Below, piece after piece: positions 1 through 37,023 of a DNA stretch of 37,023 nucleotides (the stretch's first letter is position 1; every line of letters begins with the position of its first letter). The stretch spans positions 1-37,023 of IMG/VR virus record IMGVR_UViG_3300036770_004184. One strand, written 5' to 3'. A program made the translations under genes and the position numbers. Below the pieces are notes generated by a model that had not been told where the DNA came from, did not search any database, and worked only from the letters and a program-made list of their open reading frames with translations. The stretch is from a virus.

Positions 1-433
1 GCCCTGGACGCCGAAGGGGGGAAGCGTCTGTCTTCAGCGGTGCAGAAGAAGACTCGGTACCGCCCTCGTCGGGAACTTCTGCGGAGCCTGCCTTCTCCGC
101 AACACGGGATGCTACACCAGCGATGGCACCGGCGATCTGCTCTAGTTGGGCTTCGGCTGTTTCGGCTCGCTCGGCCAGTTCGTTAGCGACACGGTTCGCC
201 TGTGCAAGTTCTCCCATACGATTGAACTCGAGCGCCCGTGTGCTTGCGACCATGCGGCCCATTTCAATAGCGCAGTCAGGGCAGACGTAAAGGCGGGTGA
301 TTGCTGAGGGGTTGGCGTCGTCTGGACTGTTGACACCATCAAGATCGATTTCGCAGTCGATGACGGGGGTTGCGACCCCTCGGCAGAACCAGCAGCATCC
401 GGGCAGGTAGTTGTAGTGATCGACGAGTCGCAT
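1..433 (-). CDS. Zinc-finger-like protein downstream of terminase, partial (runs off left edge)
   Basis: An open frame starts at the ATG at 433-431, one base past the terminase stop, with a GGTGAG ribosome site inside the terminase tail. It stays open for 144 codons to the window edge, so the C-terminus is missing. Two cysteine pairs about 35 residues apart (CCWFC near residue 13 and CPDC near residue 52) suggest a zinc ribbon. A helical, Ala/Glu-rich stretch follows at about residues 70-120 (AELAERAETAEAQLEQ-like), then an acidic and Ser-rich tail. The position directly after the large terminase places it in the packaging/head operon. I do not recognise a named family; a structural zinc protein or DNA-binding accessory are both possible. 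Confidence 0.75.
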   Translation of the reverse strand, partial: MRLVDHYNYLPGCCWFCRGVATPVIDCEIDLDGVNSPDDANPSAITRLYVCPDCAIEMGRMVASTRALEFNRMGELAQANRVANELAERAETAEAQLEQIAGAIAGVASRVAEKAGSAEVPDEGGTESSSAPLKTDASPLRRPG

Positions 434-434
434 C

Positions 435-2006
435 TCACCACCGGCGCTTCTTGGCAGTCTTGTCGAGCTTCTCCATGAATTTCTGGACTCTCCCTTCGGC
501 ATCCCCCCGTGATGTTTTATGACGGCGGGTTATTTCAATGTATGGGCGGCACGATAGCAGGTATCTGAGTGCGTCAGCGGCGTGGTCTTCGTCGTCGGTG
601 TCGATGTCTTCGACCTGTGTCTTGTCGTGGCGCATGGCCGGTAGCGTGCGGAGTAGGTGCTCGCAGGTAGCGAAAATTTTTAGTTTCGGCTCTCCGGTTA
701 CCTCACTCGGCTGGAGGTAGCGTCGGACGTTCTGCCACCCTGGGACTCGAGCGTTCTTGGCTTTGACGACCGGCACCCCGAGGCTGTTGTAGACGGCTCC
801 GACGGTGGTGCCGAGGCCGGACACGTTGCTGAAGGTGGAGGGGTCGATGGCCGAGGTGACGATGTGTTCGGGCTTGCCGTCGATCTTGGATAGCTCTTTG
901 ACTCGGCTTGCCTGCTGGGCAGCGGTGAGTCCTTTGCTGTAGTCCTCCCGGTAGACGTAGCAGGTGCCGTCGGCGGGGTCCCATGCGCCCCATAGGCAGC
1001 AGTATGGGTTGGCGGTACCGAAGTCGATGCCCCGATACCGGGGCCAGTCGGCGGGGATGGCGAACGGGGTGACGACGTGGAGGTCGCGCCGGAACTCGGT
1101 GAAATACTGGCCGGTGAAGGTATCCCAGTCGCCGAGCAGTTTCTGCTTACGTTCCGTCTCCGGCAGCATGGATAGGTGCTTGCGGTAGGTGGGGTCGATG
1201 TGGGGGTTGTCGTCCACGGTACTCGGGACGAAGGCGACGACGAGGTGGTCGTTCGGATCGTGGGGGATGTCGACTTTGGCGAGTTCGTTGTTGTCGTCGG
1301 GTAGTTCGACCCGCCGGACGACGTCGGGGTTCTCGAAGCCTTCCCGCACGTCGTAGACGACGGCGTACCGGCCGTTGGCCGTGGGCTGGACCAGCATCTT
1401 GTAGAGGAACGTGTGGCCCCTATCGCCGGGGTTGGTGGCGAACATGACGTGGGTTCGGACGCCCAGGGACGCCATCCGGCGGCTGGTACGGAGTCGACCG
1501 GAAATCATCAGCATCTGGTAGGGGGTGAACTGGGTGGCTTCGTCGAATCCGATGAAGTCGTATTCGGCCGACATGAACTGGCCGACGTCCTCGTCTCGAG
1601 AGCAGTAGCCGTATTCGATGATGGAGCCGTTGTCGTACCACCAGGCTTTCACGTTGTCAATGGATCGCAACTGAGCGGATACGTCTAGTTGGGCGTACCG
1701 CACCTGGGAGCGGATGATGAGGGACCGGCGCAGTTCGGGTAGGGCGGTTCGGATCAGCAGGGTACGGTGACCTGGGTATTTGGCTGAGAGTTCGTGGGCG
1801 TGGTAGGCCAACAACTCGGACTTGCCGCCACCCGCGGCCCCGCCGTAAAGCAGCCAATCGGTTTTGCCGACGAGAATGTGGGCGCGTTCCTGCCGAATGT
1901 TGCCGGTGAGGCGCCAGGATTGGAGGTCTGCCTCAAGTAGACGTAGGTATTCGTCCTGTTCGGCGGCAGATAGCTGGACAAACTCGTCGTCTGACAGCAA
2001 ATTCAC
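435..2006 (-). CDS. terL: Terminase large subunit (ATPase and nuclease)
   Basis: This is the DNA-packaging motor that cuts concatemers and pumps DNA through the portal. The 523-residue product has a Walker A loop at residues 55-63 (GGAAGGGKS), a Walker B at 151-156 (FIGFDE), and a coupling motif at about 190-197 (ATNPGDRG). The RNase H-like nuclease domain has acidic residues at D328 (YRGIDFG), D388 (AIDPS) and in the DEDHAADALRY motif at 472-482. The length is typical of the family. It starts at a GTG that overlaps the stop of the upstream gene (GTGA), which indicates translational coupling to the likely small subunit. All motifs look intact, so an active enzyme is expected. Confidence 0.96.
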   Translation of the reverse strand: MNLLSDDEFVQLSAAEQDEYLRLLEADLQSWRLTGNIRQERAHILVGKTDWLLYGGAAGGGKSELLAYHAHELSAKYPGHRTLLIRTALPELRRSLIIRSQVRYAQLDVSAQLRSIDNVKAWWYDNGSIIEYGYCSRDEDVGQFMSAEYDFIGFDEATQFTPYQMLMISGRLRTSRRMASLGVRTHVMFATNPGDRGHTFLYKMLVQPTANGRYAVVYDVREGFENPDVVRRVELPDDNNELAKVDIPHDPNDHLVVAFVPSTVDDNPHIDPTYRKHLSMLPETERKQKLLGDWDTFTGQYFTEFRRDLHVVTPFAIPADWPRYRGIDFGTANPYCCLWGAWDPADGTCYVYREDYSKGLTAAQQASRVKELSKIDGKPEHIVTSAIDPSTFSNVSGLGTTVGAVYNSLGVPVVKAKNARVPGWQNVRRYLQPSEVTGEPKLKIFATCEHLLRTLPAMRHDKTQVEDIDTDDEDHAADALRYLLSCRPYIEITRRHKTSRGDAEGRVQKFMEKLDKTAKKRRW

Positions 2007-2557
2007 CCTGATCCGTCTCCAATCGCCCGCAATCCGGCCTCAACACGGCGTTTGGCCTCCAATTTGAGTTCTTCGAGGCGGGATAGGCGGTCTTCGGGGG
2101 TGCCGACACGCTGTTCGTTGATGGTGGTGGCCTGTCCCATCTCCAATCGGAGGATGTCGTACCAGATTTTGGACACTTTGGTGGCTTCTTCAGCCGATTT
2201 GATTTCCCATTCGCCCGAAACGAGACGCAGGCCGAGGTCAACGATGATCGACTGGGCCAGTTTGGGCAGGATTTCGCGGGAGGCGACCCCTCTGGCGAGC
2301 AGTTCTTCACCCATTGCCTTCAACTGGTCGGCCCGTTTGCGTTGTTCTTCCTTCTCGAGCTGCCGTTTGACCCGGGATTCTTCGATGTCGGCGGCCCGTT
2401 TGGCCCGCTCGATCTCTTTCTTCTCGCCTTTGGACATGACGGGGAGGTCGTCGATGGCGTCGACCACCAGTTTCGGGGGTCGGGGCGCGGTGGGCTTGCG
2501 TCCGGTGATGCCGTCGGTGATGTCGTCGGCGTCTTTCCACACTTTCTTAGCGGGCAT
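2003..2557 (-). CDS. terS: Putative terminase small subunit
   Basis: This 184-residue, strongly charged helical protein lies immediately upstream of the large terminase, and its stop overlaps the terminase start. The middle (about residues 40-90) is rich in Lys, Arg and Glu and looks like a coiled coil. It is followed by a helical region and a basic C-terminal helix (EELKLEAKRRVEAGL). Small terminases bind the packaging site and recruit the large subunit, but they are poorly conserved and I see no clear helix-turn-helix. The assignment therefore rests on position, size and charge. A different packaging accessory protein remains possible. Confidence 0.6.
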   Translation of the reverse strand: MPAKKVWKDADDITDGITGRKPTAPRPPKLVVDAIDDLPVMSKGEKKEIERAKRAADIEESRVKRQLEKEEQRKRADQLKAMGEELLARGVASREILPKLAQSIIVDLGLRLVSGEWEIKSAEEATKVSKIWYDILRLEMGQATTINEQRVGTPEDRLSRLEELKLEAKRRVEAGLRAIGDGSG

Positions 2558-2714
2558 TCTGTTTCTCTACGAGTTTGTGATACCAGTTTTCGGCTTCGAT
2601 GCGGTGCTCGTCTTCGGCGCAATGGATCGCGTGGTACAGCATGTCGGCCGTAAGACGCCACATCAGGTTTACAAGATGCAATTGTTCAATTTCGGCGGCC
2701 ATCTCGTCGCTCAT
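2547..2714 (-). CDS. Small helical hypothetical protein (55 aa)
   Basis: The ATG at 2714 overlaps the stop of the preceding gene (ATGA), and a GGAGA lies 9 bases upstream of the start. The gene ends inside the first codons of the putative small terminase, overlapping it by 11 bases, so it sits in a chain of coupled genes. The product is acidic and His-rich (MLYHAIHCAEDEHRIEAENWYHK) and probably all helical. No family is recognised. The chain of overlaps and the plausible amino-acid composition support it as a real gene. Confidence 0.7.
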   Translation of the reverse strand: MSDEMAAEIEQLHLVNLMWRLTADMLYHAIHCAEDEHRIEAENWYHKLVEKQNAR

Positions 2715-2995
2715 AGTTCAATGTCTCCGGTCAGGATGTCGTGGAGGGTGGCCCAGATCTGCATGCAGAGGCTTGCGACGGATTGGCAGGCCAGCATCTC
2801 CGTGGTGGTAAGGGTGCCGACGTCGTGGGCGCGCCGGGCGATTTCCTCAAGGTGGGCGATTCCGACGAATGCGGCTTTGCAGAACTCGGGTGTCGGGTCG
2901 TGGCCGTCAATCTCCAGGGCGGCTCGAGCCTGTGCGACAAGCATGTCGTTGCCGAGTTTGGCGACGGACGACATCAATTCTTCGACTTTGGTCAT
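2711..2995 (-). CDS. Hypothetical protein, first gene of the leftward packaging operon
   Basis: The 94-residue product begins MTKVEELMSS. I chose the ATG at 2995 because AAAGGGGA lies directly upstream. The longer open frame reaching 3205 would run through the divergent promoter region and the opposing gene. The protein appears all-helical and mildly acidic, with three cysteines in the second half and no recognised domain. Its stop overlaps the next start (ATGA). It shares a 52-base divergent region (2996-3047) with the rightward gene at 3048, so the leftward promoter for the terminase operon probably lies there. Confidence 0.7.
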   Translation of the reverse strand: MTKVEELMSSVAKLGNDMLVAQARAALEIDGHDPTPEFCKAAFVGIAHLEEIARRAHDVGTLTTTEMLACQSVASLCMQIWATLHDILTGDIEL

Positions 2996-3034
2996 ATTTC
3001 CCCTTTCGTGCCAACTGATACTACAACGGTGGTG

Positions 3035-3040
3035 TATGAT
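3035..3040 (+). promoter_or_regulatory. Candidate -10 element (TATGAT) for a leaderless transcript
   Basis: TATGAT lies 7 bases before the ATG at 3048, so a start site at the usual distance would fall on or next to the start codon. No ribosome-binding sequence precedes that ATG, which is consistent with a leaderless mRNA. I see no good -35 hexamer at the normal spacing. Confidence 0.35.
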
Positions 3041-3047
3041 CGGTTGC

Positions 3048-3263
3048 ATGTCTCGCAACAAGGCTTGGGATGATTTGCGTCGCCAGAATGCGAAGAAGAA
3101 GCTCCGTAAGAATGTGATGGGGCCGATTTTTCCGGTGACGACGACCAAGGTCAATCCTGATGGCAGCGAGACGAAAAAGACCGTCAATCCTTCTCGAGCG
3201 TCCATTCAACGGACTATCCTGGAGGGTGAGATGAGGCGTCGTCCCCGACGCGAAGGAGCATGA
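3048..3263 (+). CDS. Small basic hypothetical protein (71 aa)
   Basis: This is the only clear gene between the divergent point at about 3000 and the noncoding block that follows. The product is strongly basic: the N-terminal 22 residues carry many Lys and Arg (RRQNAKKKLRKN), a short beta-like middle segment reads PIFPVTTTKVNPDG, and the tail is again Arg-rich. A nucleic-acid-binding role is plausible but not shown. No ribosome site precedes the ATG, while a TATGAT lies 7 bases upstream. Transcription from here would read straight into the hairpin-rich region at 3270-3825. No family is recognised. Confidence 0.6.
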   Translation: MSRNKAWDDLRRQNAKKKLRKNVMGPIFPVTTTKVNPDGSETKKTVNPSRASIQRTILEGEMRRRPRREGA

Positions 3264-3269
3264 CATATT

Positions 3270-3825
3270 CCCTGTCTGGTAGGGCTTGTATCCAGACCCA
3301 CATAGCGTTGCTGTACCCTGAGAAGCCCCGAGTAACGGACTGATCTGCCCAGATCTACCGCGGAACCGGCTGGACGCAAATCGGCGAAGAGTCGATCACT
3401 GTAGTGCAAGAAGGGGGTGGGCCAAGGCCGAAAGGCGGCCCCCGGCGCCGTGTGGCTATTTACGTAGTCATGCCCCGAATCAGGGTGAAGTAGTACTCGA
3501 GTGGACATCGTCAAGGTCCGGCAGTCGGTCAGCGAGGGCAACCGACGGGGGGCGTAAGCCAGCTATACCTTGGATACAAGGCTGGCGCACAGCAGACAGG
3601 TCGCCAGGGCGACCCGGATGCCCTGAGGGCAACCGAGCGAAGCGAGGGCGGCAGCCCAACTGAGCGCAGCGAAGGCGGGAGCGTCCCTTCGGACCCCGTA
3701 GGGCGAATGGTTACATCGGTGATAGCAACATCGATGACAGCATCCCGGTGTCAGCCGCTCGACTTGCCACACGAAAAGCGTGTGGTAACCGAAGTCAGTA
3801 GCCCATACCGCCATAGCGGGGGTCA
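3270..3825 (+). ncRNA. Candidate large structured RNA: dense array of perfect hairpins
   Basis: This stretch has no convincing reading frame but many perfect or near-perfect stem-loops. They include GTCTGG/CCAGAC (3274-3297), GATCTG/CAGATC (about 3343-3356), GGGCC-aag-GCC[GAAA]GGC-GGCCC with a GNRA loop (3419-3441), GTCGGT/ACCGAC (3524-3546), nested GCCAGC and CCTTG[GATA]CAAGG (about 3558-3588), GGTCGC[CAGG]GCGACC (about 3599-3614), TGCCC[TGA]GGGCA, GGGC[GGCA]GCCC, GTCC[CTTC]GGAC, CCACACG[AAAAG]CGTGTGG (3767-3785) enclosed by GACTT/AAGTC, and CCGC[CATA]GCGG (about 3809-3820). A-rich and GNRA-type loops on the plus strand and the upstream rightward gene favour plus-strand transcription. Phages of lake bacteria are known to carry giant RNAs such as GOLLD and ROOL, but I cannot assign a family by eye. 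Confidence 0.45.
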
Positions 3826-3846
3826 AAAAATACGGGAGGATGTATT

Positions 3847-3896
3847 GGGATAGGGGGGCGGGGGACCCCCCCTGGGGGCGTGGCGGGGGGCTAGGG
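3847..3896. other. G-tract / C-tract with G-quadruplex and hairpin potential
   Basis: Six G-runs of 3 to 6 bases on the plus strand (3847-3849, 3853-3858, 3860-3864, 3874-3878, 3885-3890, 3894-3896) are interrupted by one run of seven C (3866-3872). The C-run can pair with the GGGGGG before or after it, so a hairpin and a G-quadruplex would compete. It lies right after the hairpin array, in the only large noncoding segment of the window and upstream of the terminase genes. That makes it a candidate for a packaging or replication signal (inference). Confidence 0.4.
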
Positions 3897-4406
3897 CATG
3901 GTGCGACTGTTACCCCTACCCCTGGGGTCACACTCACCACGACGCCCACCCCGATCGACACCGACGGTGGGGCATGGGCGCTCGAGCATTGCGTCGTCGG
4001 CATTCGCCTCGACGCCTCGAGGACACTCGAGCACGTCGACCTCGAGGACGATCCCCCACACTGCGCGGCTCGAGCAACACGTCGACACTCGACCAATAAC
4101 GTCATGACGAAATAGGCACCGGTACTAGCACCCGTCTCGAACTCGAGCGGCGCTCCAGCGGCCGTATGGCTCACGGCGTTTCCGGTTTCGTCGAGTCGAG
4201 CAGACTCGAGCACGGCCTCGAGGACAGTCGATCCGCCCTAGCCATGGCGTGCTTCCCGACAGACTCGAGCGCTCGAGCACACGGGGTCAGGTATCGCTCC
4301 TCCAGATGGCCCCTATCTCGATCCTAGATGATTTCCTGGTGGTTATCTTCTGCTCGAGGTCGAGGTGTGTTCTATTCTGGGGGGTGGCTCGTCGAGTTGT
4401 CGAGTC

Positions 4407-4423
4407 CCGACCCTGCCGGTCGG
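4407..4423 (+). promoter_or_regulatory. Hairpin in the leader of the rightward operon
   Basis: CCGACC-CTGCC-GGTCGG forms a perfect 6-bp stem that ends 7 bases before the AAAGGGGG ribosome site of the gene at 4443. It has no following T-run, so it may be a leader structure or operator rather than a terminator. Confidence 0.35.
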
Positions 4424-4442
4424 TTATTCCAAAGGGGGCGCC

Positions 4443-4955
4443 ATGCGCGCTAGTTATTCCATCCATCCACCTGCTCGAGGTGAGTCTGTCGAGTGGCGCG
4501 TGGTGCGCGTCTATCGGGACGGTGTTCGTCGAGTGGGGTCGCTTGTCCTCGATGACTGGGATCGTGCTCAGGATGTTGCACAGTCTGCGCTCGATGAGCC
4601 GGGCATGGCTCGGATCGTGCTCGAGGGGCGGCCGCTCGATTCTGATGAGTGGCGTCGAGACGTCGACTATTCGCTCGACGATGAGTTCGAAGCGGTCGCG
4701 GTCGCGTTCTCGGTGCTTCCGGCGGCGTCGGGCTTGTCGATCCATGAGCAGCGCGGCTATTGGGTCGAGAACTCGAGCACGGGGCGTGTGTGTTCCGGGT
4801 GGTTCTCGTACTCGATGAGTGACTCAAGCGTTGTTGTGCGTCGCAAGGTGGGCGGGCGTCGGTCGGTGTCGTTCTCAACTGTTGACCGTGGTCGTTTCGT
4901 GCTCGACTCGAGCGCGAAGCCGGGTGTGTTGACTGCGTGGGGGTGGTCGTTGTGA
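4443..4955 (+). CDS. Hypothetical protein, first gene of the TCGA-rich operon
   Basis: The 170-residue product starts at an ATG preceded by AAAGGGGGCGCC, a clear ribosome site. Longer in-frame starts upstream have no such signal. The sequence is acidic and beta-rich with many Trp, Tyr, Ser and Asp residues (VEWRVVRVYRDG, EQRGYWVENSS, GWFSYSMSDSS) and no membrane segment or cysteine cluster. No family is recognised. It overlaps the next gene by 4 bases (GTGA), so the five genes from here to 7081 are probably made from one coupled message. Codon choice is dominated by TCGA-containing codons. Confidence 0.75.
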   Translation: MRASYSIHPPARGESVEWRVVRVYRDGVRRVGSLVLDDWDRAQDVAQSALDEPGMARIVLEGRPLDSDEWRRDVDYSLDDEFEAVAVAFSVLPAASGLSIHEQRGYWVENSSTGRVCSGWFSYSMSDSSVVVRRKVGGRRSVSFSTVDRGRFVLDSSAKPGVLTAWGWSL

Positions 4956-5680
4956 GCGGCGGCCGTTGGACGTTTGTTGACGTCGAGTCAGGGACCGTCG
5001 AGGCGGTCGCGGCGTCGAGTTGGTGCGTCGACGTCGAGGCGCTCAATCGAGACGAAGCCGGGGTGCTCGGCGAGTGTGAGCCGACCGGGTTTTACGGTGA
5101 GACGGCGCTCGAGATTCTCGAGGCTCGAGGCGTGGCGCTCGAGCGGGCGCTCGACGTGGTCGATGGTCTGCGGGTGTCGTCGACGCTCGACGTCGAGTCG
5201 CTCGCTCGAGCGGTCGACTGTGCTCGAGTGTTGTCGCTCGAGTTGAGGGTGCTCGAGGACGTGCGGCGGGCTGCGGTCGATGAACTGCGGCGGGCGTTGC
5301 TGATGCTCGAGTGCATCGGGTCGGGTGATTTTGATTCGGAGCAGGCTCGAGGGTGGCTCGTGGTGCTCGAGGCGGCTCCGTCTGGGTTGCACGGTGCGCT
5401 CGTCGAGGCGGCCGACGTGCTCGACGTCGAGGTGCTCGAGCGGGCGGCTCTGCTCGAGGAGCACGGTTCGCTTGAGGCGTGGGCGTCTGATTCGGGATAC
5501 TCGAGGCGCGGTACGGCGCTCTCGTGGTTCGACGAGTACGGCGACGAAGTCGACATCGAGGCCGAGTTCGAAGCGGCGCTCGAGTCTCGAGTCGATTACG
5601 TCCTGAAGCGTGGGCGGTTTGCACCTCGAGCGGCGGCCGTCGAGTCGAGCCCGATCATCCTCGAGGGTGGTCGGTCATGA
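4952..5680 (+). CDS. Leu/Glu/Ala-rich helical hypothetical protein
   Basis: The 242-residue protein starts at the GTG that overlaps the previous stop (GTGA); a start 15 bases upstream is also open. A short beta-rich N-terminus (GGRWTFVDVESGTVEA) is followed by long Leu-, Ala-, Val- and Glu-rich helices (about residues 50-190) whose heptad-like leucines suggest helical bundles or coiled coil. The C-terminal 40 residues are more basic. The Leu-Glu and Val-Glu richness is partly forced by the CTCGAG and GTCGAG words in the DNA. No domain is recognised. Its stop overlaps the next start (ATGA). Confidence 0.75.
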   Translation: MSGGRWTFVDVESGTVEAVAASSWCVDVEALNRDEAGVLGECEPTGFYGETALEILEARGVALERALDVVDGLRVSSTLDVESLARAVDCARVLSLELRVLEDVRRAAVDELRRALLMLECIGSGDFDSEQARGWLVVLEAAPSGLHGALVEAADVLDVEVLERAALLEEHGSLEAWASDSGYSRRGTALSWFDEYGDEVDIEAEFEAALESRVDYVLKRGRFAPRAAAVESSPIILEGGRS

Positions 5681-6669
5681 GGCGCGACCGTTTTGCGGCC
5701 CCTCGGCGTTTGTCGAGGGGCCGCCTCGAGGTGGCGTGTCGATGCGGTGAACGGGTGCGGCTTGCTCTCCATTTCGATTCGAAGACTTCGCCGCGGGTGC
5801 GGCTCGAGGGGCGCACGGCTAAAGCCGACGTTCCGAACGCATTCCCGCTACCGGCGGGGCCGCTCGAGGACGGCGGCACCTGTCCGGGTGCGACGGCGGC
5901 GTGTCGAGACTGCTACGCGGCGGGCCTCGAGGCGTGGGCGCGGCCATTTGGACTCATGGCCTCGAGGAATCTCGAGGCGCTCGAGCACTTGTACGGGTGC
6001 GGCGGGCGTCGAGCGGTCGAGGCGGCTCTCGTCGATCTCGTCGAGCGGTCGGCCATCGAGCAGCGTCTCGAGGGCGTCGAGTCCCCGGCGTTTCGATGGA
6101 TGAGTGACGGCGACCTGTTCGCGCCCTGGTTCGCTCGAGCGGTGCGGCACGTCATCGAGTCGACCTCGAGCGTCGATCATTGGCTGTACACGCGCTCGAC
6201 TGGCCTCGTGCGGCACGTCGTTACGGCGGCGCCTAATGCTCGGATCTACGTTTCGGTCGACCGGCACAACCTCGCTCGAGCGGTCGACGTGGCTCGACGT
6301 CATCGGCTCCCGGTGGCGCTGCTCGCGCTCGACGACGTCGACGCTGCGGCTCTGTGGGCGCGTGTGCTCGAGCGGTGGGCGGGCGTGGCACCTGTGCGGC
6401 GTTGTCCTGTGACGGCCGCTTACGTGGACGGCTCCGGGTTTCCGGCTCACGTTGTCGGCCCTGATGGGCGGCGCTCGAGTCTCGTCGAGGGCGGCGGGGC
6501 GGTGGGGGCGTGCGTCGCGTGCGGCTTGTGTCTCCCTGGAGGCCTCGAGGCGTCGGTGCTGTTCACGGTTCACGGCGGCCACGCTCGAGACGGCTCGAGG
6601 GGTCGACTCGGTGCGGCCGTCGAGGTGCGTCGACGTCGAGCGCTCGACCTCGAGGCGGTGACGTCGTGA
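5677..6669 (+). CDS. GP88-like cysteine-rich protein
   Basis: The 330-residue product starts at the coupled ATG at 5677. The N-terminal part has a conserved-looking block: SKTSPR, then NAFPLPAG, then CPGATAACRDCYA (C69, C76, C79). This resembles mycobacteriophage Gp88-type proteins, in which a SKT...LPAG...CPGA...CYA signature is typical (family recall, not searched). A middle region (about 140-220) contains WMSDGDLF, HWLYTRS, and SVDRHNLARAVDVARR followed by PVALLALDD, reminiscent of a barrel-like enzyme. A second cluster, C243 plus CVACGLC (C279, C282, C285), lies near the C-terminus. Together these suggest an iron-sulfur or zinc enzyme. The reaction is unknown. Codon usage is extremely biased toward TCGA words. 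Confidence 0.72.
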   Translation: MRRDRFAAPRRLSRGRLEVACRCGERVRLALHFDSKTSPRVRLEGRTAKADVPNAFPLPAGPLEDGGTCPGATAACRDCYAAGLEAWARPFGLMASRNLEALEHLYGCGGRRAVEAALVDLVERSAIEQRLEGVESPAFRWMSDGDLFAPWFARAVRHVIESTSSVDHWLYTRSTGLVRHVVTAAPNARIYVSVDRHNLARAVDVARRHRLPVALLALDDVDAAALWARVLERWAGVAPVRRCPVTAAYVDGSGFPAHVVGPDGRRSSLVEGGGAVGACVACGLCLPGGLEASVLFTVHGGHARDGSRGRLGAAVEVRRRRALDLEAVTS

Positions 6670-6788
6670 GCAGCCCGTGTCCTGATGACTTCCTGCTCGA
6701 GTGCGGCGCTCGAGGCGGCTCCTGGTGGCCTCTCGCGGTCGGTGTGGTGTTTCTCGGGTGGGCGTGGCGTCGAGGGTGGCCTCGATGA
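6666..6788 (+). CDS. Small membrane protein (40 aa)
   Basis: It starts at a GTG overlapping the previous stop (GTGA) and ends overlapping the next start (ATGA), so both junctions support it. After about 16 soluble residues there is one hydrophobic stretch (SWWPLAVGVVFLGWAW) long enough for a membrane helix, followed by an Arg-rich tail (RRGWPR). That charge pattern suggests an N-out, C-in orientation. No family is recognised. Confidence 0.65.
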   Translation: MSSPCPDDFLLECGARGGSWWPLAVGVVFLGWAWRRGWPR

Positions 6789-7081
6789 GCGCTCGAGACG
6801 TGTACCGGATGCCGCTCTGCTCGGGCGGTGACGTCGAGCATCGGCACGGCCGCGGGTGTCTCCCGCTGCTGGTGCGGGCGTTGCCATCGGCCCCGGCGGG
6901 GTGGCGGTGGGAATACGGCAGCGTGTCGGGCGGCTGGGGCATCTGGCTCGCTCGAGTGGGCGGCTCTGGTGCTCGGTGGTACGTGCTCGGGCTACCGGCG
7001 GCCGACACGGTGGCTCGGCTCGCGGCGCTCGTCGAGTCATTCGCCGCGGGTGCTCGAGGGGTGCTCGACGGTCCGGCCTAA
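6785..7081 (+). CDS. Hypothetical protein, last gene of the TCGA-rich operon
   Basis: The 98-residue protein begins at an ATG overlapping the previous stop. It is rich in Gly, Ala, Leu and Trp, with a beta-like centre (GWRWEYGSVSGGWGIWLARV) and an amphipathic C-terminal helix (ADTVARLAALVESFAAGARG). The N-terminal 25 residues contain His and Cys (CSGGDVEHRHGRGC) that might bind a metal. It is followed 20 bases later by a strong hairpin that closes the operon. No family is recognised. Confidence 0.7.
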   Translation: MSARDVYRMPLCSGGDVEHRHGRGCLPLLVRALPSAPAGWRWEYGSVSGGWGIWLARVGGSGARWYVLGLPAADTVARLAALVESFAAGARGVLDGPA

Positions 7082-7101
7082 TCGACCCCGCTCGAGGACG
7101 G

Positions 7102-7136
7102 CGGCCCCGCTCGATTCCGGTCGAGCGGGGCCGTTT
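7102..7136 (+). terminator. Strong hairpin terminator at the end of the rightward operon
   Basis: A perfect 13-bp stem (CGGCCCCGCTCGA at 7102-7114 and its complement at 7121-7133) has a 6-base loop and a short TTT at 7134-7136. The position directly after the last operon gene fits transcription termination. The T-run is short, so efficiency is uncertain. The stem itself carries two TCGA words. Confidence 0.75.
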
Positions 7137-7250
7137 CGCGTCTCAACTCGAGCGCGCTCGCGTTGTATGTAGGTCATACAAGCGGCCGGCCGCGGGCGGG
7201 TCGGCAGCTCGAGCCACCGGGGAATGACCAACCCCTCTGGGTGTGGGCTG

Positions 7251-7321
7251 TTTGGCGTGCATCCGAGCAAAAAATTTGCACGAATTTGAGCTTTGGGCGG
7301 TGCTTTGGCGTGCATCCGAGC
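7251..7321. repeat. 18-bp direct repeat pair upstream of the recombinase gene
   Basis: TTTGGCGTGCATCCGAGC occurs exactly at 7251-7268 and again at 7304-7321, 53 bases apart (about five helical turns). The second copy ends 10 bases before a GATAAT -10-like element. Between the copies is AAATT-N6-AATTT, a small inverted repeat. Operator, activator site or recombinase arm-type site are all possible. The rest of 7082-7345 holds only the terminator hairpin and no gene. Confidence 0.6.
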
Positions 7322-7331
7322 GCCTGCAGGT

Positions 7332-7337
7332 GATAAT
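7332..7337 (+). promoter_or_regulatory. Candidate -10 element (GATAAT) for the recombinase-like gene
   Basis: GATAAT lies 8 bases before the ATG at 7346, which would give a leaderless or nearly leaderless message; no ribosome site precedes that ATG. The expected -35 position overlaps the second 18-bp repeat and shows no consensus, suggesting control by a factor that binds the repeat. Confidence 0.4.
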
Positions 7338-7345
7338 TTCTGATT

Positions 7346-8257
7346 ATGGCGACTGTTCGGTCTGCGACGGCACGTTTCTTGGGTGACCAGGGGTCGGTCC
7401 ACACTCGGCGCCGGTACAAAAAAGACATCATGACGTGGCAGCGGTGGTGCGGCGAGTACGGTGTCCACCCTCTCGATGGGTCGGTGTTGAACGCTCAACT
7501 GTTCCTCGAATGGATGGAGGATCGGTACACCACGTCGTCGGTGTTGTCGAGGTTCTCGGGTATCTCGAGATGGTTTGACTATCTGCTCGAGCACGGTGTC
7601 ATCAAGGGCCACGGCTTTCGGGATGTCAAGAAGCCTCGCCGGGATCGACGTCTTGTGGATTTCCGTTTGCCGACGGAGAACGAGCTGCTGGCTCTCATGC
7701 AGCTAGCTGCGAAGCGTGGTCCTCGTTGGGAATGGCTTGTGGGCATGGTGTCGTATTGCGGGCTGGATTGCGCCGAGGCTTTGCGGGTGCGGTCGACGGA
7801 CGTTCGGACGTGGGAGGGTCGCACGCTCATTCGGGTGACGTCTCGGCGGGGCAACAAGCGCGAGGTTCCGGTCAATGGGCGTCTTGAGCTGGTGACGTTG
7901 GGGTTGGCTGGGGTGTTTGCTCCGACGACGGCGTTTGGGCCTGTTCAGACGTCGAAGTGGGCGGCCGAGCAGATTGGCCTTATGAGTCGGGAGGCGACGG
8001 GCCGTCTCATCAACGTGCAAGACCTGCGTCGTTATGCCGTGTTGCGGCAAGCCGAGCGTGGGGTGCCGGTGCCGGTCATTGCCCGCTGGCTGGGGCATAC
8101 GACGGATCAATGGGTGCGGGAGACGTTGGGTCTGGTTAATCCGGTTGCCGAGGTCACTCAGGCTGACGTATTGGAGTCGATCCAATTGGAGATGGTTGGC
8201 GACGTCGACCGCGTGCCTGATTCGCTGATCGACGGTGCTGCTCGACCCGTTGGCTGA
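7346..8257 (+). CDS. Tyrosine-recombinase-like protein lacking key catalytic residues
   Basis: The 303-residue protein has the layout of a phage integrase. A SAM-like core-binding domain spans about residues 1-100 (SVHTRRRYKKDIMTWQRWC), and a catalytic-type domain spans about 110-265. The first Arg of the usual GxRxxE motif is Asp (GLDCAEAL, D141), and the His of the H-x-x-R box is Gln (VQDLRR, Q225). The position of the nucleophilic Tyr, about 10 residues after LGH (H251), is occupied by Thr/Leu (VRETLGLV). No tyrosine exists after Y230. Lys171 (RGNKREVP), R228 and H251 remain. It is probably not a working integrase, and a DNA-binding or regulatory role is plausible. Its 3' end overlaps the convergent gene at 8154 by 104 bases. 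No repressor gene is visible nearby. Confidence 0.8.
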   Translation: MATVRSATARFLGDQGSVHTRRRYKKDIMTWQRWCGEYGVHPLDGSVLNAQLFLEWMEDRYTTSSVLSRFSGISRWFDYLLEHGVIKGHGFRDVKKPRRDRRLVDFRLPTENELLALMQLAAKRGPRWEWLVGMVSYCGLDCAEALRVRSTDVRTWEGRTLIRVTSRRGNKREVPVNGRLELVTLGLAGVFAPTTAFGPVQTSKWAAEQIGLMSREATGRLINVQDLRRYAVLRQAERGVPVPVIARWLGHTTDQWVRETLGLVNPVAEVTQADVLESIQLEMVGDVDRVPDSLIDGAARPVG

Positions 8258-8408
8258 TGTCAAGGGGGTCGGCTAGGTGATTGTCCTGCATGTGGCCCAG
8301 TAGTGCTCGAGCGGCTTCGGTCTTGGATACTCCGGCGACCTTGGCTGTTAGGCCGATCCAGGCGTCCATGTGGTCATCGACGTCGATGTTGATGCGGTTG
8401 CGGGTCAC
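8154..8408 (-). CDS. Possible ribbon-helix-helix DNA-binding protein
   Basis: The 84-residue product starts at a GTG overlapping the upstream stop (GTGA). The first 45 residues fit a ribbon-helix-helix or CopG-like pattern: a short basic strand (RNRINIDVDDH), a helix (MDAWIGLTAKVAG), a turn, and a second helix (SKTEAARALLGHMQ). The C-terminal 35 residues are basic and disordered (Arg-, Gln- and Pro-rich). It is the last gene of the leftward microprotein string and runs 104 bases into the 3' end of the recombinase-like gene on the other strand. It could regulate the control region nearby (inference). Confidence 0.65.
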   Translation of the reverse strand: MTRNRINIDVDDHMDAWIGLTAKVAGVSKTEAARALLGHMQDNHLADPLDISQRVEQHRRSANQARGRRRQPSPIGSTPIRQPE

Positions 8409-8488
8409 TTGTTGATCTTTCGGACGAGGGCCGCGGTGGCTCCGAGGGTCAGGATGCTGGCGGCGAGGATCAGGGTGCTGTAGATCAC
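8405..8488 (-). CDS. Tiny membrane protein (27 aa)
   Basis: GTG start at 8488 with AGGAG five bases upstream, overlapping the previous stop (GTGA); its own stop overlaps the next start. The product is one hydrophobic helix (IYSTLILAASILTLGATAALV) followed by RKINK. The coupling and ribosome site argue that it is translated. Function unknown. Confidence 0.6.
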   Translation of the reverse strand: MIYSTLILAASILTLGATAALVRKINK

Positions 8489-8628
8489 TCGTTCTCCTGT
8501 GGCTTGAGCAATTCCTTCATTTCGACTGCGGTCTTGCCAGTATGCCTGCCGCATGTAGGTGGGGCCGAGAGGGGAACGTGGGTCGTGACGGTGTTGGTGC
8601 ATTTCGGGCATCTCCAGGTTTGGCTCAT
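8485..8628 (-). CDS. Zinc-ribbon microprotein (47 aa)
   Basis: The ATG at 8628 overlaps the preceding stop (ATGA). The N-terminus has CPKC at residues 7-10 and a third Cys at 26 followed by His 29, so a CCCH-type or single-knuckle zinc site is possible. The pattern of CPKC, then VPLSAPPTC, then a short helix (VEMKELL) resembles small zinc-finger proteins common in actinophages (recall, not searched). The gene lies in a different frame from the longer open frame across this stretch, which it replaces. Confidence 0.7.
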   Translation of the reverse strand: MSQTWRCPKCTNTVTTHVPLSAPPTCGRHTGKTAVEMKELLKPQENE

Positions 8629-8774
8629 GGGTCCGTGAGTTGCAGGATCATTACGCATGGGTCGTCGCTCTCGAGCTGCTGTGGTGTTTCCTCGGTGCCG
8701 TCATGGTAGACGCAGCGTATTGGCAGGCAGTAGCCCTGTTTGATGCCGTGGTCGATCCATTCTTGGCGTGTCAT
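8625..8774 (-). CDS. Small hypothetical protein (49 aa)
   Basis: Both its start (ATGA with the upstream stop) and its stop (ATGA with the next start) are coupled. The product has an N-terminal segment TRQEWIDHGIKQGYCLPIRC, an acidic middle, and a hydrophobic end (CVMILQLTDP), with three cysteines. No family is recognised. The existence call rests on the unbroken chain of 4-base overlaps. Confidence 0.6.
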   Translation of the reverse strand: MTRQEWIDHGIKQGYCLPIRCVYHDGTEETPQQLESDDPCVMILQLTDP

Positions 8775-8854
8775 TCGGTGAACGCTTTCCAGAATGCGAC
8801 GAGCAGCGCCGTGATGTAGGCGGCCATCAGCAGGGTGAGCAGGAAGTCAGCCAC
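8771..8854 (-). CDS. Tiny membrane protein (27 aa)
   Basis: GTG start at 8854, overlapping the upstream gene by 8 bases, and a stop overlapping the next start. The product is almost entirely one hydrophobic helix (FLLTLLMAAYITALLVAFW) with a short charged end. It resembles the other single-helix microproteins at 8405 and 10249. Too short to classify. Confidence 0.5.
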   Translation of the reverse strand: MADFLLTLLMAAYITALLVAFWKAFTE

Positions 8855-8999
8855 GGCCAGCCAACTGCGAGTAGAGCAGGTCGAGGTTGCGGTACATCTC
8901 GCGCCAATGGGCGACGGCAATGTCCAGGGTGGAGACGCGCGTCTCGAGTTCTTCGATCTGCTCGCGCAGTTCGGCGATGATCCGGTCCTTGTCATCCAT
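8847..8999 (-). CDS. Short coiled-coil protein (50 aa)
   Basis: The ATG at 8999 overlaps the stop of the upstream gene by 8 bases. Residues 3-25 show clear heptads (IIAELREQIEELETRVSTL), predicting a dimeric coiled coil, followed by an aromatic, basic end. Small proteins of this shape occur in many phage early regions, but no function can be assigned. A competing longer frame across this stretch is a shadow. Confidence 0.65.
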   Translation of the reverse strand: MDDKDRIIAELREQIEELETRVSTLDIAVAHWREMYRNLDLLYSQLAGRG

Positions 9000-9330
9000 T
9001 TTGGCGCTCCATCCAGGCGTCGCGTCCGGCGTCGGTGATCTGGCACACGATGCGCTGGCGGCCCGATGCGTTCGGCCGGGTGTCGCCAGTCGGGGCGATC
9101 CAGCCGAGGGCGCGTAGGTCGGAGCACCGACGGCGCTTCCCTTCGTCGGCGAGCGTGGCGGGGCGGCCGAGCATCATCTCAACGGCTTCCTCGTCGGTGA
9201 CGTCGTTTGTGCAGTAGACCTCGAGCAGTCGGTACATGGCGGTCATGCGCTTGGCTTTGCCCGGTGCTTGCTGGCTGGTCTTCGGATCGTTGGCTCGGTA
9301 CGTCAATGGCAGTTCGATGACGTTGTTCAT
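8992..9330 (-). CDS. Probable winged-helix protein (112 aa)
   Basis: I chose the ATG at 9330 because it overlaps the upstream stop (ATGA); a second ATG at 9336 has AAGGG nearby. Residues 30-112 follow a winged-helix order: helix (MTAMYRLLEVYC), acidic turn, helix (TDEEAVEMML), a basic recognition-like helix (GKRRRCSDLRALGW), then a wing (IAPTGDTRPNASGRQRIVCQ) and a final helix (TDAGRDAWME). The ending resembles MarR- or replication-type domains that test host differentiation or DNA state, but no specific family is identified. DNA binding is an inference from the pattern. Confidence 0.65.
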   Translation of the reverse strand: MNNVIELPLTYRANDPKTSQQAPGKAKRMTAMYRLLEVYCTNDVTDEEAVEMMLGRPATLADEGKRRRCSDLRALGWIAPTGDTRPNASGRQRIVCQITDAGRDAWMERQNG

Positions 9331-9503
9331 TCCCATTCTTCCCTTCGGTATTTGTAGTAAACGCTGGATGTTTGGCAGGTGTTGCAGGTGACTGTCCCGG
9401 TTTGTGGGTGGAAGTTGTGGCGGGTCACCGGGTTGACCGGCTGCCCACACACGTCACAGTCGGCTTCGTTCGGGGGTTCGTGATGCCCGTGCATTTTCGG
9501 CAT
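9327..9503 (-). CDS. Zinc-ribbon microprotein (58 aa)
   Basis: Two CxxC knuckles (CDVC near residue 16 and CNTC near residue 40) separated by a short beta-rich loop make a classic zinc ribbon. The stop overlaps the next start (ATGA). The ATG at 9503 lies 50 bases inside the 3' end of the WhiB-like gene in another frame, and no strong ribosome site is seen, so the start is uncertain; an ATG nine bases downstream is an alternative. The N-terminus is His-rich (MPKMHGHHE). Confidence 0.65.
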   Translation of the reverse strand: MPKMHGHHEPPNEADCDVCGQPVNPVTRHNFHPQTGTVTCNTCQTSSVYYKYRREEWE

Positions 9504-10014
9504 GGATCAAGGTTACGAGATTCTTGAGCGTCGGCATGGTCACAGGATCGTTGGCCCTGTTTCGCCATCCTCGTGAGGCTTGTGCATGTGCCTCCTTGCA
9601 GGCGTCGCACGGCGGTTCTTTGCGTCGGCGGTGCTGTTCGTATCCGGCCGACGTGCCGTGTCGCATGGGGCGCTTGGCGTTGACGGCGACCGGCTTGCTC
9701 GAGATGTAGTTCACGCCGGAGATGATCTGCCGCTTGAGCATGCGCCGCTCGCGTTCGGTGGTGCCACCGAAGACGCCGATGGTGATACCGGGCAGTTGCA
9801 GGGCGTACTCAAGGCATTGCTGCTTGACGGGGCAGGGGGCGGTGCCGGGGTGGCCTTTCTTGGCGGGCGTGCCGTTGCAGATCACTTTGGCTTCTTTGCC
9901 GTTTTCGCCGACGCCGGGCATGAACAGTTCGGGGTCCATGCCTCGGCAGGCTGCGTGCTCTTTGAACGAGTCGTCCACCTGGTTTTCCCAGGGCATGTAG
10001 AACTTCTCAGTCAT
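9454..10014 (-). CDS. whiB: WhiB-family iron-sulfur regulator with extra C-terminal domain
   Basis: WhiB proteins are actinobacterial [4Fe-4S] regulators that act with the principal sigma factor. The start at 10014 has GGAGGG nine bases upstream. The four cysteines are C23, C46, C61 and C67. Flanking landmarks are DPELFMPG (27-34), CPVKQQCLEYAL (61-72) and the turn GVFGGTTERERR (80-91). The usual C-x2-C in the middle is widened to C46-x14-C61 by a Gly/Lys/Pro-rich insert. A second conserved block (HGTSAGYEQHRRR, then CDACKEAH, 119-143) follows, a pattern seen in several actinophage WhiB-like and small DNA-binding proteins (recall). It probably switches phage or host transcription. The gene overlaps its upstream neighbour by 8 bases. 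Confidence 0.9.
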   Translation of the reverse strand: MTEKFYMPWENQVDDSFKEHAACRGMDPELFMPGVGENGKEAKVICNGTPAKKGHPGTAPCPVKQQCLEYALQLPGITIGVFGGTTERERRMLKRQIISGVNYISSKPVAVNAKRPMRHGTSAGYEQHRRRKEPPCDACKEAHAQASRGWRNRANDPVTMPTLKNLVTLIHAENARASRTPERSRL

Positions 10015-10252
10015 GGCTGTATTCCCTCCATGCTGCGACGGCATCACCGATACGCCAGGCTGACTGGATCGTTTCGTCGGCAGCGTCAAGAGCCTTGACA
10101 AGGGTGTCGCCTCGGAGCCGGAGCTGTTCAATCTCGATGCGCTGTTCGTCAATGACGCGGGCGCATTCGCCGAGATGGCGACGCATGAATCGGACTTCGG
10201 ATTCCGAGGTGCGGTTGCGGAGTCGGGCAATGATGGTGCGGATGAATCTCAT
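10007..10252 (-). CDS. Small helical protein, likely coiled coil
   Basis: The 81-residue product starts at MRFIRTI, where the ATG overlaps the upstream stop (ATGA). It has a basic N-terminal helix (FIRTIIARLRNRTSESE) and a long heptad-bearing helix (CARVIDEQRIEIEQLRLRG), then another helix. The N-terminus could be amphipathic and membrane-associated, since the preceding gene encodes a membrane helix. No family is recognised. Confidence 0.65.
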   Translation of the reverse strand: MRFIRTIIARLRNRTSESEVRFMRRHLGECARVIDEQRIEIEQLRLRGDTLVKALDAADETIQSAWRIGDAVAAWREYSHD

Positions 10253-10368
10253 CGGTCCCTCTCCCACAGGATGCGGAGCATCCAGCCGAGCGCAAGGCCA
10301 CAGCCGAGGGTGAACACCAGTTCAATCCGGTCGACCCAGTAGTCGGAGATGACAATTTCGGCGAGCAT
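10249..10368 (-). CDS. Small membrane protein (39 aa)
   Basis: The start was set at the second ATG of an ATGATG pair because GGAGGG then lies 4 bases upstream; the first ATG (10371) overlaps the RecT stop as ATGA and is equally possible. A hydrophobic helix (IELVFTLGCGLALGWMLRIL) spans most of the protein, with an acidic N-terminus and basic C-terminus. Function unknown. Confidence 0.6.
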   Translation of the reverse strand: MLAEIVISDYWVDRIELVFTLGCGLALGWMLRILWERDR

Positions 10369-11303
10369 CATCCCTCCAACTTCCGCAGGTAGGCGATGAT
10401 CGTGTCGACCTCGGCCATCGTGATGGCCTGGAGCACGTTGATGTCTCGACCGACGATGCCGGACACGAGGGCGGGCAGTTCGTCCTGACCGATGTTGACG
10501 CCGCGGGCGATGGCCCGGATCATGTTCAACTGCTTGGCCGAGGCGACCCGGTCGTTGTTGGGGGCCGGGCGGTCTTCCACGATTTCGGCTTCCACGATCT
10601 TGGCCTCGGGGAAATACTCCTGCCATTCTTCTTCGGTGTTGCCCCACGAGGTTTCGATCACCGGCTCGGCGACCGCAGACGGGGCTGTGACGTTCTCCAG
10701 CACTATCTCTGCGGGCATCGGCTCAGCGGGCGTCTCAGGGGCATCCAGGGCCGTCTGAGGGGCTTCTGCTGGCACGACGACGTACTCCTGGCCGGAGATG
10801 GACATGACTTCCTCGGGGGTGTAGGACAGTCCGGCGATGATGTCGGCGAACAGCATGCGGCACAGTTCCGAGGTGGCTCGGGCCAGGAGCATGGCTCGAG
10901 GGTACGTCTTCCACGCGCCTCGGCCAGCCAGGCCAGCGAGTTGAGCGTCCTTCAGGGTCCATTCGACGGTGGCTTCGGAGCCGGAGTCGGAACGGCGGCC
11001 GTACAGGACGACACGGTCATTGCTGGCGACCTTCACGTCGATGCGGTGACCGGCTTTCAGGACGAGGCCACGCATGCCTTCGGGGGCGAGGGACGGCTTG
11101 CCTTCGATGACGTGGATCTGTGTCAGCGACTGCATCGGGCCGAGGCCCAGTTCCTCGCCGTACAGGACGGCGGCGTACACCGATTCGGGCTTGCCTCGAA
11201 AGGCGGTCGGTACGAACGGGGTGTTCGCAATCTTCTGTGCCACTTTCCATGACACTTCGGCAGGCGACAGGGGTCGCTGCACTTCGGGCAGGTTGGTTGT
11301 CAT
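10368..11303 (-). CDS. recT: RecT-family single-strand annealing protein
   Basis: The 311-residue product carries the typical RecT core in residues 10-165: FVPTAFRGKPESVYAAVLYG, GLGPMQSLTQIHVI, KPSLAPEGMRGLV, a beta segment ending in VEWTLKDAQLAGL, and the end of the core at YPRAMLLARATSELCRMLF. A Pro/Glu/Ala-rich linker (about 185-245) leads to a helical C-terminal domain (about 250-311), which may bind partners. RecT anneals complementary strands during recombination-dependent replication. A ribosome site (AAGGGAA) precedes the ATG. No exonuclease partner is visible beside it; the upstream 171-residue gene is not an exonuclease by eye. Confidence 0.9.
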   Translation of the reverse strand: MTTNLPEVQRPLSPAEVSWKVAQKIANTPFVPTAFRGKPESVYAAVLYGEELGLGPMQSLTQIHVIEGKPSLAPEGMRGLVLKAGHRIDVKVASNDRVVLYGRRSDSGSEATVEWTLKDAQLAGLAGRGAWKTYPRAMLLARATSELCRMLFADIIAGLSYTPEEVMSISGQEYVVVPAEAPQTALDAPETPAEPMPAEIVLENVTAPSAVAEPVIETSWGNTEEEWQEYFPEAKIVEAEIVEDRPAPNNDRVASAKQLNMIRAIARGVNIGQDELPALVSGIVGRDINVLQAITMAEVDTIIAYLRKLEG

Positions 11304-11314
11304 TGCTTTCCCTT

Positions 11315-11830
11315 CTAGTTGGTGATCTGGATATTGGATCGGCCGTACGTCACTTCGGAGAAAGTATCGACCGGGATACCATTCTCTTTCAGGGGTGTGA
11401 CACGCCAGCCGAGCGAGCTGGTCAGGGGCAGAACCTTCTCGAGCAGTTCGACCAGGGTCAGGACGTTTTCGGTCTTGAACTCGCCGGTACCGTCGGGATC
11501 AAGGGTGCTTCGGACGAGATGCCGGAGAAGTTCGGGCGACTCCCATTTGCGGGATGACGTCGTGCGCTTTTCGATAACGCCGAGTCCGTCGATGGCTTCC
11601 TTCTTGTTGGGCATGAGCGCGGCAACATTTTCCTCGCATTCACGGACGAAGGCGTCCAGCTCGAATTTGATTTTGCGTGCTTCGTTGACGACCCAGGCGA
11701 GCGTCTGCCAGTCACCGGCTGCGTACAGCTCGGAGCGACGTTCATCGGCTCGCATCAGGTCGGCTCGGAGGCCGGTGGTTGTGGCTTGGGCAATCTGGTT
11801 GCCCGCTGGGATTGGCAGGTTGTCTGTCAT
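11315..11830 (-). CDS. Conserved-looking hypothetical protein upstream of recT
   Basis: The 171-residue, mainly helical protein has segments ADLMRADERRSELY, ARKIKFELDAFVRECEENV, IEKRTTSSRKWESPELLRHL and LVELLEKVLPL. I recall similar proteins near recombination genes in actinophages but cannot name the family. It is the first gene after an excellent promoter whose predicted start site coincides with the ATG, so it is probably translated from a leaderless message. Co-transcription with recT (11 bases downstream) suggests a role in DNA replication or recombination. Confidence 0.75.
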   Translation of the reverse strand: MTDNLPIPAGNQIAQATTTGLRADLMRADERRSELYAAGDWQTLAWVVNEARKIKFELDAFVRECEENVAALMPNKKEAIDGLGVIEKRTTSSRKWESPELLRHLVRSTLDPDGTGEFKTENVLTLVELLEKVLPLTSSLGWRVTPLKENGIPVDTFSEVTYGRSNIQITN

Positions 11831-11836
11831 GCCCTC

Positions 11837-11865
11837 ATTATCGGGTACGGTGACCCGACTGTCAA
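11837..11865 (-). promoter_or_regulatory. Strong sigma-A-type promoter for the recombination operon
   Basis: TTGACA (11865-11860), a 17-base spacer and GATAAT (11842-11837) match the bacterial consensus with one mismatch. Six bases separate the -10 from the ATG at 11830, so the transcript should start at or next to the start codon. It overlaps the last bases of no gene and drives recT and the downstream leftward string. Confidence 0.85.
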
Positions 11866-11866
11866 G

Positions 11867-12403
11867 TCACAATTTCCAAGGATCCCAACAATGGCCGTGA
11901 CGGTTGATCGAATACCAGCACAACTCGAGCGCCGCCCGTGCGTTCACGGTCTGATCGAACAACTGGTTGCAGTCGGTGATGCCGATGCGAGACAGGTAGC
12001 CCTCGGGATACCAGCGGTTCGGCCGGACCCAGCTGCAATTGACCTGCATGCTCCCGAATGACCCTCCTGCCGGATCGCCAGGATTGTGCGAGTCTTCGTC
12101 GTCATCGCAGCGAGATTCGCGCCAGGCGATCCGATCCAGGCGCTCGAGTAGTTCGGTGGGCCAGCCGACAGAGCGGGCGATCTGGACGAACTGAGGACAC
12201 TTTGGCGTGAACGTCAGCGGAGCCAGCGTCGTTGTTGTGGTGGTCGGGGCGACGGTCGTCGTCGTGGTGGGCGTCGTCGTGGTCGTAGTGGGGGCGACGG
12301 TTGTGGTAGGGGCTGGGGCTGTGGTGGGGGCTGGAGCTTCGGCGAGAGCGACCCCGCAGGCTGATAACGCAAATACGAACAAGGTTTTGGTGATGGTACG
12401 CAT
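11867..12403 (-). CDS. Exported lytic transglycosylase-like muralytic enzyme
   Basis: The 178-residue product has an export signal (residues 1-23) with a lipobox-like LSAC at 13-16, then a Thr/Pro/Ala-rich low-complexity linker (24-63) typical of secreted actinobacterial proteins. A compact C-terminal domain (about 68-178) follows. It contains WRESRCD with the likely catalytic E96 and GSFGSMQVN (115-122), the ES...GxMQ pattern of SLT-type transglycosylases. Five cysteines (C69, C99, C123, C145, C162) plus C172 could form disulfides outside the cytoplasm. Export by the host, rather than by a holin, suggests peptidoglycan remodelling, late lysis or release. AGGAGG lies 5 bases before the ATG. 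The 115 bases upstream (12404-12518) hold no gene. Confidence 0.82.
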   Translation of the reverse strand: MRTITKTLFVFALSACGVALAEAPAPTTAPAPTTTVAPTTTTTTPTTTTTVAPTTTTTTLAPLTFTPKCPQFVQIARSVGWPTELLERLDRIAWRESRCDDDEDSHNPGDPAGGSFGSMQVNCSWVRPNRWYPEGYLSRIGITDCNQLFDQTVNARAALELCWYSINRHGHCWDPWKL

Positions 12404-12518
12404 GGAATCCTCCTGTTACGGCAGACGAGGCCGAGGCCGTCAAGTCTGCGTTTGTGTGCGTACCGCCAGATTACTAGGTCGCGACGTATTGTCACGTCAT
12501 ACAACCGTAATGTGCTGG

Positions 12519-12668
12519 CTACCTGCGGTTCTGTGACATACCGGCTTCGCTCATGGCAATGGCGAGAGCTTGCGTCGGGCTGGTGACAACGGGGCCGGAC
12601 TTGGAGCCGGAGCGCAATTTGCCGCGCTTAAACTCGCCCATGACTTTGCCAATCTTCGCCTCGTTCAC
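12519..12668 (-). CDS. Small conserved phage protein (KxMxEFKxGKLxSG type, 49 aa)
   Basis: GTG start at 12668 overlapping the upstream stop (GTGA), with AAGGAGG five bases upstream. The sequence has the order KVMGEFKRGKLRSGS, then VVTSPTQALAIAMSEAG. This is a pattern I recall as a small conserved protein family (DUF6496-like) in phages and bacteria; the family match needs a profile search. Basic N-terminal half and helical C-terminal half. Function unknown. Confidence 0.75.
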   Translation of the reverse strand: MNEAKIGKVMGEFKRGKLRSGSKSGPVVTSPTQALAIAMSEAGMSQNRR

Positions 12669-12820
12669 TTCAGCCTCCTTGCAGCTCGGGCGTTGTCCAC
12701 GAGATTGGGGTACGGACGGCCAGCCTCGGAGGCCAGACGCTTGGCAAGGGCAATACCCTCGGGTCCGAGCTTCTCGGACTTCTTCTTCGGGTTTGGCGTC
12801 TCCCAGAATGCCTTCTTCAT
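12665..12820 (-). CDS. Small conserved phage protein (51 aa)
   Basis: The ATG at 12820 overlaps the upstream stop (ATGA). A Lys-rich N-terminus is followed by a helix and the motif AGRPYPNLVDNARAA, which I recall from small proteins of environmental and cyanobacterial phages, often beside the partner encoded upstream here. It is coupled on both sides. The role is unknown; the conserved order suggests a shared function. Confidence 0.7.
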   Translation of the reverse strand: MKKAFWETPNPKKKSEKLGPEGIALAKRLASEAGRPYPNLVDNARAARRLK

Positions 12821-13146
12821 TTCTTGTCTGCTTTCTGCTTGGCGTACTGCTCGAGCAGTCGCTTGCCCATACTCTTGGCTTCGGCCTTGGAGTCTGCGCC
12901 CCAGGCTTGCAGGGACAACAGTAGTCGGGTCGGTTCGCCGTTCTCGTCGCGTTCGGGGCCAGCCATGTTGCCCATGCGCGAGAGGAACGATCCCTTGCGG
13001 CGCATTTCCTCGGGGCCAGACGGGCGACCTTGCACCGGGGCTTTCAACGTCCCACCCGTCTCGCGCTTGTACGAGGCTCGACCGGCGGCGTTCAGGCCGC
13101 CCTCGGGGTTCTTGCCTTCCTTGCGTTGCCAAGCGGGAGAGGCCAT
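12817..13146 (-). CDS. Conserved phage protein with RKEGKNPEGGLN motif
   Basis: The 109-residue product opens with PAWQRKEGKNPEGGLNAAGR. This matches a basic motif I recall from a family in cyanophages and other environmental phages (DUF6321-like; recall only). The middle is basic and Gly/Pro-rich, and a helical end reads KSMGKRLLEQYAKQKADKK. I chose the ATG at 13146, overlapping the upstream stop as TGATG; a GTG one codon earlier is also possible. Together with the two downstream microproteins it forms a recurrent phage trio of unknown function. Confidence 0.75.
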   Translation of the reverse strand: MASPAWQRKEGKNPEGGLNAAGRASYKRETGGTLKAPVQGRPSGPEEMRRKGSFLSRMGNMAGPERDENGEPTRLLLSLQAWGADSKAEAKSMGKRLLEQYAKQKADKK

Positions 13147-13412
13147 CACGCACCCATGCTCATCGGTGGCACCATGCCACCACCCTGCGGGGCAGGCATC
13201 GCCGACAACTGCGGGGGCATCCGCATCGCCAGGCCGGACGGCATACCGCCACCCATCGCCTCGGCGACGTCTTCAGGCACCATGCCAGTACCCATGCAGG
13301 TCGGGCACGGCACCATTTCGCCGCCCTCCATTTCGCCGCCGCCCATGCCCATGCCGCCAGGCATGCCACCGGCCATCATTGCTGCCAATCCCTGGATAGG
13401 TGCTTCTGCCAT
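13146..13412 (-). CDS. Met/Gly-rich protein with one CxxCxGxG-type knuckle
   Basis: The 88-residue protein starts at the ATG overlapping the RusA-like stop (TAATG). It is extremely rich in Met and Gly (AAMMAGGMPGGMGMGGG). It carries a single CPTCMGTG motif at about residues 36-43, like one half of the DnaJ zinc-centre repeat. The rest is Pro/Met-rich and probably disordered. It may be a virion-associated or assembly protein given its place after the large internal proteins, but this is speculative. Confidence 0.7.
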   Translation of the reverse strand: MAEAPIQGLAAMMAGGMPGGMGMGGGEMEGGEMVPCPTCMGTGMVPEDVAEAMGGGMPSGLAMRMPPQLSAMPAPQGGGMVPPMSMGA

Positions 13413-13783
13413 TATGCGCTCCAAACGACGATTCGTAGCCCGTCGACACCGTCGACAAGCGGTGCATGGAAGTCTATTCGGGTCAGAATGTCCGGCGTGT
13501 CATCTTCGATGATTCCGGCGTCGACTAGACCGTCGATGGCGGCCTTGGCGGCCGGGAAGCAGGCGCCGGTGTCCTGGGGGGATCGGCCGTTCTTGTGGAG
13601 CGGGACGACCGACACCCGGATCTTTTCATACCGGGGGATACCGGCCTCCAGGGCGGCCTCGGCGAACATGGTGCGCCACCATTTGGTGTCGCTGGCCCGT
13701 CGGCCCCAGTTGTTTTGCTTGCGTTCCTGGTTGAGGGTGGTGGGGCGTCGGCCATGCACCTCGAGATACCAGTTGTCAGCCAC
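13412..13783 (-). CDS. RusA-like Holliday-junction resolvase
   Basis: The 123-residue product starts at a GTG that overlaps the upstream stop by 8 bases, with AAGG about 10 bases upstream. Its C-terminal half has the RusA signature order: a core strand (EKIRVSVVPLHK), then AAKAAIDGLVDAGIIEDDTPDILTRI with the paired acidic residues, then a final strand (LRIVVW). RusA-type enzymes cut branched DNA and could resolve recombination intermediates before packaging, complementing RecT. The family length (about 120) is matched. It sits unusually at the end of the virion operon rather than next to recT. Confidence 0.82.
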   Translation of the reverse strand: MADNWYLEVHGRRPTTLNQERKQNNWGRRASDTKWWRTMFAEAALEAGIPRYEKIRVSVVPLHKNGRSPQDTGACFPAAKAAIDGLVDAGIIEDDTPDILTRIDFHAPLVDGVDGLRIVVWSA

Positions 13784-16700
13784 CAGCTTGTTGCCTTTCG
13801 ATGATGCGACGTTGGCGGGCGGCCAGGTCGCGTTGTTGTTGTTCGCGCGCCTGCCGCTGGGCCATCTCTTGCGAGATGAGCTGGGCCGGAACACCGAACG
13901 TGCGGAGTAGAGCGCCAACACGGCCGGTAATCGGTGACAAGCGTGGCTCAGCATAGGCGCCGGTTGTGCGTAGCGAGCCTTGCCCGAATCGCTGCACGGG
14001 TCCGGTCGCAATGTCGGTGCCAGGGATCGTTCCGGTGGGCAGGATGTCGAACACGTTTCGAGCAATCGGTACCAGGCCGCGCACGCCGAGGTAGGCGGCA
14101 CCGCCCAGGATGTCGCCAAGCCCGCGAGTGGAAGCCTCGCGACGGCCTTCGAGATAGCCGGGACGTGAGACTGTTTGCAGGAACGGGTACTCGCGGCCGG
14201 TGAACCCGTAGGCCAACTCGCCGCCCACTTTGAGCGGCACGACGACCGTTGGCGACAGCGAGGTGAATGTCTCGGTGGCGTCAGCCAATGGGTTGCGGGT
14301 GAAGACGATCGCGTCCGAGTATGGGTTCAAGAAACTCAGATCGAACAGTGATCCCATGAGCGGCGTCTTGCCTTGGAGCCAGTCGGCGAGGCCGCTGTCA
14401 TCGGGGTCGGCAGCCATCGAACCGAGGTGGGCGTAGAACAGGACTCGGTCGGGGCTGTCAATGGCGAGTTCGTAGGCAGCCTTGTTGATGAACTTGATCC
14501 ACGACCAGAACGGGAAGACCTGGCGCATGACCTGCTTTTCCCACGGCGTCAGATCAGAGAACGCGCCGAGCACCTGGTTGGTGGAGTCGACGGCGTCGGT
14601 GATGGCCTGGGTGATTTCGGGATCGCGGAGCGTGTTCGGACCGCCGATTTCGTCCAGGCTGCGGCCCTTCTGCTGGAGGATCTCGTCAAGCTTATTTAGG
14701 AATACCGATGCTCGACCGATGCTGTTGATGGCCTCGTTGAGACGGAATGCTTTAGCGCGGAACTTGTCGTACCGCTGGAACCGGCCGACGTCGGGGCGCA
14801 CGCCAGTCACTCGGGCGTTCAGGGCTTCGATGAAGCGGTTTTCTTCGATCTTCAATCCACGGCCCTGGAGCGCAGCGCCGAATCCAGCCGACAGTACGGG
14901 GTCGACCAGTGGCGAACCAAGCACGTCGCCGAACAGGATTGCGCCCAGGCGAGGATCGGCCGGATCTTTCATACGGTCCACGACCTCGCGCATCGTGCGG
15001 AACAACTGCCGCGGCGGGATGTCGCCACGGAGCCACGCAAACAGGACGATGCCGACGGCGTCACCGATCTGCCAGCGCAGCGACAGCGGAAGGATGTGGG
15101 ACTTCCAGCGAGCGGTGCCGTTGCCGACAAGTTCCAAGGTGCGACGGATCGGGGCGGGGACTTCTCGAGCACCCTTGCGCTCGAACTCGGAGAACAGTCG
15201 ACTCGCTACGCCTTTCTTCATCACGAAGCTTGTCTCGTTCACCGTCTGCGGGCGTACCGACAGGGTCAGATCGCCGACTGCTTCGTGCGCGCCGGTGAAC
15301 GGATCGACGGTGATCGGGCTGACAACTTCGTATCCTCGCCGGTCCAGCTCGTCAATGATCTTGTTGCCGAGCGCCGTGTTCACTTCACGCTGGAACTCGT
15401 TCGGCGTCCGGTCGATGGCTTGTGCGGCAACGGATGCTTCGGCCTCGAAGCGCATGCGCTGAAGTTCGTCCGGCGTGAAGATGGTGTTGACAGTCTTCGT
15501 GACGTCAGGGTCGGTCAGGATCTGCTCAACGGTTTTGTTTCGGTACTGCTGGCCGAGCACCTCGTTGATGCGGGCCGCGGCGCCGGAGAGCGTCAGAACG
15601 AACGCGCCTGACACTCGCTGCTGGGCCGACTGGAGACGTGTCTGTGGTGCCGCACCTTCGCCGCGAATCTCCATCGGTACGTCACGGCCGCGGAGCATGC
15701 CTCGAGTGGGACCGGCGGGCAGATACTGGGGCATCTCACCACGGCGCAGTAGTTGTGGCCCCATTGGGGCTTCGCGCAGGAGCTGATCCCGCAGGGTCAT
15801 GTCAGGGATGTTCTCGGCGGCGGCGAGCAGATCGTCCTGCTGGCGCAGGCGGGCCTGTGTTTCGCGGATCAGGCGAACGGTCTTGCGCTGCTGACCTTCG
15901 AGTTTGTTGATCTCGCCCTGGGCCTTGCGCTCGGGGCCACGCTGGAGACGGGCAACCATTTGTGGTGGCGTTTGCGCCTCAACTTGTGCCTCGGCGTATT
16001 CTCTTTCAAGCCTCTGGACAAGCGCCGTGCCTTCATAAATTTGCGCCTCAAGTTCCGCTATGCGTTCTGGGGATGCAGCCCCTTCAGATGGCACTTCAAC
16101 CATGAGGTTGCCCTGGCGTATGAGTTGCGGCTCGCCTGGCTGACTGCGGGCATAATCAAGTTCGGCCTGATTTGACGCCAGATTTTCTCGTGCTGTGTCA
16201 AGTGCTTTCTTCGCAGCCGAAACGCTGGGTCGATCTTGCATGCCAACGCTTGCAACGCCACGGAGGCGTTCACGGGCGAGACGAGTCTGCGACCTGGTGG
16301 CGCGCTTTGCTTGTGCTGGGATCTGCCGGTCGAGCTTGGCGATCTGCTGACGAAGAACTCCAAGCAGGCTGCGGTCGACGCCCATCGCATTGCGGCCACG
16401 GTAGAGACGGGCCAGGTTCTCCAGGCTGGCGATCTGTTGCTCAATTTCCAGTCGGTCTACGCCGTCGACTTCATCCAGATATGACCGCAACTTGGCGATG
16501 GCATCGTTGATGATTTCGGGCGTGTTCATCCGCAGGTCTTGGCCTTCGGCACGCACGGCTTCGCGCTCCGCAAGGATGTCAGCCTGGCGCGTAGGTAGTT
16601 CAGCGCGGGCGGCCTCGGCCTCGGCGCGGATCGCTGGCATCTCTGCGTTGAGCTGGTCAATGCGCGCTTTGATCGGCTCAATGTCGATGAATGCGTTCAG

Positions 16701-19658
16701 CACTTCGAGGTAATACTCGGGGAACCGAGGGGCTTCAGAGCGGCCCTCATACATCTGTTCTTCGATGGTTCGGGTCTGTTTGATTTCGCCATACCCCATC
16801 GGCACCGGCTGCTGGGCGAGGTCAAGCAATTCGCTGTATTCGGCGATGACGGCAGCTCGGTCTTCTGGCGCTGTTTCCTCAACGATGCGAACGATGTTTT
16901 CCAGCTCGCTGATCGCAATGCGCTGGCGGGTCACATCGTTTTCTTTGCGGGTGACGGCGGCGTCCATGCCACGGATCACGGCGGTCAGGCGGTTCAGTTC
17001 CTTGCGAACGTCACGCTTGCGACGAATCAGGAATTGGCTGTAGGCGGTGCGACCACGCAGGCTGGGCCGCGCACGCATTTCGCCGACTTCTGCTTCGGGA
17101 GCGCGCGCCATGAACCGTGCCGCACGGCTGGCTTCGATGTTGGTCAGCACCTGCTCGCGCATGCCGAGGCGACGGCGGTTTTCTTCCAGGGTGCGAAGGC
17201 GTGCCGTTTCGGGAGTCTCACCGAACGCGCGCACGGGGTCTTCGGCAATGGTGCGGAGGGTGGCCTGGATGGCGCCGAGAGCCTGGTCGGCTTCGATCAG
17301 TTTGGTCAGCTCGTTCTGCTGCTGGTCGGTCAGTTTCTTTTTCTGTGTTTGGAGGGCATCTCGACGGTCGGCCGCCTTGTTGACGAGGGTGATGACACGC
17401 TTGTTGACGCGCTCCCACACCGACTTCTGGATTCGCTGTGTCGGGTCGAGGGCGGCCCGAATGTCGTTCATAATGCCGGTCAGCAGGTTCCCGTCGATCA
17501 CGTCGGCGTAGTCTCGGCCGATGGTCATCAACTGGTCGACGGTGGCCTGCACGTCTTCGCCGGTCAGGCGACGGATGCCTTGACGGCGTGTACGCATCAT
17601 GGGCCGCATGACGGCCGAGTAGATGTTTTCGTTGGCGATGAAGTCTGGGAACTCTTGACGCAGGTCGTCGTAGAACGCTTTGACTGTGTTGAACGCGATG
17701 ATGTACGGGAGCGGCTCGCGGTCGCCTCGGGCGATGGCGGCGTCGCCTTCCTTGGTCAGGTTCTCGAACAGATCGGCTGGTGCTCGGACATTGTCGTCAA
17801 TGACCTCGGGCAACGAGCCACGGTCGATTCCGAGGTCATCGAAGATTGTTTCCGGCAACGCTCCGAGAGCGATCATTTCGTCCAAGAATGCGATCACGCG
17901 ACGGTCCAAGGCTTGCAGGATTTCCGACTTGGTCGTGGCGTTCATGCTGTTCAGGACTTCCAGCATGAATGTCGGAACAGGCGTGTCGGCGACCCAGTAG
18001 AACGGCGCTGCGCCCTGTGGCATGCCTTCGCCTCGAGCCATCGCGGCCGTGTATTCCTTGGAGAACCTGACCATCGCGGCGTAGGTCATGTCGATGAGCG
18101 TGACTTCGGCTTCGCTCAACTGGGACGGCAGGCCGCGCTTGGCTTTCGTGTATTCGATGGCGGCGATGACACCCTGGGTGCTCGGCTGCATGCCTTGGCT
18201 GGCAAGGTACGGGCCAACCATTGGGTCGGTGGCCGCGCGCACCAGCTCGTCCGGCGTCGCGCCGTACTGCTGCTGGGTGAGTAGTTCGGGTGCTTTGCCG
18301 GTGTCGAAGTGGATGGCGGCTTCTTCCACCCATGCTTGACGCTGCTTCCATCCCTCGGGCGAGAACACATCAGGGTTCTGTTCCTTCAGGGTGGCAAGAC
18401 GGTCGAGGTCGTCGGCGGCTTCGCGCAACGCTTGCGCTCGTGCCGGTTCTGCTTCGTCTGCCAACTGGCGGTATCTGACTGCCGTCTGCCGGTTGGCTAC
18501 CGGTGTTTCGGGGGCTGGGCCGCGCTGCGAGATGCGCTGGAACTCGGCCACCTTTGTTTGGCGAGCACGTTCTCCGGCGAGAGTGCCGCGGCGGGCGGTG
18601 GCCCGGCCAATACCGACGCTCGGCTCCAAGTCGGTGCGGCGGCTTTCCAGATCAGCGATCTGCGACTGGAGGTTTTGGGCAACTTCGGTGTTGCCGGTGC
18701 TTTGGGCAATGTCCTGCTGCGTCTTCAGGTCGGCGATCTTGCTAGTCAGATCAGCGATACGACGCTCGTTGAACGCCTGGTACGCCCCACGCAATTCGGT
18801 GGCGACCTGACGGAACGGCGCCTCCGCGCGGCCCACTCGACCGAGCGGCTCAATGGCGCCAGGGGCCACGGTGGCGAGACGGCCCGAACGTGCTGCTGTT
18901 CCGGCGACACCGCGGGCAGTGGTGCCGACTGGTTCTTCGATGAATCGCCCGGCGGTGGAGACGGCCTGGCCGGTGCGGGTAGCGCCCATACGGCTCAATG
19001 CGCCACCACCTCGAGCTACGACGTTGCCAAGGCCACCAGCACGGCCAGCAAGGATCACGTTGCCAATGTCTTCGACCAGCAGGCCACCGAGGTCGCCTTC
19101 ACGGAATGCGCGGGCGTAGTCGATGCCTTCTTCGCCGGTGTCGTACGCTCCAAGTGTGCCGACTTCTGCCAGGCGCCGTCCGGTCGCGGTCACCGACGGA
19201 ATCACCATTGAGGCCAACGGATATTGGCGCTGAGCTGCATAGGCGAGCAACGCTTCACCTTCCAGGCCAAGTTCCTCGCCCCGCTCGTAGTCGGTCTCCC
19301 AACGGCTCTTGTAAATGTCTTCGTCAATAATGTCGGCGGCGGTGTCGACCACAAACTCGCCGAGGCCGACGCCGGTCTGCGCTACTTTCCCGGCCAGGGT
19401 TGGGATTGCGGCAATACCGGAACCGATTGCTTTGACAGCCGATTGCGGGATGTCGACCAGCTTCTCGAATAAGTTCTTGTCGCCGAAGTCTGGCGCACCC
19501 TTTATTTCCGGTGGCTTCAGACGGCCGGTGCGTTGTGTGCTAGGTACTGCTGGCCTGCCAAGACGCGGCGTAGCGGGGCGCGTTGCGGTAACCATGTTGA
19601 TCCCGCCTGCCGGGGGGCGCCTATTGGTTGGCGCTCCCAGAACCGGATTTTCGGCCAT
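13776..19658 (-). CDS. Giant internal virion / ejection-type protein (1960 aa)
   Basis: GGAGG six bases upstream supports the start. The protein begins with a disordered Pro/Arg-rich tail, then a hydrophobic Gly/Ala segment near residues 65-85. A very long helical, Arg/Glu/Ala/Gln-rich region with several coiled-coil stretches follows (for example REELNRLTAVIRGMD and EIEQQIASLENLARLY). The C-terminal 400-500 residues contain PLSLRWQIGDAVGIVLFAW and a motif VFPFWSWIKFINKAAYEL. I recall that motif from large multi-domain internal proteins of environmental podoviruses. No transglycosylase or protease motif is evident. By analogy with T7 gp15/gp16 it could be packed in the capsid and ejected with DNA (inference). 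Confidence 0.75.
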   Translation of the reverse strand: MAENPVLGAPTNRRPPAGGINMVTATRPATPRLGRPAVPSTQRTGRLKPPEIKGAPDFGDKNLFEKLVDIPQSAVKAIGSGIAAIPTLAGKVAQTGVGLGEFVVDTAADIIDEDIYKSRWETDYERGEELGLEGEALLAYAAQRQYPLASMVIPSVTATGRRLAEVGTLGAYDTGEEGIDYARAFREGDLGGLLVEDIGNVILAGRAGGLGNVVARGGGALSRMGATRTGQAVSTAGRFIEEPVGTTARGVAGTAARSGRLATVAPGAIEPLGRVGRAEAPFRQVATELRGAYQAFNERRIADLTSKIADLKTQQDIAQSTGNTEVAQNLQSQIADLESRRTDLEPSVGIGRATARRGTLAGERARQTKVAEFQRISQRGPAPETPVANRQTAVRYRQLADEAEPARAQALREAADDLDRLATLKEQNPDVFSPEGWKQRQAWVEEAAIHFDTGKAPELLTQQQYGATPDELVRAATDPMVGPYLASQGMQPSTQGVIAAIEYTKAKRGLPSQLSEAEVTLIDMTYAAMVRFSKEYTAAMARGEGMPQGAAPFYWVADTPVPTFMLEVLNSMNATTKSEILQALDRRVIAFLDEMIALGALPETIFDDLGIDRGSLPEVIDDNVRAPADLFENLTKEGDAAIARGDREPLPYIIAFNTVKAFYDDLRQEFPDFIANENIYSAVMRPMMRTRRQGIRRLTGEDVQATVDQLMTIGRDYADVIDGNLLTGIMNDIRAALDPTQRIQKSVWERVNKRVITLVNKAADRRDALQTQKKKLTDQQQNELTKLIEADQALGAIQATLRTIAEDPVRAFGETPETARLRTLEENRRRLGMREQVLTNIEASRAARFMARAPEAEVGEMRARPSLRGRTAYSQFLIRRKRDVRKELNRLTAVIRGMDAAVTRKENDVTRQRIAISELENIVRIVEETAPEDRAAVIAEYSELLDLAQQPVPMGYGEIKQTRTIEEQMYEGRSEAPRFPEYYLEVLNAFIDIEPIKARIDQLNAEMPAIRAEAEAARAELPTRQADILAEREAVRAEGQDLRMNTPEIINDAIAKLRSYLDEVDGVDRLEIEQQIASLENLARLYRGRNAMGVDRSLLGVLRQQIAKLDRQIPAQAKRATRSQTRLARERLRGVASVGMQDRPSVSAAKKALDTARENLASNQAELDYARSQPGEPQLIRQGNLMVEVPSEGAASPERIAELEAQIYEGTALVQRLEREYAEAQVEAQTPPQMVARLQRGPERKAQGEINKLEGQQRKTVRLIRETQARLRQQDDLLAAAENIPDMTLRDQLLREAPMGPQLLRRGEMPQYLPAGPTRGMLRGRDVPMEIRGEGAAPQTRLQSAQQRVSGAFVLTLSGAAARINEVLGQQYRNKTVEQILTDPDVTKTVNTIFTPDELQRMRFEAEASVAAQAIDRTPNEFQREVNTALGNKIIDELDRRGYEVVSPITVDPFTGAHEAVGDLTLSVRPQTVNETSFVMKKGVASRLFSEFERKGAREVPAPIRRTLELVGNGTARWKSHILPLSLRWQIGDAVGIVLFAWLRGDIPPRQLFRTMREVVDRMKDPADPRLGAILFGDVLGSPLVDPVLSAGFGAALQGRGLKIEENRFIEALNARVTGVRPDVGRFQRYDKFRAKAFRLNEAINSIGRASVFLNKLDEILQQKGRSLDEIGGPNTLRDPEITQAITDAVDSTNQVLGAFSDLTPWEKQVMRQVFPFWSWIKFINKAAYELAIDSPDRVLFYAHLGSMAADPDDSGLADWLQGKTPLMGSLFDLSFLNPYSDAIVFTRNPLADATETFTSLSPTVVVPLKVGGELAYGFTGREYPFLQTVSRPGYLEGRREASTRGLGDILGGAAYLGVRGLVPIARNVFDILPTGTIPGTDIATGPVQRFGQGSLRTTGAYAEPRLSPITGRVGALLRTFGVPAQLISQEMAQRQAREQQQRDLAARQRRIIERQQAGG

Positions 19659-19660
19659 GA

Positions 19661-21190
19661 CTAGCCTCCGAAGGCTTGCAGGAACTCAAACGACATCAGA
19701 ATGTTGACAAGAATCTGTGCCTTCACGGCGTCACCTGTCTGCTCGTAATACTGACGTCCAATGTCGCGAATCGCATTCTTCTGCTGTTCAATCGTCAATG
19801 CTCCCGACTGCAACAGACCGTCTCGAGACTGAGCCATGAAGTCGACAAACTCCTGATCGGTCAGGGCTTCTCGAGCCAGACGGTCGGGCAGGTCACCGGC
19901 AGCGCTGCTCACAGACACGCCTAGGTTGTTCGCAACCTCAAGATCAAACGCTTCTTCTTCGGCCGTAGCCGGTCCCTCGTTCGCCTTTTCCATCGCCGAG
20001 TCATACTGGAACTGCTGGTATTGGGCGAGAGCGTCGGGGCCACCGGTCTGGAAGATGATTTCTTCCGTTGTAGCGTTGGGGTTGAATCCTGCCTGCATCA
20101 TGTTGAACTTCATTTGGGCCTCGGCGAGGTCCATTTGTTCTTGCATGTAGTTGATGTCTGCCTGCGGGCCGAACAGGCCAGCGGCAAGCGCAGGGTCGAG
20201 GCCGAACTGGCTTGTGGCGATCTGCTGCTGATACTGGCTCATGGGTGTGGCAGCGAGTTCGGCGGCGAACTGGCGCAGCGGATCGACCTGCTGGGCCAAG
20301 TCCTGCTGCAGTTCGGCCCCCACGTTTCTTTGGGCGACAGCCGAGGCGACCGGCGTGAGCTGCTCAACGGTGCCTTGAGTTTGGTTCGTGTACGGCACGA
20401 GTAAGGGTTCGACGGCTCCGGTGGCGGGGTTGTAAACGTCCTGGGGTACGGCTTCGCCGGTGCCTCGCACCAAGTTCATGCGATCCATCGCGGCGCCGTA
20501 TGTAGCGTTGCGGATGTCTTGCTTGGCCCTTGCTTCAGCTAGCGCACGCTGGAAGAAATTGTCGCCGATTTCAGCCGGGGCATTATTGACGAGGCGCTGC
20601 AAGTCGGCGTATTCGGCACGCTGAGCGGCTCGAGTCGGCAGGTAAGCATCAAGGAAATCTTCTTCGGTAATTCGGCTACGGCGCAAGCGATCTTCGTAAT
20701 CCTGCATTGTTTCCAAGCCTTGGATGGCCGGATCGAATGCTGCTTGGCGGGCCTGCAATTCAGCCAACCTCCCCTGCGCCGACCGAACACCGGCCGAACT
20801 GGACAGGGGCGATGTCAATTCCTGCTGGAGTCGACGGTATTCGTCTCGAGCGGCGCTTTGCGCGCCAGCGACCAGGCCGGATTGGGCGATGTCGGCTTCC
20901 AACAATGCTTGCTGCTGGGCCTGCGGGATGAGCGACGCGATGCCCTGTACCGCCGACTCGAGCATGCCGAGGGTGGTATACCCGCCGTACTTTTCGCCGT
21001 AGGTGGGTGCTGGGCCGCCGATGACCAATTTGGCGAACTCGCTGGGATCGTAGGCCGGGCCGGTAGATGGGCGCGAGAACGTGTACCCGCCGCGCATGCC
21101 GCTCGAACCTTGGTTGGCTACACGGGCGACGTCATCGACGGTGACGCCACGGACGCCGCGGCCAGCACGAAGCATGGGTGATTGGCTCAT
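19661..21190 (-). CDS. Putative internal virion protein (509 aa)
   Basis: The start MSQSPML at 21190 overlaps the upstream stop (ATGA); a longer open frame further upstream has no support. The protein is Ala/Gln/Leu-rich and helical, with many Gln repeats (QAQQQALLEAD, MSQYQQQIATS) and periodic Met-rich helices (NYMQEQMDLAEAQMKFNMMQ). Such composition is typical of ejection or core proteins in short-tailed phages. No enzyme motif is visible. Its stop lies 2 bases before the giant protein gene, with which it likely works. Confidence 0.7.
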   Translation of the reverse strand: MSQSPMLRAGRGVRGVTVDDVARVANQGSSGMRGGYTFSRPSTGPAYDPSEFAKLVIGGPAPTYGEKYGGYTTLGMLESAVQGIASLIPQAQQQALLEADIAQSGLVAGAQSAARDEYRRLQQELTSPLSSSAGVRSAQGRLAELQARQAAFDPAIQGLETMQDYEDRLRRSRITEEDFLDAYLPTRAAQRAEYADLQRLVNNAPAEIGDNFFQRALAEARAKQDIRNATYGAAMDRMNLVRGTGEAVPQDVYNPATGAVEPLLVPYTNQTQGTVEQLTPVASAVAQRNVGAELQQDLAQQVDPLRQFAAELAATPMSQYQQQIATSQFGLDPALAAGLFGPQADINYMQEQMDLAEAQMKFNMMQAGFNPNATTEEIIFQTGGPDALAQYQQFQYDSAMEKANEGPATAEEEAFDLEVANNLGVSVSSAAGDLPDRLAREALTDQEFVDFMAQSRDGLLQSGALTIEQQKNAIRDIGRQYYEQTGDAVKAQILVNILMSFEFLQAFGG

Positions 21191-21705
21191 CGAACCTTGA
21201 TCCCGAATGACGTGCCGCCGGGACGGATGGATTGGGAGGTGACTCGGCGGGCTGTTGCGGGGCGTGGGGTGATGGGGTTCGCCCACCGTTCGGCCGTGTC
21301 GGCGGTTCCGAGTCGTGTCACGGGCTGGGCGAAGCGGCCCATGTAGTCCTCTGCCTTTTTGAGAGCGTTATCGAAATAGGCTTTCAGCTCGGAAGCGCCC
21401 GACGTCGATCCTCCGGTGCCGGTCTTGCCTTCTTTGGCTGCCTTGCTCAACAGCTCCGGCAAACCGACGAGGTAGTCGCGCATTGCGGTGGCTTCTGTGA
21501 CGAGCGAGTTGACGGCTGGCTGGTAGCCGACGTCCATGATGTTTTCGTATTGGCTGATGTCGCCACCATAGCGTTGCAGGCGCTGGTTGATGAGGCCACG
21601 CTGACGTTCGGCTGCTGCCGGGATGTCCTGAATGAGCGCCTGGTTGCGGAGCGCCATGTCGAGGGCCAGTTGGGCCAAGGGGGTGCCAAAGGGGTTTTCT
21701 GCCAT
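21187..21705 (-). CDS. Putative small internal virion protein (172 aa)
   Basis: The 172-residue helical protein starts at the TAATG overlap with the upstream stop. The first 120 residues are amphipathic helices (LAQLALDMALRNQALIQD and ATAMRDYLVGLPELLSKAA); the last 40 are basic and Pro/Arg-rich. Its opening MAENPFG resembles the MAENPVLG opening of the giant protein gene downstream, which hints at shared targeting or common descent of the N-termini. Grouping with ejection proteins is by position. Confidence 0.65.
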   Translation of the reverse strand: MAENPFGTPLAQLALDMALRNQALIQDIPAAAERQRGLINQRLQRYGGDISQYENIMDVGYQPAVNSLVTEATAMRDYLVGLPELLSKAAKEGKTGTGGSTSGASELKAYFDNALKKAEDYMGRFAQPVTRLGTADTAERWANPITPRPATARRVTSQSIRPGGTSFGIKVR

Positions 21706-22496
21706 TATCGTTTCGGCACTCTAGGGCCGCCTCCTGCCTTGGGTGGTGGTGGACCAAAGATAGTTCCCGGTGGGATGTAGATGCCGTCGACAACTCCGCC
21801 GCCGTTGGGCAGGCGGCGGTCGGGGCCGCCGACGATGGTTCCTGGTGCTGTGCCAGGCGGGACGAAACCAGGCGGTGGCGTGCCAATTGGCCGACCGCCA
21901 GAACCAATTTCGTTTGGTCCACCTTGACCCGGTGGCTGCTGGGGCATGCCGGGCTGGGCGGGTCCACCAGAGGTAAGCGCGACCAATTCCCAAGCCCACT
22001 TGGCCTCGTTCCACACATAGTCGTAGCCGGGGGGCGGGTTGCCAGGCTTCGGCGGCTTGACTCGTGGTTGTTCCGCGGGTGGGGTTGGTGTCGGTTCTAC
22101 GGGCCGAGTAATGGTTCCTGGCGTGCCTGTTCCAGTTCCGCCACCACCGCCGCCGCCGGTACTTCCGCCGCCACCGGCTCCACCCGTGCCACCCTTGGCT
22201 TCAAGTTCGGCTAGCTGCTGAGCCAACGCCAATCCGGCACGGTTCCAAGCATCTTCACGCTCACCCAATGCTGCGAGCTGACCTGATTTTTCGGCTGCAC
22301 CCAATTCGACACGGCCGCGCATGCCTTCGCCGGACCGCAGAATACCGCGCGACTCTAGGTTGGCTTCGAGGTCGCGGTTGGCCTGCCGGTGCGCGGTTGC
22401 CAACTGGGCGATACGCGAGTCATAGGCAGACTGGGCGCGCTTCTTAGCGAGTTCGTATTCCCGTCTGTAGAGTTCGGCTGTTGCTTCGTAGGCCAT
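21705..22496 (-). CDS. Helical plus Gly/Pro-rich putative virion protein (263 aa)
   Basis: AGGAGA precedes the ATG. The first 100 residues are charged helix (ELYRREYELAKKRAQSAYDS and AQLATAHRQANRDLEANLES). They are followed by a Gly-rich run and a long Pro/Gly/Thr region (about 105-263) with repeats such as PPGFVPPGTAPG. It could be a flexible internal virion protein or a scaffold for the neighbouring large proteins. No family is recognised. Confidence 0.65.
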   Translation of the reverse strand: MAYEATAELYRREYELAKKRAQSAYDSRIAQLATAHRQANRDLEANLESRGILRSGEGMRGRVELGAAEKSGQLAALGEREDAWNRAGLALAQQLAELEAKGGTGGAGGGGSTGGGGGGGTGTGTPGTITRPVEPTPTPPAEQPRVKPPKPGNPPPGYDYVWNEAKWAWELVALTSGGPAQPGMPQQPPGQGGPNEIGSGGRPIGTPPPGFVPPGTAPGTIVGGPDRRLPNGGGVVDGIYIPPGTIFGPPPPKAGGGPRVPKR

Positions 22497-22516
22497 GAAG
22501 TCTCCTGAACCTCTGG

Positions 22517-22768
22517 CTATCCAGCCTTCGGGGTGCGCTTACGGGGCATTTTAGCAGGCTGTGCCGTGCCTCCGTGGGCGGGTCCGTTGGCGTGGTTGGA
22601 GATTTCGGCGCGCACCTGTCGCAGGTCGGATCGGATTTCGCTGGAAACTAGGTCAAGCCTGTCCATCACGTTGCCGTGGTCCCGCTTGTTTTCTTTGCGA
22701 CCACGCTCGATCAGGGCCACGATGATGATGGCGACGGCTCCGATGAGGGCAACGAGGATGCCTTCCAT
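22517..22768 (-). CDS. Holin-like small membrane protein (83 aa)
   Basis: GGAGG six bases upstream supports the ATG at 22768, one base after the endolysin stop. One strong N-terminal membrane helix (ILVALIGAVAIIIVALIE) is followed by a basic turn, a heptad-bearing helix (VMDRLDLVSSEIRSDLRQVR) and a basic tail. This N-helix plus coiled-coil shape is common for accessory holins or spanin-like proteins next to endolysins. It may control lysis timing with the two-helix protein at 23522. Confidence 0.65.
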   Translation of the reverse strand: MEGILVALIGAVAIIIVALIERGRKENKRDHGNVMDRLDLVSSEIRSDLRQVRAEISNHANGPAHGGTAQPAKMPRKRTPKAG

Positions 22769-22769
22769 G

Positions 22770-23258
22770 TCATGCCTCCAGCAACTTGGTGAAGATCGCG
22801 TCGATCTGTTGACGGGTGGAGTCGGCTATCGCAGGCGACACTTCGACGTGTGTCCAGGCTGCACCTCGGGAGCCGATGGTGTTCTTGGAGTAGACCTTCC
22901 AGCCGTCCATGAGTCGGCCCCAGTCTCGAGAACAGCGGTATCCGGCGCCCCAGCCCTTAGGGTTCGGGATGTAGTTCCCGGCGTAGTCGTGGATTTCTTC
23001 GATACCTAAAACCTGCCGGTTCTGGTAGACAAATGAAATCACCTTGTGGAGCTGTTCGGGTGTGCCACCCAAGTCCATCGCCCGGAAGGTGGCGTGGACG
23101 GACAACTGTGCCTTGTCGACACCGCGCACGTTGCGGTTGGCGTAGACGCCCAGTCCTTTCAGGCCGAACAGGAAGCGCAGCCAGTCGTACACGGCAATAG
23201 TTCCCTGCCGGGCTTTCGGGTGGGGCGCGTCTTTGGTTCCTGTGTATGGGCGTGCCAT
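22770..23258 (-). CDS. Endolysin, peptidase M15-like
   Basis: I chose the ATG at 23258 (162 residues); a GTG nine bases upstream is in frame and neither has a strong ribosome site. The metal-binding pattern of the M15/DD-carboxypeptidase type is visible. It consists of SVHATFRAMD (H55 and D62; the usual Gly is Phe), IHDYAG (H90) and WTHVEVS (H137, E139). These enzymes cut peptide cross-bridges of peptidoglycan. Position between two small membrane proteins supports a lysis role. No separate cell-wall binding domain is present, as is usual for a compact endolysin. Confidence 0.8.
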   Translation of the reverse strand: MARPYTGTKDAPHPKARQGTIAVYDWLRFLFGLKGLGVYANRNVRGVDKAQLSVHATFRAMDLGGTPEQLHKVISFVYQNRQVLGIEEIHDYAGNYIPNPKGWGAGYRCSRDWGRLMDGWKVYSKNTIGSRGAAWTHVEVSPAIADSTRQQIDAIFTKLLEA

Positions 23259-23275
23259 GAGTGACACGCTAACAC

Positions 23276-23506
23276 TTAGAACGGTGTGCGCTCTGCCTTT
23301 GTGTACGACGTCGCCTGGAGCATCGGGTAGACGCCCTCGGGTAGCAACTGCTGGATTTTCGCGAGGAACTCGTAACAGATTTGCTCGGCCCCGTCGACCG
23401 GCAGTTCGGCGTCAGAGGTTCCGGTGGCGGGTGAGCCGGGAATGTCGGGCGGGAGGGTTTCGACCGGGATGTGGAAGGTGATGGTGGCGTGGACGGTGTA
23501 GGACAT
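23276..23506 (-). CDS. Small hypothetical protein in the lysis region (76 aa)
   Basis: AAGGGG eight bases before the ATG supports the start. The N-terminal strand (YTVHATITFHIPVETL) is followed by an acidic, Pro-rich stretch and a helix (AEQICYEFLAKIQQLL), suggesting a small alpha/beta fold. No signal peptide or membrane segment is seen. No family is recognised. Confidence 0.6.
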   Translation of the reverse strand: MSYTVHATITFHIPVETLPPDIPGSPATGTSDAELPVDGAEQICYEFLAKIQQLLPEGVYPMLQATSYTKAERTPF

Positions 23507-23521
23507 GGCAGGTTCCCCTTG

Positions 23522-23770
23522 TTACTCGAATATCTCTTTCAGTTCCTTGTCGGTCAGGATGCCGTCCCGGTAGGCCATTGCGAGGCGCTGGGCGACGGTC
23601 AGGACGGCCCAGACTCCGGCCATGACGGCTGACTTCCAGACTTCGACGTCGACCAAGGCTCCGACACCGATGTTGGAGGTCGTGGCGACGACGAACACGG
23701 CGAGGGTTCGGAGGGCAAGTTTCTTGGTCACGACTCCACTATACCAACCGGAAGTTCGGTGACCAGTCAT
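23522..23770 (-). CDS. Putative holin (two membrane helices, 82 aa)
   Basis: The ATG at 23770 overlaps the upstream stop (ATGA); an in-frame GTG at 23731 with a nearby GGAG is an alternative and would give 69 residues beginning VTKKLALRTL. Two hydrophobic segments (LALRTLAVFVVATTSNIGVG and VMAGVWAVLTVAQRLAMAY) are followed by a charged C-terminal tail (DKELKEIFE), as in class II holins. It lies one gene upstream of the endolysin. Confidence 0.7.
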   Translation of the reverse strand: MTGHRTSGWYSGVVTKKLALRTLAVFVVATTSNIGVGALVDVEVWKSAVMAGVWAVLTVAQRLAMAYRDGILTDKELKEIFE

Positions 23771-23901
23771 TTCTTGTGCAGGGCAGCCTCGAGCCGTTTG
23801 ATGAGCCGGAACAGCTCGTCCTGCTCGTCGGCTCCGACCGGCGTGGATCGGTACAGGAACTTGAGGGCCGACCGGATGGTGGCTGCGCTGACTTCAGTCA
23901 T
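23767..23901 (-). CDS. Microprotein (44 aa)
   Basis: Start at 23901, overlapping the upstream acidic-tail gene by 8 bases. It is helical and charged: TEVSAATIRSALKFLYRS, then DEQDELFRLIKRLEAAL. The longer frame reaching 23973 reads a Thr/Lys repeat opposite the GAY/GAR codon run and is not credible. Function unknown. Confidence 0.55.
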   Translation of the reverse strand: MTEVSAATIRSALKFLYRSTPVGADEQDELFRLIKRLEAALHKK

Positions 23902-24214
23902 CGTCGTCGTCCTCGTCGTCGTCATCTTCTTCGTCCTCGTCTTCGTCTTCGTCGGTTTCTTCGTCTTCGTCAATGAACGGGTAGTGGTGCGCCCATTCGG
24001 TTTCCACGTCGGCTTTGACCAAGGTCAGTACGCCGCTGGTCACCCAGGGTGGTTGTTCGGAGTCGCACATGACGAGTAGTTCCCTTCTGCCGTCGGCGTT
24101 GATGGCGTCGATGATGACAAGCGTGTGCATCGGGACGATCTCGGGCCAGTTTCTCGAGACGATGTCCGGCACCAGTTCTTGGGCTTCTACGGCGTGCCGG
24201 TCAACATTCACCAT
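23894..24214 (-). CDS. Hypothetical protein with polyacidic C-terminal tail
   Basis: AAGGAG precedes the ATG at 24214. The first 80 residues look like a small alpha/beta domain (IVPMHTLVIIDAINADGRRE and LLVMCDSEQ). The last 30 are almost all Asp and Glu, encoded by a GAC/GAG/GAT trinucleotide run at about 23898-23975 that is prone to length change. Polyacidic tails can mimic DNA or recruit basic proteins. No family is recognised. Confidence 0.7.
   Translation of the reverse strand: MVNVDRHAVEAQELVPDIVSRNWPEIVPMHTLVIIDAINADGRRELLVMCDSEQPPWVTSGVLTLVKADVETEWAHHYPFIDEDEETDEDEDEDEEDDDDEDDDDD
23898..23975 (-). repeat. Trinucleotide (GAY/GAR) run coding for an acidic tail
   Basis: A near-uninterrupted run of GAC, GAT and GAG codons on the minus strand, reading as TCGTCGTCCTCG on the plus strand. 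It encodes the Asp/Glu tail of the gene at 23894. Such runs can expand or contract by slippage. Confidence 0.8.
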
Positions 24215-25284
24215 TTCTCCTTCTTGCGGTCCTGGCAGAACACCGGGGCTTGGACCGTGATGTTGTGCTCAGGGGTCACAATAGCGAGAGCCTGTTGTGG
24301 CACCTCGTAACCGAAGTTGTTCAGCCAGGCGTACTCGTCCAGCCCCTTGGTGGAGCCGTTGATGACCAGGTAGGGGGTGGAGATGTATTGGTGCCAATGC
24401 CCCATCCAGAGCGTCTCGAACGGCTGGCCGACTTCCATCGCACGCTGGGCTTTCCTGGCCCGCATCCGCATGATCGGGGGCCAGATACCGCCAATCCCAC
24501 CACCGCCGGACACCTGGTCGCCGTGGGTCAGGAGATGCCCGTGGCCGTAGATCTGGACGAGGGTGTCGGCGTTCTCGGACACCTGGAACGTAAACCGTTT
24601 GTCGCCCTGGTAGTGGCGCTCCACCATTTTGCCCAGGAGCCAGTCGTAGTTCGTTTTGGCGCGCTGTTTCATCCGGGGCTTGCGGGACTGACGGCCGTGG
24701 TTCCCGACGACCACCGGGACGTGAACCTTGCCGAACTCGTCGGCGAAGCATCCGAGGGCAGCGGCCACCTGTTCGGACCAATGGAGCAGGCTGTCCAAGA
24801 TGACGGCCTCGTTGGTGTCTTTTAGTTCCTCGTGGATGTCACCGGAGAAGATGTCACCGCCGAGCATGACGACGACCCCGTCGAAGGTGACTCCGGCCAG
24901 GTAGTGGCGGGCCATCTTGACGGCGTTGTCGACACAGAGGCGCAGGCGCTGTTCGGCGATGGTCCGGCTGTAGGCATTCAGGCCGCCAACCTCGACCGGG
25001 TCCACGACCTCGTCGAAGTGGGTGTCGGACAGCAGGAGCACCAGGGTGGCGTGCTTCTTGCGCCCGGACGGTGGGGCGACCATCCATTTCGGTGGGGCGA
25101 TCTGGGCCGAGTCGGCGGCGTCGACAATCTCGAGCGCCTTCTCGAACTCCTGCATACGGGCCAGGAGCTGGGCGTTGACCTGGTCGGCCTGGTTCCGTTG
25201 GCGTCGGGCCTGAATCAGCATGGCCCGGAGCTTGTCGGTGTCGTCCGTTTCGTTGGCCGACCGGATGTCGTCTTCAAGACTCAC
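24208..25284 (-). CDS. Calcineurin-like metallophosphoesterase
   Basis: The 358-residue start is the GTG at 25284, seven bases after AAGGAG; it overlaps the upstream stop by 11 bases, and a longer frame would lie inside the neighbour. A helical N-terminus (1-75) precedes the phosphoesterase domain. That domain has D87 and H89 (SDTHFD), D144 (GGDIFSGD), N195 and H196 (GNHGR in place of the usual GNHD), a later GHGHLLTHGD motif and a final GHWH motif. All the main metal ligands are present. Family members hydrolyse phosphodiesters, including DNA ends and nucleotides; the substrate here is unknown. Its place between fibers and lysis genes is unusual for a DNA enzyme. Confidence 0.88.
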   Translation of the reverse strand: MSLEDDIRSANETDDTDKLRAMLIQARRQRNQADQVNAQLLARMQEFEKALEIVDAADSAQIAPPKWMVAPPSGRKKHATLVLLLSDTHFDEVVDPVEVGGLNAYSRTIAEQRLRLCVDNAVKMARHYLAGVTFDGVVVMLGGDIFSGDIHEELKDTNEAVILDSLLHWSEQVAAALGCFADEFGKVHVPVVVGNHGRQSRKPRMKQRAKTNYDWLLGKMVERHYQGDKRFTFQVSENADTLVQIYGHGHLLTHGDQVSGGGGIGGIWPPIMRMRARKAQRAMEVGQPFETLWMGHWHQYISTPYLVINGSTKGLDEYAWLNNFGYEVPQQALAIVTPEHNITVQAPVFCQDRKKEKW

Positions 25285-25516
25285 AGACACACTCCTTGCG
25301 CCGGTGCCGGGTGACGACCGAATCGGTGATCTGGTAGCCCCGGCCCTTGAGCGCTCGAGCAATGGCGGTTGCCTTGACCATCGGGTCGGCAATGGCCTGC
25401 TTCAGGGCTTCGGCGTCTTCGGCTGGCAGAGCCTCGTACAGTTTGCTGATTCCGCAGGTGGTCCCTGGCCTGCCCTGGTTATGGGCAAGTATTTCGTCCA
25501 GTAGTCCCTTCTTCAC
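25274..25516 (-). CDS. Helix-turn-helix-like DNA-binding protein (80 aa)
   Basis: GTG start at 25516 with AAGGAGG just upstream; a longer frame to 25540 places that ribosome site inside the gene. The C-terminal half has a helix-turn-helix order: KATAIARALKGRGYQ, then SVVTRHRRKECVC. I recall this from small actinophage DNA-binding proteins (not searched). The N-terminal half (KKGLLDEILAHNQ) is helical, and Cys-Val-Cys ends the protein. It is the first gene after a 63-base gap and may regulate the lysis/phosphoesterase operon. Confidence 0.7.
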   Translation of the reverse strand: MKKGLLDEILAHNQGRPGTTCGISKLYEALPAEDAEALKQAIADPMVKATAIARALKGRGYQITDSVVTRHRRKECVCES

Positions 25517-25579
25517 TTTCCCCTCCTTGTGTGCAGTCACGCCGAAAGGCTACCCACAGGCTGGGGACAAGTCACGTCA

Positions 25580-25897
25580 TTAGAGGTTGAATGCGGCTGA
25601 CACTTCGTCGGGCATCGGCGCGCCGATACGACCGTCATTTGTCAGAAACGCCTCGGGATTCAACGCCCGGGCAAACGCCAACGCTTCGGACTGGGGCAAT
25701 TCGGCAACCTCCCAATCAGCCAACAACGCCAAATCAACATCGCCGGTCAGATAGCCGAGGATGGTGCCAGCCTCAACGGTTGGGTCCACCCAACCTGACG
25801 CTTCCAGCCGACCGCCATTATCGGCAACGGCAGGCTCAGGCCCGAAACCATATCGTCCATCACCAGGCCATGTCAGTTTCCAGGTGAGATAGCGCAC
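25580..25897 (-). CDS. Hypothetical protein in the receptor-binding module (105 aa)
   Basis: GTG start at 25897 with AAGGAGG seven bases upstream. The protein is acidic and Gly/Pro-rich with Trp-containing beta segments (TWKLTWPGDGRYG) and a helical end (ALAFARALNPEAFL). It overlaps the upstream gene by 25 bases. Probably a small virion or fiber-accessory protein by position. No family is recognised. Confidence 0.6.
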   Translation of the reverse strand: MRYLTWKLTWPGDGRYGFGPEPAVADNGGRLEASGWVDPTVEAGTILGYLTGDVDLALLADWEVAELPQSEALAFARALNPEAFLTNDGRIGAPMPDEVSAAFNL

Positions 25898-26391
25898 GGC
25901 TCTGCCTCCTTGTTTTGCAATAGCCCAGCGTTCAACATGGATTGCACGTTCCCAGCACCAATACCGTTCTGAACAGAGAACTGGTCAACGTCGGCCTGTC
26001 GCTGAAGTCGTTTCGCCCAATAGTTCGGCTGGTCATTCTCAATTTCATCAAGTGTGTATGACCCAACTTCTTCGGCCAGTTCTTCCAACCATGACATTTC
26101 AAGTCGTGCGCCAGCCAAAGTGCGTTCAGTCAACACAATGCCCAACTGTTTTTCTTCGGCCTCAATAGCGTCTAGCGGGTCGCCAGTTGACAGAAGTTTG
26201 TGAATTTCGATACGCGATTTTTCGATAGACAGTTCAGCCATCCGAATGTTGAACGCAAGATGCTGGGCTTCAATGATGATTTGTCGCCATTGCATTTGCG
26301 GTGTGTCATGTTGCCCGACAACAAAATGGCGCAGTTGAAATCGTGACCGTGAAGGTGCGATTGTTGTTTGTGTGTACGGTTCTAGGTTCAT
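25873..26391 (-). CDS. Hypothetical helical protein of the receptor-binding module (172 aa)
   Basis: The ATG at 26391 overlaps the propeller gene stop (ATGA). After a short N-terminus the protein is helical (IIIEAQHLAFNIRMAELSIE, KQLGIVLTERTLAGARLEM and LEELAEEVGSYTLDE). GC content here is lower than in the flanking virion genes, like the gene upstream. It could be a chaperone or adaptor for the propeller-bearing fiber (inference from coupling). Confidence 0.6.
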   Translation of the reverse strand: MNLEPYTQTTIAPSRSRFQLRHFVVGQHDTPQMQWRQIIIEAQHLAFNIRMAELSIEKSRIEIHKLLSTGDPLDAIEAEEKQLGIVLTERTLAGARLEMSWLEELAEEVGSYTLDEIENDQPNYWAKRLQRQADVDQFSVQNGIGAGNVQSMLNAGLLQNKEAEPCAISPGN

Positions 26392-27332
26392 CGGTTTTCA
26401 AACCCAAATGGTCGGTTGCGAGAACTTGACAATCCTGTTCCCATCAGCGAACGCGCGTCATTGCTGAAAGCAAATTTTTCTCCTGAAGAAAGACGACTGG
26501 CAGTCGTGCTGGTATAGCCGCCAAGATTATAGAAGTTATTTTGTGAAGCAAAAGTTGAGTGACCTCGGCGTACGGTATTTAGACCCGTTGCCAATGTTGA
26601 ACGGCTATCGGTACTCAAATCGAATTTGTTGACTGTTGTTATGTCGGCACTTCCGTTATAGCCGCCAGACACATAACCGTTTGTTGACGATTCTGCACCG
26701 CACGTTGAAACAACAGCAGAACTCAACCCCGTACCCAATGTGGTTGACGTATCTGAACTAAAAACAATTTTGTCAACTGTTGAAACGATAGAACCAGTAT
26801 CGCCTCCACAGGCATAGCCATTTGTTGCTGAAGAAAATCCTGCCAGTCCATAACGTCCCGTCGACAAAAGTCCTGCGACGGTCGAACGCGCATCGGTGCT
26901 AAACAAAAATTTGTTCAAAATGGTGGGTCTTGTGGGAGTCGAAGTAATCCCACCGATGACATAGCCTGTAGTTGAAGACTCAAAACCGCAGGGTTCTTCA
27001 ACAGCATCATTCAAACCTGTTCCAAGAATTGACTCAGAATCATCCGAAAAATCAAATTTCCCTGTTGTTGATGTTCGAGTCCCACTTTGGGTGCCGCCAG
27101 CGTAATAACCATGTGTTGAAGACGAAAACGATGCCATAGCCGATGTGGCTGTACTCAAACCTGTCCCTAAAGTTGTGCGGCTGTCATCGGAAAACAAGAA
27201 TTTATCTACGGTCGTTACCGAAACGGTTGTAACGCCGCCGCCAGCATACCCAGAACCAAAAATAGGTTTAGCAGCCGCACCCCAACCTAAACCAAACGCC
27301 CCAGCGTTCGACTTCACACCAACAAGAGGCAT
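26388..27332 (-). CDS. Kelch-like beta-propeller receptor-binding protein
   Basis: The 314-residue protein starts at TTAGGAG plus ATG. About six repeats of roughly 48 residues fill it. Each repeat has a K-[FI]-x-F-S-x-D-[ST/AR] strand, then LGTGL, then a variable segment and a GYxxGG turn. The repeats carry Gly-Gly pairs and aromatic residues in the same places, as in Kelch and galactose-oxidase propellers. GC content is near 45-50 percent, against over 60 percent for the fiber genes beside it. It is likely a surface- or sugar-binding tip protein. Confidence 0.75.
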   Translation of the reverse strand: MPLVGVKSNAGAFGLGWGAAAKPIFGSGYAGGGVTTVSVTTVDKFLFSDDSRTTLGTGLSTATSAMASFSSSTHGYYAGGTQSGTRTSTTGKFDFSDDSESILGTGLNDAVEEPCGFESSTTGYVIGGITSTPTRPTILNKFLFSTDARSTVAGLLSTGRYGLAGFSSATNGYACGGDTGSIVSTVDKIVFSSDTSTTLGTGLSSAVVSTCGAESSTNGYVSGGYNGSADITTVNKFDLSTDSRSTLATGLNTVRRGHSTFASQNNFYNLGGYTSTTASRLSSGEKFAFSNDARSLMGTGLSSSRNRPFGFENR

Positions 27333-27341
27333 CCCAAACTC

Positions 27342-27974
27342 CTAAGCGAACTGCGTCTGAGAAGCCAACACCGTATACGTCGGAGTCGCCGCCGTCTTGA
27401 TAATCGTATACACATACACGTCAATCGACGAAGCGTTACCCGCCGCAGGAGCCGAACCACCCTGCCACTCAGGAGTCACCGACGAACCATCAATCTGGAA
27501 AGCCGTCGAATAGTAGGCCGTCGCACCGTTCGTCACAGCAAACACAACCGTAATCGAGTCACCCGTATCCAACAACGAAGCCAACGTCGTACCCGAATCA
27601 CCGCGAACATTCAACGTCCAGTTGCCCGACGCATTCGACGTATACAACCAAGCTGTCGAGGTCAACGTATCGAAGTTGATTGTGCCAGTCGCCGCAGTCG
27701 CCGCAACATTCCACGACTCCTCGGCCCCTTGCAGGACGGCGTTGTTGACGATGGGGGCGGTCAGGGTCTTGTTGGTAAGGGTTTCGATGCCGGTCAAGGT
27801 GACGGCTGTTGACGGCAGGCTCGAGTAGCTCAGCGCTGACCAGGCGGTCGCCCCGTCGCCGATCTTGTATTTGGCGGTGTCTGTCTCAAGGCCGAGTTCT
27901 CCGGCGGCGAGCGTCGGGTCGGCTGAGGTCCATTGGGAGGCGGTGCCTCGTCGGAGCTGGATTTGGACTGCCAT
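27342..27974 (-). CDS. Fiber protein with tropism-determinant-like N-terminus
   Basis: The 210-residue product opens with AVQIQLRRGTASQWTSAD followed by GELGLETDTAKYKIGDG. This is the N-terminal adaptor pattern of phage tail fibers such as the Mtd/hyaluronidase-like group (recall). Such a module attaches distal fiber domains. The rest is beta-rich (TLTNKTLTAPIV and LNVRGDSGTTL). GGAGG lies upstream; the ATG overlaps the preceding stop by one base (TAATG). Confidence 0.78.
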   Translation of the reverse strand: MAVQIQLRRGTASQWTSADPTLAAGELGLETDTAKYKIGDGATAWSALSYSSLPSTAVTLTGIETLTNKTLTAPIVNNAVLQGAEESWNVAATAATGTINFDTLTSTAWLYTSNASGNWTLNVRGDSGTTLASLLDTGDSITVVFAVTNGATAYYSTAFQIDGSSVTPEWQGGSAPAAGNASSIDVYVYTIIKTAATPTYTVLASQTQFA

Positions 27975-28156
27975 TACGGTGTGCCTCCGTCTAGTGGGTT
28001 GATACCGCCGTAGTTAGACGATGGTACTCCACCGTCCAGGTTGATCCCGGTGATCGTGGTGACGAGTTCCCAGGTAGTGCCGTCCCATATCCAGGTGCGG
28101 GTGCCGACGGTGAACGTGTCGTTCACGCTTGGCGAGTTGGGGAAATCAATTGCCAT
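27974..28156 (-). CDS. Small fiber-associated protein (60 aa)
   Basis: GGAGA five bases before the ATG. It begins AIDFPNSPSVNDTF and has RTWIWDGTTWEL, a short beta-sheet motif frequent at the ends of cyanophage and environmental-phage fiber proteins (recall). The C-terminus is Gly/Pro-rich. Likely a fiber accessory or capping module. Confidence 0.7.
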   Translation of the reverse strand: MAIDFPNSPSVNDTFTVGTRTWIWDGTTWELVTTITGINLDGGVPSSNYGGINPLDGGTP

Positions 28157-28157
28157 G

Positions 28158-28535
28158 TCAGTCTCCGACCGGGGTCCAGGTTTGGGTTGCTTCGTCCCAA
28201 GTGTAGAACCCGTTGCCGGTCGGGTACGGGACGGGTGGCTCCCAGAGGCAGGTGTCTTCGTTCAGCAGCCAACTGGGATACGGCTTCGGCGGGATGAAAG
28301 CATCTCGAGCCTCGTCGTAGGTGTAGCCGATTCCGGCGTAATTCTTGCGAAGTGGAGTGCCTCCATTGATATGCACGCCACCGTGGGTGTTGTACGAGGT
28401 GCGCTTACAGGTGAACCCGGCGGGGGCGTAGTAGACCTCCCAGTCGGTGACACTTTCCGCAAGGTCGTCCTCGTCACGACCGACGAAGACTTGGGTCACA
28501 ACATTATTGTTGTCGATGAGTGCGTAGTGGGCCAT
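28158..28535 (-). CDS. Conserved fiber-accessory protein (125 aa)
   Basis: The sequence shows features I recall from a widespread cyanophage virion family: an N-terminal AHYALIDNNNVVTQVFVG, a central YAGIGYTYDEARDAFIP, and the proline-tryptophan segment PYPSWLLNEDTCLWEPP. Many Trp, Tyr and Asn residues suggest a small beta fold. Position among fiber genes supports a receptor or fiber role. The upstream ribosome site is weak (AAGATACAAC). Confidence 0.72.
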   Translation of the reverse strand: MAHYALIDNNNVVTQVFVGRDEDDLAESVTDWEVYYAPAGFTCKRTSYNTHGGVHINGGTPLRKNYAGIGYTYDEARDAFIPPKPYPSWLLNEDTCLWEPPVPYPTGNGFYTWDEATQTWTPVGD

Positions 28536-28544
28536 TGTTGTATC

Positions 28545-29480
28545 TTATGCGAAGGTTACGGTGTCTGTTGCGCCTGCTGCGGTGATTGTGTACACGGTGT
28601 CGCCACCGACTGTTGAGGATGTTTGGGTGACACCAGCGGAGAACGTGGCTGTGTAGAGGGAAGGGATGCGGAGGATCACGACGCCGGAACCGCCAGCACC
28701 ACCAGTACCAGCAGAACCACCATCACCTGCCCCACCGCCGCCACCACCAGTATTGACAGTCCCAGCACCTCCTGAGGTTGGCCCAGTTGTAGAACCGTTC
28801 CCACCACCCGCTTGACCCGTTCCTGCTGTACCACCACTTACAGTACCGCCGCCACCGCCTCCTGCCCGAGCGACAGATGAACCAGTAATCGAAGATGACA
28901 CACCTGAACCACCATTACCGCCGACGTTTGATGTTGCTCCGTTACTACCTACGGAACCAGCACCTCCACCGCCAGCACCACCGCCAGAACCCGTACCAGA
29001 CCCCCCAGTGCCTCCGGCATATCCTTGATTCGCCGTTCCGGTCCCACCGGCTTTTGAAACACCGGCCCCGCCTGCACCTGAACCACCATTACCGCCGACC
29101 TGGTTTTGATAACCGCCGCGGCCACCTCCGTCTGAGATGATCGTTGAAAAAGTTGAATTGCTACCAGGGCTTCCGTTGTTGTTGCCAGATGGCCCACCAG
29201 AACCTCCAGCACCGACTGTTATCAAATAGGAAGTATTTGCCGAAAGAACTAACGCTGATTCAGCAGATGAACCACCCCCAGATGATTCAGATTCAACAGA
29301 TGAACGGTAGCCACCTGCACCGCCACCACCAGCACCACCATCAACGCTAAATCCATTTCCTCCACCGCCACCACCACCAGCGATGACCAAATACTGCACC
29401 CGCAAAGGCGTCACCGACTTGAATGAACGACCTTTTGAAGGATTGCCTAATGTTGAATTGCTAACTGACTGAATTGCCAT
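28545..29480 (-). CDS. Glycine-rich fiber protein (311 aa)
   Basis: After a short N-terminus with TPLRVQYLVIAGG, the middle (about 35-275) is dominated by Gly, Ser and Thr with GGG and GGAGG runs, then a short beta-rich end (SVVILRIPSLYT and GDTVYTITAAG). Gly-rich sheets of this type form polyglycine-helix bundles at receptor-binding fiber tips (T4-like gp38 adhesin folds are an analogue). The coding repeats show as GGT/GGC codon runs. Confidence 0.78.
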   Translation of the reverse strand: MAIQSVSNSTLGNPSKGRSFKSVTPLRVQYLVIAGGGGGGGNGFSVDGGAGGGGAGGYRSSVESESSGGGSSAESALVLSANTSYLITVGAGGSGGPSGNNNGSPGSNSTFSTIISDGGGRGGYQNQVGGNGGSGAGGAGVSKAGGTGTANQGYAGGTGGSGTGSGGGAGGGGAGSVGSNGATSNVGGNGGSGVSSSITGSSVARAGGGGGGTVSGGTAGTGQAGGGNGSTTGPTSGGAGTVNTGGGGGGAGDGGSAGTGGAGGSGVVILRIPSLYTATFSAGVTQTSSTVGGDTVYTITAAGATDTVTFA

Positions 29481-29481
29481 A

Positions 29482-29811
29482 TCAGGTCAGTTCTGATCCA
29501 AACAACTGGAATGTCTGATCGGCCGACGATGCGTACACTCGGACTACATCGCCCGCTCCGAGAGTAGCTCCGAATGTCAGCAACAGCGTGTCTTTGGCGG
29601 CAATAGGGGCGTCATAACACACAAACTGCTTGTCGTCATCTGCGGCGTTGTTGATCTTGATCCGCACACGAAAGGTGCCGGATGTTGCAGCCTTGTTGCA
29701 CACCGAAAGTGTCGAACACACAGCCTCGGTTGCTGACGGCACTGTGTAAAGCGTTGTGTCGGTTGTGGCTGACGGCTCGACCTGGCCGAGAACTTTGTAG
29801 ACGGTTGCCAT
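29482..29811 (-). CDS. Small beta-rich virion protein (109 aa)
   Basis: A 109-residue protein with alternating strands (TTLYTVPSATEAVCSTLSVC, GTFRVRIKINN and DVVRVYASSADQTF), GGGAGC upstream of the ATG and no membrane segment. The pattern (TLYTVPS, then a strand ending in FRVRI) is one I recall from small fiber- or decoration-type proteins in marine phages. It is in the fiber block, so a fiber-decoration role is likely. Confidence 0.65.
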   Translation of the reverse strand: MATVYKVLGQVEPSATTDTTLYTVPSATEAVCSTLSVCNKAATSGTFRVRIKINNAADDDKQFVCYDAPIAAKDTLLLTFGATLGAGDVVRVYASSADQTFQLFGSELT

Positions 29812-29814
29812 ATG

Positions 29815-31725
29815 TCATGCTCCCATGAGTAGGAATGAGGTTGGGATGGGATCAGCGGCGGTGCTTCCGGCGACGGTGGCCCCACCGATTTCCACCCAGG
29901 TGCTGTCGTACCGGATGTAGGTGGCGGCCGACGTAGAGTCGAACCACAGGTCGCCGTTCGACGGGCTGGCGGGGGCGGTGTCGGAGACGGTGACGCTGGA
30001 GCTGGCGGCCGGGGTGGCGGGGGCGAACTTGGTGCCGTTGTATTGGAGCACCTGGTTGCTTGTTGCGCCGGTGGTGTCAATCTCGATGCTGTCAACGGTC
30101 AATGTTGACGCCGAGATGGAGGTGGTGGCCGAAATGCTGTTGGCTGACAGGGCGTTGGTGATGGTGGCAGCTGCCAGGAAAGCGGTGCTGGTGGTGGTGA
30201 TTTCGGCGAACGTCGGGCTGCTGGTTGTTGCGACGGCCTGTCCGATGGCGATGGTCGGGGTGGAGCCTTCGCCGGTTCCTCCCGTGACCGTGACACCCGT
30301 ACCGCCGCTGACCGTCTGAACATAGTCGCCGGTGGTCTTGGTGCCGAGGGCGATGCTGTCGTTGCCGATGTTGGTGCTCGAGATGGTGCCGGTCAGGCTT
30401 CCAGCGGGCAGGTTGGTCAGTCCGGCGCCGGACCCGTTGAACTGGCCTGCGCTGGTCGTGATGTTGCCGGGAATGCTGATCGTGTTGGGGGCGGTGGCAA
30501 TGCTTCCAGCGTTGACGACGATTTCGCCGGTCAGGGCGTTGAGTCGCCCGACGTGGCCCATGCATTGGACGATGTCGGTGGCGCCGGTCGGTTTGGTGGG
30601 GGTGGTTCCTCCACCTGCTGCGACGTAGACGTGGTCGCCGAGCACCCAGCCGGTGCCGGTGTTCTGCCCGTCGAGGGGGCCGAGGATGACGACGTGGCCG
30701 TTGTCGTTGTGGGCGATGGCTCCGTCGGTGAGGCCGATGGCGGGCATCTTGGCGGCGAGGGAGGCGTCGGCTGGGGCGACTTCGGCAACTTGGGTGGAGC
30801 CGACGGTGCCGGTGATGTAGACGGGGGTGCCGTTCGGGATCGTGGAGCCGGAGGTGTTCTTGACGTGGATGTAGACCGGCCCGGCGATTTCGCCGTGGAT
30901 GTGGTTGGCGTACAGGGTTCCGTCGACGGTCAGGTCGGTGGTGAAGTGGCCGTCGCCGGTGACGTCCAGGCTGTAGGCCGGGGTGGTGTCGTTGATGCCA
31001 ACCCGGTTGTTGGTGGCGTCGACGTAGAGGGTGCCAGAATCGACGTTGAGGCCCGCAAACGCGACGGATGACCCTGTGCCTACGTCCTGGCCGATAGCGA
31101 CGCTGGGGGTCGATCCTTCGCCCGTACCGCCGGTGACGGTGACCCCGGTGCCACCCGAGACGGATTGGACGTAGTCGCCGGTCGTTTCGGTGCCGAGCGT
31201 GACGTTGATGGTGGCCCACTTGACGCCTTCGGTCGACAGGGCGTCGGCGGTCAGAACTTGGCCGTCGGTTCCGACGCCGAGCCGGGCCGGAGTGTCGTTG
31301 GCGGTTCCAACGACGAGGTCGCCCTTGGCGTCGATGATCGACTTGTTGATTGAGTTCGGGTCGGTTTCGGACGACCACTCGAGGCCGGTGGCGGTGGCCG
31401 AGTTGGCGACCAGAACTTGTCCGTTGGTGCCGACTGGGAGTCGGGTCAGGGTGTCGGGGCCGGTTCCGGCGAGCAAGTCACCTTTGGCGTCAACCACGGT
31501 GGTGGTGGGGTCAAGGGTCCATTTGACGCCGAGTGGGGCGGTGGAGTCAGCGACGAGCACCTGGCCGTCGGTGCCGACGGCGAGCTTGGCGGGGGTGTCG
31601 GCAGCCGAGGCAACAACCAGATCGCCTTTGGCGTCCAGAATGGTCTTGTTGATTGCGTTCGGGTCGGTTTCCTCGAACGGCGCCTGGGATACGGAAGGCT
31701 GCGCTAAGGACGGGGGGATCGTCAT
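29815..31725 (-). CDS. Main tail fiber protein with internal repeats (636 aa)
   Basis: AAGGAGG six bases upstream of the ATG. Three N-terminal repeats of about 47 residues share DAKGDLVV, DTPAKL.VGT.GQVL and GVKW-like landmarks, linked by ETDPN.INK. A beta-helix-like shaft follows, with duplicated GGTGVTVTGGTGEGSTP segments and a central VYIHVKNTSGSTIPNGTPV domain. The C-terminus (residues about 570-636) has a VSDTAPASPSNGDLWFDS module common to phage fibers. The long shaft and repeats fit a trimeric fiber that contacts the host surface. Confidence 0.85.
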   Translation of the reverse strand: MTIPPSLAQPSVSQAPFEETDPNAINKTILDAKGDLVVASAADTPAKLAVGTDGQVLVADSTAPLGVKWTLDPTTTVVDAKGDLLAGTGPDTLTRLPVGTNGQVLVANSATATGLEWSSETDPNSINKSIIDAKGDLVVGTANDTPARLGVGTDGQVLTADALSTEGVKWATINVTLGTETTGDYVQSVSGGTGVTVTGGTGEGSTPSVAIGQDVGTGSSVAFAGLNVDSGTLYVDATNNRVGINDTTPAYSLDVTGDGHFTTDLTVDGTLYANHIHGEIAGPVYIHVKNTSGSTIPNGTPVYITGTVGSTQVAEVAPADASLAAKMPAIGLTDGAIAHNDNGHVVILGPLDGQNTGTGWVLGDHVYVAAGGGTTPTKPTGATDIVQCMGHVGRLNALTGEIVVNAGSIATAPNTISIPGNITTSAGQFNGSGAGLTNLPAGSLTGTISSTNIGNDSIALGTKTTGDYVQTVSGGTGVTVTGGTGEGSTPTIAIGQAVATTSSPTFAEITTTSTAFLAAATITNALSANSISATTSISASTLTVDSIEIDTTGATSNQVLQYNGTKFAPATPAASSSVTVSDTAPASPSNGDLWFDSTSAATYIRYDSTWVEIGGATVAGSTAADPIPTSFLLMGA

Positions 31726-31737
31726 GTCGTGCCTCCT

Positions 31738-32040
31738 TTAGTACCTAATGATGTGGTCTGTAACTGTAGGCAGGGTGAAATTGGCGCCGGAGCCACCGTA
31801 AGTGTACCCAATGACGTCGAATAGGCCGGGGTAGGTCGCGCGGCTGACGGATGCGCCGTTTGTGCGTAGCCAGCCCGATGGAATGGGTATTGATGTGCCG
31901 TGCCAGCGGATTATGCCGCCAGTCGGCACGGCGCTGTAAAGCCAGTTTTCAAGGCCGAGGTCGCGAGCTTCCAACAGGTCTTTGTCTACGTCAGTTATTG
32001 ACTGAAGATCAAACGACCGAAACGAGTAATTGAACGGCAT
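31738..32040 (-). CDS. Tail collar domain protein (100 aa)
   Basis: The start at 32040 overlaps the nozzle stop (TGATG). Residues 35-100 match the phage collar domain: GGIIRWHGTSIPIPSGWLRT, then ASVSRATYPGLFDVIGYTYG, then FTLPTV. Such domains attach fibers at the tail end. The N-terminal 35 residues (NYSFRSFDLQSITDVDKDL) would anchor it. An upstream in-frame start exists but would extend into the nozzle gene. Confidence 0.8.
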   Translation of the reverse strand: MPFNYSFRSFDLQSITDVDKDLLEARDLGLENWLYSAVPTGGIIRWHGTSIPIPSGWLRTNGASVSRATYPGLFDVIGYTYGGSGANFTLPTVTDHIIRY

Positions 32041-33674
32041 CAGTCCTCGCAAACACAGATAACTCGACGGATGCGACAGCCCTGCCATGTGATGCGGGGG
32101 TAGAAACCGTAGCTGCGGCCAGCGTCATTGATTTTGAATCTGTAAATGGCGGTACTGTTGTCGCTGCTAATGCTAGATAGAGCAACAGTTATGGTTTGCG
32201 TTGACGATACAAACGCGCCCGTCTCATTTGGCCCCTTGTCAATAATGCCAGTCGGTTTGATAAATGGCTGAATAACGGCGTCGCCAGTCAGGTTGAGGCT
32301 TGCCGCTGTATCAAAACCAACTTCGACAATAACCTCACGGACAACCAGGGGTTTGCTGTGCCAATACTCGGAAAGGTCGACCGTCGCTGAAGCCGGTGTT
32401 GATGCGACGCTGGTTGAGAAGTCCCAAGAGAAATCGTTTGAGTTGGGCCACAGATGGTTGTTGATGTATCTGATGGCGTAGAAATTGAATGAATTATCTA
32501 GCACGCCAACCATTGAGTATTCGTTGACGGGGTATCGCTTGCCTCGAACAGCAATCGGTGTTGCAATAATTTGCTGTCGTGAAAAACCCGTCAGGTAGGT
32601 CGGCGCAGTAAATCCGCTTGGAACAAAGCGCGCCCAGCTGCCATTTTTGTTCTGGAACCAAGCGACGCCCGAGCGAGACCAGCATGAAAGTTGGTTGCCC
32701 GAGGAAATGCCAAGGCTAATGTGTTCAGCAGATCGGCGTTGGGGGACCAATGTGGGCGTGATGTCTGATTGGTCAAGTGTCGCAATGGGCATGACGGAGG
32801 CGCCGTTCAGGGCGTAAATTGCCCCGTCGGGGTAGCCTGGCACGGAAAAACCTTCGTCGGGTATGAAGACGGTTCGGTTATCGATGCACCCTCGAGCGAA
32901 TCCGGCGTGAATGTTGGAGTCTGGGATAAGGGTTTGGATGGTGACGTTTTCGCCAAGAACACCCGTGACTGAATAAAGACCTGAGACTGTGGCTACCAAA
33001 AAGTCATTTGTTCTTGGGTAAACATTGACGATTGTGTCAGGAAACTCGTAATAGTCAGTCGATGGCGACCAGGATGCCGCGTTCAATGCGGCCGAGTAAT
33101 ACAGCGTTCGTTCAGATGTTGTGACAAGGCGCGAACCGACTTTGTAGAGGTCGCGCACGTCTCGAGTACCGAATGGGTTGGAGACAAGCAGGCTATCGGT
33201 GCCGGTCCACCAGTTGAACTCGCGTACGTTGTAGGTAGCCCAGTCGATGTATGTAAATCGATGGTCGACTGCGGCGCCTGTCCTGAAGTTGTCCCATGAC
33301 ACTTTCCCAGCCAATTCGCCAGTAAGTGTGTAGATGGTCGTTGGGTAGTTTGGGGCGTCTGCTGAAACTTTGATTATTCGGGAGTTGTAATAGTAGGTGG
33401 GGCCGGTGGTATCAAAGTAACTGACGAAAAATACGGAGTCGGTGACGTCAAGAATGAATGCAGAGAAAATTTCTGCTGATTCCCATGGGTGGCCGGGTGT
33501 AATTGCTGGCGGGGTGACTGTCGCAATTTGCTTCGCGCCAGACGGTACTAGGTCGCCACGTGGGCTAAGAAGCGCGTTTGTTCCCTTCCAGCTATTAGAG
33601 GGCAAGCCAGTTGAGCGGTCCCCCATGTAATGGCCGCCGGTGAAATCGTCATAGGTGATCGCAAACGATCCCAT
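32040..33674 (-). CDS. Tail nozzle / tubular protein B-like (544 aa)
   Basis: The 544-residue beta-rich protein has the long alternating-strand profile of podovirus tail nozzle proteins (T7 gp12 and relatives fold as a beta-propeller). It is preceded by the connector and followed by the collar/fiber genes, the same order as in T7-like short tails. The start MGSFAITYDDFTGG is one base after the connector stop. Tyr, Trp and Ser abound (YYYNSRIIKVS and WWTGTDSLLVS). No motif identifies it exactly; position and composition carry the call. The gene has lower GC than its neighbours. Confidence 0.72.
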   Translation of the reverse strand: MGSFAITYDDFTGGHYMGDRSTGLPSNSWKGTNALLSPRGDLVPSGAKQIATVTPPAITPGHPWESAEIFSAFILDVTDSVFFVSYFDTTGPTYYYNSRIIKVSADAPNYPTTIYTLTGELAGKVSWDNFRTGAAVDHRFTYIDWATYNVREFNWWTGTDSLLVSNPFGTRDVRDLYKVGSRLVTTSERTLYYSAALNAASWSPSTDYYEFPDTIVNVYPRTNDFLVATVSGLYSVTGVLGENVTIQTLIPDSNIHAGFARGCIDNRTVFIPDEGFSVPGYPDGAIYALNGASVMPIATLDQSDITPTLVPQRRSAEHISLGISSGNQLSCWSRSGVAWFQNKNGSWARFVPSGFTAPTYLTGFSRQQIIATPIAVRGKRYPVNEYSMVGVLDNSFNFYAIRYINNHLWPNSNDFSWDFSTSVASTPASATVDLSEYWHSKPLVVREVIVEVGFDTAASLNLTGDAVIQPFIKPTGIIDKGPNETGAFVSSTQTITVALSSISSDNSTAIYRFKINDAGRSYGFYPRITWQGCRIRRVICVCED

Positions 33675-33675
33675 G

Positions 33676-34296
33676 TCACTCCCAGGAGGCGTAGTCGGAG
33701 AGGCGATCGAACTTGATGCGCTTCTTGATGCTGGCCCGGTTGTCGTCGTTCAGGGTGCGAAGCCAGTTGCCGTACTCTTGCAGGTAGAGGCTGGCTCGAG
33801 ATTCGTCCTGGCGTCGGGCAGCGCACAGATACGAGCCGTAGGCGACGACGACGTAGTGGTAGGCGACCGGCATCAGGGGGCTGGAGGCGTCGCTGGAGAG
33901 GGCTGGTTCGGAGCGGAAGTAGTAGAAGGTGCCGGGCGTGGTGGTCGAGGGGATCGGGTTGATCTTGACGTAGTTGCCGTAGATCACCCATCCGTAGTTG
34001 GTGTCATCGGACAGCGGATTGATGTAGTCCTCAAACGGGATTTGCTGGACCGGCGCCGAGTTGATGACGAGCTGGTTGGCGCGCATGAAGTCGGACGGCA
34101 ACTGGGCTTGGCCGTAGGTGCTGTCGAAGTTCAGCGAGGCGGTCGATGCCAGCCACCACCAGTCGCGCTCGGCGCTGACGCGAGCCAGGGCGTCGTTGAT
34201 GGACGTGTTGACAAACGAGTCGGTGATGAGGCCGTCGCCGGTAGAAGGGATGGCGAGCCGGTCCTTGATAGCTGTGCGGAGTTCGGAGCGGTCCAT
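33676..34296 (-). CDS. Head-tail connector / tail tubular protein A-like (206 aa)
   Basis: The N-terminus (DRSELRTAIKDRLAIP, then SFVNTSINDALARVSAERDWWW) fits the adaptor proteins (T7 gp11 and P22 gp4 type) that bind below the portal. Helices in the first 60 residues are followed by beta segments (GQAQLPSDFMRANQLVIN) and a helical end (SRASLYLQEYGNWLRTL). The ATG overlaps the upstream stop by one base. It lies between decoration and nozzle genes, as expected. Confidence 0.78.
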   Translation of the reverse strand: MDRSELRTAIKDRLAIPSTGDGLITDSFVNTSINDALARVSAERDWWWLASTASLNFDSTYGQAQLPSDFMRANQLVINSAPVQQIPFEDYINPLSDDTNYGWVIYGNYVKINPIPSTTTPGTFYYFRSEPALSSDASSPLMPVAYHYVVVAYGSYLCAARRQDESRASLYLQEYGNWLRTLNDDNRASIKKRIKFDRLSDYASWE

Positions 34297-34595
34297 CAGA
34301 TCACCTGCACGCTGTACGCCTGAGCCTGGCTGGAGATGAGTTTGACGAGCGGGGCGGTGCCGTCACCAGGGAGGCTGATCGTCTGGCCGATGCCCAGGTG
34401 GTAGGTGTCGTCTCCGGCAACAGTCGGATCGGTGACACCCTTGGTTGGGTCGCCGAACGTGAAGTAGATCGACGCGCCCGAGGTGGTGCGGTTCGTAAGC
34501 AGGATGAACGAGGCCGGGTTGTTGAACGTGATGCTGTCCACCGTCGTCGGGGTCAGGGTGGCATGCTTGCCGATGTTGACGGTGTAGTTAGCCAT
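34296..34595 (-). CDS. Decoration-like virion protein, paralogue 1 (99 aa)
   Basis: A beta-rich protein (ANYTVNIGKHATLTPTTVDS and GASIYFTFGDP) that aligns over its whole length with the next gene: shared TLT...VDS/TIT, IYFT.GD, a DDTY/NDTF strand and a common ending in LISSQAQAYSV / LISAEAVAYSV. The pair probably arose by tandem duplication. The immunoglobulin-like strand order and small size suggest capsid decoration or a head-tail fiber. Confidence 0.7.
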   Translation of the reverse strand: MANYTVNIGKHATLTPTTVDSITFNNPASFILLTNRTTSGASIYFTFGDPTKGVTDPTVAGDDTYHLGIGQTISLPGDGTAPLVKLISSQAQAYSVQVI

Positions 34596-34596
34596 G

Positions 34597-34899
34597 TCAG
34601 ATCCCTGACGTTGCGATCACGCTGTAGGCGACAGCCTCGGCCGAAATGAGCGAAACTTTGGTGTTGGTGCCGTCGAACTTGACGACCGTCTTGTCAAGGT
34701 TGAGAACGACGAAGGTGTCGTTTCCCTCGGCGGTCGGGGCGGGCGGGTTGTCGCCAACGGTGAAGTAGATCGGGGCTGGGGTTCCGGCGCCACGGTTGAT
34801 GACGGTGATGTACCCAGCGGTGCCGGTGATGGTCACAGTATCGACCACGGTGGCGGTCAGGGTTTTGTGGACTGAGCTGCTGGCTGAGTAGGTTGCCAT
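34597..34899 (-). CDS. Decoration-like virion protein, paralogue 2 (100 aa)
   Basis: Start at the ATG overlapping the upstream stop by one base (TGATG); the longer frame starting at 34977 runs inside the neighbour and is dropped. The sequence (ATYSASSSVHKTLTATVVDT, APIYFTVGDN) is the closest relative of the 99-residue protein downstream, differing mainly in the loop after GD. Likely the same structural class. Whether both are in the virion is unknown. Confidence 0.7.
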   Translation of the reverse strand: MATYSASSSVHKTLTATVVDTVTITGTAGYITVINRGAGTPAPIYFTVGDNPPAPTAEGNDTFVVLNLDKTVVKFDGTNTKVSLISAEAVAYSVIATSGI

Positions 34900-35351
34900 C
34901 ACTTGCCTTTCGCGTTGAATGAGTATTGGCGGCGGTTGCCGCCGTCGAGATGCCCAAGATCCTTGATGAGCGCCCAATGGAGTTTGTCGGCGAGTTCCTG
35001 GCGCTTCTCTTTCTCGGCCGTCTCGTGGGCGTCGCGGATGGCCTTGTTCTTCTTCATCAGGTCTTCGTGCAGGGCTTTGCCCTTCTGCCAGTCACCTTCG
35101 ATCAGTTTGGTGATGAGGGTGTGGTCGCAGCGGTGGTGAGAGCAGGCGACGTAGGGGTTGCCCATGACGTCAACCATCCACACCTCGAAACGTCCTGCGA
35201 GCGGGTTGAACATGAGGGACGCCGTCGGGTCGCCCCGCCAGCCGGATTCGTCACCTTTCTGAATTCGGGTGGCGATGTCGTAGACGTCGAACGACACTTC
35301 GGCCATGTTCGATCCACCGTCGACGTTTCCCATCAGGTCTGCTGCGCGCAT
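34899..35351 (-). CDS. Hypothetical virion-region protein (150 aa)
   Basis: A run of Met codons makes the start uncertain. I chose the ATG at 35351 because GGGG lies 6 bases upstream; starts at 35372 or 35306 are possible. The first half is beta-rich and acidic (AEVSFDVYDIATRI, then FEVWMVDVMGNPYVAC with a CSHHRC metal-like cluster), and the second half is a long charged helix (EDLMKKNKAIRDAHETAEKE). The Cys-His-His-Cys cluster could bind zinc. Not recognised. Confidence 0.65.
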   Translation of the reverse strand: MRAADLMGNVDGGSNMAEVSFDVYDIATRIQKGDESGWRGDPTASLMFNPLAGRFEVWMVDVMGNPYVACSHHRCDHTLITKLIEGDWQKGKALHEDLMKKNKAIRDAHETAEKEKRQELADKLHWALIKDLGHLDGGNRRQYSFNAKGK

Positions 35352-35375
35352 CATGTGCCCCATCATAGACATTGG

Positions 35376-35401
35376 GGCCGGTCACCCGAAGGCAACCGAC
35401 C
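35376..35401 (-). terminator. UUCG-capped hairpin between capsid genes
   Basis: On the minus strand an 11-bp stem (with three G-T/T-G pairs) is closed by a TTCG tetraloop. It lies 24 bases after the stop of the 35425 gene and just before the Met-rich starts of the next. There is no T-run after it, so it is better read as an attenuator or RNA-stability element that raises capsid over downstream expression (inference). Confidence 0.55.
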
Positions 35402-35424
35402 CCAACTGCCGTGTGTTTTGGTTG

Positions 35425-35745
35425 TCAGGCGCCGATGGCGTGGAAGCGAACCACAACAGCCGACACGTCGGTCGTTGAAGCCACTTCGTCCAGCGGTGCG
35501 CCGTCTGTGGTCGTGTCGACCCAGAACAGCTTGATCTTCGGTGCGGTGCTCGACCCGTCCCAAGCCGGGACATAGCCGTCGGTGGTTGACACCGACAGCC
35601 AGTCCAGGCGAGAGACTCCGAGGTCGGCAAGCGACACAGCCTCGCCGCCCGTCGCATAGGACGAGTCGAACGTGACGGTGCCAAGCACCTGCTTGCGGTT
35701 GCCGGGAACTTCCGGCCCCCAGGTGACGCTTACCGATGCCGCCAT
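35425..35745 (-). CDS. Capsid-associated protein downstream of major capsid (106 aa)
   Basis: It starts two bases after the capsid stop. It is beta-rich with AASVSVTWGPEVPGNRK, FDSSYATGGEAVSLADLGVS and VVVRFHAIGA. The FDSSYxTGGExV...LG landmark is familiar to me from small proteins directly behind the capsid gene in marine phages, probably decoration or head-stabilising proteins (recall). A UUCG hairpin follows, which may limit readthrough. Confidence 0.75.
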   Translation of the reverse strand: MAASVSVTWGPEVPGNRKQVLGTVTFDSSYATGGEAVSLADLGVSRLDWLSVSTTDGYVPAWDGSSTAPKIKLFWVDTTTDGAPLDEVASTTDVSAVVVRFHAIGA

Positions 35746-35746
35746 G

Positions 35747-37015
35747 TCAGATCGTCACCTCGGTGAGATCCTTGATGACGAAGTGGGCGTTGCGCTGCTT
35801 GCAGGCGAGTTCGCCGTACATGTAGAGCGTGGCCTCGTAGGCGTCGAGGTCGGGCTTACGGTTCATCACCGCTCCGTCCAGGTCCATGAACTGGAATCCG
35901 TCGCCCACCTGGTGGAACACCAACACTTCAGGGTTGATGCCGTACAGGCGGTTGTTCGGGCAGTCGAAGTCGGCGTAGAGGGCCGTCGGCGACTCGTCAC
36001 CCTTGCCGGAAACCGACGGGCTGTAGAACTGGATACCTGCGTATCCACCCTTGAGCTGCGTCTGCTCCATGTTGCGCTTCAGCGAGAGAAGGAGGTTGCT
36101 GATCGCCAGGTTCACACCTTCGGCCGACACCAACAGGCTGGGCTTCTTGCCCGAGTTGGTTAGGGTCTTCATGATGGAGCCGGTGATGAGCGTCTCGGTC
36201 ACCGAGCGGTTGGTTCCACCGTTCGAGTTGACGTACGCCTTCCACTTGGGCTGGGTCGACGGGTTGATCGTGTGGAGCACGGCGCTGTCGTCCACGATGG
36301 TCTGAAGACCCGTGAGTTCGACCTGGCCGTCGCCCGGCTGACCCGAGTTGTTGCTGGCTCCACCGGCGCCCGAGCGGAACACGAAATGGCTCGAGGTGGT
36401 GGTGACGGCAGCGCCCGAGATGGCGATGGTCTTGTTCGTCTCGTCCACCGAGGTCACGGTACGGGCCGAAGCCACCGTGGTCGGAGCTGCGACGGTTCCG
36501 ATGTCGACAACCATGCCACCGTCGAAGAACAACTGACGGAGGGCGGTGGAGCCGGTGGTGGAGGCCAAGACGACGGTCGTGGAGGACGACGTGGTTCCGC
36601 ACTGCGCGATGACACCGTTCGAGGTGCCCCACAGCTGACGGTTGACGTCCTTCATGGCGTCCTTCTTGATGCCTTCCATTTCGGCGTCGAGCGCGTCGAT
36701 GAAGGCTCCGCGGTCCGAAACAGCCTGACGAATGGTCGGGCCGCTCAGCTGGATGCGTCCGTAGACGTACCGAACCGGGACCGGAACCGTGGCGTAGGAC
36801 TGGTTGCCTGCGGTCGGGAGAGTGCCATTCTCAGCGCGAGCGCCGACACCGGACGAACGTCCGAGGTGGACAGCGTGGCGGGCGATTCGGCCCTGAACGG
36901 TGTCCTTGCGAGTCTCGACCTGGGAGAGGATGAAGTTGGCTTCGTTGAGGTTGTCCAGAAAGTCTTTGTAATCGTCCTTCAGGATGGCATCAACGGTTGA
37001 GAGTGATGCGGCCAT
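35747..37015 (-). CDS. Major capsid protein, HK97-fold-type (422 aa)
   Basis: The 422-residue protein at the right edge of the window has an alpha-helical N-arm (VDAILKDDYKDFLDNLNEAN), a strand-rich A/P domain core and a Ser/Thr/Gly-rich insertion (about 140-230). A conserved-like end contains FMDLDGAVMNRKPD and AYEATLYMYGELACKQR. The composition and the presence of small decoration genes just downstream identify it as the main shell protein. The upstream region (protease, scaffold, portal) is outside the window. The ATG at 37015 has no strong ribosome site in the 8 bases visible. Confidence 0.85.
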   Translation of the reverse strand: MAASLSTVDAILKDDYKDFLDNLNEANFILSQVETRKDTVQGRIARHAVHLGRSSGVGARAENGTLPTAGNQSYATVPVPVRYVYGRIQLSGPTIRQAVSDRGAFIDALDAEMEGIKKDAMKDVNRQLWGTSNGVIAQCGTTSSSTTVVLASTTGSTALRQLFFDGGMVVDIGTVAAPTTVASARTVTSVDETNKTIAISGAAVTTTSSHFVFRSGAGGASNNSGQPGDGQVELTGLQTIVDDSAVLHTINPSTQPKWKAYVNSNGGTNRSVTETLITGSIMKTLTNSGKKPSLLVSAEGVNLAISNLLLSLKRNMEQTQLKGGYAGIQFYSPSVSGKGDESPTALYADFDCPNNRLYGINPEVLVFHQVGDGFQFMDLDGAVMNRKPDLDAYEATLYMYGELACKQRNAHFVIKDLTEVTI

Positions 37016-37023
37016 TGTGGCTC

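Follow-up and report, generated by a model that had tools for sequence, protein, structure and literature searches.

An operon of a probable actinobacteriophage saturated with the palindrome TCGA/CTCGAG

Avoidance of short palindromes is the expectation for a phage genome, and the locus described here raises the question of what lies behind the crowding of one such word, TCGA and its extended form CTCGAG, within a single operon. The window, i.e., the whole stretch of DNA analysed, is a contig of 37,023 bases from an uncultured virus in IMG/VR. Its genes include those for a terminase large subunit, an SU10-like capsid protein, an exonuclease, RecT, WhiB and a tyrosine integrase; an Mtd_N domain is also present in the Pfam scans. 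In a phage collection, nearly all capsid matches were phages of Arthrobacter, Microbacterium and Cellulosimicrobium. Because these matches and WhiB agree, the host is, judging from the encoded proteins, probably an actinobacterium. A planctomycete host was considered and rejected: the terminase search led to a single contig from a metagenome bin assigned to planctomycetes, but the bin lacks WhiB, and the contig is probably misbinned, since the phage has both WhiB and capsid matches to actinobacterial phages. The late genes lie on the minus strand, and the operon g1–g5 together with the integrase on the plus strand; outside the island, genes were called with a simple caller written for the analysis. 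The features referred to below are as follows.

435–2006, minus strand: terminase large subunit, used as a control gene, in which TCGA is neither retained nor saturated
3818–3895, no strand assigned: conserved non-coding element (GGTCAAAAAATACGGGAG...G-run/C-run), kept in nearly all relatives
3955–7212, no strand assigned: island saturated with TCGA/CTCGAG (maximum-likelihood segment 3955–7151; final isolated site at 7209)
3955–4442, plus strand: non-coding leader with 24 TCGA and 11 CTCGAG, matching the genes in density
4095–4116, plus strand: 22-bp element AATAACGTCATGACGAAATAGG within the leader, identical but inverted in the relative L003
4443–4955, plus strand: g1, 170 aa, no family; L003 homologue 62% identical over 79 aa
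4937–5680, plus strand: g2, 247 aa, start GTG 4937 (GTG 4946 also possible), no family; 45% identical to its L003 counterpart
5677–6669, plus strand: g3, 330 aa, GP88 family (Pfam PF17338, E 5e-20)
6666–6788, plus strand: g4, 40-aa ORF with a weak L003 homologue
6785–7081, plus strand: g5, 98 aa, whose homologues adjoin g3 in L002–L009
7102–7133, plus strand: perfect 13-bp GC-rich hairpin 3′ of g5, read from the sequence
7346–8257, plus strand: tyrosine integrase, directly right of the island, unsaturated

The island bears 142 TCGA and 57 CTCGAG, against 32.3 (sd 4.9, maximum 46) and 3.7 (maximum 13), respectively, in 500 dinucleotide-preserving shuffles, and TCGA has the highest z among all tetramers in this region (23.8). 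The density of TCGA is 44.1 per kb in the maximum-likelihood segment (lnLR 111) and 7.5 per kb, or about 1 per 133 bases, outside the island; CTCGAG reaches 17.5 per kb in the operon, about 14-fold above the remainder of the genome. Both edges are sharp (3955 and about 7151), and the left one falls within non-coding DNA, where 3265–3954 is at background and 3955–4442 is saturated. The approximate counts that the initial annotation had made by hand, 41 TCGA with 18 CTCGAG in 4981–5700 and 24 TCGA in 3955–4440, were confirmed; the latter stretch also has 11 CTCGAG. The favoured word is (C/G)TCGA(G/C), with CTCGAG as its best form: inside the island it is mostly the C/G-flanked TCGA that is enriched, and outside it CTCGAG alone. 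The total palindrome content is near expectation, a single word being favoured. DNA-similarity searches with the island gave no phage match and one trivial plasmid match, and an Rfam search gave no match. Nor is the island a long tandem or dispersed repeat array, as its repeats are at most 32 nt long, 63–95% identical, and built around the words themselves.

The crowding does not follow from the encoded proteins. TCGA does occupy all three codon phases, as had been noticed, but unevenly (16/69/27 in phases 0/1/2, with xTC-GAx dominant). After per-gene codon shuffles of g1, g2, g3 and g5, z remained at 4.2–9.3, and non-coding DNA is as dense, which upholds the earlier view that protein sequence is not the cause. 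In these four genes, CTCGAG stands at 42 of the 51 places where the protein permits it (about 82%; 18 of 21 in g2, 17 of 22 in g3) and TCGA at 108 of 177; the figures for five other genes are 11 of 43 (about 26%) and 60 of 241. Expressed as odds, the coding multiplier over background is 4.7 for TCGA and 13.6 for CTCGAG, and the non-coding one, expressed as density, is 6.6 and 18, figures of similar size. The accumulation of the word in the operon is strong enough to shape codon choice.

Searches with the g3 protein brought up some two dozen loci for comparison. Two of them, L002 and L003, are one phage in two assemblies (identical over 15.8 kb), and this phage also bears an island, with 171 TCGA at 52 per kb over 3.3 kb and a g3 84% identical to that of the window. 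The coding TCGA of the window were retained in L003 at 65 of 98 places, compared with 88 of 276 for other NCGN (CMH odds ratio 4.9, p 3e-10); in the terminase control the odds ratio was 1.2. In the non-coding leader, retention may be inflated, because the alignment may be attracted by the words. The TCGA counts agree gene by gene (17/17, 41/44 and 44/44 in the window and L003, respectively), and density is equal despite an operon divergence of 20–40%, with the L003 words in partly non-homologous positions. Moreover, L003 has two added genes, x1 and x2, between g2 and g3, found only in its island, where 11 of 18 and 19 of 25 permissible TCGA, respectively, are filled; the x1 homologues in other phages, mostly with low-GC genomes, have 0–4 TCGA per kb, save one with 22. 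This matched density, together with survival under both the dinucleotide and the codon null, neither of which reproduces the observed crowding, supports the cause at the DNA level that had been proposed from the window.

The other relatives, with g3 38–55% identical, have no comparable island, save a partial one in L010 (19 TCGA per kb). The comparison with relatives, suggested at the outset as a check, therefore gave a divided answer: one related phage keeps the enrichment, and most homologous operons lack it, so that the island is not essential to the operon. The terminases are similar to those of all the relatives (82–87% identity; 82–85% in the island-less L004–L006), whereas the operon version shared by the window and L003 is distinct (g3 84% identical between the two and about 50% to the relatives). 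Close terminases without an island indicate a lineage-specific trait, the operon version and the island travelling together. Strain polymorphism was uninformative, as L227 and L228 differ at only 27 sites and L002 and L003 are identical. The relatives' operons appeared to have switched to other iterated words (CGCG, GGCC, CCGG), but this signal vanishes or is weak under the dinucleotide null.

Furthermore, CTCGAG is in excess outside the island, including in the relatives G5, G6, L232 and L240, which have none. Outside the island we counted 42 CTCGAG in the window, 45 in G1, 38 in G5 and 39 in G6, against 11, 10.5, 12 and 12 expected, several of the expected counts resting on a first-order model; under the codon shuffle the corresponding figures were 37 vs. 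9.4, 39 vs. 9.1, 35 vs. 9.8 and 33 vs. 11.2. CTCGAG ranks first among the 64 palindromic hexamers outside the island in the window, G1, G5, G6, L232 and L240, although palindromes in general are avoided in these genomes. The clade excess is 3–4-fold (about 3.8-fold in the window), at a genome-wide rate of about 1.2 per kb, and the sites occur in all codon phases and mostly at changing positions. TCGA as such showed little or no excess under the codon shuffle in the four long records, and no CTCGAG excess was seen in relatives of lower GC content, e.g., L233 and L235.

Most of the seven control phages behave in the opposite way. CTCGAG is absent from phiC31, Shocker, Adat, DS1 and a 50-kb stretch of Angela, where 10–39 are expected, and occurs once in ctEqG8 vs. 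9 expected; only MissWhite is at expectation, so that the word is avoided in six of the seven, and is enriched in the window, G1, G5 and G6. XhoI-type systems are common in actinobacteria, and we take the absence of CTCGAG from control phages as restriction avoidance. In the window, G1, G5 and G6, CTCGAG does not behave as an avoided restriction target.

The conserved element at 3818–3895 adjoins the terminase genes, and the first word of the island follows 60 bp to its right; the conservation and position of this element make it a candidate cos/packaging site. If it were one, the island would be an end of the virion DNA, as it probably is, and we infer a terminal early operon: the operon is of the early type, runs opposite to the late genes and lies between the candidate packaging element and the integrase. 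In this it resembles the GP88 early genes of mycobacteriophages and Streptomyces phages, since g3 belongs to the same family, PF17338, and its matches lie near the genome end in MissWhite (at 47.7 of 50.3 kb) and Angela (at 4.8 of 133.6 kb). Saturation is not part of this likeness, as MissWhite never exceeds 21 TCGA per kb, whereas the island reaches 55 per kb. The hairpin at 7102–7133, itself including two TCGA, is a possible terminator from its structure and place, but is not among the results of a consensus scan.

Taken together, the data are best accommodated if the density of (C/G)TCGA(G/C) is itself under pressure and a putative reader marks the operon through additive weak sites, a reading to which we give a probability of roughly 0.38. 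The reader would bind or modify DNA sequence-specifically and would be supplied by the actinobacterial host (or by the phage itself). Each possible site, coding or non-coding, would be subject to a roughly constant multiplier, about 5–7-fold for TCGA and 14–18-fold for CTCGAG, and many weak sites would sum, so that their density singles out the operon to be regulated, condensed or protected. In the rest of the genome, this factor would favour the full CTCGAG only, giving the milder genome-wide excess; one sequence-specific activity at two strengths would fit the word hierarchy inside and outside. The reader would respond to density, presumably under additive selection rather than biased mutation, although saturation, turnover and retention would equally come from repair or mutation with a bias. 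Gaps of 5–8 bp between sites are common and there is no 10–11 bp helical phasing, which makes it unlikely that single proteins occupy the sites in a regular array, as first imagined; around the words, no consensus beyond the C/G flank was found in the window and G1. The five operon genes had been offered as unknowns that might make or read the signal. One of them, g3, has a family, as stated above, and its AlphaFold model (mean pLDDT 49) was too poor for a structure search; none of the five has a known function that would make or read the word. Pfam scans of the window's genes revealed no methyltransferase, and DNA methyltransferases of PF01555, PF00145 and PF02384 are absent from the window, G1, G2 and G3.

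This absence also weighs on the nearest alternative, in which a host CTCGAG/TCGA methyltransferase coupled with biased mismatch repair creates and keeps the word; the phage clade would adopt its host's word throughout the genome, the operon being more exposed. Such a drive would suit the clade-wide excess at changing positions and in all phases, as well as the depletion of position-2 near-misses in the L003 island (TTGA 2 vs. 12, TGGA 3 vs. 22), and cyanobacterial iterated palindromes do track their methyltransferases (PMC4390886). However, the depletion is not transition-specific, TTGA is undepleted in the window, and the drive would need to be restricted to a single sharp-edged operon; we regard it as rather unlikely. 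Somewhat more doubtful is that the word density defines a chromatin-like or protected domain on the terminal operon, read as density by the host or the phage.

In the island-less relatives, a C5-methyltransferase lies directly past the integrase (13 loci, some near-identical); none of these has an island, and the enzyme is absent from the island-bearing window and G1. Word-saturated terminal DNA might accordingly replace the enzyme in counter-defence, as decoy or modification-titrating DNA, and the lack of CTCGAG in five of the seven control phages, as for a restriction target, agrees with this. The lineages are few, however, with a naive Fisher p of 0.02 that ignores kinship, neither the methyltransferase nor an island was seen in the examined DNA of L232 and L244, and many sites in early DNA should cost dearly where the site is cut. 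The exclusion may have significance or may reflect kinship within the clade, and counter-defence is improbable. Slightly less credence still is due to an effect at the RNA level, through many self-complementary CUCGAG words that would fold the operon transcript extensively or let it associate with itself. The island roughly matches a transcription unit, and predicted folding energies lie below those of codon-preserving shuffles (z −4.3 for g2, −4.1 for a 200-aa gene of L125 and −0.2 for the terminase), but this follows from the palindromes themselves, and one word is favoured rather than complementarity in general. The least probable reading, an operon imported from a TCGA-rich genome with its signature not yet lost, would suit the distinct operon version beside a terminase similar to all, but is already disfavoured by the equal density and selective retention despite divergence and by the saturated inserted genes.

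Comparable islands were present in few of the 260 contigs checked. At least two contigs, L125 and L015, drawn from viral contigs pre-selected for clustered CTCGAG, bear clear islands of the same word, weaker than that of the window (32 per kb over 5.6 kb, present in a second assembly, and 19 per kb over 5.4 kb, respectively). They have no homologues of g1–g5 or the integrase, and L125 has a different capsid type. Outside their islands neither shows a CTCGAG excess, so that the recurrence is no proof of the same cause.

Among known systems, the closest are the highly iterated palindromes (HIPs) of cyanobacteria, HIP1 (GCGATCGC) and its alternates (Elhai 2015, PMC4390886). Like them, TCGA/CTCGAG is a short GC-rich palindrome strongly over-represented against composition in coding and non-coding DNA, and the clade rate of CTCGAG falls within the published HIP range of 1000–2000 per Mb (PMC4390886). 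HIPs, however, are described as genome-wide traits of cellular genomes with cognate methyltransferases (PMC4390886), whereas here the extreme density is limited to one sharp-edged phage operon and only the milder excess extends beyond it. Possibly, the preferred reading, a density mark under pressure, describes an extreme case of a CTCGAG bias that is linked to the host and HIP-like. In subcluster B3 mycobacteriophages, GATC/GGATCC are over-represented for unexplained reasons (Siranosian et al. 2015, PMC4841201). These too are actinobacterial phages with a palindromic 4-mer and 6-mer in excess where phages usually avoid them, and their genome-wide excess, about 4-fold, is similar to that seen here; for B3 a single-region explanation was rejected, in contrast to the operon of the window. 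Mycobacteriophages of clusters E and L likewise have terminal regions of a few kb with their own tetranucleotide usage, described as “self-similar but genome-different” (PMC4841201), but those of cluster L consist of repeated k-mers, those of cluster E are unexplained, and palindrome saturation is unreported there (PMC4841201 and the open-access literature). The island is also unlike the stoperators of L5-type phages. These form arrays of asymmetric repressor sites with a longer asymmetric consensus.

In this work, we describe a phage that gathers a short palindrome to near saturation in one operon and, less strongly, throughout its clade. The question posed by iterated palindromes, namely whether selection or biased repair maintains them and what reads them, becomes testable in a small, recodable DNA. 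If the operon is indeed marked by density, the word that serves as the mark is one absent altogether from several other actinobacterial phages. The finding suggests that uncultured actinobacteria harbour a CTCGAG-linked process not yet described.

A large C5-cytosine methyltransferase gene adjoins the integrase gene on its far side at 13 loci of relatives, all of which lack the TCGA/CTCGAG island, and the middle part of the encoded enzyme is long and variable. No match to this methyltransferase was found in the window or in the island-bearing relative G1. The example locus is as follows:

L138:9886-11664 (G5, a relative without the island), C5-cytosine methyltransferase gene.

In the G3 phage (L137; G3 positions 21000-22500), AGCT was also strongly enriched (35 vs. 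7), at one end of the TCGA-rich segment. CGGCCG was strongly enriched in G2 (L134-L135) outside its own island (57 vs. 20). In five cultured actinobacterial phages (L249, L251, L252, L253 and L255), CTCGAG was totally absent, the expected counts being 10-39.

Among the minus-strand structural genes of the window, one encodes an Mtd_N domain (major tropism determinant, N-terminal). Two non-coding elements were also distinguished:

Window 4095-4116 and 8109-8130 in L003 (a related phage keeping the island), 22-bp element.
Window 3818-3895, G-run/C-run element, conserved.

The former, with the palindromic core CGTCATGACG, has the same sequence in both phages, placed in opposite orientations. The latter is common to nearly all relatives and is a candidate cos site.
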